Source: Actinosynnema sp. ALI-1.44
Lineage (GTDB): Bacteria; Actinomycetota; Actinomycetes; Mycobacteriales; Pseudonocardiaceae
Direction: 5' to 3'
Length of the DNA: 64,000 bases
NCBI RefSeq assembly: GCF_001984155.1
Contig: NZ_MTQO01000027.1
Coordinates: forward strand, 1-64,000
Shown here: piece by piece, positions 1 through 64,000 of the stretch
Layout of the letters: every line of letters starts with the position of its first letter
Position numbering within the stretch: position 1 is the stretch's first letter
Program-made: the position numbers and the translations under genes
Notes under the pieces: generated by a model
Seen by the model: only the letters and a program-made list of their open reading frames with translations
Database searches by the model: none
Told to the model about the DNA's origin: nothing

Positions 1-1
1 C

Positions 2-901
2 GTGGTGCAAGCAGGGGCCCGGCGGCTTACCCTGTCCAATCTGGACAAGCTGATGTACCCGGCGACCGGGTTCACCAAGAGCGCGGTCATCCGTTACTAC
101 ACCCTGATCGCCCCAGCACTGCTCCCGCACGTGGCGGGTAGGCCGATCACGACTATCAGGTTCCCGGACGGTGTTGAGGGGCAGCGGTTCTTCGAGAAGA
201 ACGCGCCACGCGGCGCACCCGACTGGCTACCCACCGCCCGCCTGCCCAGCAGTGGGTCACGCGGCAGTGGCGACGTGATCGAGTATCCGCTTTACGACGA
301 ACTGGCCGCGCTGGTCTGGGCTGCGAACCTCGCCGCGCTGGAACTTCACGTACCACAGTGGACAGTAGGAGCCAATGGGCAACGGCGGATGCCTGACCGG
401 CTCGTATTCGACCTCGACCCCGGGCCGGGCGCGTCGATTGTCGAGTGCGCGCGGGTGGCCGAGCGGCTCTACGACGTCCTCGTCGACGACGGTCTGACGC
501 CGGTGGCCAAAACCAGCGGCTCCAAGGGAATGCAGGTTTACGCCAGCGTGCGCACCCGCACACCGGACCGCACGTCGACCTACGCGAAAGCCATCGCGCA
601 GCGGTTCGCCCGCGAGACGCCGGACCTGGTCACCGCGAAGATGACCAAGTCCCTGCGCCAGGGGAAGGTGTTCATCGACTGGTCGCAGAACAACCCAGCC
701 AAGACCACCATCGCGCCCTATTCGCTACGCGGCCGTGACCATCCCACCGTGTCGACCCCGGTCGCCTGGGACGAGGTCCGCGACTGCACCCGGCCAGCCG
801 ATCTCGTGTTCACCGCCGACCAAGTCATCGACCGGGTCACCGAACACGGTGACCTGTTCGCCGTGCTCACCACGACCCACGCCACACTCCCACAGCGGTA
901 A
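2..901 (+). CDS. LigD-type polymerase domain protein (NHEJ primase/polymerase)
   Basis: This 299-residue protein is a stand-alone polymerase domain of the DNA ligase D family (archaeo-eukaryotic primase fold). In bacterial non-homologous end joining such proteins fill or extend DNA ends, preferring ribonucleotides, together with Ku and a ligase. The two metal-binding aspartates are in the VFDLDPG motif (D137, D139) and the third is in VFIDWSQNN (D226). The HVPQW motif (near H116) and the SLRGR/P segment near residue 241 are also typical. The length matches stand-alone family members. The GTG at position 2 is the first possible start, but its ribosome binding site would lie outside the window, so the true start could be upstream. 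No ku or ligase gene is visible here. A decayed second copy lies 550 bp downstream. Confidence 0.9.
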   Translation: MVQAGARRLTLSNLDKLMYPATGFTKSAVIRYYTLIAPALLPHVAGRPITTIRFPDGVEGQRFFEKNAPRGAPDWLPTARLPSSGSRGSGDVIEYPLYDELAALVWAANLAALELHVPQWTVGANGQRRMPDRLVFDLDPGPGASIVECARVAERLYDVLVDDGLTPVAKTSGSKGMQVYASVRTRTPDRTSTYAKAIAQRFARETPDLVTAKMTKSLRQGKVFIDWSQNNPAKTTIAPYSLRGRDHPTVSTPVAWDEVRDCTRPADLVFTADQVIDRVTEHGDLFAVLTTTHATLPQR

Positions 902-1248
902 CACCCGCCCGGCAGGTGCGTGTCGTGTACCCGCCCGGGCGCATCACCGTCCGGTAGCGGGGCCGGGGTCGGTGATATGACAGGGATGCCAAGACTTACT
1001 GGCAAGGACTTCCGTACGGTCGGCCGCATTCACCAAAGTTCGGGTTTGCGGACCTGGAAGTTTCTCTGCACTCGTCAAGCGAGCGGCTGTGAATCCGTCG
1101 GATCTTGCTGGCTGAGCGTGACCGCCTTCGCGGCCGACCTCCCGACCACCGTCAACCAGATCCTGGCGGCGATGAGACACCTGACGAAGACCCCGTCCAC
1201 TTGAAGCGAGTGGCTCCGTGGCGTTCGACCACCTGGCGGGAACGCAGG
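902..1248. other. Non-coding or decayed spacer after ligD polymerase gene
   Basis: About 350 bp between the polymerase gene and the decayed copy. Open frames here are short, overlap on both strands and lack a convincing ribosome binding site. I see no hairpin, repeat or recognisable protein fragment. Given the gene remnants that follow, it is probably eroded DNA. Confidence 0.4.
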
Positions 1249-1449
1249 TCATCGCGGCGCCGCGATGACGGGTACGCCGAGGTCGACCGGCGCGACGCGG
1301 GCGAGGCGTTCGGTCTCCTCCCGTTTCTGCCTCAGGTAGGTGAGGGTGAGGTCGATGCCCTCGATCTCACCGCGCCATGCCTCATCCAACCGATGCTCGT
1401 CGTGGCCCCCCGACCAGGAACTCGGGTACCGCTCCGACGAAGTGCCCAT
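1249..1449 (-). CDS. Small hypothetical protein or gene remnant
   Basis: A 66-codon open frame whose second half is charged and predicted helical (segments IEGIDLTLTYLRQKREE and ERLARVAPVDLG) and reads like real protein. The first 20 residues are low in character and no ribosome binding site is obvious. It overlaps the edge of the decayed ligD polymerase copy on the other strand. It may be the C-terminal remnant of a larger DNA-binding or mobile-element protein, but I do not recognise the family. Function unknown. Confidence 0.25.
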   Translation of the reverse strand: MGTSSERYPSSWSGGHDEHRLDEAWRGEIEGIDLTLTYLRQKREETERLARVAPVDLGVPVIAAPR

Positions 1450-1776
1450 CGGCGGTACGGCAGCCGGTGAGCTGGGCGGTCAACCTCGCCGCACTCGCGC
1501 TCCACGTGCCACAGTGGACGATCACAGTGGACGGTGTGCGCGGCACGCCCGGTCGGCTGGTGGTCGATCTCGATCCCGGTGCAGGCGACCATCTCGCCGT
1601 ACTCGTTGCGCGGCCGGGCCGAACCGACCGCGGCGGCCCCGCTGACCCGGGACGAAGTCGACGGGTCCGAGGGCGAGAACGATCTTGTGTTCACCGCGGG
1701 GGACGTCGTCGAGCGCGCGGGCCGGTTCGGCGATATCCTCGCCGGGCGGTCGGAAACCAGGGCCCGTCCACCCTGA
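1440..1776 (+). pseudogene. Decayed second copy of LigD polymerase domain
   Basis: Reading from about 1467, the frame gives SWAVNLAALALHVPQW, then GRLVVDLDPGAG. These match residues about 105 to 142 of the intact polymerase at the window start. Near 1590 the matching frame changes by one base and resumes with SPYSLRGRAEP, continuing to NDLVFTAGDVVERAG, which matches residues about 238 to 282 of the intact gene. About 95 codons, including the third catalytic Asp, are missing, and the N-terminal third is unrecognisable. The remnant is therefore an internally deleted, frameshifted copy that cannot be catalytic. It is diverged from the intact gene rather than a fresh tandem duplicate. Confidence 0.8.
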
Positions 1777-1866
1777 CGAATCACGACACGCCGACCGGCC
1801 AGCGAAGCCTCGGCGACACACCGCGAAAAGTCGAATGTATGTTCGACCAGGGCTACGATCGATTCC

Positions 1867-2172
1867 ATGACGATGCCTGTGACCAGCACCAACAGCCCCG
1901 CGACACCACACGGCCCCGCTCGCTACCGAACCACCGCTCACGGCATCCAAGTCGTCATCCCCACCCGCTGCCCGAACGGCGTGCACCGGCTCACCACCAC
2001 CACGTGCCGCATCTACGAAACCGAGAACACGCTGCACGTCACGTGCCTGGCGTGCGCGGAAGCGGCGAACTCCGAGCACACGTGGTCGTTGTCGACCCAG
2101 GGCCGGGCCGCGCTGTCCGCTGAGTTCGACGACCAGCCGTACCTGGATCTGCTGCGCCCCCGATCGTCCTGA
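1867..2172 (+). CDS. Small Cys-rich hypothetical protein, possible zinc binder
   Basis: A 101-residue soluble protein of unknown function. It contains C35 with H40, C47, and a C60-x-x-C63 pair (TCLAC), an arrangement that could bind zinc or an iron-sulfur centre. The C-terminal part is acidic and helical with an FDDQPYLDLL segment. There is no signal peptide or membrane segment. The ATG at 1867 lies in an otherwise decayed area and its ribosome binding site is weak; a second in-frame ATG follows two codons later. Codon use is normal for the region (GC-rich third positions), which supports a real gene. I do not recognise a family. Confidence 0.55.
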   Translation: MTMPVTSTNSPATPHGPARYRTTAHGIQVVIPTRCPNGVHRLTTTTCRIYETENTLHVTCLACAEAANSEHTWSLSTQGRAALSAEFDDQPYLDLLRPRSS

Positions 2173-2197
2173 CGAAACCCGGAGGTGGCGGGGATCG

Positions 2198-2815
2198 TCA
2201 TGCCGGTCCCCGCCCCGCCGCGCCGAGCACCCGGCCGAGCATCCGGTCGACCAGTTCGTCGGCGAAGTCCTCGGTGAGCGGTCCCATCGCGAACAGCGAG
2301 CGCACGTAGACCGGCGCCAGTATCTGGTCGACGAGGTACGCCACGTCAGGCGCCTGCTCGCCGCGTGCCCGAGCACGCTCGAGCATCGTCCGCAGTTGAC
2401 GGCTCCGCTCGGCGAGGAACTGGTCCCTCGCCCGCGCTCCCGCCTCCCCCGCCGCGCCCAGTGCGATCACCAGCCCCAGCACAGCGGGACCTTGTGGACC
2501 GTTGGCCTCCCGCACGACGTTCGCGGCGTACGTGCGCAGGTCGCCGACAAGCGTGCCCGTGTCAGGCACGGGGCAACACGTGGTCAGCCAAGTGATCACG
2601 ACATCCGCCGTCAGCTCCTCAAGACCTCCCCAGCGCCGGTAGACGCTGGTGTCCGCGACACCGGCACGCGCGGCAACCTCGGCGACGGTGAACTTGCCGT
2701 AGCCGCGTTCCGCCGCCAGCTGCGTGACCGCTTCGTGCACCGCAGCACGGACACGGGCACTGCGTCCGCCCGGCCGCCGTGTCACCGTGTCCGCACCGGG
2801 TTCATCTCTGTCCAC
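2198..2815 (-). CDS. TetR family transcriptional regulator
   Basis: A 205-residue TetR-type repressor. The N-terminal helix-turn-helix spans roughly residues 20 to 65, with the recognisable stretch FTVAEVAARAGV followed by SVYRRW. The rest is a helical ligand-binding and dimerisation domain. Its GTG start lies inside the last codons of the upstream acyl-CoA synthetase gene (14 bp overlap), so the two are co-transcribed and probably translationally coupled. The regulator most likely controls its own operon through the palindrome upstream of the synthetase, perhaps in response to an acyl-CoA or fatty acid. The ligand is inferred from context only. Confidence 0.88.
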   Translation of the reverse strand: MDRDEPGADTVTRRPGGRSARVRAAVHEAVTQLAAERGYGKFTVAEVAARAGVADTSVYRRWGGLEELTADVVITWLTTCCPVPDTGTLVGDLRTYAANVVREANGPQGPAVLGLVIALGAAGEAGARARDQFLAERSRQLRTMLERARARGEQAPDVAYLVDQILAPVYVRSLFAMGPLTEDFADELVDRMLGRVLGAAGRGPA

Positions 2816-4328
2816 GTTGGACCAGCCTGCGGCGCATCTTGCCGCTCTCGGTGCGGGGCAGCTCGGCGACGACCTCGATCCGCCGCGGCACCTTGAACCG
2901 CGCCAGCCCGTCCCGGCAGAACTCGGTCAACCGGTCGGGCAGTGTTTCGTCGCCGAACTCCACGGGCTGGACGTACGCCACGACGCGCTGGCCCCATTCG
3001 TCGTCCGGTTCGCCGACCACGGCGGCGTCGGCGACGCCCGGGTGCGCCAGCAGCCGCGCCTCCACCTCGGCCGGGTAGATGTTCACGCCGCCGGAGATGA
3101 TCAGGTCCGTCCGCCGGTCACGCAGGAACAGCCGCCCGGACTCGTCGAGGCAGCCGAGGTCGCCGACCGTGACGAACTCGTCGACCCGGGCGGCGGCCGT
3201 CTTCTCCTCGTCCCCCACGTATTCGAAGCTCGGAACCGCCAGGCTGTGGTAGATCGTGCCGACGTCACCCGACGGCACGTCCCGGTGGTCGTCGTCGAGG
3301 ATCCGCAGCTGGACGCCGGGCATGGCCGTGCCGACCGTGCCGGGGGCGGCGAGCCATTCCGCCGAGCTGGTCCCCGTCACCAGGCCGCTTTCGGTGGCGC
3401 CGTAGTACTCGAACACGACGGGCCCGAGCCAGTCGATCATGTCCTGCTTGACGTGCGGCGGGCACGGTGCGGCGCCGTGCACCACGCTGACGAGACTCGA
3501 CAGGTCGTAGCGGCGGCGGACCTCCGGCGGGAGCCGCAGCATCCGGTGGAACATCGTCGGGACGAGGTGCGTGGTGGTCACGCGGTGGCGTTCGACGAGC
3601 CGCAGCACCTCCTCGGCGTCGAAGTGGTCCATCATCAGCACGGTCTGCCCCAGGCTGAGGCCGCGCATGGCGAAGCCACCCGGCCCGGCGTGGTAGATCG
3701 GGCAGGCGACCAGGTGCACACCGGGACCGGGCAGGTAGCCCAGGCGCGCCGACGTCGCGATGGCGTTCGGGTCCATCGGCCGTGGCGGCCCGTCCGGCAG
3801 GCCGCGGCGGACCGCCTTGGGACGGCCGCTGGTACCGGACGTGTAGATCATCAAGCCACCGGCGGGCCGGTCGACCGGCTCGTCGTCGGCGAGGCCCGCG
3901 CCCAGCTCCTGGTAGTCGCGCCAGCCGTCGACCGGGTCGAACGCGAACCGCCGCCGCTCGGATATCCCCAGCTCGTCGAGCATGCCGGTGGTGGCGGCCG
4001 CGATGTCGGGCTCGGCGATCACCACGACGGGACGGCTGTCGGTGGCGAAGTGCCGGAACTCCTCGGCGGACGATCGCCGGTTGACCGGGACGAAGTAGAG
4101 CCCGGACTGCGCGGTGGCGGTCGTGAGCTCGAGGAAGGCGGGCCGGTTGCCCACCAGGCACAGCACGCGCGCACCCCGCCGCGCGCCGAGCTCGGCCAGC
4201 GCACGGCTGATCTGGTTCGCCCGGCGGATCAGGTCGCCGTAGGTCGTCTCCTTGCCGGACGCGTCGATCACGGCCGCCCGGTCGGGGTGGCGCCGCGCCT
4301 GGTCGAAGACCGACAGGGGCGTGTCCAC
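2802..4328 (-). CDS. Acyl-CoA synthetase (AMP-dependent synthetase/ligase)
   Basis: A 508-residue ANL-superfamily enzyme that activates a carboxylic acid with ATP to an acyl adenylate and then a CoA thioester. The core motifs are present in order: the P-loop YTSGTSGRPKAV, the YYGATES motif, the GDLG region, the hinge ISGGVNIYPAEVE and the C-terminal catalytic lysine in PRTESGKMRRR. Length is standard for short FadD-like enzymes. There is no signal peptide, so it is cytosolic. It is the first gene of a two-gene operon with the overlapping TetR gene, and a 14-bp palindrome lies 20 bp upstream of its start. The substrate cannot be read from the sequence; medium- or long-chain fatty, aromatic or cyclohexane-type acids are all possible. 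Confidence 0.9.
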   Translation of the reverse strand: MDTPLSVFDQARRHPDRAAVIDASGKETTYGDLIRRANQISRALAELGARRGARVLCLVGNRPAFLELTTATAQSGLYFVPVNRRSSAEEFRHFATDSRPVVVIAEPDIAAATTGMLDELGISERRRFAFDPVDGWRDYQELGAGLADDEPVDRPAGGLMIYTSGTSGRPKAVRRGLPDGPPRPMDPNAIATSARLGYLPGPGVHLVACPIYHAGPGGFAMRGLSLGQTVLMMDHFDAEEVLRLVERHRVTTTHLVPTMFHRMLRLPPEVRRRYDLSSLVSVVHGAAPCPPHVKQDMIDWLGPVVFEYYGATESGLVTGTSSAEWLAAPGTVGTAMPGVQLRILDDDHRDVPSGDVGTIYHSLAVPSFEYVGDEEKTAAARVDEFVTVGDLGCLDESGRLFLRDRRTDLIISGGVNIYPAEVEARLLAHPGVADAAVVGEPDDEWGQRVVAYVQPVEFGDETLPDRLTEFCRDGLARFKVPRRIEVVAELPRTESGKMRRRLVQRGQR

Positions 4329-4348
4329 ATCCGCCTCCCTAAAGCAGC

Positions 4349-4362
4349 TAACGACTGCGTTA
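4349..4362. promoter_or_regulatory. Palindromic operator upstream of acyl-CoA synthetase/tetR operon
   Basis: The 14-bp sequence TAACGACTGCGTTA has perfect 5-bp arms (TAACG/CGTTA) around a 4-bp centre. It sits 20 bp upstream of the synthetase start, in a locally AT-rich stretch where the promoter should be. Size and position fit a TetR-family operator, most simply that of the regulator encoded in the same operon. Confidence 0.6.
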
Positions 4363-4566
4363 AGTCGACCATACGATCACTCGTGCACCACCGCAAGGCG
4401 CTACGTTGATTGCGGCGAGTGGCACACGCCCGTCCCCCTCGGCACAGTGAACGAGTCATGGTGTGACAGGGAAAGCACTCCTGCGACAACTCCCCCCGGG
4501 ACACGGCCGCCGCGTGCGTGTCGCGACAGCCCGCGAAGGTCGTGAACGCTGTCGCCAGGAGGAACC

Positions 4567-4767
4567 ATGTGGTCGCTGCCGCCCCTCGATCCGGATGGCG
4601 CCGGAGGAAGAACCGCACCCTGGTGGAAGGGACTGCGTGCCGCGCTCAGCGTGCTGGGCGCGATCGCGGCGGTCCGCGGAAACCACGAGGCCCTTGCCGA
4701 GGTGGCAAGGGCTCTCATCGCGGTAGGTGACGCGATCGTCGACGCTGGCAGGCCCAGGCGATCGTGA
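4567..4767 (+). CDS. Small hypothetical protein with strong ribosome binding site
   Basis: A 66-codon frame starting at ATG directly after an AGGAGGA Shine-Dalgarno sequence with good spacing, which is the main argument that it is translated. The product is mildly amphipathic, with an alanine- and leucine-rich stretch (residues about 23 to 60) that could form one or two helices, and a basic C-terminal tail. There is no clear signal peptide. It lies alone between the synthetase operon (opposite strand) and the fused two-component gene. No family is recognised. Confidence 0.45.
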   Translation: MWSLPPLDPDGAGGRTAPWWKGLRAALSVLGAIAAVRGNHEALAEVARALIAVGDAIVDAGRPRRS

Positions 4768-4922
4768 CACCCGGCCCGGCTGCCTCGGCAGTCGGGCCGT
4801 ACCGGTCCAGGAAACAACGCCGTGTGGCCGTCTGCCAAACCGCGCTCACCGACCAGCTTCGAAAAGCGCGGCACGAAACCCGTTTCGTGCGCATACCCTG
4901 ACTCCCGGGGAGGTGTTGACCC

Positions 4923-6593
4923 GTGCCCGACTGTCCCGAATGCGGCAAACCGCTGCCCGAACCGCCCGGCGCGGGCCGTCCCCGGCAGTTCTGCTCCACC
5001 ACGTGCAGGTCGGCCGCGCGCCGGACACGGGAACGGGAACGCAAGGCAGCCGAGTCGGCGCGGTCGCGACGCTGCGCGGCTGCTTTCGCCGGACGCCAGT
5101 GCGAACGGGACGCCGTCGTCACCATCACCCTGGACGGCGGGGAAAGCCGCGTCTGCCCCGAATGCCGCGACACCACCGTGTCGTTCCTCGTCCAGCAGGG
5201 CGTCCCGGCCGGGTCGATCGAGGTCTCGGCCGCCGAGGAGCGGCCGACGGCCGTCGCCGCGGCGGTTGCCCCGCGCAGGAAACCCACCAGGGTGGTGTTG
5301 ATCGAGGACAACCCCGGAGTCGGCCACGCCGTCAGCACCGCGTTGGCCAGGAACGGTTACCACGTCGAGTGGAAGGAGACCGGCCGCGCCGGGATGACGG
5401 CTGCGTACCTGACCAAGCCGGACGTGATCCTGCTCGACCTCGGCCTGCCGGACATCGACGGCATCGAACTGCTGCGGCAGTTGCGCCTGGTCAGCGACGT
5501 CCCGGTGATCGTGGTGTCGGCCCGCGGCGAGATCAACGACCGCACACGCGGCCTGAACATCGGCGCGGACGACTACCTCGTGAAGCCCTACAGCCTGGCC
5601 GAACTGTGCGCCAGGATCGACAGGACGCAGGACACCCGGGGCCCGGCGAAGTGGGCGCCGGAGGTCTACGACGACGGCCTGCTGCGGCTGGACTCGGCGC
5701 GGCTGGAAGCGCGTGTGGCCGACGACCCGCTCGACCTGACGCCGTTGGAGTTCCGGTTGCTGGAGACGCTCGCCCGGCAGGCGGGCAGAGTGCAGCCGAT
5801 CGCCACCTTGCTGGTGAAGGCGTGGCACGACGGCAGCGGGAAGGCCGACGACCGGGTCAAGTTCGCGGTGTCCCGGCTGCGCGGGAAACTGGCGGGAACG
5901 GCGCTGGGCAGCGAGGCGATCGTGTCGGTGCGGGGCGTCGGCTACCTGTACCAGGGGCCGGAAACCGCGGACGACCGCGTCTCGGTGCTGGAAGACCGTG
6001 AGCGGATCGCCCGGGACTTGCACGACGTCGTGATCCAGCGGCTGTTCGCGATCGGCCTCGGCTTGCAAGGGCTGACGCGCCGGGCGCCTTCGATCTCGGA
6101 CGCGCTGTCGTCGTACGCCAACGACCTCGACACCACCATCCGCGAGATCCGGCAGACGGTGTTCCAGTTGCAACAGCGCAACGGGTCAGAAGGCCTGCGG
6201 GAGAAGCTGGTGCGCCAGGTGGGCAGGACCGAGAACATCCTCGGCTTCGCCCCGAAACTCGAGTTCTACGGACCGCTCGACACCGACGTTCCCCGCGACG
6301 TCGAACACGACCTGCTCGCCGCACTGGGCGAAGCGCTGTCCAACGTAGCCAGACATGCCCGGGCGCGGAACGTCATCGTCGCGGTGTGGGCCAATCGCAA
6401 GGGGCGGGAACTCGTCCTGCACGTCGGTGACGACGGGGTCGGCCTACCGGAGGACGTCGTTCGCCACAGCGGCCTCGACAACCTCGAGACGAGGGCGCGT
6501 CGGTGGGGCGGCCGATTCGCCGTGCGGCGCAGCCCAGGCGGTGGAACAACACTGACCTGGACCGTGCCGCTGGTTGCCGAACACCAGGTGTAG
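4923..6593 (+). CDS. Single-chain two-component protein: zinc ribbon, receiver, OmpR-type DNA-binding domain, histidine kinase
   Basis: A 556-residue fusion holding both halves of a two-component system. Residues 1 to 85 carry CxxC pairs (C4/C7, C24/C28, C78/C81, plus C51 and C60), likely zinc ribbons. Residues about 122 to 235 are a receiver with acidic E128/D129, phospho-acceptor D172, S199 and K221. Residues about 245 to 345 are an OmpR/PhoB winged helix (DLTPLEFRLLETLARQ, then VSRLRGKL and VRGVGYLY). Residues about 350 to 420 are a HisKA_3 dimerisation domain with H367 (ERIARDLHDVVIQRL). Residues about 455 to 550 are a HATPase_c domain with N474 and the DDGVGL box. The kinase half resembles DevS/DosT, which normally pairs with NarL-type, not OmpR-type, regulators. 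No GAF, PAS or membrane domain is present. The GTG start follows GGGGAGG at 9 bp. Intramolecular phosphotransfer is an inference. Confidence 0.88.
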   Translation: MPDCPECGKPLPEPPGAGRPRQFCSTTCRSAARRTRERERKAAESARSRRCAAAFAGRQCERDAVVTITLDGGESRVCPECRDTTVSFLVQQGVPAGSIEVSAAEERPTAVAAAVAPRRKPTRVVLIEDNPGVGHAVSTALARNGYHVEWKETGRAGMTAAYLTKPDVILLDLGLPDIDGIELLRQLRLVSDVPVIVVSARGEINDRTRGLNIGADDYLVKPYSLAELCARIDRTQDTRGPAKWAPEVYDDGLLRLDSARLEARVADDPLDLTPLEFRLLETLARQAGRVQPIATLLVKAWHDGSGKADDRVKFAVSRLRGKLAGTALGSEAIVSVRGVGYLYQGPETADDRVSVLEDRERIARDLHDVVIQRLFAIGLGLQGLTRRAPSISDALSSYANDLDTTIREIRQTVFQLQQRNGSEGLREKLVRQVGRTENILGFAPKLEFYGPLDTDVPRDVEHDLLAALGEALSNVARHARARNVIVAVWANRKGRELVLHVGDDGVGLPEDVVRHSGLDNLETRARRWGGRFAVRRSPGGGTTLTWTVPLVAEHQV

Positions 6594-6613
6594 CCGAACT
6601 ATTCGGTTCGAAC

Positions 6614-6667
6614 GAGTCGTTGACGGCCTTGTCGGCGTGCTTGCCCGGCCAAGGCCGTCAACGACTC
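6614..6667. terminator. Long perfect hairpin between convergent genes
   Basis: A perfect inverted repeat with 18-bp arms (6614-6631 and 6650-6667; the arm begins GAGTCGTTGACGG) around an 18-bp loop. It lies exactly between the ends of the fused two-component gene and the convergent carboxylase gene, so it probably acts as a bidirectional transcription terminator. There is no T-run, as is usual in high-GC actinobacteria. Confidence 0.75.
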
Positions 6668-6686
6668 CCTCTTCAGTCCCGGAGGA

Positions 6687-9600
6687 TCAGTCGCGGTGTG
6701 ACTGGATCGCTTCGATGATCCGCGGCCGCAGTTCCGAGGCACGGATGACCGCGTCGACCGAACCGACCTCGACGGCGCGCTGGATGTCGTGCACGCGGTC
6801 GAACTCAGCGGCCACCTCGCCGAGTTTCTCGGTCCGGACCGACGAACGCAGTTCCTCCAGTTCGGCGGTCAGCGCAGCGCGGGCGGCACCGGAGGCAGCG
6901 GCGACGCGTGCTTCCAGGTCCCGTACGCGCAGGTCGGCCGCCGTGCGGGCGTTGACGTCACCGGCGAACACCACCGCCGCGGCCGGGGCGCCGCCGAGCA
7001 CCGAGGCGAACGAGCCCTCCAGTGCCAGCACCGTCATGTTCGGGTTCAGCTTCTTCGAGAACACCACGAACGCACCGCCGTGGTACCGCGAGATCACGCA
7101 GAACACGATGGGGCCGCGGAAGTTCACGATCGCCCGGCCGATCTCGGCGCCGTACTCCAGCTGCAGCTTGCGCATGGACTCCGGGGAACCGTCGAAGCCC
7201 GACAGGTTCGCCAGCACCACCAACGGCCGGTTGCCGCTGGCCGCGTTGATCGCCCGCGCTGCCTTCTTCGACGACCGCGGGAACAGCGTGCCCGCGGTGT
7301 AGGCGTCCGGGCCGTCGGTCGGGGGGAAGCCGCGGCGCGGCACCGACCGGGACTCGATGCCCAGCAGGCACACCGGGATCCCACCGAGGTGGACGTCCTG
7401 CACGGCCGCGGTGTCCGCGTCCGCCATGCCCGCCCAGCGTTCCAGCACCGGGTGGTCCTGGTCGGACAGTGCGCGCATCACCGTGCGGATGTCGAACGGC
7501 TTCTTGCGGTCCGGGTTGAACTCCGCCGAGAAGATCTGGCCGACCGTGGTGAAGTCGCTGCCTTCGACGGTGTGCGGGAAGTCGGTGATGTCCCGGTCGA
7601 CCGGGTCGTTGGTCTTCGCCCGGCGTGGCGCGGACTCGCCCGGCGCGATGTACGTGTGCTCGTAGTACGACATCAGCACGTCGCGCGCGGCGGTCAGGTT
7701 CGGCGCCCAGTACTGCGCCTGGCCGTTCGGGCCCATCACGCGGTCGTAGCCGCCGATACCGAAGTTGTCCTCGGCCGACACGCCACCGGAGAAGTCCAGT
7801 GCCTGCTTGCCGGTCAGCACCATCGCGGAGTCCGGCGTCATCACCAGGATGCCCTTGGTGTGCATGAGCATCGTGGCCTCGGCGTTCCAGTACGGCTGCG
7901 CGCCGACGTTGATGCCGACGACCACGATGTTGATCTCGCCGCCGTCCTGGGTGAACTCGACGATCCGCTTGAGCGCCGCGGCGACCCAGTCCATGTTCTC
8001 CGTACCGGACTGCATGGAGATGCGGGCGCCGGAGGACAGCGTGTACCACTCCAACGGCACCTGCATCCGCTCGGCCAGGTCGAGCGCGGCGATCACGCGA
8101 CGGCACTCGGGCTCGGACAACGCGCCCAGCGACTTCGTCGGGTCACCCAACAGCACCACGCGGGTGACGCCGTCGGGGTGGCGCCTGGTCTTCGTGGTGA
8201 CCACACCGGCGACCATCGCCGCGGTGTTGCGCCCCTTCGGGCGGTCGACCGGAACCAGCGCGTGGTTGTCGTCGAGGTCGTACTCGGTGAACGCGCCGAG
8301 CCTGTCGGTCAGCTCGTAGGGGTACACGGTGTTGCGGCTGGCGGCGCGCAGCACCTTCAGGCGGTAGTCGTCGAGTGGCTCGATCACGTCGTCCGACGGG
8401 TAGCCGACCTTGAGTTCCGTGCCGCCGGTGGCGTCGAACGTCAGCCGCACAGCGACTTTCGTCAGGTCACCGGTCGACTTGTCGCGCTGCCGCGCGATGA
8501 ACTCGATCTCCTCGAGCCCCGCGCCCGCCGTGGTCGGCAGCACGCGCTTGACGATCATCTCCAGCTCTTCGCGGGTGATGTCGCTCGGCGGCCAGACGTA
8601 CACCACGACACGGTTGGTGTTGAACCGCGTCTTGGACGACTGCCGTGCCCGCGCGCGGCGGATCGAGTCGAGGCACGCGGCGATGGCGTCCTCGGCCGTG
8701 GGCAACGCGACGAGCCTGCCGTCCTGCTCACGCAACTCGGTCAGGTCACGCACCTGCGTGAACGCCGTGAGGCGTTCGTCGGACTGGTTTCCCCGTGCCA
8801 CGCAACGGAAGAGGTAGACCTCCTCGTCCGACGACGGCAGCCGGGTCAGGTCGAACTTGGTCAGCCGCTCCATCTGCATCCGCTGCGCGATGTACGGGTG
8901 CAGCCCGCGGATCAGCCGCTCCTCGGCCATTCCGGTGGTCGACGGGCGGAACGTGACGTGGTGGTGCATGACCGCGCCGCCACGGCCCGCGACGGTCGCG
9001 GTGAGCCTGCGGACCTGGTCGGGCAACGGATGCGCGCTGACGACCTCGTGCAGCGCGGCGACCATCGCGTCCGAGTCCGCCGGCTGCTTCTCCCACGCCA
9101 GGTAGATGTCCGCGTCGATGGCGTCCTCGCTGACCGTCAGCTCCGCGAGTCCGTCGAGCGCGTTGCCGAGGGCGTCGAAGCTGACCGCGGCGGACACGAC
9201 ACACGAGTCCGCGCGTTCGGCGACCACGAACGTGCAGTCCGCGACCCGGCTGGTGCGGACGCTCTTGAGGCCCTTGTTGCCGTAGTAGCGGCGGGTCAGG
9301 ACTTCGAGCATGACCGCGTTGTCCAGGGTGTCCCGGACGAGCCGCTGGCCGAGCAACCGCACCAACGGCTCGGTGCTGCGGACCATCTCGGCGATGCGCT
9401 CGGAGCGGTCCGACGCGGCCGGGTTCGCGTCCAGGTGACGCAGGTGCTTGCGGATGTCGGCGTACACGCGGGCCCGGTTGCGGCGGAACAGCGGCTGGCC
9501 GAACCACGCGAACACCACGCCGCGGGCGAGGTCGGACACGATCGGGAACCGGACCTGGGTCGCGGCGACGAGCCGCTCCAACGCCAGGCCGACGGGCTCG

Positions 9601-12143
9601 CGCAGGGTCTCGTCCGGCGGAGCCTCCTGCAGCCACGAGCGCAGCAGGGTCGTGATGATCAGGACGTCGGCGGACACACGCTGCTGGGCGAGGAAGATCC
9701 GGAACACCGCGGCTTCGAGTTCCGGCGAGCGCTCCAGCTCCGTCACGCCGTAGTGGCCGAGTGCCTTGGCGAGCTTGGCCTGGAACGACTCCGGCAGCCC
9801 GGCCCGCTCGACGTCGAGGCTTTGCAGGTAGGTGTGGAAGTACTCGCGGGCGCTGTGGACGTTGCTTTCCTCGGCCGTGTCGCCGCTGGGCCGGTTACGG
9901 CTCAGCTCGGCGAGGTCGGCGAACACGTCGATGAGCTCGAGTTCCTCGGCCAACGGCCGGTCACCGTGCTCGGCGACCGCGCGCCGGGCGCCGAGGTAGT
10001 CGTCGAGCACCCGCCGCTCGTCGTGCGGGTCGACGTCGAAGCCCAGCAGCAGGCTGCGCAGGTCTTCCTGGCCGCGGGCGACTCGCCGCGCCGCCGGGAC
10101 CGCGTCCGGTGCGGCGGGCAGGTCCAGCTCGACCGCCTCGGTGCCCGCGGTCTCCTCGGCCCCGTCGTCGGCCAGCGGTTCCAGCCGCAGCAGCGGCGCG
10201 CCGGTCGCGACCTGGCTGCCGACGGTCACGGCGCATTCCTTCAGCCGTGCTTTGAAGGGCGCGCGCAGCACCGTCTCCATCTTCATGCTCTCCAGGACGA
10301 GCACGGGCGCGCCCGCCTCGACCTCGGCGCCGACTTCCAGCGGCGTGGCGACGACCAGCGCGGGCGCGGGCGAACGCACGACGCCACCTTCGTCACGGCT
10401 GACGCGGTGGGTGACGCCGTCGACTTCCACCAGGTGGATCGGGCCGTGGGTGGCCGTCAGGACCCGGTAGCGGGTGCCGTCGACGACGATGCGGCCGGTG
10501 TGCCGGTCGAAGCGTTCGAGCTCCACGTCCGCGGCGCGGACGTCCTCGCCCGCTTCGACGCCGACGCGGAACCGGTCGGCCCCGACCCTGGCCACGCGCA
10601 CGCGGTAGCCGACGCCGCGGAGTTTCAGGTCCAGCGGTCGGCCGCTTTGGTGCTGCACCTGGGGGCGCCCGCCGAACGCGGTGGACAGCAGCCGCTGCCG
10701 CTCGGCTCGTTCCTCGTCCTCGTAGGCCTCGATCGCGGCGGCGATCAGCGCGACGGCGGAGTGCCGGTGCGACACGAGCCTGCCTTCGCCGCGGACGCGG
10801 TCGATCCAGCCGGTGTCCGCGCTGGCGTCGATCACCTCGGGCTGGTCGAGCAGGTCGAGCACGAAGCTCTTGTTGGTCGCGCCGCCGTCGATGATGACCG
10901 TGGTCTCGGTCATCGCGCGGCGCAGCCTGGCAAGCGCCTCGTCGCGGTCACGGCCGTAGGCGATGATCTTGGCGATCATCGAGTCGAAGTCGGCGGGGAT
11001 GGTGTCGCCTTCGCTGACACCGGTGTCCACGCGGATGCCCGGGCCTGCCGGGAGGTCCAGCCGGGCGATCCGGCCGGGCGACGGCGCGAAGTCGCGGTCG
11101 GGGTCCTCGGCGTTGAGCCGCGCCTCGATGGCGTGCCCGCGCTCGACCGGCGGCAGTCCTTCGAGCTTCCCGCCGGACGCCACGTGCAGCTGGGCCCTGA
11201 CCAGGTCGACCCCGGTCGTCGCCTCGGTGATCGGGTGCTCGACCTGTAGCCGCGTGTTGACTTCGAGGAACGCGAACAGCTGGTCGCCGGGGTGGTAGAG
11301 GAACTCGACGGTCGCGGCGCCGCGGTAGCCGACCTTGATGGCCAGCCGTTCGGCGGACGACTTGAGCTCGGCCGTCTGCTCCGGGCTGAGCACGGGCGAC
11401 GCCGACTCCTCGATGACCTTCTGGTTGCGCCGCTGCACCGAGCAGTCACGCACACCCAGCGCCCAGGCCGTGCCCTGGCCGTCCGCGATCACCTGGACCT
11501 CGACGTGCCGCGCGCCTGTGACGAGGCGCTCGAGGAACACGACGCCGCTGCCGAACGCACGCGCCGCTTCCTGGCTGGTGCGTTCGTAGGCGTCGACGAG
11601 CTCAGCCTCGCTGGTGATCACGCGGATGCCACGGCCGCCACCACCGGCGGTCGCCTTGAGCATCAGCGGGTAGCCGACCTCGGCCGCCGAGGCTTTGGCC
11701 GCTTCCAGCGTCTCCACCGCGCCGCGGCTCCACGGCGCGACCGGCACGCCGACCTCCTCGGCGATCAGCTTCGCGCCGATCTTGTCGCCGAGTTGGCGCA
11801 TGGCGTCGGCACCCGGGCCGACGAAGGTGACCCCGATCCGGTCGCAGAGCTCGGCGAACGCCGGGTCCTCCGCGACGAAGCCCCAGCCGACCCACGCGGC
11901 GTCGGCTTTTGTCTCGACCAACGCGCGCTCGAGCACCTTCAGGTCGAGGTACGGACGCGACGCTGCCGGGCCGAGGTCGTATGCGACGTCGGCTTCGCGG
12001 ACGAACGTGGCCGTGCGATCGACATCGGTGTACAGCGCGATGGTCTCGATCGGTGTCGCGGATTCCGCGGCCAGGTCCCGGACTGCGTGGATGAGCCGCA
12101 TGGCGGCCTCTCCACGGTTGACAATGGCGACACGACTGAACAC
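6687..12143 (-). CDS. Giant single-chain acyl-CoA carboxylase of eukaryotic ACC domain order
   Basis: An 1818-residue biotin-dependent carboxylase carrying all activities on one chain; the likely reaction is ATP- and bicarbonate-dependent carboxylation of acetyl-CoA or another acyl-CoA. Residues 1 to about 455 are biotin carboxylase (KATAGGGGRG, EVNTRLQVEHP). About 500 to 585 is a BT-like linker domain. About 586 to 655 is the biotin carrier with K621 in VLESMKMET. About 680 to 1290 resembles the central domain of eukaryotic ACC, including the MERLTKFDLTRLPS segment. About 1300 to 1770 is the carboxyltransferase (GARISMQSG, GIGGYDRVMGPNG, LSGFDGSPESM, YHGGAFVVFS). Most actinobacterial carboxylases are separate AccA and AccD chains, so this is the less common type. 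The GTG start is preceded by AGGAGGG at 10 bp. It is monocistronic here, and the substrate is uncertain. Confidence 0.92.
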   Translation of the reverse strand: MFSRVAIVNRGEAAMRLIHAVRDLAAESATPIETIALYTDVDRTATFVREADVAYDLGPAASRPYLDLKVLERALVETKADAAWVGWGFVAEDPAFAELCDRIGVTFVGPGADAMRQLGDKIGAKLIAEEVGVPVAPWSRGAVETLEAAKASAAEVGYPLMLKATAGGGGRGIRVITSEAELVDAYERTSQEAARAFGSGVVFLERLVTGARHVEVQVIADGQGTAWALGVRDCSVQRRNQKVIEESASPVLSPEQTAELKSSAERLAIKVGYRGAATVEFLYHPGDQLFAFLEVNTRLQVEHPITEATTGVDLVRAQLHVASGGKLEGLPPVERGHAIEARLNAEDPDRDFAPSPGRIARLDLPAGPGIRVDTGVSEGDTIPADFDSMIAKIIAYGRDRDEALARLRRAMTETTVIIDGGATNKSFVLDLLDQPEVIDASADTGWIDRVRGEGRLVSHRHSAVALIAAAIEAYEDEERAERQRLLSTAFGGRPQVQHQSGRPLDLKLRGVGYRVRVARVGADRFRVGVEAGEDVRAADVELERFDRHTGRIVVDGTRYRVLTATHGPIHLVEVDGVTHRVSRDEGGVVRSPAPALVVATPLEVGAEVEAGAPVLVLESMKMETVLRAPFKARLKECAVTVGSQVATGAPLLRLEPLADDGAEETAGTEAVELDLPAAPDAVPAARRVARGQEDLRSLLLGFDVDPHDERRVLDDYLGARRAVAEHGDRPLAEELELIDVFADLAELSRNRPSGDTAEESNVHSAREYFHTYLQSLDVERAGLPESFQAKLAKALGHYGVTELERSPELEAAVFRIFLAQQRVSADVLIITTLLRSWLQEAPPDETLREPVGLALERLVAATQVRFPIVSDLARGVVFAWFGQPLFRRNRARVYADIRKHLRHLDANPAASDRSERIAEMVRSTEPLVRLLGQRLVRDTLDNAVMLEVLTRRYYGNKGLKSVRTSRVADCTFVVAERADSCVVSAAVSFDALGNALDGLAELTVSEDAIDADIYLAWEKQPADSDAMVAALHEVVSAHPLPDQVRRLTATVAGRGGAVMHHHVTFRPSTTGMAEERLIRGLHPYIAQRMQMERLTKFDLTRLPSSDEEVYLFRCVARGNQSDERLTAFTQVRDLTELREQDGRLVALPTAEDAIAACLDSIRRARARQSSKTRFNTNRVVVYVWPPSDITREELEMIVKRVLPTTAGAGLEEIEFIARQRDKSTGDLTKVAVRLTFDATGGTELKVGYPSDDVIEPLDDYRLKVLRAASRNTVYPYELTDRLGAFTEYDLDDNHALVPVDRPKGRNTAAMVAGVVTTKTRRHPDGVTRVVLLGDPTKSLGALSEPECRRVIAALDLAERMQVPLEWYTLSSGARISMQSGTENMDWVAAALKRIVEFTQDGGEINIVVVGINVGAQPYWNAEATMLMHTKGILVMTPDSAMVLTGKQALDFSGGVSAEDNFGIGGYDRVMGPNGQAQYWAPNLTAARDVLMSYYEHTYIAPGESAPRRAKTNDPVDRDITDFPHTVEGSDFTTVGQIFSAEFNPDRKKPFDIRTVMRALSDQDHPVLERWAGMADADTAAVQDVHLGGIPVCLLGIESRSVPRRGFPPTDGPDAYTAGTLFPRSSKKAARAINAASGNRPLVVLANLSGFDGSPESMRKLQLEYGAEIGRAIVNFRGPIVFCVISRYHGGAFVVFSKKLNPNMTVLALEGSFASVLGGAPAAAVVFAGDVNARTAADLRVRDLEARVAAASGAARAALTAELEELRSSVRTEKLGEVAAEFDRVHDIQRAVEVGSVDAVIRASELRPRIIEAIQSHRD

Positions 12144-12197
12144 CCGACCAAGCCCTCCTAGTTCTGTGCGCGCTTCCCAGCGACGCTCCTCGCGCCC

Positions 12198-12210
12198 GTA
12201 CAGCCTGTAC
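12198..12210. promoter_or_regulatory. 13-bp palindrome upstream of the carboxylase gene
   Basis: GTACAGCCTGTAC is a perfect inverted repeat with 6-bp arms and a 1-bp centre, 55 bp upstream of the carboxylase GTG start. A related element, CCTGTTGTACAGG, lies at 12331-12343. Both share the GTACAG word. They are candidate binding sites for a regulator of carboxylase transcription; the protein is unknown. Confidence 0.4.
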
Positions 12211-12330
12211 CGCTACCGGTGGGTATGGATATGTCGCGAGGGGAGCATGCTAGCGCCCCCCAATTGTGGGGAACCACCAAAAGCCCACTTGCCGCCGGGT
12301 CGCTACGCTGGACCGGGTGACGCGTTTCAC

Positions 12331-12343
12331 CCTGTTGTACAGG
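12331..12343. promoter_or_regulatory. Second GTACAG-containing palindrome in the carboxylase/chitinase spacer
   Basis: CCTGTTGTACAGG has 5-bp arms around TGT and lies about 190 bp upstream of the carboxylase start and 320 bp upstream of the chitinase start. It shares GTACAG with the palindrome at 12198. The rest of the 519-bp spacer shows no open frame that looks coding. Confidence 0.35.
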
Positions 12344-12572
12344 CCTTGCTCTGATTTTCCCGGCGTGTCCTGACCAGGGCAACCCGCGCTTGGACGTCAT
12401 ACCCCTACAAAAGCACCCCTAAAAAGCCCCAGTCCGCGCCGCGTGGGCCGCCGTACCGGTACCGGACGCCCCACGAGGAACCTCAGTCCACGAAGGACAC
12501 TTCGCCAGACGTCCCCTTGCTGCGCTTTTGGGCGTTATGTGACGGCAAGTTGCCCCGAACAGCGTCTGGCTA

Positions 12573-12588
12573 TGAGGTCTAGACCACT
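12573..12588. promoter_or_regulatory. DasR-response element (dre) upstream of chitinase
   Basis: TGAGGTCTAGACCACT matches the known dre consensus AGTGGTCTAGACCACT at 14 of 16 positions and contains the perfect palindrome GGTCTAGACC. It lies 75 bp upstream of the chitinase start. In Streptomyces, DasR (a GntR-family sensor of phosphorylated aminosugars) represses chitinase and N-acetylglucosamine uptake genes through such sites, so this chitinase is likely under the same control. The match is direct; the regulation is inferred. Confidence 0.8.
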
Positions 12589-12662
12589 TCACACTCGGGT
12601 GCGTCAAGTTCATGGGTCGAGGCGCGACGACATCATGACCTCCCCTGCACTGGAGCACACCC

Positions 12663-14399
12663 ATGAGAAGACTGTTCTCCCTGGCGGCGACCGTGGTCAC
12701 CGCCCTCGGGCTCACGGTCGCCACCAGCACACCCGCCACCAGCACACCCGCGAACGCCGCGCCACTGCCCAGCCACGTCTTCGCCCCGTACTTCGAGGCG
12801 TGGACCGGTGAGAGCCCCGCCGCACTGGCCCAGCAGTCCGGTGCCAAGCACCTGACCATGGCGTTCCTGCAGACCGCGACCGCCGGGTCCTGCACGGCGT
12901 ACTGGAACGGCGACGCCGGGATGCCGATCTCCCCCAGCACGTTCGGCGCCGACATCACCACCATCAAGTCCCGTGGCGGCGACGTGATCCCGTCGTTCGG
13001 CGGCTACACGGCCACCACCACCGGTACCGAGATCGCCGACAGCTGCACCAACGTCAGCCAGATCGCGGCCGTGTTCCAGAACGTGATCACCACGTACGAC
13101 ATCAGCCGGATCGACCTGGACATCGAGGCCGACTCGCTGACCAACGCGGCGGGCATCGACCGCCGCAACAAGGCGATCAAGCAGGTCGAGGACTGGGCCG
13201 CGAGCAACGGCCGCACCATCCAGTTCTCCTACACGCTGCCCACCACCACGCAGGGCCTCGCCGAAAGCGGCCTCGCCGTGCTGCGCAACGCCGTCAGCAA
13301 CAACGCGCGCGTCGACGTGGTCAACCTCATGACGTTCGACTACTACGACAACCAGCCGCACGACATGGCCCGTGACACCCAGACCGCCGCCGAGGGCCTG
13401 GTTCGCCAACTGGGCGCGCTGTACCCGGGCAAGACCCAGGCACAGCTGTGGGCGATGGTCGGCGTCACCGAGATGATCGGGATCGACGACTTCGGCCCGG
13501 CCGAGACGTTCACCACCGCCAACGCGACGACCGTCTACAACTGGGCGGTGGCCAAGGGGATCAACACCCTGTCGTTCTGGGCGCTGCAGCGCGACAACGG
13601 CAACTGCCCCGGCACCGGCGGCCGCAACGACTGCTCGGGCATCGAGCAGGACACCTGGTACTTCAGCCGCACCTTCGCGCCGTTCACCGGCCAGAACCCC
13701 AATCCCGGCAACGACTTCTCGGTGGCGCTGAACCCAGGCACCGGCGCGGTGGACCCGGGCGCGGCGACCACGGCGGCGATCACCACGGCCGTCACCTCCG
13801 GCACAGCGCAGACCGTGAACTTCACCGTGACGGGCACGCCGCCCGGTGTCACGGCGACTGTCAACCCGTCCTCGGTGACCGCGGGCGGCTCGGCGACGCT
13901 GAACATCTCCACCACGTCGGCGGCACCGCCGGGGTCCTACCCGCTGACGATCACCGCCACCTCACCGGCCGCGAGCCACAACGTGGTCTACACGTTGACA
14001 GTGAACGGAAGCGCGCCGTCCGGTGGCATCCTCAACGCGGGCTTCGAGTCGGGAGCACTGACTCCGTGGTCGGGTCAGGGTGACGCCGTCGTCAGCTCGC
14101 CGACGCACTCCGGCACGAAGGCGTTGCAGGTCAACGCGACGGGGTCGTCGACCGGTCAGGCGTCGCAGGCCGTGACCCTCGAGCCCAACAAGAGCTACAC
14201 CCTGAAAGCCTGGGTGCAGGGCAACTTCGCGTACCTCGGCGTCAGCGGTGGCGCGACCGCCAGCGCGTGGACGTCGTCCACCGCGTGGAAGCAGTTGTCG
14301 GTTCCGTTCACCACCGGCGCGTCGGGCGCGGTGACGGTGTACGTGCACGGGTGGTACGGCCAGGGCACGGTGTACGCCGACGACTTCACCGTCAGCTAG
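12663..14399 (+). CDS. Secreted chitinase, GH18, with Ig-like linker and C-terminal carbohydrate-binding domain
   Basis: A 578-residue exported enzyme that should hydrolyse chitin. Residues 1 to about 33 are a Sec signal peptide (basic MRRLF start, hydrophobic core, cleavage near NAA). Residues about 38 to 345 are a GH18 barrel with the catalytic DxDxE motif in RIDLDIEAD (acid E155) and the downstream MTFDYYD strand. Residues about 350 to 450 are an Ig/Fn3-like spacer rich in Thr, Gly and Pro. Residues about 455 to 578 are a jelly-roll domain (ILNAGFESG..., ending in VYADDFTVS) typical of CBM4/9-type binding modules. The dre palindrome upstream and the terminator hairpin just after the stop make it a well-defined single-gene unit. 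Confidence 0.93.
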   Translation: MRRLFSLAATVVTALGLTVATSTPATSTPANAAPLPSHVFAPYFEAWTGESPAALAQQSGAKHLTMAFLQTATAGSCTAYWNGDAGMPISPSTFGADITTIKSRGGDVIPSFGGYTATTTGTEIADSCTNVSQIAAVFQNVITTYDISRIDLDIEADSLTNAAGIDRRNKAIKQVEDWAASNGRTIQFSYTLPTTTQGLAESGLAVLRNAVSNNARVDVVNLMTFDYYDNQPHDMARDTQTAAEGLVRQLGALYPGKTQAQLWAMVGVTEMIGIDDFGPAETFTTANATTVYNWAVAKGINTLSFWALQRDNGNCPGTGGRNDCSGIEQDTWYFSRTFAPFTGQNPNPGNDFSVALNPGTGAVDPGAATTAAITTAVTSGTAQTVNFTVTGTPPGVTATVNPSSVTAGGSATLNISTTSAAPPGSYPLTITATSPAASHNVVYTLTVNGSAPSGGILNAGFESGALTPWSGQGDAVVSSPTHSGTKALQVNATGSSTGQASQAVTLEPNKSYTLKAWVQGNFAYLGVSGGATASAWTSSTAWKQLSVPFTTGASGAVTVYVHGWYGQGTVYADDFTVS

Positions 14400-14658
14400 C
14401 CGCGTTGTCTCCCACCCGCACACCGGGTGGGAGACACCTCAACTCCCGCGGTATCCGCAGAACAGGCGATGACACGTACTCGACCGTGGCGTGCTGGAGG
14501 CGGCACCCGCGCAGCGCTTCGAGTACCCCTTCGACGATCGCGACCGCGCGTGCCTGGCCGGGACACTGATGTGGCCCGGCACCGAACGGCCGTGCGGTCC
14601 GCCTGACTCCTGACGGCGAACGCGCACTGCACGACCTCCTCGGAATCGACGCGGCCAC
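14392..14658 (-). pseudogene. Cytochrome P450 C-terminal remnant
   Basis: The open frame contains RPFGAGPHQCPGQARAVAI, an intact P450 heme-ligand motif (FGxGxxxCxG with its Cys thiolate). It is followed by a helix GVLEALRGC and an end segment LRIPREL typical of the P450 C-terminus. The recognisable part covers only about 14446 to 14592. Nothing upstream looks like the I-helix or ExxR region, so about 350 residues are missing. The end of the frame runs into the chitinase terminator. This is a decayed 3' fragment, not a functional enzyme. Confidence 0.75.
14407..14435. terminator. Terminator hairpin after the chitinase gene
   Basis: A perfect 12-bp inverted repeat (GTCTCCCACCCG and its complement) with a 5-bp loop starts 8 bp after the chitinase stop codon. 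No T-run follows. Confidence 0.8.
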
Positions 14659-14685
14659 AACCGTCGGCTAACGCCGTGTTCACCC

Positions 14686-14738
14686 GCAACCAATGTGGCC
14701 TTCGTTGCGTTTCGCGCAACGAAGGCCACATTGGTTGC
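14686..14738. terminator. Very long perfect hairpin downstream of the peptidase gene
   Basis: A perfect inverted repeat with 24-bp arms (14686-14709 and 14715-14738) and a 5-bp loop (TTTCG). The arm contains AATGTGGCCTTCGTTGCG. It lies just beyond the stop of the TAP-type peptidase operon. It probably ends that five-gene transcript, and may also be a dispersed repeat unit. Confidence 0.7.
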
Positions 14739-14743
14739 ACGGG

Positions 14744-16147
14744 TCAGCACGCTGTGGTGGGCGGTGGGAGTGTCCGGGTGATGAGGTAGTCGACCGTTCG
14801 AGCGTTGGCGCACTCGTTGTGCATCGGCCATGCGGTGTGACCGTCGCCGTCCCACCGCACCAGCATGCTGTTGGGCAGCTCGCGGCGGGTGTTCTCGGCC
14901 CACGGCCGGGGCGTGGCCACGTCGTGCGCGCCGGAAACCAGCAGTACCGGCGGTAGTTGTGCGGCGGGCCGCCACGGGTGTGGTTGCCATCGGGCCGGTA
15001 TCGGCCAACCCACGCAGCCGGACATGATGTCCCAGAATTCCGAGTAACCCCTTAGCGCAGGCGCCGCTTCACGGACCGTGCGCCCGAGTTCCGGCAGGCG
15101 CGCGGCGATGCCCCGTGTGTCGACGTCCTGGCAGATGATCGACCGATACGCGCCGTAGCCCCAGGAATCGCTCTGGTCCAGTGCGGTGCCGTCGCCCTGT
15201 CGCGCGGCCTTCAGGGCTTGGGCCAGGTCCGGGTACAGGCCTGGCGACTGCAGGCGCGCGTTCACGCCCATCTGCACTTCCCGCGCGGTCACGTTCGCCT
15301 GTCCGGCTTTGAGCTCACCGCGGTCGGCCATGTCCTGGATCGACCGCAGGGCGTCCGGCACGTCGACACCGCACCCGTCCTGCCCGGCACACCACTCGGC
15401 GAACCAGTTCACGCTGTCCTGCACGGCTTTCGCGTCGTCGACGGCGAGTTCGTCCGCGCCCAGTGACCGGTCGACGATTCCGTCCAGCACCAGCGCGCGC
15501 AGCCGGTCCGGGAATCGTTCGGCGTAGGCACGGCCGAGCATCGAACCGTAGGACACGCCGAGGAAACTGATCTGCTGCTCCCCCAGCAACGAACGCACGG
15601 CGTCCATGTCGTGGGCCACGCTCATCGTGTCCAGGTGCTCCGCGGACGTCCCGTGGCACGATTCGGCGAACGCCACATTCGCCGCCATGAGATCCCGGAC
15701 ACCCTCGGCATCGCTGGGGAAGCGGTCCACCGCCGGGTCGTGGGCCGGTTCGGAGCACTGGATCGGTTCGCTGCCCGCGACCCCGCGCGGATCGATCCCG
15801 ACGACGTCGAACCGTTCCATCAGGGACTTTCCGATGTACTGGTCGGCGTACTGGGGCTGGGTCAGGTACCCGACCGCGCCCGAGCCAGGCCCGCCCGGGT
15901 TGAACATCAGCACGCCCACCCGCTTGGCCTCGTCCGCCGCCGACAGCCGGGCTATCCGCAGGGTGACCTGTCCGCGCCCGGTCGACCAGTCCGCGGGCAC
16001 GCGCACGGTCGCGCACCGCACCGGATGGTCCTTCGGCGCCTCCGGGCACGTCCGCCAGTCGATCGCCTCCCTGGCCTGTGCCTGCGCGCACGTGAACATC
16101 GTGCTCGCCACGACCACCGCGAGCATGACAGATTGGATCTTGGTCAC
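14744..16147 (-). CDS. Secreted tripeptidyl-aminopeptidase-like alpha/beta hydrolase
   Basis: A 467-residue exported serine hydrolase of the TAP/SlpD type (peptidase family S33), which removes short N-terminal peptides. Residues 1 to about 25 are a signal peptide ending AQAQA. The oxyanion segment FNPGGPGSG, the nucleophile elbow GVSYGS, the acid in GAHDVATP and the histidine in GDGHTAW are all present, and the C-terminal TAP-like region follows. The GTG start at 16147 was chosen because the signal peptide begins there; the longer open frame upstream encodes Ser/Arg-rich sequence antisense to the next gene. It lies 16 bp after the P-loop gene and is the last gene of the ABC-acylase operon, so it may trim peptides released by the acylase. 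Confidence 0.87.
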   Translation of the reverse strand: MTKIQSVMLAVVVASTMFTCAQAQAREAIDWRTCPEAPKDHPVRCATVRVPADWSTGRGQVTLRIARLSAADEAKRVGVLMFNPGGPGSGAVGYLTQPQYADQYIGKSLMERFDVVGIDPRGVAGSEPIQCSEPAHDPAVDRFPSDAEGVRDLMAANVAFAESCHGTSAEHLDTMSVAHDMDAVRSLLGEQQISFLGVSYGSMLGRAYAERFPDRLRALVLDGIVDRSLGADELAVDDAKAVQDSVNWFAEWCAGQDGCGVDVPDALRSIQDMADRGELKAGQANVTAREVQMGVNARLQSPGLYPDLAQALKAARQGDGTALDQSDSWGYGAYRSIICQDVDTRGIAARLPELGRTVREAAPALRGYSEFWDIMSGCVGWPIPARWQPHPWRPAAQLPPVLLVSGAHDVATPRPWAENTRRELPNSMLVRWDGDGHTAWPMHNECANARTVDYLITRTLPPPTTAC

Positions 16148-16163
16148 CCGGCCATGGTATTCC

Positions 16164-16739
16164 CTACGGGACCACACGCAACGCCGCTGATATCCGCTGG
16201 TCGGCGGTCGTCCACGGCCGTGGGTGCAGGACGGGCACGCCGTGCTGGGCGGCCTGCTCGGCGAGCCACACGCCGTAGGCGAGGCTGCATTCGGCCCGTT
16301 TGCGCTGGATCCCTTCCTCGGGTTCACGGGCGGCGTAGTTGCCGACCAACTGCTCGAGGTCCGGTTCGTGCACGACGACCGCCCGTACCGCGTCGTCCCA
16401 GCCCGTTCCCAGTTCAGGAACGATGTAGTCACCTTCGATGACCACCGGCGTGGCGGTCTCGACGTGGTTGGCGATCACCGCGCGCACAGCGGGCGCCAGC
16501 ACACGGGCGGTGGCGATCTGCATGTCGACGATCTCCTGGACCGAGAGCCGCCGCTCCGCGTCGGGATGGTCCTCCCAGTAGTGCAGTTCCGGCTGGTGCG
16601 CCGCTGTGGTGAGCCGCTGCGCGGCGATCACCAGATCGTCCACTTCGACCAGGGCGGCGCCCGTCCGGCGGGCGAGCGGGTAGCTCAGCATCGTCTTGCC
16701 CGCGCCGGACGGGCCACTCACGAGGAAAACCTGTGTCAC
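16164..16739 (-). CDS. P-loop kinase-like protein (AAA/2-phosphoglycerate kinase-like)
   Basis: A 191-residue cytosolic P-loop protein. The Walker A motif GPSGAGKT lies at residues about 9 to 16, and an acidic VEVDDL strand near residue 33 could serve as the Mg-binding position. The fold resembles small-molecule kinases such as 2-phosphoglycerate kinase or adenylate-kinase-like proteins. The substrate is unknown. It sits 27 bp downstream of the acylase gene and 16 bp upstream of the peptidase gene on the same strand, so it is part of the same operon. A role in phosphorylating the compound handled by this operon is possible but unsupported by sequence alone. Confidence 0.72.
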   Translation of the reverse strand: MTQVFLVSGPSGAGKTMLSYPLARRTGAALVEVDDLVIAAQRLTTAAHQPELHYWEDHPDAERRLSVQEIVDMQIATARVLAPAVRAVIANHVETATPVVIEGDYIVPELGTGWDDAVRAVVVHEPDLEQLVGNYAAREPEEGIQRKRAECSLAYGVWLAEQAAQHGVPVLHPRPWTTADQRISAALRVVP

Positions 16740-16766
16740 CGGACCATCTTGCCGTCCGGCCGCGTC

Positions 16767-19076
16767 CTACCTGAGCACCCGCACGGTCAGCCGCGGGTCA
16801 CGGGCGATCTCGGCGTCGGTGAACAGCCCGGTCACCCACTGTTTGCCCGCGTACAGGCGGGCTTGGTCGGTGTGGTGCGGTGACGCCTCGTCCACCGACT
16901 GGCCGTGGATCAGGATGCTGCGCATCCGCGGGCCGCCGCGGGTCAGCTCGGCGGCCATGATGAAGCTGGACCCGTGCCGGATGTCCGGGGCCTGGCCGAC
17001 GGGCTCGCGGCTGTACGGGCCGTTGATGACGTTGAAGCAGCCTTCCACCCCGTTGCAGCCGTGGATCGGGATTCCCGCGTACCGCTGGACGGTGTCCAGC
17101 GGCAGATCCACCGGCACCCCGGCGGCGGCGAACGCTTTCACAGTGTCGGCAAGCGCTTGCTTGATCCGGGGGTGGTCGGCGTTGATGTCCCGCGGGGTGC
17201 GCGCCGGGTCGGCCGGGTCGAACGGCACCCGCCACATGTCGGGCCCGCGCATCCCGCTGTTGCCGTAGACACGCCAGAAGTACGCGCCTCGGCCGCGTTC
17301 ACCGGTCTCGCCTTTACCGTCCCACGCGGCCAAGGCGGCGCACGCGGCGCGGACGTCGACCGGGGTGCCGTCCTTGGCGGTCAGCACCGGATTCGCCTGG
17401 CACATGGCGACGATCGCCGCACGACCCTGTTCCGCGGTCAGGTTGCGGTTGCCGAGCATGGTCGCCTGCAGCGTGGGCAGGGTGAAGCCGGGCGCGCCGA
17501 GGCCGTCGCTGCCGTCGAGCCGATCGGCGATCATGTCCAGCCCCAGCCGAGTGCGGGGCGACCGTTCGGTGCCGACGTTGCCGACGATCGACGGGTAACC
17601 GGTCAGCGGCTGCGCCGGATTGGCCAGCCACGGGCTGTTGTTCATGTTGCTGACGTGGTCCTGCCGCACGAGGCTCGGCAGCCTGCCCGGTCCCAGCCGA
17701 CCGGGCACGACGGCGTCCGGGTCGCTCCCCCAGCCACACGACGAACGGCTGCCGTCGAGTACCAGCCTGCCGATCTGCGGGGTGGTCGTGCAGCGGGCTC
17801 GCATCTCGTCGGTGACGTGCGGAACGACCTGGATGTCGGCGTAGTACGCGGTTCCGCCGCTGTCCGCGGCGATGGTGTTCGTCCACGGCAGCCCCTGGTG
17901 GCGTTTGAGCGCCGCGTGCACGTCGCGGACGTTGCCGGATCGGGCGATCGCCAGCCATTGGTCCACCAGACGCAGGTTGTCGGCGTTGGCGTCGCGGAAC
18001 ACGTACGCCGTGCTGTCGGTCCACTCCCCTGGGCCGGGCACCTCGTAGAGCGGGCCTTCCGGTGTGCGGTAAAGGGTTCTGGTGACCGGGCGGACGCTGC
18101 CGTCGGGTTGGCGGGCCGCGACGGTCACCTGCTCGCTGGTCATCCGGTGCGTCCGGCCGTCCACGACGTAGCTCGTGGGGTCGCCGGGCACGAGCGCCAG
18201 TTTGCTCAGCGTTGTCGTTTCCGCGTCGGATGTGGTGTGACTCCACGCCATCCGGTCGTTGTGGCCGATCACGACGAACGGCGCACCGCCGATGGCTGCG
18301 CCGCTGACGTTCAACTCGCCCGGGATCGTGAGGTGCTGCTGGTAGAACCGGAAGTCGTCCTGCCACAGGAAATGCGGGTTGCCGAGCACCATCCCGGTGC
18401 CGCCGCTCGTCGCCGCCTTCCCCAGGCCGATCGCGTTGCTGCCGATGTCCTCGGGGCGGGCCACCGGTGTGGCGGGCGGCACGGGTGAGCCGGGCGGTTG
18501 TGCCGACACGAGGTTCTCGGGTGCCGACTCGCCGCCTTCGAAGGTGGCGACCTGGTAGATCCGCCGCCACATGTCGATCTCGGTGAGCGGCCGGACCCAC
18601 TGCGCGCCACGGCATGCGGCGTCCGGCAGGTTCGAGGCGCCTTTCTCAGCGAGATAACGGTTGTAGCCGTCGGCGTAGCCACGCATCAGGTCACGAGCCT
18701 GGCGTGACGGGCCGTTCGGCGCGGCCAGCAGCCGTTCGACCACACGCGACTGGTTGACCCGCTGGTGGTAGAGGTCACTGACCAAGTTGTTGTCGCCGCT
18801 CAACGTGGTCGCGTCCGGGCCGTACCACCGGGACCGTTCACCGGACAACGTCACCGCGATGTCGGCGAGAGCACACGCGTTGTCCTCGGCGTACGCGTAT
18901 CCGGCGCCCAGACCCAGGCCACGGTGGTCGGCTGCCTTGATGTGCGGGATCCCGTAGGACGTCCGCCGGATCACCGTCCCCTGCCCGTCCGGGCTCGCGG
19001 CAGCGGGCACACCCACGAGCAGCCCCGCCAGCAACGGCAGGACACCCCAGTATCTTTTCATTCCAGTCCTTTTCAT
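16767..19076 (-). CDS. Secreted penicillin-acylase-family amidohydrolase (aculeacin/lipopeptide or AHL acylase-like)
   Basis: A 769-residue N-terminal-nucleophile hydrolase that removes acyl side chains from an amide. Residues 1 to about 27 are a signal peptide (VGVPAAA). The alpha subunit ends at the autocleavage site G212-S213 in PEDIGSNAIGLGK; Ser213 becomes the free N-terminal nucleophile of the beta subunit. The beta-subunit signature GHNDRMAWSHT and the Asn in SNMNNSPW support activity. Among known relatives it looks most like aculeacin A acylase and cyclic lipopeptide acylases; N-acyl-homoserine lactones are also possible substrates. The first ATG overlaps the permease stop as ATGA; a second in-frame ATG (19061) has a better AAAGGA Shine-Dalgarno site, so the true start may be five codons later. 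Confidence 0.88.
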   Translation of the reverse strand: MKRTGMKRYWGVLPLLAGLLVGVPAAASPDGQGTVIRRTSYGIPHIKAADHRGLGLGAGYAYAEDNACALADIAVTLSGERSRWYGPDATTLSGDNNLVSDLYHQRVNQSRVVERLLAAPNGPSRQARDLMRGYADGYNRYLAEKGASNLPDAACRGAQWVRPLTEIDMWRRIYQVATFEGGESAPENLVSAQPPGSPVPPATPVARPEDIGSNAIGLGKAATSGGTGMVLGNPHFLWQDDFRFYQQHLTIPGELNVSGAAIGGAPFVVIGHNDRMAWSHTTSDAETTTLSKLALVPGDPTSYVVDGRTHRMTSEQVTVAARQPDGSVRPVTRTLYRTPEGPLYEVPGPGEWTDSTAYVFRDANADNLRLVDQWLAIARSGNVRDVHAALKRHQGLPWTNTIAADSGGTAYYADIQVVPHVTDEMRARCTTTPQIGRLVLDGSRSSCGWGSDPDAVVPGRLGPGRLPSLVRQDHVSNMNNSPWLANPAQPLTGYPSIVGNVGTERSPRTRLGLDMIADRLDGSDGLGAPGFTLPTLQATMLGNRNLTAEQGRAAIVAMCQANPVLTAKDGTPVDVRAACAALAAWDGKGETGERGRGAYFWRVYGNSGMRGPDMWRVPFDPADPARTPRDINADHPRIKQALADTVKAFAAAGVPVDLPLDTVQRYAGIPIHGCNGVEGCFNVINGPYSREPVGQAPDIRHGSSFIMAAELTRGGPRMRSILIHGQSVDEASPHHTDQARLYAGKQWVTGLFTDAEIARDPRLTVRVLR

Positions 19077-21394
19077 TCGTTGTGCAGGACCGCGGCGATC
19101 GAGATCCGCGCCGCGCCCCGCGCCGGGACGAGAGCGCCGAGAACGGCGATGAGGATTCCCACGAGGGCAAGCAAAGCGAGCACAGGCGCGTGGTAGACGT
19201 CCATGATCACGTCGACCGCGTCGGCCTGCCCCGCACGTGCCATCGCCGGAGCGACGACTTGGTGGACGGCCACCCCGAGCGGCAGTCCGACCAAGCCGCC
19301 AACCACCCCCAGCGCTCCCATGGAGGTCACCAGCATCACCGTGACCTGCCGCGGGGTCATCCCGATCGACTTGAGCATGCCCAGGTCACGCCTGCGTTCA
19401 CGGGCGTTGAGCAGCACGGTGTTGAACACGCCCAGCGCCGCGACCGCACCGAGCAGGACGGTCAGGATCGTGGCCGTGCTGGTGATGATCACAGCGGTGG
19501 ACGAGGCACCTTCACGGGGCGGCAACGCCCGCAGGCCCGGGTCCTTGGCCGTGACGGCGGACGTGAACGCCTGCCTGTCCGTACCGGGCCGCAGCCCGAC
19601 CTGGTACGACTGCGCACGGGTACCCGGCATCAGCTGCTCAAGGGTGTCCCACGCGGCGAAGATCTGGTCGGCGTTGTTGGTCAGCACGACCCCGACGATC
19701 GTCAACTGGGTCCGGTTGCCCCGCAGTTCGGCCGTGAAGGTGTCACCGAGCTTGAACCCGCGCTGGTTGAGGAACCGCGACGGGGCCGCCACCTGCCCAG
19801 GCCCGTCCGGGAAGTGCCCGGCCAGCACGCGCGGCCCGAGCGCGGCGGTGTCACCGCGGTGGAAGCCGATCTCGGCCTCCTGGGTGCCACCGGACACCTG
19901 CGTGGTCAATCTGGACACGGCGAGCACGGAGGCCGTGCCGGGCAGCGAACGCAACATCGACTCGTCCTCGGAGTCGCTGAGCGTCGCGGCCGGGAGCGGG
20001 GGTCCGCCCGGTTCCACCATCGCGGGCATGCCGGGCGGGCGTCCCGCCAACAACTCGACCCGGTTGTCGTAACTCGGCCTGACCGCGTCGTTGTACGCGA
20101 TCACCGACATCGTCACGCCCACAGCGAGCGTCACGATCGTGACGCCGAGGACGACCGCGGCCATCGTCAGGAAGGACCGGGCGGGACGGGCGAACGGCAT
20201 GCCGAGGCCGAGGCTGACCGAGCGCGGCAACCGCAGTCCGCTGAGCCACCGCTGAACCCGCAGAGCCCTGCCGACGCGCTGGGTGCTGCCCGCGCTGATC
20301 GCCTGGGCGGCCGACAGGCGGCGCGCCCGCAGCGCCGGGAGCAGCGCGGCCAACGCGACCAGCACGGGCATCCCCAGCACCGCGACGACGTTCACCCAGG
20401 GTGCGAAGCTGATGTTCTCGACCCCGAAGCCCTCGATGGCGTCCGCGACGACCGGCTGGGTGAAGACGTTGCCGGTGATCGTGCCGAGCACGCAGCCCGC
20501 GACGGCCGGGACCGACACCATCGCCAGGTAGACCGCCATGACCTGGTTGGGCGTGAAGCCGAGCGCCTTGAGCACGCCGATGTGCCGCAACCCCGCGACG
20601 ACCGCTCCGCTGACCACGTTGGCGACGATCAGGACCGCCACCACGACCCCGAGGATGCCGAAGACCATCAGGAACGGGATGAACACGCCCATCTCGGACG
20701 TGGCCTTGTCCCGCACGGTCAGGTACGACAACGACCCGAGCACCCCGTCCATACCCGCGACCGCGGTCTGGCCCGCGCTGATGTCGGCGGCAGTTGTCGC
20801 GTGGGCGAACCGGTACAGCATCTGGTACGCCGTCGGCCGCAGGTCACGCACTTGGCCGGGTGTCACCCAGGCGTCGGCGGATCCGCTCACCGAGTACGCG
20901 AACCCGACGACCGTCAGCGCCGGGCCACGGGGAACGGTGATGCTAAGGCCGACCTTGATCCGGCCCGAGTCCGCGCCGGGTGTCCGGTTCAGCACGATCT
21001 CGCCCGGTGCGGTCGCCCACCGGCCGTTCCACACGTTCAGCCGGTCCACCGGCCCGCCGGGATCGGCACGGCCGACCGTGGTCAGCGAGCCGAGGAAGGT
21101 GTCGCTGTCGGACGTGTCGATGCTGGCCTGGCCGAACGGGCCCGCCGACGACTCGGCGTGCCGCGCGGCCTCGGTGAGCCGGGCCTCGGTCACCTTGGCC
21201 TGGTCGAACGCCACGACCAGATGCGCGCCGCTCTGCTGGGCGAACGCACGGTCGAACGGCGCGGCCGACGCGTCCAGCAAGCCGAGCGCCATCACCGTCG
21301 TGGCCGTCGCGGCCCACACCACGACGCCGATCACGATCGTCTGCAACTTGCGACGCCTGATCGCGGCCCGTGCAGCAGTCCAGACCGCGTTCAC
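19073..21394 (-). CDS. ABC transporter permease, FtsX/MacB-like
   Basis: A 773-residue membrane protein with two FtsX modules. An N-terminal transmembrane helix (residues about 15 to 38) is followed by a large extracellular domain, a three-helix FtsX block (about 240 to 370), another helix, a second extracellular domain and the final FtsX block (about 645 to 765). Such permeases export peptides, lipids or antibiotics, or act with sensor kinases. The GTG start at 21394 was chosen because it overlaps the ATPase stop codon (GTGA); a longer frame upstream lies within the ATPase gene. The end overlaps the acylase start. All three genes are therefore translationally coupled. Confidence 0.9.
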   Translation of the reverse strand: MNAVWTAARAAIRRRKLQTIVIGVVVWAATATTVMALGLLDASAAPFDRAFAQQSGAHLVVAFDQAKVTEARLTEAARHAESSAGPFGQASIDTSDSDTFLGSLTTVGRADPGGPVDRLNVWNGRWATAPGEIVLNRTPGADSGRIKVGLSITVPRGPALTVVGFAYSVSGSADAWVTPGQVRDLRPTAYQMLYRFAHATTAADISAGQTAVAGMDGVLGSLSYLTVRDKATSEMGVFIPFLMVFGILGVVVAVLIVANVVSGAVVAGLRHIGVLKALGFTPNQVMAVYLAMVSVPAVAGCVLGTITGNVFTQPVVADAIEGFGVENISFAPWVNVVAVLGMPVLVALAALLPALRARRLSAAQAISAGSTQRVGRALRVQRWLSGLRLPRSVSLGLGMPFARPARSFLTMAAVVLGVTIVTLAVGVTMSVIAYNDAVRPSYDNRVELLAGRPPGMPAMVEPGGPPLPAATLSDSEDESMLRSLPGTASVLAVSRLTTQVSGGTQEAEIGFHRGDTAALGPRVLAGHFPDGPGQVAAPSRFLNQRGFKLGDTFTAELRGNRTQLTIVGVVLTNNADQIFAAWDTLEQLMPGTRAQSYQVGLRPGTDRQAFTSAVTAKDPGLRALPPREGASSTAVIITSTATILTVLLGAVAALGVFNTVLLNARERRRDLGMLKSIGMTPRQVTVMLVTSMGALGVVGGLVGLPLGVAVHQVVAPAMARAGQADAVDVIMDVYHAPVLALLALVGILIAVLGALVPARGAARISIAAVLHNE

Positions 21395-22095
21395 AGGGTG
21401 CGCTCCAGGCTGTTCTCCCGCGCGATCCGGCCGTCGACGACCTCGACCACCCGGCTGGCGCACCGGGTGGCCAACCGTTCGTCGTGGGTGACCAGCAACA
21501 GCGTCTGGCCGATCTGGTTGAGGTCGAGCAGCAGGTCCATCACCTGCTCGCCGGAGCGGCTGTCCAGTGCGCCGGTGGGTTCGTCGGCCAGCAGCAGCGC
21601 GGGCCGGTTCATCAGCGCCCGCGCCACGGCGACCCGTTGCCGCTCCCCGCCGGACAGCTGGGCCGGGTAGATGTTCCTGCGGCCCGCGATGCCGAGTTCG
21701 CCGAACAGCTCCACCGCGCGTTTGCGGGCCTGACCCGCCGGTGTCCCGGTCAGCTGGGCGGCGAGCGCGACGTTGTCCAGCGCGGAGAGGTCGTCGAGCA
21801 GGTTGAAGAACTGGAAGATCATGCCGATCTTGTGCCTGCGGAACACCGCGAGGCCGGTTTCGCTCAGCGTGGTCAGGTCGTTGCCGTGCACGACCACCGA
21901 CCCGGACGTCGGCCGGTCGAGGCCCGCGACCATGTTCAGCAGCGTCGACTTGCCGCTGCCGGACGGCCCCATCACCGCGACCGCCTCGCCCGCCTCGATC
22001 GTCAGCGACACGCCGTCAAGCGCCACAGAGTCGCTGTACTCCTTGCGCACCGCCGTCAGTCGAACGACCGCGTCGTGCTCGTCCTCGCTCCGCAT
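21391..22095 (-). CDS. ABC transporter ATP-binding protein (MacB/LolD-like)
   Basis: A 234-residue nucleotide-binding subunit for the overlapping permease. Walker A (GPSGSGKST), the Q-loop (IFQFFNLL), signature LSGGERQR, Walker B LLLADEPTGALD and switch histidine VTHD are all intact. The start was placed at the ATG encoding MRSEDEHD, which leaves 137 bp to the divergent histidine kinase gene for both promoters; upstream in-frame codons encode atypical Arg-rich sequence. It is the first gene of a five-gene operon running to 14744. Confidence 0.92.
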   Translation of the reverse strand: MRSEDEHDAVVRLTAVRKEYSDSVALDGVSLTIEAGEAVAVMGPSGSGKSTLLNMVAGLDRPTSGSVVVHGNDLTTLSETGLAVFRRHKIGMIFQFFNLLDDLSALDNVALAAQLTGTPAGQARKRAVELFGELGIAGRRNIYPAQLSGGERQRVAVARALMNRPALLLADEPTGALDSRSGEQVMDLLLDLNQIGQTLLLVTHDERLATRCASRVVEVVDGRIARENSLERTL

Positions 22096-22232
22096 AGCGG
22101 TAATCCTGCGTGCCCGGCGGGAAACCGGCATCAGTCCGGGGAGGTAACCCGCCACGCGGGTCATCCCGGGGATGTAGGCGCTGCATCCGGGGAGTGATGC
22201 AGGGATCCGAGTCCCTCTGGGAGAGTGGTGTC

Positions 22233-23045
22233 ATGTGGCACCTCGGGGAAGGCTGGCTGGCCGTGGCGGTCCTCGCGTGCCTGGCGGCGGTGTTCTTCGC
22301 GGTCCGGCTGGCCAGGGCCGAACGCGCCCACACCCGCGCGGTGCAGGAGCGCGGCTGGCTGCTGGAGCGGGAACGGCAGACCGCCGCGGACAGCGCCGTC
22401 GACGCCGAGCGCGCCAGGATCGCGCGGGAGCTGCACGACATCGTCAGCCACAACGTCAGTGTCATGGTCGTGCAGGCCGGAGCGGCCCGCCGGGTGCTCG
22501 CCACGGAAACCGACGAGGCCACGGACGCGTTGCTGGCGGTCGAGACCGCGGGCCGTGACACCATGACCGAGCTGCGGCACATGCTCGGCCTGCTGTCCCC
22601 CGCGGTCGAGGGCGACGAGGTGGACCGCCTGTCGCCGCAGCCGGGCCTAAGCAGGCTCAGCTCGTTGGTCGACCGGATCAGCTTCGCCGGGCTGCCGGTG
22701 GAGGTGCGCGTCTCCGGCAAGCCGGTGCCGCTGCCGTCCGGTGTGGACCTCACGGCGTACCGGGTCGTCCAGGAGGCGCTGACCAACGCGCTCAAACACG
22801 GCGACGGGCGGAAAGCCGAGGTGACAGTGCGGTACGCGGAGCACTACCTGCGCGTCGAGGTGCTCAACAGCGGGCCGAGCGTGTTGTCGGGGACGGCGGT
22901 GGAACTGCCTGCTGACCCCGGTGAGGGACGCGGGTTGCTGGGGTTGCGGGAACGGGTGGCGGTCCTCGGCGGGGACCTGGACGCGCGGCGGCGGCTCGGC
23001 GGCGGGTTCCGCGTCCGCGCCAAGATCCCGATCGAGCAGTCGTGA
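22233..23045 (+). CDS. Sensor histidine kinase (NarL-system, HisKA_3)
   Basis: A 270-residue kinase. One N-terminal membrane helix (residues about 8 to 27) leads directly into a coiled linker, the HisKA_3 domain with the phospho-acceptor His in ARELHDIVSHNVSVM, and a HATPase_c domain with the N-box in EALTNALKHG and a G-box GEGRGLLGLRER. There is no extracellular sensor domain, so it probably senses the membrane state or works with a partner such as the divergent ABC transporter. Its stop overlaps the start of the response regulator. The ATG at 22233 was chosen because earlier codons lie in the divergent promoter region. Confidence 0.9.
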   Translation: MWHLGEGWLAVAVLACLAAVFFAVRLARAERAHTRAVQERGWLLERERQTAADSAVDAERARIARELHDIVSHNVSVMVVQAGAARRVLATETDEATDALLAVETAGRDTMTELRHMLGLLSPAVEGDEVDRLSPQPGLSRLSSLVDRISFAGLPVEVRVSGKPVPLPSGVDLTAYRVVQEALTNALKHGDGRKAEVTVRYAEHYLRVEVLNSGPSVLSGTAVELPADPGEGRGLLGLRERVAVLGGDLDARRRLGGGFRVRAKIPIEQS

Positions 23046-23716
23046 CGGGCGCGGCGCCGCGTGTCGTCATCGCGGACGACCAAGCCCTTGTCCGCACCGG
23101 GTTCCGGATGATCCTCGCCTCGGGCGGCATCGACGTGGTCGGGGAGGCGTCCGACGGCGCCGAGGCCGTCGCGGTCGTGCGCGACCTGCGACCCGACGTC
23201 GTGCTGATGGACATCCGGATGCCCACTATGGACGGTCTGGAGGCGACGAGGCGGATCCTGCGCGACCCGGCCGCGTGCCGCGTGGTGATCCTGACGACGT
23301 TCGACCTCGACCGGTACGTCTACGACGCGCTCGCCGCCGGAGCCAGTGGTTTCCTGCTCAAGGACGTCACCCCCGAGCACCTGGTGGCCGCGGTCCGGCT
23401 GGTGGAGACGGGCGACGCGTTGCTGGCGCCGTCGATCACCCGGCGGCTCGTCGAGCGGTTCGCGGCCCGTGCCGAACCGGTGCCGAACCCGCCTGCCGTC
23501 CACCGCGACCTCGCCGCGCTGACCCCGCGGGAACGGGAAGTCCTGACCCTGATCGGGCACGGGCGGTCCAACTCGGAGATCGCCGACGACCTGACCCTGA
23601 GCGAGGCCACGGTGAAGACCCATGTCGCCCGCGTCTTCGCCAAGCTGGCGTTGCGCGACCGCGCACAGGCGGTCGTGCTGGCCTACGAGACGGGGCTCGT
23701 CTCGCCCGGCGGCTGA
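23042..23716 (+). CDS. Response regulator, NarL/LuxR family
   Basis: A 224-residue regulator. A receiver domain (residues about 8 to 120) has the acidic pair in IADDQ, the phospho-acceptor Asp in VLMDIRMP and the Lys in LLKD. A C-terminal LuxR helix-turn-helix (about 155 to 215) has LTPREREVLTLIGHG and SEATVKTHVARVFAKL. The GTG start overlaps the kinase stop codon, giving a coupled two-gene unit. The divergent ABC-acylase operon is its most likely target. Confidence 0.92.
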   Translation: MTGAAPRVVIADDQALVRTGFRMILASGGIDVVGEASDGAEAVAVVRDLRPDVVLMDIRMPTMDGLEATRRILRDPAACRVVILTTFDLDRYVYDALAAGASGFLLKDVTPEHLVAAVRLVETGDALLAPSITRRLVERFAARAEPVPNPPAVHRDLAALTPREREVLTLIGHGRSNSEIADDLTLSEATVKTHVARVFAKLALRDRAQAVVLAYETGLVSPGG

Positions 23717-23798
23717 AGGAATTCACCACGCGGTGGCCCACGATCGGGGGCCATGACTGGACCACGCGCGCGGCGCGCGCGGCAGTAACTTGGGCGAC

Positions 23799-24215
23799 AT
23801 GCTCCCTATTGGACCGTCAAAGACGAACGAATTCGACGTCCTGTTACACCAGAACCCCGTCATCACACCGAACTCGGGCGCGATGGTCGCGACCGTCGCC
23901 GTCCCGCCCGGCGATCCCGGTTCGGGGCCGCACCGGCATTCCGGCCCGGTCTTCGGCTACGTGCTGGAAGGCGAGATCCTCTTCGAACTCGAGGGCGAGG
24001 AGCCGTACGCGATCAAGGCGGGCGAGGCGTTCTGGGAACCGGGTGGTGACGTCGTGCACTACCAGGCAGGCAACCTGCGCGAGGACATCACCAGCAAGTT
24101 CGTGGTGTTCATGCTGTGTGCTCCGGACGTGCCGATGATGACCTACCTGGACGAAGAGGAGATCGCGGGACGAGCTCACCTAAGGCATCCCAGTACCCAG
24201 GCTGTTCCACAGTAG
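23799..24215 (+). CDS. Cupin domain protein
   Basis: A 138-residue single-domain cupin. The metal-binding motif 1 is in GPHRHSGPVFGYVLEGE (two His, one Glu) and motif 2 in FWEPGGDVVHYQAGN. Such small cupins act as quercetinase-like dioxygenases, isomerases or ligand sensors, and the reaction here is unknown. The ATG at 23799 is preferred over a TTG three codons earlier. The last 107 bp overlap the end of the convergent HAD-like gene. Confidence 0.8.
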   Translation: MLPIGPSKTNEFDVLLHQNPVITPNSGAMVATVAVPPGDPGSGPHRHSGPVFGYVLEGEILFELEGEEPYAIKAGEAFWEPGGDVVHYQAGNLREDITSKFVVFMLCAPDVPMMTYLDEEEIAGRAHLRHPSTQAVPQ

Positions 24216-24777
24216 ACACAGCGGTGACGCCGGCGGCGCGTGCGGCGGCGAGGTCGGCCGCACGGCTGCCGACGAACAAGCTGACGTCGGCCGGGATCGC
24301 GCTCGTCCGGATCGCCGCCGTGATCAGGTCCGGCGCGGGCGGGACGAGTGCGCGGTCCCCGGGGCCGGAGCGCGCGGCCAGGTAGCGCACGTACTGCTCG
24401 AGGTCGTGGAGCACCAGGAACGACCGGATCGCCGCGACGGCGAACCGGCCGACGACGGTGATCTTGACGGCCGCCGCGGTCAGCGTGTCGAACGCCTCGC
24501 CGACGCCGGGCGTCACCCGCGCGGCGAGCAGTGCTCCCTGTTCCATCCGGCACAGCTGGTCGTGCACCGCGCGCTCGGTGGCCGGGCCGATCGTGGCGGC
24601 GTAGTCGAGGACGACGAAGGGGTCTTCGGTCCTCGCCACCTCCGGCGGCAGCCCGCCTTCGGCGACCATCACCCGCAGCGCCTCCGCGCTCGGCAACGCA
24701 GGCGGCAGTTCGGCGATCGGGCCGTCGAACGCGACCAGCACGTGGTCCAGATCGCCCAGCCATTCCTCGACGCGCAT
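24109..24777 (-). CDS. HAD-like hydrolase family protein
   Basis: A 222-residue protein resembling haloacid dehalogenase-type phosphatases. The N-terminal strand HVLVAFDGPIAELP stands where the catalytic DxD motif is normally found, but only one Asp (FDGP) is clear. A later strand FVGSRAADLAAARAAGV corresponds to motif IV (GDSxxDxxxAxxAG), again with the first acidic residue replaced by S/R. It may therefore be weakly active or regulatory. The ATG at 24777 follows GGGGGGA and gives the expected length. Its C-terminus overlaps the convergent cupin gene by 107 bp. Confidence 0.75.
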   Translation of the reverse strand: MRVEEWLGDLDHVLVAFDGPIAELPPALPSAEALRVMVAEGGLPPEVARTEDPFVVLDYAATIGPATERAVHDQLCRMEQGALLAARVTPGVGEAFDTLTAAAVKITVVGRFAVAAIRSFLVLHDLEQYVRYLAARSGPGDRALVPPAPDLITAAIRTSAIPADVSLFVGSRAADLAAARAAGVTAVSTVEQPGYWDALGELVPRSPLRPGRSSSARPEHTA

Positions 24778-25109
24778 GGTCCCCCCAACGGTGCCGAACC
24801 CCGAGAATACGCGGCGGAACGCCTGGTCGGACCCGAGAAATCGGGAAGAAAGGGCAGCCGGTGCCGCCCTGGGTGGGCAGCACCGGCTGACGCCCCCGAA
24901 AAGGGATCGCTCAGCGTCTGCCACGCAGCGAACCCGACCCCCGGTGAAGCGAACCCCCAGGCCGCTTCAGCGAAACTGTACAACACAGTTCCAGTTCAGC
25001 GCTACGCTGGAGCGTGACGGAGTGCGCGAGTAGCGCCTTCGGGGGACGCTATGCTGTGGTGTGTTGTTTTCACCCCCGAAGCGGTGCTACTCATACCCGG
25101 GGAGACGAC

Positions 25110-25625
25110 ATGACACACGACGACGCCAGCCTGAGTGAGCAGCTCAACCGCCTGTTCGACGTGCTGCGCCCAGCGCACTCGCCGGAGCGGTCCTTCACCA
25201 ACCGCGAGGTCGTCACGGCGTGCCGCGCCGAGGGCTGGGACCTGTCGGAGTCACACCTGAGCGAGCTGCGCCGAGGAGTCAAGCAGAACCCGACGCTGCG
25301 CACGCTGAAGGCGGTCGCGTGGTTCTTCGACGTACCGGTCGGCTACTTCACCGACCCGGCGGCGACCGCGGCTGTCGAGCGCACCCTCGCCGAACGGGAG
25401 CAGCGGCTGCGAACGCAGCTCACCGAGAGCCGCGAAGCGCGGGACGACCTGCGTGACGCCGCCCGCGAGCTGCAGGACGCGCTGCGCGCCTCCGGTGTCA
25501 CCCGGACCGCGCGCCGTGACTCGGCCGGCGACGCACGCACAGCGCGGGAGCAGGCCTCGATGATGAGAGCTCTGGCAAAGGCCTTGGTGGAGGATGACGA
25601 CGAGGAGGGCGGGCCCTCCGCGTGA
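25110..25625 (+). CDS. EspR-like XRE-family transcriptional regulator
   Basis: A 171-residue DNA-binding protein. Residues about 6 to 75 form a helix-turn-helix domain of the mycobacterial EspR type (LSEQLNRLFDVLRP, SESHLSELRRGVKQNPTLRTLKAVAWFFDVPVGYF split across it). The rest is a long charged helix (TLAEREQRLRTQL, then RDDLRDAARELQ), likely a coiled coil for oligomerisation, and an acidic tail. EspR controls cell-surface and ESX secretion genes in mycobacteria; the target here is unknown. The ATG at 25110 follows GGGGAGA and was chosen over an upstream frame lacking a site. The stop overlaps the next gene as GTGA. Confidence 0.85.
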   Translation: MTHDDASLSEQLNRLFDVLRPAHSPERSFTNREVVTACRAEGWDLSESHLSELRRGVKQNPTLRTLKAVAWFFDVPVGYFTDPAATAAVERTLAEREQRLRTQLTESREARDDLRDAARELQDALRASGVTRTARRDSAGDARTAREQASMMRALAKALVEDDDEEGGPSA

Positions 25626-26578
25626 CCACGTGGTCTGTGGCGGAGCGGTTGAACTGGCTGTTCGAGGTCCTCGTCGAGTGGGACGCGGACGGCTGGCGGC
25701 ACCGGACCGACGCCGAAGCCGGGCAGGCCCTCGCCGACCTGGGCGGACAGCAGGCCGTGGAGCTGCTGCGCGCCGGTGGCACCCCGATCGCGGACCAACT
25801 GGCCGCGCTCGGCCGGTTCTTCGGCGTCGACCCGGCATTCTTCGGTGACGACCCGGCCGAGGTCGACCGCATCCACGACGACGTCCTCGCCGGTGCGCTG
25901 CGTGATTGCGGCATTCACGCGTACCAGATCTGCCGGGTGCCCCTCCCGCTCGTCATCCTGCGCAAACAGTTACAGACCGCACTGATCCGCGAACGCGCCG
26001 CCATCCTCGTCCCGCGAACGTGGCATGATGATCCACGGATCGACGGGCCGATTCGCGACGGCGGGACAACACCGATGACAGTGACGCCGATGAGCCTGGC
26101 GCAGCTGCGGGCGCTGTGCCGAAAGCTGGTGGACGACCTCGGCATGCACCCGCCCTTCGAGGCGTACGAGTTCTGCGCGCGGCTCGCCGAGCACCGCGGC
26201 CGCCGGATCAAGGTCCGCGCGACGGATCTGGGCGCCACGTCCGGTGTCGGGCACCTCGCCCCGACCGCCGACGTCGACCGGATCTTCGTCGAACGGGATT
26301 CCCCGGCGCCGCAACAGACACTGGTCATCTACCACGAGGTGATGCACATCGTGCGCGATCATCTCGCCACTGGCGACACCGTGACCTGCGGTGTCGGCCC
26401 GGCGGAGGATCCCGAGGCAGGCGCGTACACCGACTGGCGGGAATGGGAGGCCGAGGCCGGGGCGCGTGAGCTGGCGCGGCTGGCGAGCCAACGACCGGCG
26501 CCGAACAGGCTGACGCAGGCGGCGGGCTCCGTCGAGCACAGCATCGCGGCGGCGTTCGGGTTCACGCATGGACGTTGA
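25622..26578 (+). CDS. Fusion of an EspR-like domain with an ImmA/IrrE-type metallopeptidase
   Basis: A 318-residue protein in two parts. Residues about 5 to 125 resemble EspR-like regulators (VAERLNWLFEVL, LAALGRFFGVDPAFFGDD), but the recognition helix region is atypical. Residues about 155 to 318 are an ImmA/IrrE-like zinc peptidase (MSLAQLRALCRKLVDDLG start; HEVMHIVRDH with the HExxH motif; later EWEAEAGARELARLAS). In other actinobacteria the peptidase is usually a separate gene next to an XRE regulator. The join (residues about 128 to 152) reads like a former intergenic stretch, and an internal ATG at 26074 is where a separate peptidase would start. Regulator cleavage by the peptidase, as in ImmA/ImmR, is a plausible role but is inferred. 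Confidence 0.75.
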   Translation: MTTWSVAERLNWLFEVLVEWDADGWRHRTDAEAGQALADLGGQQAVELLRAGGTPIADQLAALGRFFGVDPAFFGDDPAEVDRIHDDVLAGALRDCGIHAYQICRVPLPLVILRKQLQTALIRERAAILVPRTWHDDPRIDGPIRDGGTTPMTVTPMSLAQLRALCRKLVDDLGMHPPFEAYEFCARLAEHRGRRIKVRATDLGATSGVGHLAPTADVDRIFVERDSPAPQQTLVIYHEVMHIVRDHLATGDTVTCGVGPAEDPEAGAYTDWREWEAEAGARELARLASQRPAPNRLTQAAGSVEHSIAAAFGFTHGR

Positions 26579-27752
26579 ACTGGCCATCCGATGGGCCAAA
26601 GCCGCCGTCGTCTGCGCGGTGACCGCCTGGGAGGTCGTTCAACTGACCCGCAGGCCCAAGGACGTCCCGCTGCGGGTCCTGGTCGTGGGCCTGATCCTGT
26701 TGTCCATCACCGCCACCATCGGCATCCGCACGCCGCTGCTCGACCCGATCCAGGACTTCTTCGGCTCGTCGTGGATCCACATCATCAACGGCTGCTGGAT
26801 GTCCATGGCGTACTGCTGGTCGGTGTACTTCCTGCTGGTCAACAACGACCTCACGGCGAAGCTGCGCCAACGCAAGGCACTCATCGAACTCGGCATCCTC
26901 GTCACCGCCATCGTCGTCATGGTGGTGGTCAAGCACATCTCGATCGACGGCATCCAACGACCGGCCAGGAACCCCGCCCGGTTCCACGACTGGGAACGCA
27001 CGGCCTGGTACGTCTCGGTCGCCGGGTACGGCCTGTTCGCGTGGTTCCTCGGCGCGTGGCGCGCGATGGCGATGCGGCGCAAGCTGACCAATCCCTGGGC
27101 GCGCGCCGCGTTCTGGATCGTCGTCGCCGGTGCCGTGGCCATGGCGCTCGGCGTCGACGCCGTGGTACTGACCCGTCAGCTCGCGCGCCAGTTCGACACC
27201 AGCTTCGACCCGGACTGGCTGACCCAGGCGTACTCCATCGGCCAGCTCGGCGGGCAGTTCACCCTGGCTCTCGGCCTGGCGCTGGCGCCGCTGGCGGCGA
27301 TCGCCGCGGGCGTGCGCGCACGGTACGAACGACGGCAACGCGCCCGCTACACCCAGCGGATGCTGCCGCTGTGGCACACCCTGACCACGGAATTCCCTTA
27401 CGTGGCGCTGGACGGCGAGCACGACTTCGACCGCGTCAGCACGGAGATCACCGACGGTCTCAGCGAGCTGGCCAGGGACTGCCCACGGCCGGACGGTGAC
27501 CCCGGCGATCCCCACGTGGCCGCGGACGCCATCGCGACCGGGCTGACCCGGCGGGCAGAACAGCGGCGGACCAGGGAAAACGCGCAGTGGGCCGGAGACG
27601 GGGACACCACGCACGAGCCGCCGTACCCCCGGCTCGAACCCGACTTCCCGGACTGGCGCCGCCGCGCCGAGTGGATGGCCGCTGTGGCCGACGACCTGCG
27701 CACCCGGGGCGTGATCGGTGAGGACAAGCATGAGTCAGCTCGCACAGGCTGA
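26568..27752 (+). CDS. MAB_1171c-family integral membrane protein (putative transporter)
   Basis: A 394-residue protein with about seven hydrophobic segments in residues 5 to 260, followed by a long cytosolic Arg-rich C-terminal region (about 265 to 394). Sequence style and context match the actinobacterial MAB_1171c family, which is routinely encoded next to an XRE regulator and an ImmA/IrrE-like protein. Its function is unknown, and transport is only a family label. The ATG overlaps the end of the fusion gene by 11 bp, so the three genes form one translationally coupled cassette. Confidence 0.8.
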   Translation: MDVELAIRWAKAAVVCAVTAWEVVQLTRRPKDVPLRVLVVGLILLSITATIGIRTPLLDPIQDFFGSSWIHIINGCWMSMAYCWSVYFLLVNNDLTAKLRQRKALIELGILVTAIVVMVVVKHISIDGIQRPARNPARFHDWERTAWYVSVAGYGLFAWFLGAWRAMAMRRKLTNPWARAAFWIVVAGAVAMALGVDAVVLTRQLARQFDTSFDPDWLTQAYSIGQLGGQFTLALGLALAPLAAIAAGVRARYERRQRARYTQRMLPLWHTLTTEFPYVALDGEHDFDRVSTEITDGLSELARDCPRPDGDPGDPHVAADAIATGLTRRAEQRRTRENAQWAGDGDTTHEPPYPRLEPDFPDWRRRAEWMAAVADDLRTRGVIGEDKHESARTG

Positions 27753-28776
27753 AGTACGCCTGTCGGTATTGGACACGTCGCCGATCGTGGCCGGGTCCAC
27801 CCCACGGCAGGCGCTGCACAACACGGTCGACCTCGCGCGACTGGCCGATTGCCTTGGCTACCACCGCTATTGGGTGCCCGAGCACCACAGCATGCGCGGT
27901 GTCGCGAGCTCGGCCCCAGCTGTGCTCATCGGCCACATCGCCAACGCCACCCGGCACCTGCGCGTCGGCGCGGGCGGTGTGCTGCTGCCCAACCACGCAC
28001 CGATCGTGGTCGCCGAGCAGTTCGGCACGCTGGTGGCGTTCCACCCCGACCGGATCGACCTGGGCATCGGCCGCGCGCCGGGCGGCGCGAAACACGCGGT
28101 GGAACACGTCCGGCCGGAACGCGACCGGACGGCCAAGTCGATCCGCGAGCAACTGGAGGAGCTTCTCGGCTACCTCCACCCGCGTGAAGACGACCAGGTC
28201 AAGGCGATTCCCGTGCTCGGCGGCAACGTTCCCGCGCTGTGGCTGCTCGGCCAGACGCCCACCAGCGCGCAACTGGCCGGTGAGCTCGGCCTGTGCTACG
28301 CCTACGCACACCACCTCAGGCCGGACGGCGTGGCGGACACCATGCGGGCCTACCGGGAGCACTTCCGGCCGTCGGCGGCCGTGTCCCACCCGACCGCGCT
28401 GGTCAGCGCGTCGGTGATCGCCGCGGACGACGACGAACGAGCCGAATGGCTCGCCGGGTCCACCCGGCTGAAGGTGCTCAGCCGCATCCGCGGCACCCGC
28501 ATCCGGTTGCCCAGCCCCGAGGACGCGGCGGCCTACCCGTACACCGAGGACGACCGCGCGGAGATCGCCAAGCAGACGGGCCGTGTCCTGGTCGGCGGAC
28601 CGGAAACCCTGACCGAACACCTGCAGAAGGTCCTCGACGACACCGGCGTCGACGAGCTGATGGTGACCACGCCGGTCTACGAGCACGCGGAGCGCCGCCG
28701 TTCCTACGAGCTGCTGGCATCCATAGCCACCAAGCTGACGCCCCCCTCGTACAAGGTGTCCACGGCCGCGCGGTAA
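27730..28776 (+). CDS. LLM-class flavin-dependent oxidoreductase
   Basis: A 348-residue bacterial-luciferase-like monooxygenase of the MsnO8 subtype. It starts with LSVLDTSPIVAGSTP, has the WVPEHHSMRGVASSAP signature, the VGAGGVLLPNHAPIVVAEQF strand and loop, and RIDLGIGRAPGG. These enzymes use FMNH2 or F420H2 to oxidise small organic compounds; the substrate is unknown. The ATG at 27730 follows GTGAGGACA and lies inside the end of the membrane protein gene, suggesting co-transcription. The 3' end overlaps the convergent amidase gene by 73 bp. Confidence 0.88.
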   Translation: MSQLAQAEVRLSVLDTSPIVAGSTPRQALHNTVDLARLADCLGYHRYWVPEHHSMRGVASSAPAVLIGHIANATRHLRVGAGGVLLPNHAPIVVAEQFGTLVAFHPDRIDLGIGRAPGGAKHAVEHVRPERDRTAKSIREQLEELLGYLHPREDDQVKAIPVLGGNVPALWLLGQTPTSAQLAGELGLCYAYAHHLRPDGVADTMRAYREHFRPSAAVSHPTALVSASVIAADDDERAEWLAGSTRLKVLSRIRGTRIRLPSPEDAAAYPYTEDDRAEIAKQTGRVLVGGPETLTEHLQKVLDDTGVDELMVTTPVYEHAERRRSYELLASIATKLTPPSYKVSTAAR

Positions 28777-30260
28777 CCGGGATAGGCGGCGGCTACTTCG
28801 GCGTAGGCATGACCCGGCAGACCCGCAGCCGACAGCAGGGCTTGGGCTGTGCGAGGGTCGCCGATCGGCGGGCGGCCGGGGTGGCGCGGGGTCACCGGGT
28901 CCGTGCCGGGCTTGTTCGGTGGCGTGCGCAGGTGCCAGTCCGTGTCCTGTTGGAACGCGTCGCCGACCCGCAGGACGACTGCCTCGCCGAAGGCCGGACC
29001 GGCGATCTGGCAGGACAACGGCAGCCCCCGCGCGGTGAACCCGATGGGCACGGCGAGAACCGGGTTCACGAGCGTGCTCCAGTACAGGGTGTGCACCATC
29101 GGGAAGATGGCGGAACTGTCCAGTGCGCCGTGGAATTCGTCGAACAGCGGGGCGCCGATCGCCGCTGTCGGCGAGACGATCACGTCGACATCCTCGAACA
29201 GGCGGGTGACGGCGCGCTGAGCGACCTGCCGCAGCCGCTGGGCCTGCACGTAGTCGGCGCCGGACGACATCGCGCCGAGCGCGAGCAGGCCTCGTGTACT
29301 GGTGAAATAGTCCTCCCAGCGTGCGATGAGGTCGCCGCGGTGGTGGGCGAACGCTTCACTGGCGACGGTGACGTAGGCGGCTGTTGTCATCTCGTCCAGG
29401 TACGGCAGTGAAACGTCCACAGTAGATGCTCCACGCCTCACCAGTGCCGCGACGGCTCCGTCGAAAGCGCCTGCCAGGGCGGGGTCGGTACCGTCCGGGA
29501 AGTGACCGGCGCGAACGACTCCGACATGCAGTCCCGACAGATCCGAGTCGAACACCGGACGTTCGGCCCGCCGGTCCGCGATGACGTCGAGCACGGCCGC
29601 GCAGTCACGGGCGCTGCGCGCGAGCGGACCGACCCGGTCCATGCTGTGGCTCAACGGAAGGCAGCCGTCCACCGGGACCAGGCCGTACGTCGGCATCAGG
29701 CCGGTGATCCCGCAGAACGCCGCGGGCATCCGGATGCTGCCGCCGGTGTCCGAGCCGATCGCCGCCGGGACCAGGCCCGCAGCCACCCCGCTGGCGCTGC
29801 CGGAACTGGATCCGCCCGCCCACGCCCGGGTGTCCCACGGGTTGCGCGGGATCGGCAGCGGTTTCGCCGGGTCCGGCACGCCGAAACCGAACTCCATCAA
29901 CGTCGTCTTGCCCGTGATCACCGCGCCAGCCGCACGCGACCGCGCCACCACCAGTGCGTCACGACCGGTGTCCCGCCGCGGGTCGCGGACCAGGCTGTGT
30001 GCCGTGGTAGGTCCCTCGGATGTCATGATCATGTCCTTGACTGCCACGGGAATCCCGTGCAGGGGCCCGCGATCGATCCCGTCGGCCATGTCCCGGTCGG
30101 CCTGGCGCGCGGCCCGCAGCGCATGCTCGTCGAACCGCGCCAGGTAGACGCCTAGCGTCTCGTCGAGGCGGTCGGCCATGGCGAGCGCCTGTTCGACGAG
30201 GTCCACACTGGTCACCTCGCCGGCCCGCAACGCCGCTGCCGCATCCGTCAGTGTCCGCAT
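28704..30260 (-). CDS. Amidase (amidase signature family)
   Basis: A 518-residue hydrolase of amides or nitrile-derived amides. The Ser-cisSer-Lys triad is visible: K75 in VAVKDM, the cis-Ser in AGGSSSGSASG (S152/S153) and the nucleophile S175 in GSDTGGSIRMPA. Length is typical. No signal peptide is seen, so it is probably cytosolic. The ATG at 30260 was chosen because upstream codons are antisense to the MerR gene; 81 bp separate it from the divergent merR start, and the MerR-type operator lies in that gap. The substrate is unknown. Confidence 0.9.
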   Translation of the reverse strand: MRTLTDAAAALRAGEVTSVDLVEQALAMADRLDETLGVYLARFDEHALRAARQADRDMADGIDRGPLHGIPVAVKDMIMTSEGPTTAHSLVRDPRRDTGRDALVVARSRAAGAVITGKTTLMEFGFGVPDPAKPLPIPRNPWDTRAWAGGSSSGSASGVAAGLVPAAIGSDTGGSIRMPAAFCGITGLMPTYGLVPVDGCLPLSHSMDRVGPLARSARDCAAVLDVIADRRAERPVFDSDLSGLHVGVVRAGHFPDGTDPALAGAFDGAVAALVRRGASTVDVSLPYLDEMTTAAYVTVASEAFAHHRGDLIARWEDYFTSTRGLLALGAMSSGADYVQAQRLRQVAQRAVTRLFEDVDVIVSPTAAIGAPLFDEFHGALDSSAIFPMVHTLYWSTLVNPVLAVPIGFTARGLPLSCQIAGPAFGEAVVLRVGDAFQQDTDWHLRTPPNKPGTDPVTPRHPGRPPIGDPRTAQALLSAAGLPGHAYAEVAAAYPGYRAAVDTLYEGGVSLVAMDASSS

Positions 30261-30311
30261 CGATGGTTTCCCCTCTCCTGGACGAAGATCACCCGGCGAC
30301 GATGTTGCCCG

Positions 30312-30334
30312 CTCAACCCGAGTTGAGGTCAACT
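30312..30334. promoter_or_regulatory. MerR/SoxR-like operator between amidase and merR
   Basis: Two overlapping inverted repeats: CTCAACCCGAGTTGAG (30312-30327) and AGTTGAGGTCAACT (30321-30334). The complement of the second reads AGTTGACCTCAACT, containing TTGACCTCAA. This resembles the TTGACCTCAAGT-type operators of MerR/SoxR regulators placed over promoters. It lies 8 bp upstream of the merR start. Confidence 0.6.
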
Positions 30335-30341
30335 GGCGGGT

Positions 30342-30731
30342 ATGGACGCGCTCACCCCGATCCGCGTGGTCGCCGACCACTTCTCGATCCCGATCTCGAC
30401 GCTGCACTACTGGGAGCGGCGCGGCCTGCTCAGCCCGCACCGCCGCTCCGGCAGGCGCTGCTACGACACCGACCAGGTCTACCGGATCGCGTTGATCCAG
30501 CTGTGGCGGCAAACCGGCACGATGAGCATCGACGAGATCGCCGACGTCCTCTCCCGACAATCCACAAAGGACAAGTGGCGGACCACCGTGCACAGCCGCG
30601 TCGGCGCGATCAAGGCGCACATCGCCGAACTCGACACAGCCTTGACGTACCTGACCCACCTGCTGGCCTGCCCGCACGGGCCCGACCTCGAGCGGTGCCC
30701 CGACTTCCGCGCACAGACAGCGATCCCGTGA
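30342..30731 (+). CDS. MerR family transcriptional regulator
   Basis: A 129-residue regulator. Residues about 6 to 75 form the winged helix-turn-helix (IRVVADHFSIPISTLHYWERRGLLSPHRR spread over it; RRCYDTDQVYRIALIQLW). A following helix forms the dimer coiled coil (residues about 85 to 112). It ends with C-x(8)-C in LLACPHGPDLERCPDF, which could bind a metal or respond to thiols. It is divergent from the amidase gene and has a MerR-like palindrome directly upstream, so self-regulation and control of the amidase are likely. The effector is unknown. Confidence 0.85.
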   Translation: MDALTPIRVVADHFSIPISTLHYWERRGLLSPHRRSGRRCYDTDQVYRIALIQLWRQTGTMSIDEIADVLSRQSTKDKWRTTVHSRVGAIKAHIAELDTALTYLTHLLACPHGPDLERCPDFRAQTAIP

Positions 30732-30806
30732 GACCGGGTCACACGAGGGTGTTCGATCGCGGCGCACACGGTGAAGTGGGTGGGTACCGCCGGTTACGAT
30801 TCACCC

Positions 30807-31817
30807 GTGACGACGATCCGGGACGTGGCGGCCGCGGCAGGGGTGTCGATCACGACCGTCTCCCACGTGCTCAGCGGGCAGGGCCGGATCCCGCAGCACA
30901 CCAGGGCCCGCGTGCTCCAGGTCGCGTCCGATCTCGGCTACCGCGCGAACGTCCACGCACAGCAACTGGTCACCCGGCGCAGCCGAACCCTGGCCGTGCA
31001 GATCGCCAACTCGGTGGACCCCAGCGCGGGCGCGGTGCTCGTGCCCAACTCCGAGTACTTCCTCGAGGTGCTCAACGGCGCGGCCGAAGCCGCCGCGCAG
31101 CGCTCGTACGCGACCATCCTCGTGCCGCCGGATGCCGGGCTGGACGGTTTGGCGGCGTTCGGCGTCGACGGCGTGCTGCTGGTGGACCCGCGAGGCGACG
31201 AGCCGTTCTTCACCGGGCGCTGGCAGCGGCGGCCGTTGGTCACCATCGGCCGCCCGATCAGCCCGGCCAGGGAGGTGCCCGCCGTCGTGGACAACGACCT
31301 CGTCGGCGCGGCGGTGCGGATGGTGGATCACTTGTGGCAGCAGGGATACCGGCGACCGGCCCTGATCACCACGGACACCGCCCGGTCATACACGCACGAC
31401 ATCACCGCGGGTTATATCCAGGCCGTCCGGCAGCGCGGAGCGGACCCGCTGGTCGTCGAGATCGGTGAGCCGTCCACTCCGGAGGGCGCGGCCGAGGCCT
31501 TGACCAGCCTGCTCGACAGTGCCGAGCCGCCGGACGCGGTGTTCACAAGTTCGGAGATCCTCGCGCTCGGCGTGCTGCAGGAGGCGACCAGCCGGGGCAT
31601 CGACGTTCCCGGCAGGCTCGGTGTCTGCAGCGCTGTCGACAGCTGCTCCCTGCGGCTGACCTCACCGCAGATCACCGGCATGTCGGTGCACCCGCGGCAG
31701 GTCGGGCACACCGCGGCGACCAAGCTGATGTCGTTGGTGGAGAACGGGATCGCGCAGGCCCAGCGGACCGAGGTCCCGGTCCGGCTCAACCCGCGCGGCT
31801 CGACGGCCCGGTCATGA
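30807..31817 (+). CDS. LacI family transcriptional regulator
   Basis: A 336-residue repressor. The LacI helix-turn-helix covers residues 1 to about 55 (TTIRDVAAAAGVSITTVSHVLSG; LGYRAN hinge). The remainder is a periplasmic-binding-protein-like effector domain (LDGLAAFGVDGVLLVD; AVFTSSEILALGVLQEA). The GTG at 30807 starts the protein exactly where LacI proteins normally begin; the upstream frame adds unrelated residues. LacI proteins usually sense sugars. The nearest candidates are not carbohydrate genes, so the target is unknown. Its last 6 bp overlap the convergent oxidoreductase gene. Confidence 0.9.
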   Translation: MTTIRDVAAAAGVSITTVSHVLSGQGRIPQHTRARVLQVASDLGYRANVHAQQLVTRRSRTLAVQIANSVDPSAGAVLVPNSEYFLEVLNGAAEAAAQRSYATILVPPDAGLDGLAAFGVDGVLLVDPRGDEPFFTGRWQRRPLVTIGRPISPAREVPAVVDNDLVGAAVRMVDHLWQQGYRRPALITTDTARSYTHDITAGYIQAVRQRGADPLVVEIGEPSTPEGAAEALTSLLDSAEPPDAVFTSSEILALGVLQEATSRGIDVPGRLGVCSAVDSCSLRLTSPQITGMSVHPRQVGHTAATKLMSLVENGIAQAQRTEVPVRLNPRGSTARS

Positions 31818-32450
31818 CGTGACCCAGACCCGGTTGGACCGCTCGGTGTCGATCCGGTAGTCGGTGACGCGGATGTCGAACAGCCGTCGCCCCAGGTCAG
31901 CGGCTTGCTCCAGCGGCGACGACGGGTCGCACCGCACCTCTCCTCTGCTGTTGCCGACCCCGATCGCCACCCCGACGAGGTCCTGGTGCAGGTAGCGGGC
32001 CAGCTCCTGGAACTGCGCGGTGAGCCCGAGCGTAGCGCCCCGGTAGCTCTCCTCGCACGAGATCAGCAGCGCCACCTTCTTGCCGGTGAGACCGGGCACG
32101 ACCGCGTCACCATCCGGCGCGCTGCCGGAGGTGTAGCAGAACAGCCTGTCGTAGAAGGTTTTCAGCGCGCCGGACATGCCGTACCAGTAGAGCGGCGTGG
32201 CCACCACGAGCCCGTCGGCGGGGACGACCTTGTCCAGCAACAGTTCGTCGTAGCGGTCGCCGACCGTGCACGCCCCTGCGGCGTCACGGCAGGTCCGGCA
32301 GTCGCGGAACAGCCCCTGCACGTAGTCGTTGAGGTGGACGAGTTCGACGTCGTGGCCTGCCGCACGCGCACCCTCCGCCGCGGCGTTCGCCATCGTCCAC
32401 GAGTTGCCGTCACGTCGTGGGCTCGAGCTGAGCACCAGGACCTTCTTCAT
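31812..32450 (-). CDS. NAD(P)H-dependent FMN reductase, flavodoxin fold
   Basis: A 212-residue oxidoreductase. The N-terminal phosphate-binding loop SSSPRRDGNSWTMAN and the segment VVATPLYWYGMSGALKTFYDR are typical of the IsdA/MdaB/WrbA-like NADPH-dependent FMN reductase group. A Cys triplet (CRTCRDAAGAC) near residue 55 matches the iron-sulfur flavoprotein-type insert seen in some relatives. The ATG at 32450 has the strand MKKVLVLSSS right at the start. It reduces quinones, nitro compounds or metals in relatives; the substrate here is unknown. It converges on lacI. Confidence 0.87.
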   Translation of the reverse strand: MKKVLVLSSSPRRDGNSWTMANAAAEGARAAGHDVELVHLNDYVQGLFRDCRTCRDAAGACTVGDRYDELLLDKVVPADGLVVATPLYWYGMSGALKTFYDRLFCYTSGSAPDGDAVVPGLTGKKVALLISCEESYRGATLGLTAQFQELARYLHQDLVGVAIGVGNSRGEVRCDPSSPLEQAADLGRRLFDIRVTDYRIDTERSNRVWVTS

Positions 32451-32646
32451 GCTGGCGTGCCTTTCCCACGGGACCGTGCAAAAACGGTTTTGCACGGCAG
32501 TGTAGCCCACCGTGGAAGCCTTCGCCCGCCCCACTCGTCCATAGCCGGGCGTTATCGCTGATTGACATGTCCGCCGTCGGCACGAGATCCGATACCGTTT
32601 TTGGTCTATACCAATCCGGATCCCCCTGCTACCCCGGAGACTCAAG

Positions 32647-33972
32647 ATGAACTGGAAAGACGCGTGTCGATGGGCGGTGGCGTCGTCGATCGTGGCGACA
32701 GTCGCCTCATCGGTTTTCGCCTTACCCGCCACCGCGGCGCCGATTCCGGGCCCGAAGCCGACTGTCGCGCCGGAAATGCTGGCCGCCATGCAGCGCGACC
32801 TCGGGCTGACCGCCGATCAGGCCCTTGCTCGCCTTGACCGCGACCGGCGCGGCGCGACGCTCGAGCAGGCACTCGCCCCGAAGCTCGGCGAGAGCTTCGC
32901 CGGTGCGTGGCTCGCCCCCGGCGCCGACCGGCTGACCGTGGCCACCACCGACCCGGCGAAGACCGACCAGATCCGTTCCGCGGGCGCGGAGGCCCGCGTG
33001 GTCGGCTACAGCTACCGGCAGCTCGACCAGACCAAGCGCAGCCTCGACGGCCTCGGCTACGCCGCGCCGAAGTCGGTGCCCGGCTGGCACGTCGACATCG
33101 TGACCAACACCGTCACCGTCCTGACGCACCCGAACGCACGCGACGCCGCGCGCTCGTTCGTCGCGTCCGCCGGTGTCAACCCCGCCACCGTCCGGTTCGT
33201 GGACTCGGACCTGGCCCCGCGTCCGCTGTACGACGTGCGCGGCGGCGACCAGTACGGCATCAACAACCAGTCGCTGTGCTCCGTCGGTTTCTCGGTCAAC
33301 GGCGGTTTCGTCACCGCAGGCCACTGTGGAACGGTCGGCTCGTCGACCGTGGGCTCCAACGGAGTCGCACAGGGCACGTTCCAGATCTCGTCGTTCCCGG
33401 GCAACGACTACGCGTTCGTCGCGACGAACTCGCAGTGGACCCCCAAGGCCGTGGTGAACCGCTACGACGGCAGCACTGTCGGCGTGGCGGGCTCCCAGGA
33501 GGCCGCGATCGGCGCGGCGGTGTGCCGTTCCGGCCGGACCACCGGCTGGAAGTGCGGAACCATCCTCGGCAAGAACGAGTCCGTGACCTACCCCGAGGGC
33601 ACCATCACCGGCATGACGCGGACCAACGCGTGTGCCGAGCCCGGTGACTCCGGTGGTTCGTGGCTGGCAGGCCAGCAGGCCCAGGGCGTGACGTCCGGCG
33701 GTTCCGGCAACTGCTCGCAGGGCGGGACGATCTGGTTCTACCCGCTCGGCGTGATCCTCGCCAGGACCGGCAAGACCCTGATCACCGAAGGCGGCGGGGA
33801 ACCCCCGGTCGGCTGCGAGGGCATCGCCGCGTGGAGCGCCACCACCGGTTACGCCCCCGGTGACGTCGTGGGACACGCCGGGCACAAGTGGGAATCGACC
33901 TACTGGTCGACCAACGCGGAACCGGGCGACCCCCGCTCGTGGGCCGTGTGGAAGGACGCCGGCGCCTGCTGA
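32647..33972 (+). CDS. Secreted streptogrisin-like serine protease with chitin-binding tail
   Basis: A 441-residue secreted protease. Residues 1 to about 31 are a signal peptide ending ATAA. Residues about 40 to 195 are an alpha-lytic-type pro-domain. Residues about 200 to 380 are the S1 (S1E) catalytic domain with H226 (VTAGHCG), D254 (GNDYAFV) and S335 (PGDSGGS). The last 50 residues are a CBM5/12 chitin-binding module (IAAWSATTGYAPGDVV, HKWESTYWSTN, SWAVWKDAGAC). Such tails anchor Streptomyces proteases to chitin. It belongs with the chitinase and glucosaminidase in function. A strong terminator hairpin lies 64 bp after the stop. Confidence 0.94.
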   Translation: MNWKDACRWAVASSIVATVASSVFALPATAAPIPGPKPTVAPEMLAAMQRDLGLTADQALARLDRDRRGATLEQALAPKLGESFAGAWLAPGADRLTVATTDPAKTDQIRSAGAEARVVGYSYRQLDQTKRSLDGLGYAAPKSVPGWHVDIVTNTVTVLTHPNARDAARSFVASAGVNPATVRFVDSDLAPRPLYDVRGGDQYGINNQSLCSVGFSVNGGFVTAGHCGTVGSSTVGSNGVAQGTFQISSFPGNDYAFVATNSQWTPKAVVNRYDGSTVGVAGSQEAAIGAAVCRSGRTTGWKCGTILGKNESVTYPEGTITGMTRTNACAEPGDSGGSWLAGQQAQGVTSGGSGNCSQGGTIWFYPLGVILARTGKTLITEGGGEPPVGCEGIAAWSATTGYAPGDVVGHAGHKWESTYWSTNAEPGDPRSWAVWKDAGAC

Positions 33973-34035
33973 ACGCCGGTGAACCGGCGGGGACCCGTCG
34001 CAGGGAGACAGGTTAACTGGTGGGACTCCGCCACT

Positions 34036-34072
34036 GGCCATGCCGGTGATCGTGCAGATCACCGGCATGGCC
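34036..34072. terminator. Terminator hairpin after the protease gene
   Basis: A perfect inverted repeat with 16-bp arms (34036-34051, 34057-34072; arm GGCCATGCCGGTGATC) and a 5-bp loop GTGCA. It lies between the protease gene and the DUF1989 gene and should separate their transcripts. Confidence 0.8.
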
Positions 34073-34161
34073 GCTTCGGGGTGTCTGAAATCCAGTCGCC
34101 TCCGGTCCTGTCCGTGGTCGATCATCCCTGGGAAACACTGTCGTGCTGGAAGTGGAGACCC

Positions 34162-34758
34162 ATGGGGATCAGGTCGGTGACGGTACCCGCGCAGAGCGGT
34201 CGTGCGGTGGACGCGGTGGAGGGCGATCTCCTGCACATCGTCGATCTCGACGGGCACCAGGTCGGCGACCTCTGGCTGATCGACGCGAAGGACCACACGC
34301 GCTGGCTCTCGGTCGGTCACACCCGTGATCGGGGCGAGCGGCTGTTTCCTCTGGTGGGTCAGCACTTTCTCGACCGTTTCGGTGATCCGATCGCCGAACT
34401 GGTCGCCGACGACTCCCCGGGCAAGCACGACATGCTGTTTCCTCCTTGCGACCGTTCGCTCTACGAGAGCGAAGGGTTGGTGGATCACCCGAACTGCTAT
34501 GACAACTTCGTTTCCGCGACCGCCTCGGTCGGTCTGCGGCTGCCGGTCGTGCCCGACCCGGTCAACGTCTTCCAGAACTCCGCTCCTGAGGCTGACGGCA
34601 CCCTGATCGTGGGCACCGCCGCGTCCGAGCCCGGGGACTCGATCACCTTCCGGCTGATGCGCGATGTGATCGTCGTGCTGACAGCGTGTTCGGTCGACTA
34701 CTGGCCGACGAACAACATGGAGTGCACTCCCCTGCTCATGCGGATCGAATCGGCCTGA
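34162..34758 (+). CDS. DUF1989 / urea-carboxylase-associated-type protein
   Basis: A 198-residue cytosolic protein of the DUF1989 family, which is found with urea carboxylase and other nitrogen or C1 genes. Recognisable segments are the start VTVPAQSGRAVDAVEGD, VDLDGHQVGDLWLID, the CYDNF motif near residue 110 and the end region NMECTPLLMRIE. The family may bind metal or a small ligand; no reaction is established here. No urea carboxylase gene is in the window. The ATG at 34162 follows a GGAG site and fits the family length; a longer upstream frame runs through the terminator hairpin. Confidence 0.78.
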   Translation: MGIRSVTVPAQSGRAVDAVEGDLLHIVDLDGHQVGDLWLIDAKDHTRWLSVGHTRDRGERLFPLVGQHFLDRFGDPIAELVADDSPGKHDMLFPPCDRSLYESEGLVDHPNCYDNFVSATASVGLRLPVVPDPVNVFQNSAPEADGTLIVGTAASEPGDSITFRLMRDVIVVLTACSVDYWPTNNMECTPLLMRIESA

Positions 34759-34890
34759 CAGCCACGCCCGTCTCGGTGTGCCATCCGGGCGCACAGTGAC
34801 CAGCGCACCGAGTTCTCGGATCAGTCGAGCGGACCGGGAAGGGTCCCCGGACACCCAGGCCAAGCTGCCCCGCAACCACAGGAGGGGCAC

Positions 34891-36120
34891 ATGGACTGGA
34901 ACAAAGTCGCGCTGGCTGTCGCGGCCACGGTGGCAGCGGGCCTGACGACGGCGGCAGGAGCGGCATCTGCGGACGTGCCACCGCCGGTGTCGGGGCGGAC
35001 TCTCACGGTCGGGCCCGGCGGGCAGTACTCGACTGTCCAGGCAGCCGCCGACGCGGCACGGCCCGGCGACAACGTGCGGATCGCCCCGGGCGTCCACACC
35101 GGCGGCCTGTCGATCAGGACCAGCGGATCACCCGGCAAGTACATCACCTTCTACAGCGAGGGCGGGACCGCCGTCGTCAAAGGCAGAGGCGGCTCGAAGG
35201 GCCTGCTCGCCCTCGGCAACCACTCGTGGCTGCGGTTCCACAACCTGACCTTCGCCGGGTCACGCGGGTTCGGCGCGTACGCCGACGGCGGGCATGACCT
35301 GGTCTTCGAGAACTTCGGGATCGACGGCTCGCAGGACGGCGGACTGGTGCTGCTGAACACGTCCAACGTCCTGGTGGACGGCTGTGAGATCAAGGGGACC
35401 AACGCCGAGGGCACGTCAGCGGACCACGAGGCGCTCAGCCTGGGCCACGGGACACGGGACGCCGAGGTCAGAAACTGCCGCGTGCACGACAACGGTGAGG
35501 AAGGCATCGACGTCAAGTACACCGAGAACGCCCGGATCTCCATCCACGACAACGTGTCGTCGAACAACCGCGGCCCGAACATCTACGTGGACTCCGCGTC
35601 CGACGTCCAGGTCTACAACAACGTGGTCAGCGGCGCGAAGGGCGAGACCAAGGCGGGGATCGCGCTGGCCGTCGAGGACTGGTCGGAAACCCGGGAACTG
35701 GACAACGTCAAGGTGTACAACAACGTCTCGTACGGCAACGCACAGGCGGGCCTGAGCATCTGGGTCGAGTCGAGCGGCACGCTGTCCAACGTGCACATCG
35801 TCAACAACACGTTCTACGGCAACAAGAAGGGCGCCATCTCCTTCGACGGCGACGAGTACGCCGGCGTGAACATCCTGCGCAACAACATCTTCGCGGAGGG
35901 CCCCGCGGCCAACACCGGCTTTGTCAGCGACCACAACGTCACCGGTGACCCCGGTTTCGCCGATCCACGCGCGGGCGACTTCCACCTCACGGCAGCGGCG
36001 GCGAAAGCCATCGACAAGGGATCCGCGGCGTACGCCCCTGCCTTCGACCGGGACAACAACCCCCGCCCGGCGTGCGCGGGCCACGACATCGGCGCCTACG
36101 AATACAAGGAGGGACGATGA
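34891..36120 (+). CDS. Secreted right-handed parallel beta-helix protein (polysaccharide lyase-like)
   Basis: A 409-residue exported protein. A signal peptide covers residues 1 to about 28 (AGAASA). It then has the start typical of DUF1565 / PL9-like proteins (LTVGPGGQYSTVQAAADAARPGD), followed by a ladder of Asn-rich beta-helix turns (for example VYNNVSYGNAQAGLSIW, HIVNNTFYGN, ILRNNIFAEG), and ends with a DIGAYEY motif. Family members degrade pectin, rhamnogalacturonan or alginate, but I cannot assign the catalytic residues. The start follows GGAGGGG. It is a single gene with a terminator after it. Confidence 0.85.
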   Translation: MDWNKVALAVAATVAAGLTTAAGAASADVPPPVSGRTLTVGPGGQYSTVQAAADAARPGDNVRIAPGVHTGGLSIRTSGSPGKYITFYSEGGTAVVKGRGGSKGLLALGNHSWLRFHNLTFAGSRGFGAYADGGHDLVFENFGIDGSQDGGLVLLNTSNVLVDGCEIKGTNAEGTSADHEALSLGHGTRDAEVRNCRVHDNGEEGIDVKYTENARISIHDNVSSNNRGPNIYVDSASDVQVYNNVVSGAKGETKAGIALAVEDWSETRELDNVKVYNNVSYGNAQAGLSIWVESSGTLSNVHIVNNTFYGNKKGAISFDGDEYAGVNILRNNIFAEGPAANTGFVSDHNVTGDPGFADPRAGDFHLTAAAAKAIDKGSAAYAPAFDRDNNPRPACAGHDIGAYEYKEGR

Positions 36121-36150
36121 GCGGCGACGACGGACTCGGCGACTGAGCGG

Positions 36151-36183
36151 CGGGCACGGCGGGGGTATTCGCCGCCGTGCCCG
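36151..36183. terminator. Bidirectional terminator between convergent genes
   Basis: A perfect inverted repeat with 12-bp arms (CGGGCACGGCGG and complement; 36151-36162 and 36172-36183) and a 9-bp loop. It lies between the beta-helix gene and the convergent small secreted protein gene. Confidence 0.75.
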
Positions 36184-36194
36184 TCAAATCGAAA

Positions 36195-36431
36195 TCACGT
36201 GTAGTGGCCGTTGTAAAGCGCCCACCCAGCGTGCCGGTCAGGCGGATAGCAGCGATGGGTGTCCGCCTCGCGATCGGCTGCCGCGTGGCATTCCGCTTCG
36301 GTCGGGTAGTAGCCGCCGAATTCCCATTCGTAGATTCCCCGCGCACCGGCCGCGGTACCGGCGGCTGCGGCCGGAGCCACGATGACCAGCGCGGCAACGG
36401 CAGTGAAGACCGTTCTCAGCAGGCTTCTCAT
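36195..36431 (-). CDS. Small secreted protein of unknown function
   Basis: A 78-residue protein with a signal peptide (residues 1 to about 27, RSLLRTVFTAVAALVIVAPA) leaving a mature domain of about 50 residues. The mature part has two Cys (in EAECHAAADRE and HRCYPPD) that can form a disulfide, and is rich in aromatic residues (YEWEFGGYYP). It resembles small exported proteins of unknown role common in Streptomyces and relatives. The ATG at 36431 follows GAGGGGG; the frame upstream lacks a good site. Confidence 0.65.
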   Translation of the reverse strand: MRSLLRTVFTAVAALVIVAPAAAAGTAAGARGIYEWEFGGYYPTEAECHAAADREADTHRCYPPDRHAGWALYNGHYT

Positions 36432-36573
36432 TCTCACAGCAACCCCCTCTGACGGGTTTCGCCATACCAAATATTCTGCCTCATAAGCGTTTTCCCGAAT
36501 CGATCCGCCGCCAAGTTAGCCGACCTCGGCCGCGATCGGCTGGTTCCCCGGCGGAAACACCTGAATCGCGTAT

Positions 36574-36934
36574 TCACTGACCGTAGGACAGGCGAAGCCG
36601 CTCGTTGACCAACACGTTGAGCCGGTGACGCATGTGCCCCAGTTTTGCTGTCGTCCGGAGCAGGGCCCGTGGTGGTGAGAGTCCAGCGCAACGCACATAC
36701 ACCCCGGTCGTCCGTGTGCAGGTCGAACCGGATGCGGTCGTTCGGGCGGTCCGGCCACAGCGAGGTCCACACCACCGTGCTTGGGCGTACCGCTTCCAGC
36801 ACCCGGGGTTCGACTTCGTCGTCCAACTGGTCGAGCCAGGGCCGCGCGGCCTCTGCCCGTGGCTCGGTCAACGAGTCCCAGACGACGTGCGGCGGGGCGG
36901 GCGGGAGCCGCTTCCTGCTGCCGAGTTCGCGCAC
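36574..36934 (-). pseudogene. Frameshifted SRPBCC/AHSA1-family gene
   Basis: Read from the GTG at 36934, the protein begins RELGSRKRLPPAPPHVVW and continues through RPSTVVWTSLWPDRPND and LRWTLTTTGPAPDDSK, typical of SRPBCC (polyketide cyclase/AHSA1) proteins. After a run of four A (36643-36646) the frame is lost. In the next frame the expected ending LGHMRHRLNVLVNE, then SYGQ and a stop at 36574, appears at once. One extra base in the A-run explains this. It could be a recent frameshift mutation or a sequencing error; if corrected, the product is about 119 residues. Confidence 0.75.
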
Positions 36935-37043
36935 AGTGCCAGGCTAGGTGCTGGACTTCGCTGAATTCGCCGGGTAGGTGTACGACTCAACGTCTTCACC
37001 ACCGCCGACAGTTGCGCCGTACCAGAGTGAGGTAGCGGTTCTC

Positions 37044-38234
37044 ATGGCGATCACTTTCAAGGTCTTCGGCCAGCTCACCCTCTGGTTTGCCTATGTCGGT
37101 GCCATTCACTGGTTGCTGTACCTGCTCGCGGCTAGTTCGGTGTTCAACCTCGCTCGACTTCGCCACCCCCATGACTTCGCCGATCAAGAGCCGGACTCCA
37201 CCAAACCGTGGGCCCGCCGAATCGGCGTCGGCTGCTCCGTCGTGGCGGTGCCGCTGGCCATCGGCCTTGGGCTCTGGGCTTTCACCCAGAAGTCCGGCGC
37301 CTCTCCAGCGGTCCAAGGGATTTCCTTGGTCATACCACTGACCTTGGCCGTTTTTTGCACACACGAAGGCGTAAAAAGCTATCGAGAGATGCGCAACGAT
37401 CCCACCCTGTCATCGCCGCGGACCGAGATACTCGGCCGTTACTACAGCCGCCTGATCAACGACATCATACTGATGATCGCCAATCGGCAGATGGCCAGCA
37501 TCTACTGGAGCAGCGTCATATTGACGACGATCCTGATCACGTTCGAGTCACCGACACTCCAGCCACTGTTGAAGGAGGCACCCGCAGGTGGGACGAGCAC
37601 CGATTCGAACTGGGCCGGCCTGGGAGTCATCACGTTCTTCGTCGTCCTCAAAGTGGTGACCAAGATCCGTGAGGTGACCAACGCCCAGGTCCGCTTCCTG
37701 GAGACCTACCTCCAGCTCTACCGGAGGCGGGCGCTGCACGACACGGCACAATGGCGCTTCCGAACAGGGGCCCGCGCTTCTCGATGGCGAAGTCCCGAGC
37801 ACAAAACGGGGATGGAACTTGCTGTCATCCTTGAGCGGTGTGTGGCTGACACACAACGCCGCCTGGAGGCGCGTGATGCCGCGATTGTGGGCAACACGTA
37901 CTATCGGCTGGCCACTCTGCTCCGCCGAGCGTCGATCCGCGGCAGGGATTCACGCGCAGCGGGCGACTATTTCGATGGCCTGGTCGCCGTGAGTTGCACA
38001 TTGTTGCTCGAGGGCAACCCAGTGGCGGCCGCTCAAACCTTTGAGCATGTGACGGCTGACGAGCCGGAACCGACGCCGCCAACCGCAGGCCGCTTGCGCA
38101 GACTGCTCAGCAATCTGGGTGACAACCTGGAACGACACGAGAAGACCGTCAGGAGTCTCGGTTTCCTGGCTGTACTGCTCGTGCTGATCGCCACCGGCCA
38201 GTTCGGACGGCTTGCCGAGATTTTCACCAAGTAG
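37044..38234 (+). CDS. Integral membrane protein of unknown function, atypical composition
   Basis: A 396-residue protein with five or so hydrophobic segments: residues about 8 to 32, 62 to 82, 92 to 108, 155 to 175 and 205 to 222, and a last one near the C-terminus (FLAVLLVLIATGQFG). Between them is a cytosolic domain with RRRALHDTAQWRF and a helical region around residues 255 to 310. The codon choice is visibly less GC-rich than its neighbours (for example runs such as GTTTTTTGC and GTAAAAAGC), suggesting recent transfer. Start is uncertain: ATG at 37044 or GTG at 36978, both with weak sites. I recognise no family. Confidence 0.6.
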   Translation: MAITFKVFGQLTLWFAYVGAIHWLLYLLAASSVFNLARLRHPHDFADQEPDSTKPWARRIGVGCSVVAVPLAIGLGLWAFTQKSGASPAVQGISLVIPLTLAVFCTHEGVKSYREMRNDPTLSSPRTEILGRYYSRLINDIILMIANRQMASIYWSSVILTTILITFESPTLQPLLKEAPAGGTSTDSNWAGLGVITFFVVLKVVTKIREVTNAQVRFLETYLQLYRRRALHDTAQWRFRTGARASRWRSPEHKTGMELAVILERCVADTQRRLEARDAAIVGNTYYRLATLLRRASIRGRDSRAAGDYFDGLVAVSCTLLLEGNPVAAAQTFEHVTADEPEPTPPTAGRLRRLLSNLGDNLERHEKTVRSLGFLAVLLVLIATGQFGRLAEIFTK

Positions 38235-38361
38235 CCAGTCACTTTCACAGCGGATCGCTCGGGTCACCCGCGCTGTCGGCTGTCACGGCTCTGTGCCAGG
38301 TCGAGATCGAGCGGAATGCCGAGGTCGGCAGGCGGCCCCGGCATCGCCGGCTGTCAGATGA

Positions 38362-39171
38362 CTACGCGCTCGCCGCGGCGGCGGCGCGACCGGCTTGTCT
38401 GCCGGAGAACAGGCAGCCGCCGAGGAACGTCCCCTCCAGCGCGCGGTACCCGTGGACGCCACCGCCGCCGAAGCCCGCCACCTCGCCCGCGGCGTACAGG
38501 CCGGGGATCGGTCGGCCGTTCGCGCCGACCACCCGGCCGGACAGGTCGGTCTGCAGTCCACCGAGGGTCTTGCGGGTCAGGATGTTCATCCGGATCGCGA
38601 TCAGCGGACCGGCCGCCGGGTCGAGGATCTTGTGCAGCGAGGCCGTGCGGGCGAGGCTGTCGCCGCTGTAGGCCAACGAGTTGCGGATGCCCATGATCTG
38701 GCCGTCCTTGGTGAACGGGTTGTCCACCTGCTGGTCGCGCATGACGATCTGCTTGCGCAGCTCGTCGAGCTCGACCAGGTTCGTGCCGGTGAGCCGGTTC
38801 ATGCCTGCGACGAGGTCGGGCAGCGAGTCGGCGATGACGAAGTCCGCCCCGCGGTCCATGAACGCCTTGACCGGCGGCGGTGTGCTGGTGAGCAGGCGCA
38901 TGGCCAGGTAGCCGATCAGGTCCTTGCGGGTCAGTTCCGGATTCTGCTCGGAGCCGGACAGCACGAACTCCTTGTCGATGATCCGTTTGTTGAGCACGAA
39001 CCACGAGTAGTCGTGCCCGGAACGGCCGATCAGCTCCAGCGTGCCGAGGGTGTCGTAGCTGGGCACGCCGGGGTTGGCGAACCGGCGTCCTTTCGCGTCG
39101 AACCACATCGACGACGGCGCGGCGAGCACGCGGATGCCGTGGCCGGGCCAGATCGGGCTGTGGTTGATCAT
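38362..39171 (-). CDS. C-terminal half of a split FAD-binding dehydrogenase
   Basis: A 269-residue frame that continues the flavoprotein encoded just upstream. It starts MINHSPIWPGHGIRV and ends with the FAD-domain closing motif GLYAAGEVAGFGGGGVHGYRALEGTFLGGCLFSGRQA, typical of fumarate reductase/3-ketosteroid dehydrogenase-like proteins. Its ATG overlaps the stop of the N-terminal half (ATGA). A one-base deletion near 39172 relative to relatives would explain the split. Whether the ATGA overlap still lets both halves be made and assemble is unknown. Alone, this half lacks the N-terminal dinucleotide-binding fold. Confidence 0.75.
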   Translation of the reverse strand: MINHSPIWPGHGIRVLAAPSSMWFDAKGRRFANPGVPSYDTLGTLELIGRSGHDYSWFVLNKRIIDKEFVLSGSEQNPELTRKDLIGYLAMRLLTSTPPPVKAFMDRGADFVIADSLPDLVAGMNRLTGTNLVELDELRKQIVMRDQQVDNPFTKDGQIMGIRNSLAYSGDSLARTASLHKILDPAAGPLIAIRMNILTRKTLGGLQTDLSGRVVGANGRPIPGLYAAGEVAGFGGGGVHGYRALEGTFLGGCLFSGRQAGRAAAAASA

Positions 39172-40157
39172 CCCTCGGTGTAGTGCCACATGCGGTCGCG
39201 GTTGACCAGCCGCGCCCCGGCCGCCTCGCTGATGGCCAGCATCCGGCCGTCGACGTGCGCGGGCACACCGGTGATCAACCGGGCGGGCGGTGGGCCGAGG
39301 CGGGCGGGCCAGTTGCGGCGCACGAGCTCCTGGTTGCCGCCGATGCCGCCGGAGGTGACGATGACGATCGGCGCCCGCAGCTCGAAGTCGCCGACCTTGG
39401 TGCGGGAGCTGGGTGTGCCGCGGGCGGCGCTGCTGGGTTCCAGGATCGAGCCGCGCACACCGCTGACGGCGCCGCCTGCCATCGTGATCCCGTCGACCTG
39501 GTGGCGGAAGCGGAAGCTCACCTTGCCCTGGGCCACGGCGGTCCGCACGAGCTTCTCGAACGGCTCCATCACGCCGGGGCCGGTGCCGAGCGTGAGGTGG
39601 AAGCGCGGGACGGAGTTGCCCGGCCCGTCGGCCAGTTGCCCGCCGCGTTCGGCCCAGCCGACGATCGGCACCCACGTCACCCCGAGCCCGGCCAGCCACG
39701 CCCGTTTCTCCCCCGCGGCGAACTGCAGGTACGCCTCGGCCCAGCGGGACGCCCAATAGTCCTCGCCGAGCGGGTCGTCGACGCCGCGGTCGAAGCCCGC
39801 GTTGCTGAACCAGTCGTTGCGGGCCAGGTCGATCGAGTCCTTGATGCCCGCGGTGCGCTGCTCGGGCGAGTTGACGAAGAACAGCCCGCCGAGCGACCAG
39901 AACGCCTGTCCGCCGAGGCTGGCCTCCGGCTCCTGGTCGACCAGCAGGACCCGGCGACCGGCGGCGGCGAGCTCGGCGGTCGCCACGAGCCCGGCCAGCC
40001 CGGCACCGACCACGATCGCGTCCGCGTCGGCCCGCGGGCCGGCGACGGCGGATTCGCCCAGGCCCAGCATGCCCAGTGCGGAACCGGCGGCGACACCGCT
40101 GCCCGTGGCGAGCAGATGGCGGCGGCTCATGCTGTAACTGCTGTCCGGCCTCGTCAT
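39168..40157 (-). CDS. N-terminal half of a split FAD-binding dehydrogenase (Tat-type signal)
   Basis: A 329-residue frame. It begins with a twin-arginine-type leader (SRRHLLATGSGVAAGSALG), then the FAD Rossmann motif AIVVGAGLAGLVATAELA and VLLVDQEPEASLGGQAF. It continues through substrate-domain sequence until RDRMWHYTEG, where a stop occurs. Intact relatives (KstD/urocanate-reductase-like FAD-binding dehydrogenases, about 560 to 600 residues) continue without a break into the sequence now found in the overlapping ORF. The start has GGGAGG at 5 bp. Together the two halves total about 598 residues, the expected full length, so only the reading frame is broken. Confidence 0.8.
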   Translation of the reverse strand: MTRPDSSYSMSRRHLLATGSGVAAGSALGMLGLGESAVAGPRADADAIVVGAGLAGLVATAELAAAGRRVLLVDQEPEASLGGQAFWSLGGLFFVNSPEQRTAGIKDSIDLARNDWFSNAGFDRGVDDPLGEDYWASRWAEAYLQFAAGEKRAWLAGLGVTWVPIVGWAERGGQLADGPGNSVPRFHLTLGTGPGVMEPFEKLVRTAVAQGKVSFRFRHQVDGITMAGGAVSGVRGSILEPSSAARGTPSSRTKVGDFELRAPIVIVTSGGIGGNQELVRRNWPARLGPPPARLITGVPAHVDGRMLAISEAAGARLVNRDRMWHYTEG

Positions 40158-40313
40158 CGAGCCTCCCTGACCGCGTTGTTACTCATCGGTAGTCAGCCAA
40201 CCAGGGGTGCCCGCGCGGGCGATAGAGGTGAGTCGCCAACCCCGTTCGTGTCCGTTGTGCCCGTTGCACAACGAAGGCGGATATTCGGTGGTGGACCTCG
40301 ATAAGTTGCCCTT

Positions 40314-41066
40314 ATGGACTTCGGCGGTGGCTGGGACAGCGTGGCGACCCTGGTGGACGGTCGGTGGGTGGAACGCCGTCCACGCCGCCCGGAGGTGGTG
40401 GACCTGCTGCTGATGGAAACGCGGGTGATGCCGTGGCTGGCTCCGCAGTTGCCGTTGGCCGTGCCACGGCCGGAGGTCGCGCAGTTGGAGCCGTTGGTCG
40501 TGCGGCACGAACTGGTCCCCGGCGAGCCGATCGAGGACTTCAGCGAGGACAACGGACGGCAACTGGGCGAGTTCCTGCGGGCACTGCACGGCGTCGACGC
40601 GGCCGACGCCGTGGCACACGGGCTGGCGAAGTCTGACGATCGAGCCGAGACAGTCGCGCGGTTCCGTGCCGACGTCGTGCCGCTGGTTCCCGACGCCCTG
40701 ACAGCGCGTGCCACGGCTCTGCTGGACGCCATCGCCGACCTGCCGTCCGACGCGGTGGTGCACGGCGACATCGGCCCGGAGCACATCCTGTGCGTCGGCG
40801 ACCGGGTGACCGGCGTGATCGACTTCTCCGACGCGCACACCGGGGACCCCGCCATCGACCTGGCCTGGCTGCTGAACGGGACACCGGAGCACTTCGCACG
40901 TGCCGTGGCCAAGGAGTACGGTGTCTCCCCCGAGGTCCGCGACCGGGCGTTGCTGTGGCACCAACTGGGCCCGTGGTACGAGGTCACGTTCGGCATGGAC
41001 AACGACGAGCCTGACGACGTCGAATCCGGGCTGGCCGGAGTGGTGAGCAGACTCGACCTCGGCTGA
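40314..41066 (+). CDS. Aminoglycoside phosphotransferase-family kinase
   Basis: A 250-residue phosphotransferase of the APH/choline kinase fold. The catalytic loop is VVHGDIGPEHILC (Asp base and downstream polar residue) and the Mg-binding loop is GVIDFSDAHTGDPAIDLAW. An N-terminal lobe with VVRHELVPGEPIEDF matches the hinge region. Family members phosphorylate aminoglycosides, macrolides, choline or other small molecules. No resistance role can be assigned from sequence alone. It stands by itself; a MerR-like operator begins right after its stop. Confidence 0.85.
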   Translation: MDFGGGWDSVATLVDGRWVERRPRRPEVVDLLLMETRVMPWLAPQLPLAVPRPEVAQLEPLVVRHELVPGEPIEDFSEDNGRQLGEFLRALHGVDAADAVAHGLAKSDDRAETVARFRADVVPLVPDALTARATALLDAIADLPSDAVVHGDIGPEHILCVGDRVTGVIDFSDAHTGDPAIDLAWLLNGTPEHFARAVAKEYGVSPEVRDRALLWHQLGPWYEVTFGMDNDEPDDVESGLAGVVSRLDLG

Positions 41067-41070
41067 AGGC

Positions 41071-41092
41071 CTTGACCTCAAGTCAAGTCGAG
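41071..41092. promoter_or_regulatory. MerR/SoxR-type operator downstream of the phosphotransferase gene
   Basis: CTTGACCTCAAGTCAAG (41071-41087) is an inverted repeat of CTTGAC/GTCAAG around CTCAA. It contains TTGACCTCAA, the same 10-mer found at the merR operator near 30,325. It lies upstream of an ATG at 41110 that opens a 70-codon frame without protein-like features, perhaps a gutted target gene, and 150 bp upstream of the methyltransferase start. Confidence 0.55.
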
Positions 41093-41239
41093 ATATCACG
41101 CTGGTCCGCATGACCACGACACACGACGGGCGGCGGCAAGGTCGCCTGTCAGAACACGGGTGTGCTCGACACGTAACCGCCAATGCCACGAGCGGTTCGT
41201 TCAAGACCAGGACCCGGTGCGCGGCCGACACTGCCGTGC

Positions 41240-41887
41240 ATGAGCGAGACCGCATTCACCCCCGCGCTGGGCCGCTTCGCACCTACCCGGTTCTACGACA
41301 ACGCCATCACGCTGACACGTGAGCGCTTGTGGCGCGCTCTGGTCGCGATGCACGTGGCACCGCGGCCCGACGACGTGATCGTCGACGTCGGCTGCGGCAC
41401 CGGCTCGCTGGCGCTGTTGTTGAACCGGGTGGAACCGATGGCGCGGGTCGTGGGCGTGGATCCGGACCCTGACGTGCTGGCAGTGGCCAAGGGCAAGCCC
41501 GGGGCGGCCGGTGTCCGGTGGTTGACCGGGATCGGCGACACGCTGACGCAGACGCTGGGCCCGGCCTCGGCGGACACTGTCGTGTCCAGCCTTGTGCTGC
41601 ACCAGTGCCCGGTCGCGGTGAAACGGTCCGTGCTCGCGTCGATGTTCGCGGTGCTGAGTCCCGGTGGCAAACTGGTGATCGCCGACTACGGGCTCCAGCG
41701 GACGCCGCTGATGCGCCTGGCGTTCAGGATCGTGCAGTTCGCGGACGGCAAACAGGACACCCAGCCCAATGCGGACGGCGTGCTTCCGGAACTGATCACC
41801 GAAGCCGGGTTCCGTGCCGTTCGTGAAACCGAGGTGGTGCCGACGGTCAGCGGCTCGATCTCGATCTACACGGCCCGGCGGGATTGA
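41240..41887 (+). CDS. Class I SAM-dependent methyltransferase
   Basis: A 215-residue methyltransferase. The SAM-binding motif I is VIVDVGCGTGSLALLL, motif II VVGVDPDPDVLAVAK, and the post-I strand region ADTVVSSLVLHQCP is typical of small UbiE/COQ5-like enzymes. The C-terminal part (ISIYTARRD) ends the Rossmann fold. The ATG at 41240 places the protein start at FTPALGRFAPTRFYDN, as in relatives. The acceptor is unknown. Its last 22 bp overlap the convergent AraC gene. Confidence 0.85.
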   Translation: MSETAFTPALGRFAPTRFYDNAITLTRERLWRALVAMHVAPRPDDVIVDVGCGTGSLALLLNRVEPMARVVGVDPDPDVLAVAKGKPGAAGVRWLTGIGDTLTQTLGPASADTVVSSLVLHQCPVAVKRSVLASMFAVLSPGGKLVIADYGLQRTPLMRLAFRIVQFADGKQDTQPNADGVLPELITEAGFRAVRETEVVPTVSGSISIYTARRD

Positions 41888-42543
41888 CCACGCAGGACGG
41901 GCAGCACGGCTGCGGGTGTCACGCCCATCATCTCGCGCATCTGACGAGTGAGGTGGGCCTGGTCGGCGAAGCCCGCCGTGACGGCCGCCTCAGCCAACGA
42001 GCAGCCGTCACGCAGTTCCTCCGCTGCCCGGCGTAGCCGCGCCCATATCCGCCACCGGGTCAGCGGCATGCCGAGTTGTCGCTGTGCCAACGCACGCAGC
42101 CGCTGCGGCGACAGGCCGACCGCCGCCGCCACGTCCGGCATGGGGACGCTGCGATCCGCCACCATGGTCAACGCCCGCACCAGACGGGGATCCACCTCAG
42201 TGGACGGTTCACGAGTGATCTCGTCCACACTCAGGTCCGCCAAGTCGGGCGCGGCGGTGAGTGCGTTGCCGCCGGGGCGCTCGCGCAACCGGTCGGCGAA
42301 CGCGCGGTGCGGCTCGACGAAGAAGGTGAGCAGGTCCGCCGCGGCGAGGATGCGGTGCCGGACCATCGGCGGCACCAGCAGCGCCACGCTCTGGTGCCTG
42401 ACCGCCGCCGCGTCCACCATGGCCACTTCGCCGCGGGGCGCGATGGCGATCTGGAACGCGGCGTGCCGGTGTACGCCGCTGTCCGTCACCGGGCCCCGGT
42501 AGACGGCGTACCCCGCGCCGATCTCGAAGCTGGGCACGGTCAC
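41866..42543 (-). CDS. AraC family transcriptional regulator
   Basis: A 225-residue regulator. An N-terminal cupin-like sensing region (RHAAFQIAIAPRGEVAMVDA) is followed by the double helix-turn-helix, residues about 130 to 215 (DVAAAVGLSPQRLRALAQRQLG; LAEAAVTAGFADQAHLTRQMREMMGVTPAAV). It diverges from the large SARP gene with a 19-bp perfect palindrome in the gap. Its targets may include itself and the SARP gene. The ligand is unknown. Confidence 0.88.
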   Translation of the reverse strand: MTVPSFEIGAGYAVYRGPVTDSGVHRHAAFQIAIAPRGEVAMVDAAAVRHQSVALLVPPMVRHRILAAADLLTFFVEPHRAFADRLRERPGGNALTAAPDLADLSVDEITREPSTEVDPRLVRALTMVADRSVPMPDVAAAVGLSPQRLRALAQRQLGMPLTRWRIWARLRRAAEELRDGCSLAEAAVTAGFADQAHLTRQMREMMGVTPAAVLPVLRGQSRRAV

Positions 42544-42578
42544 CTGATGATCGTGCCACGGCAGGTGTTGACTACGTG

Positions 42579-42597
42579 TTGGTCACGTGGTGACCAA
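42579..42597. promoter_or_regulatory. 19-bp perfect palindrome in the araC/SARP divergent promoter
   Basis: TTGGTCACGTGGTGACCAA has 8-bp arms around GTG. It sits 36 bp from the AraC start and 47 bp from the preferred SARP start, where it could control both genes. AraC proteins usually bind direct repeats, so a dimeric repressor from elsewhere is as likely. Confidence 0.6.
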
Positions 42598-42643
42598 GTA
42601 TGGCCAGGCAGTGCCATTTCCAGGCATGCTGGTCACCATCGTG

Positions 42644-45421
42644 ATGAGTTCTTCTGTCGAGATCAACGTGCTCGGTCCGTGGCAGGCTTTCGTCGGCGGC
42701 CGTCCCGTCGTGGTGCAGGCCGGGCACCAGCGGACGTTGCTGTCGTCGCTCGTGCTGTCAGCGGGCCAGCCCGTCATGGCCGACACGCTGGCCGGGCAGG
42801 TCTGGGGCGACCAGCAGCCGGTGAACGTCCGCGGCGCCTTGTCGACGTACGCCACCCGGTTACGCGCAGTGTTCGGAAAGGACGCCATCGTAGCCAATCC
42901 CGGCGGGGGTTACTGCCTGTCGGTCGACCAGGACAATGTGGACCTGCACCGCTTCCGCAGGCTGCTGCGGCAGGCGCGGGGCGCCGACAGCGCCAGGACC
43001 GAGCTCGGGTTGCTGCGGGAAGCGCTTGGCCTGTGGCGTGGCCGCCCGTTCACCGGTGTCGAGTCCGACTGGCTCGACATGGACGTCGTGCCGTCGCTCA
43101 CCGAGGAGTGGTTCACCGCGACCGAACGCCGGATCGACCTGGATCTGGCGGTTGGCGCGTCCTCGGCGGCCATCGCCGAACTGTCCGGGTTGACCACCCA
43201 GTTCCCGCTGCGGGAGTCGTTGTGGCTCCGGCTGATCGACGCGATGTGGCGCACGGGACGGCGTGCCGACGCGCTGTCCGCGTACCGGCGTGTCCGTTCT
43301 GTGCTGCGGGACGAACTCGGCGTCGAGCCGGACGTGGACCTGCAGCGGCTGCACCGGGAACTGCTGCGCGACATCGCCGACGAGCGGGTGACGCCGTTGC
43401 GCGCGAGCGCCGCGCCCGGCCCGCACGAGCTTCCGCCTGACAACGTCAGGTTCGTCGGCAGGCGTGCCGAGCTCGCCACACTGGACGACCTGGTCGCCAC
43501 GATCACCTTCGCCACGGGTGCGGGCGAACCGCCGACGATCGTCGTGGCCATCGACGGCGCGCCCGGCACCGGCAAGACGGCACTGGCTCTGCACTGGGCG
43601 CACCGGATGGCCCACCGGCACCCGGACACCCAGCTGTACCTGAACCTGCGCGGCTATTCCGCGGAGGATCCCGTTCGCCCGGCCGCCGCGGTCGAGACCA
43701 TGCTGCGATCGCTCGGCGTACCCATCGAACGCATCCCCGCCGAACTGGACGAGCGGTCAGCGCTGTTGCGCAGCACGCTTGCCGGACGCAAACCGTTGAT
43801 GCTGCTGGACAACGCCCGCGACGCCGCCCAGGTGCGCGCGTTGTTGCCGGGCGCGGGTGGGCTGGTGATCGTGACCAGCCGCAACCAGCTGCGGTCACTG
43901 TCCATCCGGGATGGCGCGCAACGGCTGAGCCTGCAACGGCTCAGCCACGACGACGCCGTGGAGTTGCTGGGGTCGACGGCCGGGACGGCACGGGTCGCGG
44001 CCGAGCCGCAGGCGGCCGGGCAGCTCGCGGAGCTGTGTGAGGGGTTGCCGCTGGCGTTGGCGATCGTCGCCGAACGGGCCCAGCGCACGGACACCCTCAG
44101 CCATGTCGTCCAGGCGCTGACCGACGAGATGGGTGAACCGGCGGCGTTCCGGTCCGGGATGGGCAGCGAGCTGTACGCCGCGTTGTCGTGGTCCTACCGG
44201 GCACTCGACCCGCTCGCGGCCACGATGTTCCGCAAGCTCGGTCTGCACCCCGCCAACGACATCAGCACGGATGCCGCGGCCGTCATCGTGGACCTGCCGT
44301 CCACACGGGCCAGGCAGGTCCTCGATCAGCTCCACGACGCGCACATGGTCGAACAACTCCGGCCCAAGCGGTACGAACTGCACGACCTCATCCGGCTGTA
44401 CGCGGCCGAGGAGGCACATCGCACCGACAGCCCCGATGCCAACACCGCGGCGATCCGCCGGGTCCTCGACTGGTACCTGCACACCGCGGTGAGCGCCGAG
44501 TCCGTGCTGCAACCACGGCGGCGATTCGACTTCGTGGCACCGCTGACCCCGGCCGTGCCGCCGGTCGTCTTCGCCGACCAGGCCGCGGCGACGGGCTGGT
44601 TCGAGCGGGAGTTCGACTGCCTGCGGTCGGTGGTCCGCTGGGCCGCCACGCACGGGTGGGGCGGTCACGCGTGGCGCATCGTGATCGCGATGACCACGTT
44701 CCTCGACCGGCGGGTCGCGTGGCAGGAAAGCGTCGAACTGCTGGAGACCGCGCTGGCCGCGGCGCGGGCGGCCGAGGACCGCGTCGGCGAGGGGTACGCG
44801 TTCAATTCGCTGTCCTGCCAGCAGATCGACAAGAACGAGTTCGCCGGGGCAAGGCGCAACCTGGAACAGGCCATCGACTGCTTCGTCGACACCGGCCACC
44901 AGGCAGGCGAGACGATGGCGCTGTCCAACCTGGGGCTGGTGCACGGGCAGGCGGGCGAGCCCGAACGTGGACTACAGGTCTGCGCGAGCGCGCTGGCACT
45001 GGCCGAGACACTGGGGTATCAGCGCGGTGTCGCCAACAACCACAACAACATGGCCACCGCCCACGTCGCACTGGGCGACTACGACAAAGCCATCGACTGC
45101 TTCCGGCGCGCCGACCGGTTGTTCGCCGAGATCGGGGACATCGAACCCCGGTCGCTCAACCTCCAGGAGCTGGGACGCGCCTACGCCACCACCGGCCAGC
45201 ACACCAAGGCGATCCGCGCGTTGCGCCGGGCCGCGGCGGGGTACGGCCAGCTCGGCAACCGGCGCTGGCAAGCGATCGCGCTCTACGACCTCGGCAACGC
45301 GATCGCGTGCACCGGCCATCCCGGGTGGGCACGGCACTGCTGGCACGCGGCTCTCGTGGTGATGCGGGAACTTGCGGATCCTCGAACGGCGGAGCTGGAG
45401 GAACTGCTCGAAGCGGGCTGA
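42644..45421 (+). CDS. SARP-type regulator with NB-ARC ATPase and TPR domains (AfsR-like)
   Basis: A 925-residue regulator. Residues about 8 to 95 are an OmpR-like winged helix, and about 98 to 243 the bacterial transcriptional activation domain (DLHRFRRLLRQAR; VSDWLDMD region; RTGRRADALSAYRRVRSVLRDELGVEP). About 265 to 560 is an NB-ARC ATPase with Walker A GAPGTGKT (about 304 to 311) and Walker B LMLLDNA. About 690 to 915 is a TPR array. AfsR-like proteins activate antibiotic or developmental genes and may be tuned by phosphorylation. The ATG encoding MSSSVEINVLGPW (42644) matches typical SARP starts; a longer frame from 42587 is less likely. No biosynthetic cluster is in view, so its target is unknown. 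Confidence 0.9.
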   Translation: MSSSVEINVLGPWQAFVGGRPVVVQAGHQRTLLSSLVLSAGQPVMADTLAGQVWGDQQPVNVRGALSTYATRLRAVFGKDAIVANPGGGYCLSVDQDNVDLHRFRRLLRQARGADSARTELGLLREALGLWRGRPFTGVESDWLDMDVVPSLTEEWFTATERRIDLDLAVGASSAAIAELSGLTTQFPLRESLWLRLIDAMWRTGRRADALSAYRRVRSVLRDELGVEPDVDLQRLHRELLRDIADERVTPLRASAAPGPHELPPDNVRFVGRRAELATLDDLVATITFATGAGEPPTIVVAIDGAPGTGKTALALHWAHRMAHRHPDTQLYLNLRGYSAEDPVRPAAAVETMLRSLGVPIERIPAELDERSALLRSTLAGRKPLMLLDNARDAAQVRALLPGAGGLVIVTSRNQLRSLSIRDGAQRLSLQRLSHDDAVELLGSTAGTARVAAEPQAAGQLAELCEGLPLALAIVAERAQRTDTLSHVVQALTDEMGEPAAFRSGMGSELYAALSWSYRALDPLAATMFRKLGLHPANDISTDAAAVIVDLPSTRARQVLDQLHDAHMVEQLRPKRYELHDLIRLYAAEEAHRTDSPDANTAAIRRVLDWYLHTAVSAESVLQPRRRFDFVAPLTPAVPPVVFADQAAATGWFEREFDCLRSVVRWAATHGWGGHAWRIVIAMTTFLDRRVAWQESVELLETALAAARAAEDRVGEGYAFNSLSCQQIDKNEFAGARRNLEQAIDCFVDTGHQAGETMALSNLGLVHGQAGEPERGLQVCASALALAETLGYQRGVANNHNNMATAHVALGDYDKAIDCFRRADRLFAEIGDIEPRSLNLQELGRAYATTGQHTKAIRALRRAAAGYGQLGNRRWQAIALYDLGNAIACTGHPGWARHCWHAALVVMRELADPRTAELEELLEAG

Positions 45422-45422
45422 G

Positions 45423-45453
45423 CACGGGGTGGGCCCCTCGACCCCACCCCGTG
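45423..45453. terminator. Bidirectional terminator between SARP and lipoprotein genes
   Basis: An inverted repeat with 11-bp arms (CACGGGGTGGG and complement) and a 9-bp loop directly follows the SARP stop and precedes the end of the convergent lipoprotein gene. Confidence 0.75.
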
Positions 45454-45465
45454 GCGTGAACCGGC

Positions 45466-45930
45466 TCAGCCGCCGGTGACTCCGAAACCGCAGGCGAAGT
45501 ACCCCTTGCCTTCCTTGACGACCTTGACCGTGATCGGCGAGTCACCCGGCATCTCCACCGGCACTGTCCACTCGTCACCGTCCTCCCGCGGCTCGCCGGG
45601 AGTCCCCTTCGGGAACGCCTTCTGCGCGGGCGGGTCGAGTTCCTTCTCCAGTGCGAACTTGCCGGTCCTGTTCACCGGGCTCGACCAGTGCTCGCACACC
45701 GCGGCTTCGATCTTGTCGTCGTCGCCTGCCTTGACGCCGTCGATCAGCGCCTGCACAGCGGCTTTCGGGGACTTCGCACCGGGCCTGGCCGATGATTGCG
45801 CCGTAGTTCCCTTGTCACCGGACGACCCGTCGGAAGATCCGACAGGGACAGCGCTGCCGTCCGTCGAACTGCCGCATGCCGTGACCAGACCGGCGATCAC
45901 CACAGCCGCCCCCAGTACCCCGATCCGCAT
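45466..45930 (-). CDS. Secreted lipoprotein of unknown function
   Basis: A 154-residue lipoprotein. The signal peptide (IGVLGAAVVIAGL) ends in a lipobox LVTAC with the lipidated Cys near residue 19, followed by a Ser/Gly-rich linker (about 20 to 50). A folded domain follows (residues about 55 to 154) that resembles DUF4878-like or NTF2-like lipoproteins (KAAVQALIDGVKAGDDDKIEAAVCEHW; ending KGYFACGFGVTGG). It has a Cys pair that may bond. The start is probably the ATG at 45930; a GTG four codons earlier (45942) is also possible. Role unknown. Confidence 0.8.
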   Translation of the reverse strand: MRIGVLGAAVVIAGLVTACGSSTDGSAVPVGSSDGSSGDKGTTAQSSARPGAKSPKAAVQALIDGVKAGDDDKIEAAVCEHWSSPVNRTGKFALEKELDPPAQKAFPKGTPGEPREDGDEWTVPVEMPGDSPITVKVVKEGKGYFACGFGVTGG

Positions 45931-46051
45931 CTTCCTGTCCACTCCCGTTGTCCTGTCTGCCCCTGTGCCGAGCAGTGAAACAGGACTCGCGTCGGGGCAC
46001 TACATGATCAACGGGAAATACCGCGACAGTTGACCCGTCTACCGCAGAGGT

Positions 46052-46600
46052 TTACCACCTGGCGGCCCACGGCTCGCGTGGCAGGTCCGCGGCGCCGATG
46101 ACGAACGAGATGACGTGGTACCAGCCTGCTGTGACAACGAGTTCGAGGATCTGGGCGTCGGTGAGTTCACCGGCGAGGGACGCGAACGTGGCGTCGGTCA
46201 GCTTGCCGGTGTCGTGCAGTTCGTCGGCCAGGCGGAGGACCGTGCGATCCAGGTCGCTCCACGACGGGTGGTCCGGATCGACCGCGGCCGTGGCGGCGAG
46301 TTGCTCGGGCGTGAACTCGGCGGCGGCGGCGAAAACCGTTGCGTGGACGCCCCATTCGTACTCCGCGCCGCAGCGGGCACAGGTGCGTTGGATGACGAGT
46401 TCACGCAGGCGTGTGGGGACGGTGCCGTGGCCGAGGATGCCCGCGCCGAGCGGACGCATGCGGGACGCCAGGTCCGGGTGGCGCACGAGGGTGCGGAACA
46501 GCATCAGCGGCTCCATGCCCGGCGTGGTCAGTTTGGCGAGCACGGCCGCGGCGGCGTCGTCGTAGGGCGGCTGTGCGGGAGCGATACGTGGTCCGGTCAT
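46052..46600 (-). CDS. Carboxymuconolactone decarboxylase (AhpD-like) family protein
   Basis: A 182-residue all-helical protein of the CMD/AhpD superfamily. The central motif TCARCGAEYEWGVH carries the C-x-x-C pair and the His of AhpD-type peroxidase-reductase partners. Length matches CMD family members that occur as single genes. It is likely cytosolic and thiol-active, or it may use other chemistry. A long inverted repeat lies 20 bp upstream of the start and 39 bp after the end of the HxlR gene, so this gene may be under separate HxlR control. Confidence 0.85.
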   Translation of the reverse strand: MTGPRIAPAQPPYDDAAAAVLAKLTTPGMEPLMLFRTLVRHPDLASRMRPLGAGILGHGTVPTRLRELVIQRTCARCGAEYEWGVHATVFAAAAEFTPEQLAATAAVDPDHPSWSDLDRTVLRLADELHDTGKLTDATFASLAGELTDAQILELVVTAGWYHVISFVIGAADLPREPWAARW

Positions 46601-46620
46601 CGAATGGACTCCCGTCTCGA

Positions 46621-46650
46621 ATTTCGAAGCACACGATAGCGCTTCGAAAT
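46621..46650. promoter_or_regulatory. Inverted repeat operator upstream of the CMD gene
   Basis: ATTTCGAAGC and its exact complement GCTTCGAAAT (10-bp arms, 46621-46630 and 46641-46650) are separated by 10 bp, so their centres are 20 bp apart, two helical turns. The repeat is AT-rich and lies between the HxlR and CMD genes, 21 bp upstream of the CMD start. The HxlR protein encoded next door is the likeliest binder. Confidence 0.65.
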
Positions 46651-46688
46651 CAGAATCACAAGCGGGCGGGCCGGTGGGCCGAGCGGAG

Positions 46689-47117
46689 TCAGGCAGGCGA
46701 GTCGTAGCGCGCCCGCGCGTCGTTGACCTCGTTGATGTGCACCTCGGCCCAGTCCCGGATCGCCGCGAGCGGGACGGTGAGGGTGTGCCCGAGATCGGTC
46801 AGCGTGTACTCCACTTTGGGTGGGACGGTCGGGTGCGTCGTGCGGGTGAGCAGGCCGTCCCGTTCGAGGCTGCGCAGTGTCTGGGTGAGCATCTTCTCGC
46901 TGACGCCGTCGATGGCGTGCCGGAGTTCGCTGTAGCGCTTGGTTCCCGTGGACAAGCAGCCGACGATCAGCGCGGTCCACTTGTCGGCGATGCGGTCGAG
47001 GACCTGCCGTGACGGGCACGGCGCGCTGTAGACGTCGGCAGGGCGTCCGTCGGGCAGCCAGGCCAACACCCGGCCAGGCGTGCCCGGCCGGGGCCTGCGG
47101 GTGCGAGGTGCGGGCAT
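46689..47117 (-). CDS. HxlR family transcriptional regulator
   Basis: A 142-residue winged helix regulator of the HxlR type. It contains the conserved N-terminal Cys (APCPSRQVLDRIADKW), the recognition region RYSELRHAIDGVSEKMLTQTLRSLERDGLLTR and the wing TVPPKVEYTLTDLG. The Cys can sense quinones, hypochlorite or other electrophiles in relatives such as YodB, HypR and QorR. Its gene follows the MBL-fold gene by 10 bp. The operator upstream of the CMD gene is its probable target. Confidence 0.88.
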   Translation of the reverse strand: MPAPRTRRPRPGTPGRVLAWLPDGRPADVYSAPCPSRQVLDRIADKWTALIVGCLSTGTKRYSELRHAIDGVSEKMLTQTLRSLERDGLLTRTTHPTVPPKVEYTLTDLGHTLTVPLAAIRDWAEVHINEVNDARARYDSPA

Positions 47118-47127
47118 GATCGTGACG

Positions 47128-47979
47128 TTATGCGATTTCCGGCCCGCCGGCCCAGACTCGCCGTGAGACGGGCGGCAGGACCCGGCCGAACACCTGCCCC
47201 GCGAAATGGCCGCCCGCGAGGATCGTGCGCCCGTCGGCCACGTCGTCGAGCAACCGCTCGCGCGTGTCCACCCCCGCCTCGGCGTCCACGTCGAACGCGA
47301 AACTCCAGTGGCTTTCGGCGACCTGGACCTGGCAGTGCATGACGTCACCGAGGACGACCACGCGCCGCCGGTCGTCGCCGCCGCCGGTCACCTCGATGCT
47401 GTGGTGGCCCGGGGTGTGCCCGGGTGTGGCCAGGACACGGATCCCGGGCGCGATGACGTCGTCGTGGTCGACGAAGCCGATCACGTCCGCCAACGGCTGC
47501 TGCACGGTCTCCGGGTCCGGGCCGACGAGTTCCTCGGTGCCCCACCAATGGGTCCATTCGGCCTTGCCGACCAGGTGCTTGGCGTGCGGGAAGGTCAAAC
47601 CTCCTCCGGGGCCGGTGGTCCAGCCGACGTGATCGTGGTGCAGGTGGGTGTAGACGACGGTGTCGACGTCACCAGGCGCCAGGTCTTCGGCGGCGAGGGC
47701 GTCGAGCAGGCCGCCGCCGTGGAACTCGGCCTTGCCGGGCAGGTCGAACTCGACCGGGCCGAGACCGAGATCGACGAGCACGACCCGGTCTGCCGTGCGG
47801 ATCAGGAACGACCCGATGCTGACCGGGAACCAGCCGCGCTCGTCGAGGAACGCCGCGTGCGCCGCCCACTCGCTGGACGGGAAGAACACGGCGGGGTTGA
47901 GCCAGGCGTGCCCGTCGGGCAGATAGGTGACGGTCGTGTCGCCGAGGCGGACCTGGGCGCGGGAAGCGGGGTGAGCCAT
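47128..47979 (-). CDS. MBL-fold metallo-hydrolase
   Basis: A 283-residue metallo-beta-lactamase-fold hydrolase. The zinc ligands are in VVYTHLHHDHVGW (HxHxDH), the His in ATPGHTPGHHSIE, the Asp in VVVLGDVMHC and the His in TILAGGHFAG. The pattern matches AHL lactonase- and N-acyl hydrolase-like MBL proteins of this length, but the substrate is unknown. The ATG at 47979 follows GGAGAGA. It is the first gene of the MBL-HxlR unit. Confidence 0.87.
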   Translation of the reverse strand: MAHPASRAQVRLGDTTVTYLPDGHAWLNPAVFFPSSEWAAHAAFLDERGWFPVSIGSFLIRTADRVVLVDLGLGPVEFDLPGKAEFHGGGLLDALAAEDLAPGDVDTVVYTHLHHDHVGWTTGPGGGLTFPHAKHLVGKAEWTHWWGTEELVGPDPETVQQPLADVIGFVDHDDVIAPGIRVLATPGHTPGHHSIEVTGGGDDRRRVVVLGDVMHCQVQVAESHWSFAFDVDAEAGVDTRERLLDDVADGRTILAGGHFAGQVFGRVLPPVSRRVWAGGPEIA

Positions 47980-48088
47980 GCTGTCTCTCCTTTGTGGAAC
48001 GGTGATCCCCACTCACCCTGGGAGAGCCACGGTCCAAAAGGAAGTACGCACTTGCAAGTGCGCCGCCCGGGTCCGGCGGGACGATCTC

Positions 48089-49009
48089 CTACCCGAGGTC
48101 GCTCGAATCCGTGTTGCCGCCCGAAAGCACGACGACGACGCGTTCGCCCGGCTGAGGTGTGTAAGCCCCGGACGTCAACGCCGCCAGCGCCACGGCGGCC
48201 CCGTGCTCGACGGCGACCTGCCGTTGATCCCACAGCAGCTTGCGGGCGGCGACGATGTCGCTCTCCTCGACCAGGACGGACCGCACGCCCGTGCGAACGG
48301 CCACGTCGTAGGGGACCTGGCCGAGGAGCGTGGCACCGAGCGAGTCCGCGGCCACACCGGAAACACCGACCTCGACGGGCTTTCCGGCGACCAGGGCGGC
48401 GTTGAACGTGGGGCACTCGACCGGCTCGACACCGACGACCCGCGCCTTGCCCTCGGTGGCCGCGGCGATCCCCGCCATCAGCCCTCCCCCGCCGACCGCG
48501 ACCAGGATCGTGTCGACCCGTCCGCCGGTCTGCTCCAGGATCTCGGTGCCCAGCGTGCCCTGGCCCGCGCAGACCTCCGGCTGGTCGAAGGCGTGGCAGA
48601 ACAGGGCGCCGGTCTGCTCGGCGTGCCTGATCGCCGCTTCGTACGCGTCGTGGTACTTGGCCCCCACCTGCTCGATCTCGGCGCCCATTTCGCGCAGCTT
48701 CCGCACCTTCACGGCGGGCGCTGTGCGTGGCACGAACACCCGGGCGTGGGTGCCACTGCGGGCCGCCGCGTAGACGACACCCAGCGCGGCGTTGCCGCCG
48801 GACGCGCCGACCACACCCGCGTCGGGCAGCCCGCCCTGTTCAGCCGCGGTGAGGATGCGGTTGACCATGCCGCGAGCCTTGAACGACCCGGTGTGCTGCG
48901 CCAGTTCCAGTTTCAGGTGGAGGGCCGTCTCGACCTGGATGAGCGGGGTGGTCCTGATGTGGGGCTGGATGCGCCGCCGGGCCGCGGCGACGTCGGATGC
49001 GTCGATCAC
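48089..49009 (-). CDS. PLP-dependent threonine/serine dehydratase-like enzyme
   Basis: A 306-residue fold type II PLP enzyme. The PLP-lysine motif is TGSFKARGMVNR, the glycine-rich phosphate loop is VGGGGLMAG, and ASGGNAALGVV is the substrate loop of serine/threonine dehydratases. It lacks a C-terminal ACT regulatory domain, so it is the catabolic short type. The GTG at 49009 was chosen because the GTG at 49042 would put the start inside the operator. It is divergent from a LysR gene, which likely controls it. Confidence 0.85.
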   Translation of the reverse strand: MIDASDVAAARRRIQPHIRTTPLIQVETALHLKLELAQHTGSFKARGMVNRILTAAEQGGLPDAGVVGASGGNAALGVVYAAARSGTHARVFVPRTAPAVKVRKLREMGAEIEQVGAKYHDAYEAAIRHAEQTGALFCHAFDQPEVCAGQGTLGTEILEQTGGRVDTILVAVGGGGLMAGIAAATEGKARVVGVEPVECPTFNAALVAGKPVEVGVSGVAADSLGATLLGQVPYDVAVRTGVRSVLVEESDIVAARKLLWDQRQVAVEHGAAVALAALTSGAYTPQPGERVVVVLSGGNTDSSDLG

Positions 49010-49032
49010 GACCCCAGCCTGGCAAGTGACTG

Positions 49033-49079
49033 CCTTAAGCACCAGCTAGATCTACTATGGCTCGTTAAGCAGTGCTTAA
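49033..49079. promoter_or_regulatory. LysR-type operator region between dehydratase and lysR
   Basis: A perfect palindrome TTAAGCAGTGCTTAA (49065-49079) has 7-bp arms and a 1-bp centre, and a third copy of the half-site, CTTAAGCAC, occurs at 49034-49042. Half-site repetition with TTAAGCA words in the divergent gap is typical of a LysR regulator with recognition and activation sites. It probably controls both genes. Confidence 0.65.
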
Positions 49080-49094
49080 GCCAGGGAGGTGCGC

Positions 49095-50000
49095 GTGCTG
49101 GACGTCAACCGGCTCGCCGTGCTGGTGCAGATCGCCCACCACGGCTCGATCACCGCCGCCGCCACCCAGCTGTCGATCACACCCGCGGCCGTGTCCCAGC
49201 AGCTGGCCAAGCTCGAACGCGAGGTCGGCTGCCCCTTGGTCGACCGGCACCCGCGCGGGGTGCGGCTCACCACGGTCGGCACCGCGTTGGCCGCGCACGC
49301 CGAGACGATCGTTGGCCAACTGCGGGCCGCGGAACAGCACGTGCAGGTGCTGCTCGACCAGCAACCGACCCACCTCGCGGTCGGCACGTTCGCCAGTGCC
49401 GGGCAGACGCTCGTACCTCCGGCCTTGGCGCGGTTCAGGCGCGAGTACCCGGATGTCGCGCTGGCTCTGCGTGACCTCGAACCGCCGGACGGCTACGGGC
49501 TGGTGACCTCACGGGAACTGGACCTGCTGATCACACACGGCTACCCGGGTGGCACCATGCCCGACGCGCAGGGACTGCGCCGGTTCCTCCTGCTGACCGA
49601 CCCGTTGCGCCTGGCACTGCCGGCGAGCGACCCGATGGCCACGCGGCAGCGGATCGCGTTGAAGAACCTCACGGGCCACGAGTGGATCTCCGGCGGCCAG
49701 GGCATCCCCAACCGGGTCTGCCTGGAACACCTTGCCCGGCAGGCGAAAGTACGGGTCCACGTCGCCTACGAGACGGCCGACTACCAGGTCACCCTCGCTC
49801 TCGTCGCCGCAGGGCTCGGCGTGGCGCTCGTACCGTCGAGCCTCCTGGACGGGCCGCCCGACCGCCGGGTCGCGGTGCGCGCGCTGACCGGCGAACCCGT
49901 CACCCGCGGCATCTACCTGGCGCACCACAAACAACCCAATCCCCTGGCACACGCGATGATCGGGTTCCTGACACGGGCGGCGGGCGCGCGAACCCGTTAG
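49095..50000 (+). CDS. LysR family transcriptional regulator
   Basis: A 301-residue regulator. The N-terminal helix-turn-helix (VNRLAVLVQIAHHGSITAA; SITPAAVSQQLAKLEREVG) is followed by the LysR substrate-binding domain (LAVGTFASAGQTLVPPALARFRREYP; VAAGLGVALVPSSLL). The GTG at 49095 lies 5 bp after a GGAGG site, better placed than the GTG at 49089. It is divergent from the dehydratase gene with shared operators. The effector is unknown. Confidence 0.9.
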   Translation: MLDVNRLAVLVQIAHHGSITAAATQLSITPAAVSQQLAKLEREVGCPLVDRHPRGVRLTTVGTALAAHAETIVGQLRAAEQHVQVLLDQQPTHLAVGTFASAGQTLVPPALARFRREYPDVALALRDLEPPDGYGLVTSRELDLLITHGYPGGTMPDAQGLRRFLLLTDPLRLALPASDPMATRQRIALKNLTGHEWISGGQGIPNRVCLEHLARQAKVRVHVAYETADYQVTLALVAAGLGVALVPSSLLDGPPDRRVAVRALTGEPVTRGIYLAHHKQPNPLAHAMIGFLTRAAGARTR

Positions 50001-50005
50001 GACGG

Positions 50006-50785
50006 TCAGAACTTGGGTTCCACCTCGAAGGTGACACGAGACGTCTCGTTCGCCCGTACCCCGGCGTGGGACACCGTGCCGCCGCGAACCAGCCACCAGC
50101 CCTCGGGCGCCCGCACACGGATCTCGTACTCGCCTGCCGGGAGGTCGGCGATGGAGAACTCCCCGTCCGCACCGGTGACCGCGGTCGCGATCCGTTCGAT
50201 GTCACGCAGCCCGACCAGGGTCACGCGGACGTACTGCAACCCTTCACCCGGGTCGCGCTGGCCATTGTGGTCGCGGTCGTAGTAGCTGGCACCGGTCATG
50301 ATGCCCTTGCCGCCGGGAACTGACGCTCCCGCGAGGGCCCGGTTGTTCGATTCGTCGGAGTCGCCGTTGTCCGCGCCGAAGCCGTACAGGAACGTCACAC
50401 GGCCCGAGTTGACCGCACCGCTGGGCACCACCCCCTGGATCCTGACGTAGACGGTCTTGCCCGCGGGCACCGTGACTCCCTTGTCACTCCAGTCGACCCC
50501 GCCCCAGTCCTTCACCTTCAGCTCGTCCGACTCCCCGGTGCCCCCTTCGACGATCTTGACGCCGACCGCGTCGACCGGGCCGTGGTTGTGCAGGGTGATC
50601 GTCACGGCCGCCGCGTCACCTGCGGCGTACTCGTACCTGTCGAAGCGCGTTGCCGTCACCGCGACGTTGGGAACGCTGGATTCGGTGTCCGCCGCGAACG
50701 CGGCACCGGACACTGTGGGCAGGGCGACCGCGGCGGTGAGCGCGGTGACCACCGCTGCTCCGCGTACCCGAGCGTGTTTCGACAT
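50006..50785 (-). CDS. Secreted protein with SdrD_B/CnaB-like domain
   Basis: A 259-residue exported protein. A signal peptide covers residues 1 to about 32 (GAAFA). Residues about 40 to 140 form an Ig-like domain of the DUF11/CARDB type (AVTITLHNHGPVDAVGVKIVEGG). Residues about 165 to 250 form an SdrD_B/carboxypeptidase-like domain (ASYYDRDHNGQRDPGEGLQYV, DLPAGEYEIRV) with a calcium-binding DxDxNGxxD-like loop. There is no LPxTG motif or transmembrane anchor, so it is free or loosely bound at the surface. Its promoter region contains an 11-bp-periodic direct repeat. Confidence 0.82.
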   Translation of the reverse strand: MSKHARVRGAAVVTALTAAVALPTVSGAAFAADTESSVPNVAVTATRFDRYEYAAGDAAAVTITLHNHGPVDAVGVKIVEGGTGESDELKVKDWGGVDWSDKGVTVPAGKTVYVRIQGVVPSGAVNSGRVTFLYGFGADNGDSDESNNRALAGASVPGGKGIMTGASYYDRDHNGQRDPGEGLQYVRVTLVGLRDIERIATAVTGADGEFSIADLPAGEYEIRVRAPEGWWLVRGGTVSHAGVRANETSRVTFEVEPKF

Positions 50786-50852
50786 CGAGACCCCCAAGTC
50801 AAGTGGAGCGGGCGACCGGATCGACCCGCCGCGCCACCTTCCCCCGAGTGGC

Positions 50853-50880
50853 TTGCGGATTCCTTGCGGAATCGTTGCGG
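50853..50880. promoter_or_regulatory. Three TTGCGG direct repeats with an 11-bp period
   Basis: TTGCGG occurs at 50853, 50864 and 50875, exactly 11 bp apart, and the centre also forms GATTCCTTGCGGAATC. Direct repeats with an 11-bp period are the usual binding pattern of SARP and PhoP/OmpR-type winged helix regulators. The array is 68 bp upstream of the SdrD_B-like gene and 227 bp upstream of the metzincin gene. The rest of this 321-bp spacer shows no coding sequence. Confidence 0.5.
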
Positions 50881-51106
50881 TGGCCGGAAATCGTTCAGCA
50901 GCAAGCAAAACGAACCGCGGAGTACGCGCTCTTCGGCCGATTGCCGCACACCGTTCACGCGAACGGCGAAGAATCCACCCGTTTCCCGGTGGCCGGGCGA
51001 ACATGTCCGGTTCTGTCAATGACAGTGATCATCGGCTCCCCCTACGCTCCGAGGCTGGATCGATCCACCTGTTGCTGTCCCTCCTGCCAGGGAAGGCGGA
51101 TTCCCC

Positions 51107-52387
51107 TTGCACAGATCCAGAATTCGCGCTGCCGTGATCGCAGCGCTCACCGGTGCCGCTTTGGCGGCGCCGATCTTCGCGGCCGACGCCGCCGCACCTA
51201 CCTCACCGGTAGACAACCACCGGGACCAGCGCGATCGAGGCGCGTCCATAGCGGTGGACCTCGGTTCCTACGCCATGCCTCGTCCAGTCGCCTGCGACGG
51301 CGACGGGACCAGCGGCAAGCGGGTGCAACTGGTCTACGCGTACGGCGAAGGCCAGACCAGCCGCCTGCAGCAGGTCCGCGGCGCTTTCCAGAGCCAGGCG
51401 GCCGAGACCGACGACGCCTTCGTGGAGGCGTCCCGCCGGTTCGGCGGCCAGGTCCGGCACCTGCGGTGGGTGCACGACAGCTCGTGCCGCGCGACGGTCG
51501 CCGAAGTGCAGGTTCCCTTCGCATCGCTGAACAACTGGTATAACCTGAACAACGAACTGCGGGCCCGTGGCTACAACCGCGCTGACCGCAAGTACGTGGT
51601 CTGGGGTGAGGCCAACAACAACGGCGACACCGGCTGCGCCGCGATCGGCGGCAACGACGACCGGCCAGGTCCGGAGAACAACAACAACACCGGGCCGCAC
51701 TACGCCCAGCTCGGCCCGAACTGCTGGGTGGGCTGGGACTTCGTGGGACACGAGTTCCTGCACACGGTCGGCGCCGTGCACGGCAGCGCCCCGCACGCCG
51801 CGGGCGGCGGCCACTGCTACGACGACGAGGACATCATGTGCTACGGCCCGGAGATCCAGAAGATCTGCCGTGGCGCGCAGGCGTTCATCATCGACTGCAA
51901 CGGTGACGACTACTTCAACACCAACCCGCAGCCGGGCAACTACCTGACCAACCACTGGAACATCGCCAACAGCGAGTTCCTGATCAGGGGCGGCAGCAGC
52001 TACGGCGTCGGCGAAGTGGTGACGTCGCTGGCCAACAAGTGTCTCGACGTCCAAAACGGACGGACAGTGAACGGCACCGTGATCCAGATCCGCGGCTGCG
52101 ACGGCCTGAACTCCCAGCGGTGGGCCAGGATCGGCACCACGGTGACCGCGCTCGGCAAGTGCCTCGACGTGGACGGCAGCGGCACCGCCAACGGAACCAA
52201 GATCCAGCTGTGGGACTGCAACGGTTCGGGCGCGCAGGTCTGGGAGGGCGCGGGCACCGGCACCCTGCGCAACCCGCAGTCCGGCCGTTGCGTCGACGTC
52301 CGCTACTCCAATTCGGCCGACGGCACGCCCGTTCACCTCTGGGACTGCCACACCGGCGACAACCAGCGCTGGCGACTGCCCGCCTGA
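51107..52387 (+). CDS. Secreted metzincin-type metalloprotease with ricin-B lectin domain
   Basis: A 426-residue secreted protein. Residues 1 to about 30 are a signal peptide. Residues about 70 to 285 contain the zinc motif GHEFLHTVGAVHG (H215, E216, H219, H225: the HExxHxxGxxH of metzincins) and a Met-turn DIMCYG (M244). Residues about 295 to 426 are a ricin-type beta-trefoil with repeats ending in NSQRW, GAQVW and DNQRW, which bind galactose- or xylan-like glycans. The start is a TTG (51107) preceded by AAGGCGG; no better start is upstream. I cannot name the substrate. Confidence 0.87.
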   Translation: MHRSRIRAAVIAALTGAALAAPIFAADAAAPTSPVDNHRDQRDRGASIAVDLGSYAMPRPVACDGDGTSGKRVQLVYAYGEGQTSRLQQVRGAFQSQAAETDDAFVEASRRFGGQVRHLRWVHDSSCRATVAEVQVPFASLNNWYNLNNELRARGYNRADRKYVVWGEANNNGDTGCAAIGGNDDRPGPENNNNTGPHYAQLGPNCWVGWDFVGHEFLHTVGAVHGSAPHAAGGGHCYDDEDIMCYGPEIQKICRGAQAFIIDCNGDDYFNTNPQPGNYLTNHWNIANSEFLIRGGSSYGVGEVVTSLANKCLDVQNGRTVNGTVIQIRGCDGLNSQRWARIGTTVTALGKCLDVDGSGTANGTKIQLWDCNGSGAQVWEGAGTGTLRNPQSGRCVDVRYSNSADGTPVHLWDCHTGDNQRWRLPA

Positions 52388-52401
52388 CCGGTGAGACGAA
52401 A

Positions 52402-52436
52402 GCGGCGGGTGGGTCATCAGTGGACCCACCCGCCGC
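52402..52436. terminator. Terminator hairpin after the metzincin gene
   Basis: A perfect inverted repeat with 14-bp arms (GCGGCGGGTGGGTC and complement; 52402-52415, 52423-52436) and a 7-bp loop, 14 bp after the stop. Confidence 0.8.
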
Positions 52437-52448
52437 ACTCCTATCGAT

Positions 52449-52857
52449 GCCGTCCTAGATCCCAGCGCTGCCACGACGGACGGGTCCGTACGTTCCATTT
52501 TCCCGCCGATGAGCGAGAACATCCCGTCGTAGTCCTGCTCTCCCTTGCGTCGGCAAAGCAGCACCCGCTCACCGTCGTCGCTGAGCACAGCGATGATCCC
52601 GGGATCGAAGTGCGCGCGGCGTGCATGAACTCCTCGTTCAGGTCGACGGAGATGTTGAAGTGGACGATGTCGTCGTACCGAGTCTTGACGGTCACGAAGT
52701 CCAGGACTTTCGGGTGCGTGATGTGCGTATGCGCGATATTGCCGACATACCGCTCACAACTGCCGGATGATTCTACTTTCTCGGCGTGATCGTTGAGCCG
52801 TCGGAGCGTGTCGCACGGATCGTCGGCCGCGGTGAACTTGTTACCACGTGGTGGTAT
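52449..52857 (-). pseudogene. Truncated, frameshifted Nudix hydrolase gene
   Basis: The frame from about 52857 reads KFTAADDPCDTLRRLNDHAE and later VGNIAHTHITHPKVLDFV and HFNISVDLNEEFMHA. After about 52618 the frame shifts by one base, where it continues HFDPGIIAVLSDDGERVLL and then FSLIGGKMERTDPSVVAAL, the start of a Nudix domain. The Nudix box itself (GGK-x-E...REUxEE) is cut off after GGKMERTDPS at about 52450. No start codon is seen in the first frame. The gene thus has a lost start, a frameshift and a missing 3' end, and is clearly non-functional. Confidence 0.7.
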
Positions 52858-52872
52858 TCACGAAATCCACCG

Positions 52873-52913
52873 TGGACAGCCGGGAAGACCGGACCTATAG
52901 TTACTCGCGAGTA
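52873..52913 (+). promoter_or_regulatory. Sigma-70-like promoter with operator TACTCGCGAGTA
   Basis: TGGACA (52873-52878), a 17-bp spacer and TATAGT (52896-52901) form a clear vegetative-type promoter, followed at once by the perfect 12-bp palindrome TACTCGCGAGTA (52902-52913). The operator sits where it would block initiation. TetR-family repressors in actinobacteria use palindromes of this type. The gene driven is the SRPBCC gene at 52940. Confidence 0.65.
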
Positions 52914-52939
52914 GCAATCGCACCGAACGGGTGAGGACA

Positions 52940-53446
52940 ATGGTCTGGTTCCGGTCGACACCGATCGCCGACGAGAGCGTGTTCACCACCGCGTCGCACG
53001 TCTACAGCTACACCATGCACCTCAAGGCCGACCCGGACGAAGTGTGGGCGGGGCTCACCGCCGACCGCCCGCTGGCGTGGTGCCGCCCGATTTCCGTGCA
53101 CTACACGTCACCCCGGCCGTTCGGGGTGGGCACCACACGTGAGGTGCGGTCGATGGGCGTGGCCTTGCGCGAGCGTTTCTTCATCTGGGACGAGCAACAG
53201 CGCAGGCACGCGTTCACCGTCGAGCAGGCCAACGTGCCAGGGCTCGGCACGCTCGCCGAGGACTACCAGGTCGACCCGGCCGAAGGGGGCGCACGCTTCC
53301 TGTGGCGGTTCGCCCTCAACGGCGCGCCCCGCCTGTCCGCCGGGATGAAGGTACTCGCGCCGGTCCAGCGCAAGGTCGTGTTCAACCGGCTGATCCGGGA
53401 CACCGAACAGCACTTCGGCACGCTGCGCGCCACCGAAGCCGCGTAA
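52940..53446 (+). CDS. SRPBCC family (START-like) protein
   Basis: A 168-residue cytosolic protein of the SRPBCC fold. The start region (HVYSYTMHLKADPDEVWAGL) gives the first strand and helix, and the rest covers the hydrophobic cavity and the long C-terminal helix (RKVVFNRLIRDTEQHFGTLR). Such proteins bind or transform lipids and aromatic compounds, and no catalytic residues can be assigned. The ATG at 52940 follows GTGAGGACA. It is driven by the promoter-operator at 52873-52913, so it is likely inducible by a small molecule. Confidence 0.78.
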   Translation: MVWFRSTPIADESVFTTASHVYSYTMHLKADPDEVWAGLTADRPLAWCRPISVHYTSPRPFGVGTTREVRSMGVALRERFFIWDEQQRRHAFTVEQANVPGLGTLAEDYQVDPAEGGARFLWRFALNGAPRLSAGMKVLAPVQRKVVFNRLIRDTEQHFGTLRATEAA

Positions 53447-53471
53447 CAGGTCGCTCTGCGCCTGACCGGCG

Positions 53472-53870
53472 TCATCCCGTCGATCGAAGACGGGCACGGA
53501 CCCGGACCAGCGCGGCCATCGTCGCCACGCCGACCGCCGCGGACAACGCCGCGAGCACCGGTTGGCCGTCGCCGCGGAACACTCCGGTCGTGACGGCGAG
53601 GACGTGGATCGACCCGAACACCACGATGAGCCCCACCAGCGCGGTTGTCGTTCCCGCGGCGACCGCCCTGGATTGCGAAGTGCCACGCGCGAAGCCGATC
53701 AGCCCGGCGGCCAGCAACGCACCGGACACCGCCAGGTAGCCGTACCAACTGAAGGTGGCGATGTCGACGTACATCTCGTCGCCGTGCCTGGCCCCGTTGA
53801 CGTCCGGCCGGACGAACAACCCGGTCACAGGCGTCCCCAACGCACCGAACACCAGCAGTACCAGGACCAT
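53472..53870 (-). CDS. Small four-helix membrane protein, unknown function
   Basis: A 132-residue membrane protein with four hydrophobic segments (residues about 1 to 18, 38 to 60, 68 to 92 and 100 to 120). A loop of about 20 residues after the first helix (RPDVNGARHGDEMYVD) is probably extracytoplasmic. It has no recognised family; DoxX- or DUF-type small membrane proteins look similar. It is transcribed on the same strand as the decayed epimerase gene, 24 bp downstream of it. Confidence 0.65.
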   Translation of the reverse strand: MVLVLLVFGALGTPVTGLFVRPDVNGARHGDEMYVDIATFSWYGYLAVSGALLAAGLIGFARGTSQSRAVAAGTTTALVGLIVVFGSIHVLAVTTGVFRGDGQPVLAALSAAVGVATMAALVRVRARLRSTG

Positions 53871-53894
53871 GACGGCGGATGGTACCGACTTCCC

Positions 53895-54078
53895 TCACGC
53901 CACAGCGCAGGTTTCGGCACTCTGGACCAGGTCGCGGGCCGCATCCGGCCAGACCGGGGAAGTCGAAGGTGAACCCGGCTTCGACAAGGCGGCCCGGCAC
54001 GTCATGCCCCGCCGCCGTCAGTGCGCGAGTCAGCAACCGGCCGATGTGCCCCGTCCCTCCCGGTATCACGATCTTCAC
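53895..54078 (-). pseudogene. Internally deleted epimerase gene (TIGR01777-type)
   Basis: The reading frame starts MKIVIPGGTGHIGRLLTRAL, the intact NAD-binding start of an SDR39U1/TIGR01777-type epimerase. After only about 27 codons it jumps directly into VPGRLVEAGFTFDFP, the C-terminal end of the same family. A one-base shift soon after restores WPDAARDLVQSAET and a stop at 53895. About 240 internal codons are missing, so no dinucleotide-binding fold remains. The GGAGGA site and the upstream operator are still intact, suggesting recent loss. Confidence 0.8.
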
Positions 54079-54093
54079 CGAATCCTCCTCCCG

Positions 54094-54109
54094 TTGAGCA
54101 GTCGCTCAA
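54094..54109. promoter_or_regulatory. TetR-like palindrome upstream of the epimerase remnant
   Basis: TTGAGCAGTCGCTCAA has perfect 6-bp arms and a 4-bp centre. Together with an intact Shine-Dalgarno site it marks the promoter of the now-deleted epimerase gene. TTGAGC-N4-GCTCAA is a common TetR operator form in actinobacteria. The cognate repressor is not in this window. Confidence 0.55.
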
Positions 54110-54248
54110 ACAGGTGATCGGCTCCGAGCGGGGGCCGTTCGGCCTAACTTTGGCTAGAACTGAACATACTTTCGTTGACGAGAGACAAAAGTCTTCGTAC
54201 GTTCGCGGGACTGCCTGTGGAGAACCCTGCCTCCCGCAAGGAGCAAAG

Positions 54249-57233
54249 ATGCTTCGAGCCGTCCACGAACGATGCCGTCAGTCGCTCGTCGCCGCGGTCG
54301 TCCTGTTCACGTTCCTGTCCGCCTTCGTGGCGGCACCGGCGCACGCGGCGATCCCGCCGCAACAGCCCGGAGTCACCCTGCGCGTGTTCGACATCCAAGC
54401 CGACCTCGCCAAGCTCTGCACCGTCAAACCGGGGCAGACACCCAACGTCGACAAGCTCATGCCGGTGATCAACTGGTCGAGCACGGCCGACTTCGGGATC
54501 GGCGACCGGTTCGTGTCCGAGGTGAGCGGCAACATCAACATCTCCGCCGCTGGCACGTACCAGTTCCGTCTGACCAGCGACGACGGGTCACGGCTGAGCA
54601 TCGACAACCAGCTGGTGATCAACCACGACGGGCTGCACGGCGCCACACCGGTGACCGGCTCGGTCCACCTCGGCACCGGCTACCACTCGTTGCGGATCGA
54701 GCACTTCGACAACCTCTACGACCAGCAGATCACGCTGGAGTGGCAGCCGCCGGGCGCGGCGGCGTTCGCGCTCGTGCCGAACTCGGTGCTCAGCACCGAC
54801 GCCGACGTCGTGCGGGTGACCTCACCGGGGCGCAAGGAGTGCGAGGGCACCGCCGACTCACCCGGCGACGGGCTGCCGCTGACCTCCGTGCACCCGGGCT
54901 TCACGCTGACCAACCTGCGCCCCAACGGTTTCCAGCCGCAGGTCACCGGCATGGACTGGCTACCTGACGGCAGGCTCGCGATCGCCACGTGGGGCGGCTC
55001 GAACAACGTGCTCGGCGAGGTCTACCTGATGAGCAATGTCGCAGGCAACACGGACCCGTCGCGTGTCCAGGCGCAGCGCGTCGCAAGCGGCTTGAAGGAG
55101 CCGATGGGCATCAAGTACGTCGACGGCAAGCTGTACGTGTCCGAGAAGGCGCGGCTGGTCGAGTTGAACGACACGAACGGCGACGGCGTCACCGACGACT
55201 ACCGGACCGTGGCCACGTGGCCGTTCAGCGACAACTTCCACGAGTTCGCGTTCGGGTTGCTGTACAAGGACGGCTTCTTCTACGCCAACCTGTCGGTGGC
55301 GATCAACTACGGCGGCGCCACGACCGACCCGCAGCCCTCGGCCAACCGCGGCACAACCATCAAGGTCAACAAGCGCACCGGCCAGGTGTCGTACGTCGCG
55401 GGTGGCCTGCGGACGCCGCACGGCATCGGCTGGGGCCCGGAAGGCGACATCTACGTCACCGACAACCAGGGTGGCTGGCTGCCCGCGAACAAACTGGTCC
55501 GGGTCAAGCAGGACCGGTTCTTCAACCACTACACGAACCCGGCGGGACCGTACGACGCGAAACCGGTCACCGCACCGGTGTTGTGGCTGCCGCACAACGA
55601 GATCGCCAACTCCCCGAGCAACCCGATCACGTTGACGAAGGGACCGTTCGCCGGGCAGATGGTGTTCGGTGACGTGACCTACGGCGGTGTCCAGCGCGCG
55701 TTCCTCGAGAAGGTCAACGGCGAGTACCAGGGCGCCGTCTTCCGGATGACCCAAGGGCTCGAGTCCGGTGTCAGCCGGATCAGCCTCGGCCCGGACGGCG
55801 CGATCTACACCGGCGGCATCGACGGCGGCGGCAACTGGGGCCAGCCGGGCAAACTCGCCTACGGCCTGCAGAAGCTGACACCGAACAGCACCAGCACGTT
55901 CGACATCCTGGCCATGCGCGCCGTCCAGGGCGGGTTCCAACTGGAGTACACGCAGCCGTTGTCGGACCAGACCGTGCAGAACCTCGCGACGAAATACCAG
56001 GCATCCCAATGGCGTTACAAGCCGACGCCGACGTACGGCGGCCCGAAGATCGACGAGCAAACGCTTTCCGTGAGCGGCGCGTCGGTATCCGCCGACCGCA
56101 AGAAGGTCACCCTCCAGATCCCCGGTCTGCAGGCGGGGCGTGTGGTGCACATCCGTTCGCCCCGACCGTTCTCCTCGACTTCCGGCGCGCCGTTGTGGAG
56201 CACGGAAGCGTGGTACACGCTCAACTCCGTCGTCGGCGGGCCCGCCGCGGCCGTGACCTACGAGGCCGAGCGCGCGACGCTGGCCGGCGGCGCTGCCGTC
56301 AACACCAACCACACCGGCTACGAGGGAACCGGTTTCGTCGACGGCTACTGGAACAAGGGCGCGAGCACCACGTTCTCGGTCAACGCCCCCACGGCCGGGA
56401 CGTACAACGTCGCCCTGCGCTACTCCAACGGCCCTGATCCGAGTCCCGGCGCCAAGACTGTCAGCGTCTACGTCAACGGGGCGAAGGTCCGGCAAACCCG
56501 GCTGGCCAGCACGGTCACGTGGGAGAACTGGGCGTCGCAACCGGAAGCGTTGACGCTCAGGGCCGGCGCCAACTCGATCTCCTACCGGTACGACGACGGC
56601 GACAACGGCAACGTCAACTTCGACAACATCACGGTCACCGCGGCCCAGCGGATCCCGTTGTTCAACGGCAGCAACCTCAACGCGTGGGAACTCAGGTCGG
56701 GTGGCGCGGCGACGTGGCCGATCGCCGGTGGCTCGGTGGAAACCCTCGGCGGCGACATCCGGACCAAGCAGAAGTTCGGGGACTTCAAGCTGCACGTCGA
56801 ATGGTACGAACCCCAGTACCCGTCGAACGTGACCGGTCAGGCACGCGGCAACAGCGGCATCTACCTCCAGGACCGCTACGAGGTCCAGGTGCTGGACTCC
56901 TACGGCGACACCACGCTCGCCAACGACGAGGCAGGCTCGATCTACCTGAAGAAGGCACCGGACGTCAACGCCGCGACAGCACCGCTGACCTGGCAGACCT
57001 ACGACATCACCTTCCGCGCGGCCCGCTTCGACTCGTCGGGCAACAAGACCGACAACGCCCGTGTGACGCTTGTGTGGAACGGCAAGACAGTGCACAACAA
57101 CGTGGAAGTCAACGGCCCCACGGGCGCGGGCGACCCGGAGACCACGTCGCCGGGCTCGATCCGCCTGCAGGACCACGGCGACCCGGGCCAGAACCCGAGG
57201 TACCGCAACATCTGGATCGAACCGATCCTCTGA
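54249..57233 (+). CDS. Secreted multidomain protein: PA14, beta-propeller dehydrogenase-like, CBM, DUF1080
   Basis: A 994-residue exported protein. Residues 1 to about 33 are a signal peptide (APAHA). About 40 to 160 is a PA14 domain (YQFRLTSDDGSRLSIDNQLVINHDG split across it; LRIEHFDNLYDQQITLEWQPP). About 195 to 590 is a soluble-glucose-dehydrogenase/NHL-like beta-propeller (VTGMDWLPDGRLAIATWGG, LRTPHGIGWGPEGDIYVTDN). About 670 to 795 is a CBM6/35-like module (TYEAERATLAGGAAV, NVNFDNITVTA). About 800 to 994 is a DUF1080/3-keto-disaccharide hydrolase domain (IPLFNGSNLNAWE; end YRNIWIEPIL). The ATG at 54249 follows AAGGAG. It should act on extracellular carbohydrate. A terminator hairpin follows at once. 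Confidence 0.9.
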   Translation: MLRAVHERCRQSLVAAVVLFTFLSAFVAAPAHAAIPPQQPGVTLRVFDIQADLAKLCTVKPGQTPNVDKLMPVINWSSTADFGIGDRFVSEVSGNINISAAGTYQFRLTSDDGSRLSIDNQLVINHDGLHGATPVTGSVHLGTGYHSLRIEHFDNLYDQQITLEWQPPGAAAFALVPNSVLSTDADVVRVTSPGRKECEGTADSPGDGLPLTSVHPGFTLTNLRPNGFQPQVTGMDWLPDGRLAIATWGGSNNVLGEVYLMSNVAGNTDPSRVQAQRVASGLKEPMGIKYVDGKLYVSEKARLVELNDTNGDGVTDDYRTVATWPFSDNFHEFAFGLLYKDGFFYANLSVAINYGGATTDPQPSANRGTTIKVNKRTGQVSYVAGGLRTPHGIGWGPEGDIYVTDNQGGWLPANKLVRVKQDRFFNHYTNPAGPYDAKPVTAPVLWLPHNEIANSPSNPITLTKGPFAGQMVFGDVTYGGVQRAFLEKVNGEYQGAVFRMTQGLESGVSRISLGPDGAIYTGGIDGGGNWGQPGKLAYGLQKLTPNSTSTFDILAMRAVQGGFQLEYTQPLSDQTVQNLATKYQASQWRYKPTPTYGGPKIDEQTLSVSGASVSADRKKVTLQIPGLQAGRVVHIRSPRPFSSTSGAPLWSTEAWYTLNSVVGGPAAAVTYEAERATLAGGAAVNTNHTGYEGTGFVDGYWNKGASTTFSVNAPTAGTYNVALRYSNGPDPSPGAKTVSVYVNGAKVRQTRLASTVTWENWASQPEALTLRAGANSISYRYDDGDNGNVNFDNITVTAAQRIPLFNGSNLNAWELRSGGAATWPIAGGSVETLGGDIRTKQKFGDFKLHVEWYEPQYPSNVTGQARGNSGIYLQDRYEVQVLDSYGDTTLANDEAGSIYLKKAPDVNAATAPLTWQTYDITFRAARFDSSGNKTDNARVTLVWNGKTVHNNVEVNGPTGAGDPETTSPGSIRLQDHGDPGQNPRYRNIWIEPIL

Positions 57234-57242
57234 CCGCACACC

Positions 57243-57279
57243 CGAATGCGGGGCTCCCGGTCAAGGAGCCCCGCATTCG
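57243..57279. terminator. Terminator hairpin between convergent genes
   Basis: A perfect inverted repeat with 15-bp arms (57243-57257 and 57265-57279; arm CGAATGCGGGGCTCC) and a 7-bp loop. It starts 10 bp after the stop of the large secreted protein gene and precedes the end of the convergent NmrA gene. Confidence 0.85.
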
Positions 57280-57287
57280 TGGTCCGG

Positions 57288-58133
57288 TCAGGCCCGCCAA
57301 CCCCCATTGGCGGCGGTGGACTCGGCGAACTCGGCGAACGTCCGTGCCGGGCGGCCGAGTGCACGCGGTACACCGTCGGACACGTGCTCGTCCTTGCCAT
57401 CCCGGAGCGCGATGATGATCTCGGCGAACGCCTCGGCGTCCGCGGCAGGCAGTCCCTGGCGCGTGAGCTCGGCGACGTACTCGTCGACCGACAGCGGGAC
57501 GTAGCGGATCTCGCGGCCACTGGCCTTCGAGATGGTGGCGACCGCCTCGGCGAGGGTCACCGCCCGTGGGCCGGACAGCTCGTAGATCTGCCCCGAGTGC
57601 CGGTCCTCGGTCAACGCGGCGACCACCACGTCGGCGATGTCCTCGGCGTCGACGAAGGTCGCGGCGCCGTCACCCCCGGGAAGCCGCAACTCACCGGCAC
57701 GGATGGCGTCGGCGAAGAAGCCCTCGTCGAAGTTCTGCGCGAACCACCCCGGCCTGCTGATCGTCCACTCCAGACCGCTCTGCCGCACGGCGGCCTCGCT
57801 GTCGACCATCCCCGCGGCCATCCCGCTGGGGTCCTTGGCGTAATCCGGATTGTCGATCCCCCGGCCGGAAGCCAGCACAACCCGCCGCACCCCGTGCCGG
57901 ACCGCGCGCTCGACGAACGGACGCACCAACTTCGTGCCGTCCAACTGCACGATGTAGACGGACCGCACGCCGTCAAGGGCGGCGTCCCACGTGGCCGAGT
58001 CGTTCCAGTCGAAGACGTGCTCACCCGTCCGCGCGGCGGCCCGGACCGGCAGCCCTCGAGCACGCAGCTTGCCGACGACACGGCGGCCGGACTTCCCGGT
58101 CGCCCCGGTGACCAGAATCGGTTGTTCAGACAT
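57288..58133 (-). CDS. NmrA-like NAD(P)-binding protein (atypical SDR)
   Basis: A 281-residue Rossmann-fold protein of the NmrA/HSCARG-type atypical short-chain dehydrogenases. The NAD(P) motif is ILVTGATGKSGRRVV, followed by RAAARTGEHVFDWND and the WTISRPGWFAQNF segment. It has no canonical YxxxK catalytic pair, so it may be a redox sensor or a non-classical reductase/epimerase such as an NAD(P)H:quinone-type enzyme. The ATG at 58133 is preferred over the one at 58145. It is divergent from an AraC gene, which is probably its regulator. Confidence 0.85.
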   Translation of the reverse strand: MSEQPILVTGATGKSGRRVVGKLRARGLPVRAAARTGEHVFDWNDSATWDAALDGVRSVYIVQLDGTKLVRPFVERAVRHGVRRVVLASGRGIDNPDYAKDPSGMAAGMVDSEAAVRQSGLEWTISRPGWFAQNFDEGFFADAIRAGELRLPGGDGAATFVDAEDIADVVVAALTEDRHSGQIYELSGPRAVTLAEAVATISKASGREIRYVPLSVDEYVAELTRQGLPAADAEAFAEIIIALRDGKDEHVSDGVPRALGRPARTFAEFAESTAANGGWRA

Positions 58134-58213
58134 GACCCCAGTCAACAGTCAGCACGTGAGACGATCCATGGCTGAAAAGCTCTGCTTGATGTCTGTACGT
58201 CTAGACTGGGGTC

Positions 58214-59104
58214 ATGGACGCTGTATCGGAGCTGTTGGCGGACGTCCACGCACACGGTGCCGTCTTCCAGCAGGCGATCATCCGACCGCCCTGGGCTTTG
58301 CGGATGTCCAGCGGCGCCCCGCTGACGCTGGCGATGCCGCTGCGGGGCCACGCCTGGATCGTCGCCGACGAGCTGGAGCCGGTCCGCATCGAACGCGGCG
58401 ATGTCGCCGTCGTCCGCGGTGACGTGCCGTACACCGTGGCCGACGACCCGGCGACCACGCCCACTCGCGTGATAACCAGCGAAGACTACTGTGTCAACGA
58501 CACGTGCGGAACGCCCGCAGCGGACGCCTCGGTGCTGGTGAGCGGGGCGTTCGAACGCCGCGGCGACCTCAGCGAACGGCTCCTGCGCTCCCTGCCCGCA
58601 GTGCTGGTGGTCCCGGTCGCGGACAGCCCGTACCCGTCGGTGGAGACGGTGGTTGCGGAGATCTCCCGCGACCGCCCTGGACAGCAACTGGTCCTGGACC
58701 GACTGCTCGACCTGATGCTGGTGTCGGCACTGCGCAGTTGGTTCGACGCCCCGGACACCGACGCCCCAGCCTGGTGCCGTGCACTGGACGACCCGTTGTT
58801 GGGCCTGGCATTGCGCCTGCTGCACGACAACCCGGCGCATGCGTGGACGGTGGCGGACCTGGCCGCCAAGGTGGGTGTGTCGCGGGCGGGGCTCGCCCGG
58901 CGGTTCACCGCGCTGGTCGGCGAGTCGCCGATGGCGTACCTCACCGGCTGGCGAATCACCCTCGCCGCCGACCTGCTGCGGACAACCGACCACACCGTGG
59001 CCACGATCGCCCGGAAAGTGGGCTACGCCAACGCTTTCGCGTTGAGCGTGGCGTTCAAGCGGTTGCGCGGCGCCAGGCCGAGCGACTACCGGAACGAGCG
59101 GTAG
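58214..59104 (+). CDS. AraC family transcriptional regulator (cupin_6 type)
   Basis: A 296-residue regulator. The N-terminal cupin_6 sensing domain spans residues 5 to about 185 (PLTLAMPLRGHAWIVADELE; ERGDVAVVRGDVPYTV). The C-terminal double helix-turn-helix covers about 205 to 292 (WTVADLAAKVGVSRAGLARRF; VATIARKVGYANAFALSVAFKRLRGARPSDYR). Such regulators commonly control the divergent NmrA-like gene, as is likely here. An 8-bp palindrome GTCTAGAC lies in the 80-bp gap. Confidence 0.9.
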   Translation: MDAVSELLADVHAHGAVFQQAIIRPPWALRMSSGAPLTLAMPLRGHAWIVADELEPVRIERGDVAVVRGDVPYTVADDPATTPTRVITSEDYCVNDTCGTPAADASVLVSGAFERRGDLSERLLRSLPAVLVVPVADSPYPSVETVVAEISRDRPGQQLVLDRLLDLMLVSALRSWFDAPDTDAPAWCRALDDPLLGLALRLLHDNPAHAWTVADLAAKVGVSRAGLARRFTALVGESPMAYLTGWRITLAADLLRTTDHTVATIARKVGYANAFALSVAFKRLRGARPSDYRNER

Positions 59105-59111
59105 TGCGCGG

Positions 59112-59462
59112 TCAGCTCACCGCCTTGCGGACGAGGGACGTGATGCGGTCCGCCACCTCCGCGGTCATCTCGGTCAGGGCGAAGCTCGTCGGCCACATCG
59201 CGCCGTCGTCGAGGGTCGCCTGCTCCTCGAACCCGAAGGTCGAGTAGCGGGTCTTGAACTTGCTCGCGGCCTGGAAGAAGCAGACGACCTTGCCGTTGAG
59301 CGCGTACGCGGGCATTCCGTACATCAGTTTCGGGACGACCTCCGGGATGTTCTCGGTGACGATCACGTGGATGCGTTCGGCCATGGCGCGTTCGTGGTCG
59401 GGCATCTCGTCGATCTTGGCGAGGACGTCCCGCAGTGCCGCTGCCTGCTTGTCCATGCGCAT
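59112..59462 (-). CDS. DUF1801 family protein
   Basis: A 116-residue protein of the DUF1801 (YdhG-like) family. It has HERAMAERIHVIVTENIPE, the central KLMYGMPAYALNGKVVCFFQAA strand set and the ending MTAEVADRITSLVRKAV. The fold is small alpha/beta and the role is unknown. Its ATG at 59462 follows AAGGAG. It lies between the AraC gene (convergent, 7 bp apart) and the VOC gene on the same strand, 50 bp downstream of the latter, and could be co-transcribed with it. Confidence 0.85.
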   Translation of the reverse strand: MRMDKQAAALRDVLAKIDEMPDHERAMAERIHVIVTENIPEVVPKLMYGMPAYALNGKVVCFFQAASKFKTRYSTFGFEEQATLDDGAMWPTSFALTEMTAEVADRITSLVRKAVS

Positions 59463-59512
59463 CCCCGGCTCCTTCCGCTGGTTGTGGTGTGGTGGCATTC
59501 GGTTGTGGCACA

Positions 59513-60136
59513 TCAGGATTCGGCTGCCACTGTGGAGGTGTGCCAGACGAACCCGTCCGGGTCGGCGCACGGTTGCGCGGCGCCGCCGACCACGATCCGG
59601 TGTGAGCCGGTGCCCTCCACAGCGACCCCGGCGACCTTGGCGAGCGCCTTGCGCCGGTACAGCGACAGTTTGAACGGGCTCGACTCGGCTGCGAACTCGA
59701 CGTACATGGGGCCGAAGCTCTTGGCGACGGTGAAGCCCATGTCGGTGTAGAACTGCTTGCTGGCGGCCACGTTGCCGACTCCCAGCAGCAACACGATGGC
59801 GTCGATCTGCCCGGTCGCCGGGCCGGTGTCCTTCTTCGCCGAGGTCGCCACCTGCCAGATCGTGCCGTCCGGGGCCTGGACGACGCCGCCGTAGCCCCAC
59901 ATCGATTTCGTGGCGGGCTTGAGGGTCGTCGCCCCGGCCTTCAGCGCGGCGTCGACCAGGGTGTTGACGTCGGCCGGTTGGGACACGATGAGCGACAGGG
60001 TGAATCCCCGGAAACCCGTGCTGGGTTCCTGCGTGGCGCGCAGGCGGATCCGGGTGGCCAGGCCGATGGCGGCGTAGAAGCGTTCGGCGGCCGGGAGGTC
60101 GGCGACCTCGATGGTGATCGTGTCGATGTTGGTCAT
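59513..60136 (-). CDS. VOC (glyoxalase/dioxygenase) superfamily protein
   Basis: A 207-residue protein with two VOC half-modules: residues about 1 to 98 (MTNIDTITIEVADLPAAERF, ending VVQAPDGTIWQVAT) and about 110 to 200 (IDAIVLLLGVGNVAASKQFY, ending CADPDGFVWH). Metal ligands of glyoxalase or extradiol dioxygenases cannot be assigned with confidence. Family roles include antibiotic binding and small-molecule chemistry. Length suggests a single-chain paired domain protein. It precedes the DUF1801 gene on the same strand. Confidence 0.8.
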   Translation of the reverse strand: MTNIDTITIEVADLPAAERFYAAIGLATRIRLRATQEPSTGFRGFTLSLIVSQPADVNTLVDAALKAGATTLKPATKSMWGYGGVVQAPDGTIWQVATSAKKDTGPATGQIDAIVLLLGVGNVAASKQFYTDMGFTVAKSFGPMYVEFAAESSPFKLSLYRRKALAKVAGVAVEGTGSHRIVVGGAAQPCADPDGFVWHTSTVAAES

Positions 60137-60191
60137 GGCCGCAACGCTAGGCGCGGCGGGCTGACCGGTGCTTCTTGATTCCTGACCGGTG

Positions 60192-61100
60192 TCAGCCGCG
60201 CATGTGTTCCCGCGCCCACTGCTCGAAGGAGGTGAGCGGGAGGCCGAGGTCTTCGGCGAACCGCGGGCGAGCCGGTTGCCCGACGACGTTGAGCCACTCG
60301 TGGGTGGCGCCCATGGGGGGCATTCCGGCGGCGATGGCGTCCTGCTCGGTCATGTCCGGAGCGGACAGTCGTGTCCCCAAGACGCGGGACAGGATCTCGG
60401 CGATCTCGGTCATCGACAGGTACTCGCCCGCGAGTTCCAGTTCGATCCCGTGGAACCGCTCGGGCTCGGCGATGGCGGCCGCGGCCGCGGTGCCGATGTC
60501 GTCGACCGCCACCATGGACAGCCGTGTCTCCGGCTTCACCACGCTGACCAGTCCGCCCTCGATGCCGCGTGGGAAGAGGAATGCCATGGACGGCAGGAAG
60601 TTCTCCATGAAGAAACCGGGCTTGAGCAGGGTCCACCGCGGAAAGCCCGCGGCGCGGAGGTGATCCTGGATCGCCTTCTTGGCGTTGAGGGTCGGCGCCA
60701 TCTCCGGCCAGCGGCCGTCCGCCCAGCCCGGCGCGTCCGTGTGCTGACCGGCACCGGAGACAGAGGTGTGCACGAACTGCTCCACTCCGGCGGCCTTGGC
60801 GCCCTCGATCAGGTTCACACCCTGCGCCACCTCGCCGTCGAAGTCGAAGCCGTCCCCGGTCGGGGTCATCCCCGGCATCTGCACGGAGAAGACCGCACGG
60901 ACACCCTGCGCGGCCCGGACCACGGAGTCACGGTCGTTCAGGTCACCCGTGACGAGCTCGACGCCGAGCCCCTGGGCCTTCGCCGGATCACGCACCAGGG
61001 CCCGGACGGGAACACCCGCCGCCCGCAGGGCACGAACGGTGGCGCCGCCCTGCCGACCGGTGGCACCGGTGACCAGAACAGGCGTGGAAGCTGGGGACAT
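60192..61100 (-). CDS. NmrA-like NAD(P)-binding protein, TetR-controlled
   Basis: A 302-residue atypical SDR of the NmrA family. The motif is VLVTGATGRQGGATVRALRAA, followed by VRALVRDPAKAQGL, the FVHTSVSGAGQH segment and LLKPGFFMENF. As with the other NmrA gene, no classical YxxxK pair is seen. It diverges from a TetR gene with two matching operator half-sites between them, an arrangement common for TetR-regulated NmrA genes in actinobacteria. The substrate is unknown. Confidence 0.87.
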   Translation of the reverse strand: MSPASTPVLVTGATGRQGGATVRALRAAGVPVRALVRDPAKAQGLGVELVTGDLNDRDSVVRAAQGVRAVFSVQMPGMTPTGDGFDFDGEVAQGVNLIEGAKAAGVEQFVHTSVSGAGQHTDAPGWADGRWPEMAPTLNAKKAIQDHLRAAGFPRWTLLKPGFFMENFLPSMAFLFPRGIEGGLVSVVKPETRLSMVAVDDIGTAAAAAIAEPERFHGIELELAGEYLSMTEIAEILSRVLGTRLSAPDMTEQDAIAAGMPPMGATHEWLNVVGQPARPRFAEDLGLPLTSFEQWAREHMRG

Positions 61101-61115
61101 GACACACTCCTCGTT

Positions 61116-61172
61116 TAAGTGGCGGGGCCCGCCGTTTATCCGAGGCTACAATATGACGGGGCCCGCCACTTA
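61116..61172. promoter_or_regulatory. Paired operator half-sites in the NmrA/tetR divergent promoter
   Basis: TAAGTGGCGGG (61116-61126) recurs inverted as CCCGCCACTTA (61162-61172). Inside the first site GGCGGGGCCCGCC (61121-61133) is a perfect 13-bp palindrome. A TACAAT -10-like element (61147-61152) lies between the two sites. The layout fits a TetR repressor binding two operators that cover both promoters. Confidence 0.7.
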
Positions 61173-61190
61173 GCAAGGACGGAGGCAGCC

Positions 61191-61763
61191 ATGACCGACC
61201 GGCAACGCGCGGACGCGCGGCGCAACTACGCACGCATCCTGGCCGTTGCCTCGGACGAGGTCGCCGCTCATGGCGCGGCGGCGTCACTGGAACAGATCGC
61301 CCGCGTGGCGGGAGTCGGCTCGGCAACCGTGCGCCGCCACTTCCCCACCCGCCGAGCCTTGCTGGAAGCGGTGTCCCAGGACCGGATCGACGCCCTGGTC
61401 GCCCGCGCCGCCGACCTGATCGACACCGACGACAGCCGGGCCGCACTGCTGCAATGGCTGGACGAGCTTGTCACGTACTGCGTCTCAGCCCGGGGCCTCG
61501 CGGCCGCACTGACCTACGACGGCACCGAGATCGGGAATGTGCACGAGAACTCCTGCTCAGCGGCGATGGAGAACGCCGCAGGCCCGCTGCTGCACCGCGC
61601 CATCCGGGACGGCGTGGTCACGACGGGCGTCACAGTCACGGACCTGATCACGTTGATCGTCGGCATCGTGCTGGCCACCGAGCACTATCCCGACCCGGCC
61701 GGCGAAGCCCACCGGCTGTTCGGCCTGGCCGTGACCGGCCTGACCGCACCCGCACCCGTCTGA
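61191..61763 (+). CDS. TetR family transcriptional regulator
   Basis: A 190-residue repressor with an N-terminal TetR helix-turn-helix (residues about 10 to 55; AAASLEQIARVAGVGSATVRRHFPTR across it) and a C-terminal ligand domain of the TetR_C type (LITLIVGIVLATEHYPDPA). The ATG at 61191 follows GGAGG. The divergent NmrA-like gene and its own gene share the operators described. It ends exactly where the convergent phosphoribosyltransferase gene ends, with no gap. Confidence 0.9.
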   Translation: MTDRQRADARRNYARILAVASDEVAAHGAAASLEQIARVAGVGSATVRRHFPTRRALLEAVSQDRIDALVARAADLIDTDDSRAALLQWLDELVTYCVSARGLAAALTYDGTEIGNVHENSCSAAMENAAGPLLHRAIRDGVVTTGVTVTDLITLIVGIVLATEHYPDPAGEAHRLFGLAVTGLTAPAPV

Positions 61764-62318
61764 TCAGAGATCCCGCATGTGCAGCAGGGAGCGGACGGTG
61801 AGGCGGCGGCGGGTTTCGTTGCTCCTCAGGGCGTCGACGACGGTCGCCACGCCCAACCACGTGGCTTCGGCGTCCCGCACGAGCAGTTGGACTCCCGACG
61901 CCTGACCGCCCGTGGCGATCCAGTCGTCGACGACGAGCACCCGGTCCTTGGGGCTGACCAAACGCTTGCGGAAGGCGAGAGTCCGGTGGCGGTCGCTGTA
62001 GTCGGGCGGACTGGTCCGTTCCCGCCATGCGTCGCTGTCGACGACTTGCTCCCGGCGCTTGCGCACTTCGACGAACCCGACGCCGAGGTCCAGCGCGACG
62101 AGCGGCCCCAGCAGGCAACCGCTCGACTCGACGCCGAGCACCACCGTGGGCCGGTCGTCGCGGAACAGCGATGCGAGGGCCGGACCGAGTGAGCGCAGCA
62201 GCGTGGGGCTGCGCCACCAGTTCGTCACGTCGGCGTACCAACTGTCGTCGGTGCGGTCGCCGTGCCAGAAGAACGCGTGGCGCAGTCGATCCCGCGTTTC
62301 GGAGGAGTCAGCGCGCAT
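61764..62318 (-). CDS. Phosphoribosyltransferase domain protein
   Basis: A 184-residue protein of the type I phosphoribosyltransferase fold. The PRPP motif is VLVVDDWIATGGQA (residues about 125 to 138), with an upstream strand VVLGVESSGCLLGPLVA that carries the dipeptide loop. It resembles adenine/xanthine phosphoribosyltransferase-like regulators (PurR- or XPRT-like). The base partner cannot be read. It is alone, with its end abutting tetR. Confidence 0.82.
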   Translation of the reverse strand: MRADSSETRDRLRHAFFWHGDRTDDSWYADVTNWWRSPTLLRSLGPALASLFRDDRPTVVLGVESSGCLLGPLVALDLGVGFVEVRKRREQVVDSDAWRERTSPPDYSDRHRTLAFRKRLVSPKDRVLVVDDWIATGGQASGVQLLVRDAEATWLGVATVVDALRSNETRRRLTVRSLLHMRDL

Positions 62319-62435
62319 GAGCGGATGATCGCGGCACGGACGCGATGGCGCGAGTGAATTTGATGCTCACCCGGTTATGGATTTACTTCGTTAGGAGTCT
62401 TGCCGAAACTTCTTCACCGGGGCACAGTGCGTTGC

Positions 62436-64000
62436 ATGATCGGACGCCTGTTCACCGTCGTGCTGGCGCTGTCCCTGCTCGCGGTGCCCCCTGCCGCCGA
62501 GGCTGGCACACCAGCGGTGCCGCTGGTCCCCGGCAAGGTGACGACCGTGCCTGGGTGGCGGATGCAGTCGTCGGCCGTGGCCACCCAGGGCGGGGCGGAG
62601 ATCTCCACGCCGAGGTTCGGCGACCGGTCCTGGTACGCCGTCCCCGCGAGGTCGACCGTGATGGCGGGCCTGATCGCCAACCGGAAGTACCCGGACCTGA
62701 ACTACTCGACCACCCTGCGCGACGCGGTCGATCCCGCCGACTTCGCCGTTCCCTGGTGGTACCGCCATGAGTTCACGGCCGCGCAGGCGCCGGGCAGGCA
62801 CACGTTCCTGCGGTTGACTGGCGGTGTCATCGCGCGGGGCGAACTGTGGGTCAACGGGACCATGATCGCGGGCACGGACCGCGTCGCGGGCGCCTATCCC
62901 CGCTACGAGTTCGACGTCACCGGCCTGCTCAAGCACGGCCGCAACGCGATCGCGATCAAGGCGATGCCCGCCGACCCGTTCCGCGACTTCACGGTCAGCT
63001 TCCTGGACTGGAGCCCACCCGCCCCGGACAACAACATGGGCGTCTGGCGTGACGTCCAGATCGCCACCACCGGCCCGGTCTCGGTCACCGACGCCCGTGT
63101 GCTGACCGCACTCGACCTACCGGACCTGCGGTCCGCGACGCTCACCGTGAAAGCCGAGCTGCGCAACAACACCGACAACCCTGTCACCACCGCGCTCATC
63201 GGCACAGCCGCCAGCAACCCGCTGTACCAACAGGTCTCACTCGCACCCAAGCAGACCCAGACCGTCACCTTCCCGCCGATCACCGTGCACAAGCCGAAAG
63301 TGTGGTGGCCCGCGCAGTTCGGCGACCAGCCGTTGCATCGGCTGGACCTCACCGCGTGGACCGGGCGCGGCCTGTCCGACCGAGCGGACATCTCGTTCGG
63401 CATCCGTGACGTCCGGTCGGAGCTCACCGCCGCGGGAGCGCGGCAGTTCTACGTCAACGGCAAACCGTTCGGTGTCCGCGGCGGCGGCTGGGCGTCGGAC
63501 CTGTACCTGCGCGCGCAGCCCGAGCGGCTCGCCGCCGAACTCCGGCACGCCCGTGACCTCGGCCTGAACACGCTGCGGATGGAAGGCAAAGAGGAGGACC
63601 ACGAACTGCTCGACCTCGCCGACCGGCTGGGCATCATGCTGCTGCCGGGCTGGGAGTGCTGCACGAAGTGGGAGAAGTACAGCGGGTGGACCGAGGAGGA
63701 CTACCGCGTAGCGGGCGAGTCCACGTCGGCCGAGGCCAAGCGGATGGTGAACCACCCCAGCGTGCTCGGTTTCCTCATCGGCAGCGACAACGCGGCGACC
63801 GCGCGCGTGGAACAGGTCTACGTGAACGCGTTGCGGGGCGCGGACTTCCAGGCCCCGATCATCCCGTCTGCGGCCGCGAAAACCACACCGACGCTCGGCA
63901 AGTCCGGCATGAAGATGGACGGCCCCTACTGGTGGGTCCCGCCGAACTACTGGTACCAGGACAAGCTCGGCGGCGCGGCCGGGTTCGCCTCCGAGGTCGG
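62436..64000 (+). CDS. Exo-beta-D-glucosaminidase, GH2 (partial, runs off window)
   Basis: At least 521 residues of a secreted GH2 enzyme very like CsxA of Amycolatopsis orientalis, which releases glucosamine from the ends of chitosan oligomers. A signal peptide (MIGRLFTVVLALSLLAV) is followed by the sugar-binding jelly-roll (VPWWYRHEF; GELWVNGTMIAG), the immunoglobulin-like domain and the start of the TIM barrel (QFYVNGKPFGVRGGGW; LNTLRMEGKEED; LPGWECCTKWE). Instead of the usual Asn-Glu the acid/base position has GSDNAA, a Ser-Asp form of the exo-glucosaminidase subfamily. The Glu in GFASEVG just before the window end should be the nucleophile. The frame is open to the edge, so the C-terminus is outside. 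Confidence 0.92.
   Translation, partial: MIGRLFTVVLALSLLAVPPAAEAGTPAVPLVPGKVTTVPGWRMQSSAVATQGGAEISTPRFGDRSWYAVPARSTVMAGLIANRKYPDLNYSTTLRDAVDPADFAVPWWYRHEFTAAQAPGRHTFLRLTGGVIARGELWVNGTMIAGTDRVAGAYPRYEFDVTGLLKHGRNAIAIKAMPADPFRDFTVSFLDWSPPAPDNNMGVWRDVQIATTGPVSVTDARVLTALDLPDLRSATLTVKAELRNNTDNPVTTALIGTAASNPLYQQVSLAPKQTQTVTFPPITVHKPKVWWPAQFGDQPLHRLDLTAWTGRGLSDRADISFGIRDVRSELTAAGARQFYVNGKPFGVRGGGWASDLYLRAQPERLAAELRHARDLGLNTLRMEGKEEDHELLDLADRLGIMLLPGWECCTKWEKYSGWTEEDYRVAGESTSAEAKRMVNHPSVLGFLIGSDNAATARVEQVYVNALRGADFQAPIIPSAAAKTTPTLGKSGMKMDGPYWWVPPNYWYQDKLGGAAGFASEV

Follow-up and report, generated by a model that had tools for sequence, protein, structure and literature searches.

An in-frame fusion of a zinc-module receiver–winged-helix regulator with a HisKA_3 kinase core, without a detectable sensor domain, in Actinosynnema sp. 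ALI-1.44

The window, a stretch of 64,000 nucleotides from Actinosynnema sp. ALI-1.44 (genome G000), contains a gene in which a zinc module (ZnR), a receiver (REC), a winged helix (wHTH) and the HisKA_3 and HATPase domains of a histidine kinase follow one another on one intact chain. The receiver and kinase motifs are complete and no sensor domain is detectable. As far as the literature search and the genome samples reach, this sensor-less order with a zinc module in front is new; single-chain kinase-regulators as such are known, namely the HTCS and the LvrB-like chains. Among open-licence papers, judged by their titles and the openings of their abstracts, none deals with a protein of the ZnR-REC-wHTH-HisKA_3-HATPase order. 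The gene and its parts are the following:

4923–6593, plus strand: fusion gene of the order ZnR-REC-wHTH-HisKA_3-HATPase, 556 amino acids (translation, Pfam, motif positions, third-position GC, AlphaFold2 model)
4923–5198, plus strand: double zinc module, residues 1–92, with Cys 4, 7, 24 and 28 and Cys 51, 60, 78 and 81, and a long helix at 26–48 (alignment, AlphaFold2)
5292–5618, plus strand: receiver domain, residues 124–232, with the phospho-acceptor D172 at 5436–5438 (Pfam Response_reg, 8.6e-25)
5724–5948, plus strand: OmpR/PhoB winged helix, residues 268–342 (Pfam Trans_reg_C, 1.5e-14; best structural match KdpE)
5952–5975, plus strand: junction of about 8 residues, 344–351, at the usual place of a sensor and coiled coil (secondary structure of the model)
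5997–6176, plus strand: HisKA_3 dimerisation and phosphotransfer domain, residues 359–418, with H367 at 6021–6023 (Pfam, 1.6e-12)
6303–6572, plus strand: HATPase_c domain, residues 461–550, with N474 at 6342–6344 (Pfam, 9.9e-10; PDB relatives DosT and DevS)

Translation from a GTG start, with GGGGAGG at 4907–4913, is free of stops over all 556 codons, and no missed stop lies between the domains. The catalytic residues D172, H367 and N474, the eight cysteines and an additional C229 were placed by script, and all four Pfam domains score above their curated cut-offs. Third-position GC stays between 0.82 and 0.95 from the zinc module through the HATPase domain, with a value of 0.85 in the short linker. 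No sensor family, GAF and PAS included, comes up in a Pfam scan at E ≤ 1. An earlier sequence-only reading had described a single chain with receiver D172 and kinase residues H367 and N474, a PhoB-like winged helix and a kinase lacking a sensor domain; script, Pfam and structural matches agree with this description down to identical residue numbers. The AlphaFold2 model, computed from an alignment of 30 sequences from the window and the loci compared with it, has a mean pLDDT of 87.1 and a pTM of 0.46. Because the last strand of the winged helix occupies residues 340–343 of the model and the first long kinase helix residues 352–387, the linker is about 8 residues long, and there is therefore no space for a hidden sensor between the regulator and the kinase.

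The hallmarks of two-component systems (H box, N box, HATPase domain and receiver Asp) are all present. The succession of a receiver and a Trans_reg_C winged helix is that of OmpR/PhoB regulators such as KdpE, MtrA and CreB, with 35% identity to KdpE in the structure search, but the fusion has an added zinc module in front and a kinase behind. Among solved structures, the kinase half is closest to DevS/DosT and DesK, which are HisKA_3 kinases of the HPK7 group (E of 8e-14 for DosT, 1.1e-12 for DevS and 5.6e-9 for DesK). HisKA_3 and HATPase_c are shared with kinases of the DevS/DosS type, while their GAF sensor domain or domains are absent at E ≤ 1; unlike DevS, DosT and DesK, which have a GAF or membrane sensor, the kinase is joined to an OmpR-type receiver and does not serve a NarL-type regulator. 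The proposal that the chain mixes two lineages is in line with the situation in Corynebacterium glutamicum, where, according to parts of PMC3353115, 5/5 HPK7 kinases pair with LuxR-type and 7/7 HPK1 kinases with OmpR-type regulators, the HPK7 kinases shown in its table being listed with HisKA_3.

The HTCS of Bacteroides resemble the fusion in having a kinase, a receiver and a DNA-binding domain in one chain. In HTCS, the receiver and an AraC-type DNA-binding domain come after the kinase (HK-REC-HTH order). The domain order of the fusion is reversed, and neither an N-terminal membrane sensor nor any other sensor was found in it. LvrB (PDB code 8vc9), titled a hybrid response regulator, aligns with the model of the window protein over 468–474 columns; chains of the LvrB type are not known to have a DNA-binding domain between the receiver and the kinase. 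The abstract of PMC11253607 states that HTCS have a membrane sensor and that their tethered DNA-binding domain must be restrained.

The eight cysteines of the zinc module are invariant in 16/16 aligned members, including proteins with LuxR-sigma, LuxR-NB-ARC and LuxR-SARP bodies (the SARP label being read from sequence). In the model (pLDDT 87.9 for the module), the first Cys group is followed by the long, Arg-rich helix 26–48 and the second belongs to a hairpin-helix unit. The first group resembles the treble clef DUF2116, although the match is weak, being found in 10/16 members at E ≤ 1 with a best E of 2.2e-4, and the window module scores 13.2 bits against a gathering score of 26.8. Of the zinc-ribbon pairs proposed initially, the two modules with eight cysteines thus stand, but the first Cys group departs from the classical zinc ribbon. 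No PDB entry matches the fold of the module at E ≤ 0.001, the weak matches including topoisomerases and a MYND domain. At loci L087, L090, L089 and L086, the double module heads LuxR-sigma70, LuxR-NB-ARC-TPR and, by eye, LuxR-SARP-like proteins. There are also half-finger members, with DUF3887 found in the one that was scanned (L092) and with a related wider palindrome upstream, GCACGTWTTA-N-TATTNCGTGC (by eye).

Three features precede the fusion gene:

4567–4767, plus strand: small ORF of 66 amino acids (...RALIAVGDAIVDAGRPRRS; RALIAxGDxIxxAG...RS), a conserved upstream partner (tblastn)
4772–4799, plus strand: GC-rich hairpin of 12 bp that separates the small ORF from the regulator and resembles a terminator, with no T run (RNA fold)
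4872–4889, no strand assigned: palindrome CACGAAAC-CC-GTTTCGTG, candidate operator of the zinc module (homolog comparison, genome search)

Relatives of the small ORF, which matches 0 Pfam families, lie upstream of 13/15 other double-zinc regulators whatever their body (tblastn, E ≤ 1e-2): at 9/10 of the loci L076–L085 (not L079) and at L086, L087, L089 and L090, with none at L075. Folding of 4764–4815 gives −30.3 kcal/mol (z −3.86, 0/200 shuffles as good), and inverted repeats like the hairpin occur in several homologs.

The palindrome can be extended outward by one further G/C pair, to 4871–4890. As an RNA hairpin it was rejected, its folding being no better than that of shuffles (z −0.86). 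In the form CACGAAAC-NN-GTTTCGTG, it is found by eye upstream of 12/12 receiver-type genes, ten of which have the exact CACGRAA half-site; the diverged ones are those of G314 and G023, and one position of the G314 palindrome is altered correspondingly in both arms. In the six genomes searched with up to one mismatch, it is a single site in G000 (11.7 Mb), G005, G205, G118 and G300, and occurs twice in G002. At two mismatches the count exceeds the reversed control in several genomes, both with and without the gene (without it, for example, G014 and G022).

A GCACGAAA-like site lies mostly just upstream of genes with a CRS-type finger. CACGRAA occurs within 200 nt upstream of 14/16 distinct non-REC genes with this finger, compared with 2/24 genes with other fingers (one-sided Fisher 5e-7) and with a background of 4% among 200-nt stretches drawn at random from the loci. 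This count omits the 12 receiver genes, the source of the motif, and includes the G243 gene (L060 = L132) once. In the first set, after the viewing of which the finger classes were drawn, the half-site accompanies 13/15 CRS genes and 0/9 others. In the second set, made of the 15 remaining places of the zinc search together with L070 and L073, and with L175 left out as having no readable finger, one CRS gene has two sites and the half-site precedes 2/15 genes with other fingers (L165 and L167). L066 and L159 have CRS fingers and no half-site. The CRS genes are not independent, since beyond the finger nine of those with a site form one homology group and four LuxR genes another, and finger and motif would likewise appear linked if domain shuffling had moved the 5' end of the gene together with its promoter. 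The few gene families, the post-hoc classes, the exceptions in the second set and possible promoter co-inheritance leave moderate weight for the suggestion that the zinc module reads DNA. Across the CRSA(A/G)RR-finger genes, CACGRAA/TTYCGTG is seen mostly just upstream (L056–L072, L129–L132, L151 and L164), which may represent a new finger-operator pair.

G002, a genome of the same genus in which the region lies on one contig (locus L075), has a syntenic ortholog with the same layout, the kinase directly following the regulator but shifted by one frame. DNA identity between the two genomes is 84% and 94% in the flanks, 77% in the gene itself and 71% in a LigD-like region further upstream; the fusion gene hence diverges more than the adjoining stretches, though not more than the LigD-like region. 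Identity is 76% for ZnR-REC-wHTH and 65% for the kinase, pairwise dN/dS is about 0.36 and 0.37 for the regulator and kinase halves, and dS is 0.43 versus 0.75. The kinase frame of G002 has a third-position GC of 0.88 and is stop-free over 198 matched codons. It contains no ATG, GTG or TTG start before the H box, and the kinase half is therefore not an ordinary separate gene. The possibility raised earlier, that homologs would have the kinase half as a separate gene, accordingly holds as far as the different frame of G002 goes, but not with regard to a start of its own. A programmed frameshift was considered, and by eye no canonical slippery heptamer lies near the junction. The shift may represent a lost fusion, an assembly error or the use of frameshifting. 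The trees of the two halves agree, with the G000 and G002 kinases sisters (97/98) and their regulators likewise (100/100), and the simplest reading is that the fusion predates the split of G000 and G002 and that the frame in G002 was broken recently or reflects a sequence error. In the window, the carboxylase gene directly follows the fusion gene, unlike in G002, where a sigma-70-type ORF with regions 2 and 4 (L075 6975–7529, plus strand) and more sequence separate the two.

The family search used the zinc module as sole query in 297 genomes, and zinc-less fusions in these were sought only by the other genome searches, including the order and class samples, which scored, per genome, only the top candidates from a first look (for example, the best 14 of up to 252 in the class sample). 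The zinc module has a match at E ≤ 1e-4 in 41 of the 297 genomes, which contain 12 loci with a full ZnR-REC-wHTH protein (E ≤ 1e-18); the kinase is fused in frame at one of the 12, which makes the fusion rare. At the ten loci besides those of G000 and G002, no related kinase was found within the 8–10 kb fetched (tblastn, E ≤ 1e-2), and the proteins end in a short C-terminal tail with a (Y/F)(G/S)H(A/S) motif (by eye). The homolog in G005 (L082 3845–5359, minus strand) has a second winged-helix-like stretch after this tail, another C-terminal add-on. The nearest kinases in the order are 44–54% identical to the fusion kinase, with GAF domains in 5/5 scanned. The ten loci lacking a related kinase, the GAF domains of the nearest kinases and the PDB relatives DosT and DevS make it probable that a kinase core was gained by a regulator that had previously been an orphan.

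G321, a genome of another family, encodes a zinc-less REC-wHTH-HisKA_3-HATPase chain of 458 residues in frame (L094 1486–2862, minus strand). It has the same sensor-less order and is 43% identical to the window protein, but has no convincing zinc module or small-ORF match nearby and no palindrome seen upstream. This order was found in 1/100 other genomes of the order and 1/5 in the family of G321, the one being G321 itself, and among 118 class genomes in none except that of the window. The sequence-only reading had taken the exact order to be undescribed: the genomes sampled yielded no further in-frame chain with the full order, although the order minus the zinc module does exist in G321. A single fusion origin that includes G321, a long branch, has a p-AU of 0.43 when G000, G002 and G321 are held together in the regulator tree and appears in 32% of the bootstraps of the kinase tree. 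Holding the ZnR rows and G321 together is rejected (p-AU 0.008). The ZnR receivers are not one clade in the regulator tree, where a receiver of the own genome (L003) falls among them, so that the zinc module may have undergone several losses or gains.

No plasmid record covers 80% of the fusion protein, no plasmid or phage record matches the zinc module at E ≤ 0.1, and the three matches from a scan of genome contigs are distant and cover the receiver or the receiver-winged-helix part. Genome G006 has, 2–3 kb apart, two stretches of kinase sequence that resemble the window kinase at about 48% and 46% (L162 5500–6417 and 2905–3459, both plus strand), the usual residues just before the H being missing from the former. 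A palindrome-like site with one mismatch near a kinase fragment in this genome was considered as a relic of a fusion and rejected, as a tblastn search there showed no convincing trace of the zinc module or receiver.

The preferred reading, held with moderate confidence, is that the protein acts as a single-chain two-component regulator, in which a DevS/DesK-type kinase core stripped of GAF domains sits on the C-terminus of an orphan ZnR-REC-wHTH regulator and which would phosphorylate itself and autoregulate via the zinc module. At the sequence level, it is supported by the intact frame, the catalytic motifs, the layout of G002 and the conserved palindrome before the gene. The HisKA_3 helices would dimerise the chain, H367 would autophosphorylate and pass the phosphate to D172 inside the fused dimer, and the phosphorylated receiver would set DNA binding by the winged helix. 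Since the partners of HPK7 kinases in C. glutamicum are LuxR-type regulators (parts of PMC3353115), it is the tethering that would permit a kinase of a NarL-serving lineage to serve an OmpR-type receiver. The N-terminal zinc module may act as a DNA reader that anchors the protein at the operator of its own gene, GCACGAAAC-NN-GTTTCGTGC (4872–4889), for autoregulation. As the winged helix occupies the place of the sensor, the likeliest input to the kinase would be DNA binding or the dimer state.

It is possible, if on the unlikely side, that the kinase, whether freely active or phosphatase-like, is a weakly selected passenger heading for loss, the functional protein still being the orphan regulator. 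The broken frame in G002, the lower conservation (65% versus 76%) and higher dS (0.75 versus 0.43) of the kinase half and the lack of the fusion at 10/12 loci are consistent with such a passenger; its motifs, however, are intact in G000, its dN/dS is 0.37, and the G002 frame retains its high third-position GC and 198 stop-free codons. Rather unlikely, and put forward tentatively, is a wider proposal, that the C..C-(x~17)-C...CRSA(A/G)RR module would be an undescribed class of bacterial DNA-reading domain acting on GCACGWWW half-sites upstream of its own gene and an exchangeable head of REC-wHTH, LuxR-sigma, LuxR-NB-ARC and DUF3887 proteins, with the operator-bound regulator of the fusion serving as input domain to a sensor-less kinase that would sense DNA occupancy. 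That a separate NarL-type regulator is a further phosphorylation target of the kinase, with ZnR-REC-wHTH as a DNA-bound or receiver-controlled input in the style of hybrid kinases, appears distinctly unlikely: HPK7 kinases do serve LuxR-type regulators in C. glutamicum (parts of PMC3353115) and LvrB is among the structural matches, but the neighbouring ORFs that were scanned are LigD-like, an AMP-binding enzyme and a biotin-dependent carboxylase.

The zinc module itself had been proposed to replace the sensor and signal a redox or metal state to the kinase. The invariance of its eight cysteines and the lack of any other sensor domain in the Pfam scan would fit this role, yet the module is part of the regulator, with the receiver and winged helix lying between it and the kinase, and it occurs in 10/10 homologs with no related kinase nearby as well as in LuxR-type regulators, which lowers this reading; the long Arg-rich helix and the associated upstream DNA motif also speak against it, and it is considered improbable. 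A metal-gated DNA reader would combine the sensor and DNA-reader ideas. A sequencing error joining two genes in the window is very improbable. The halves of G002 do lie in different frames, but its kinase frame lacks a start before the H box, so there are no two proper genes there either, the G321 chain is in frame and third-position GC in G000 is continuous. The separate-gene reading was set aside as unlikely on these grounds, and an assembly artefact is unlikely because the syntenic ortholog of G002 shares the layout and G321 provides a third REC-wHTH-kinase chain.

If, as the preferred reading of a single-chain regulator has it, the place of the kinase's sensor is held by its own DNA-binding regulator, a pathway would have collapsed into one molecule able to monitor promoter occupancy. 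The fusion would then be a natural setting in which to see whether a HisKA_3 kinase can serve an OmpR-type receiver once tethered to it, and the predicted operator, occurring about once per genome, makes the hypothesis of DNA recognition by the zinc module directly testable.
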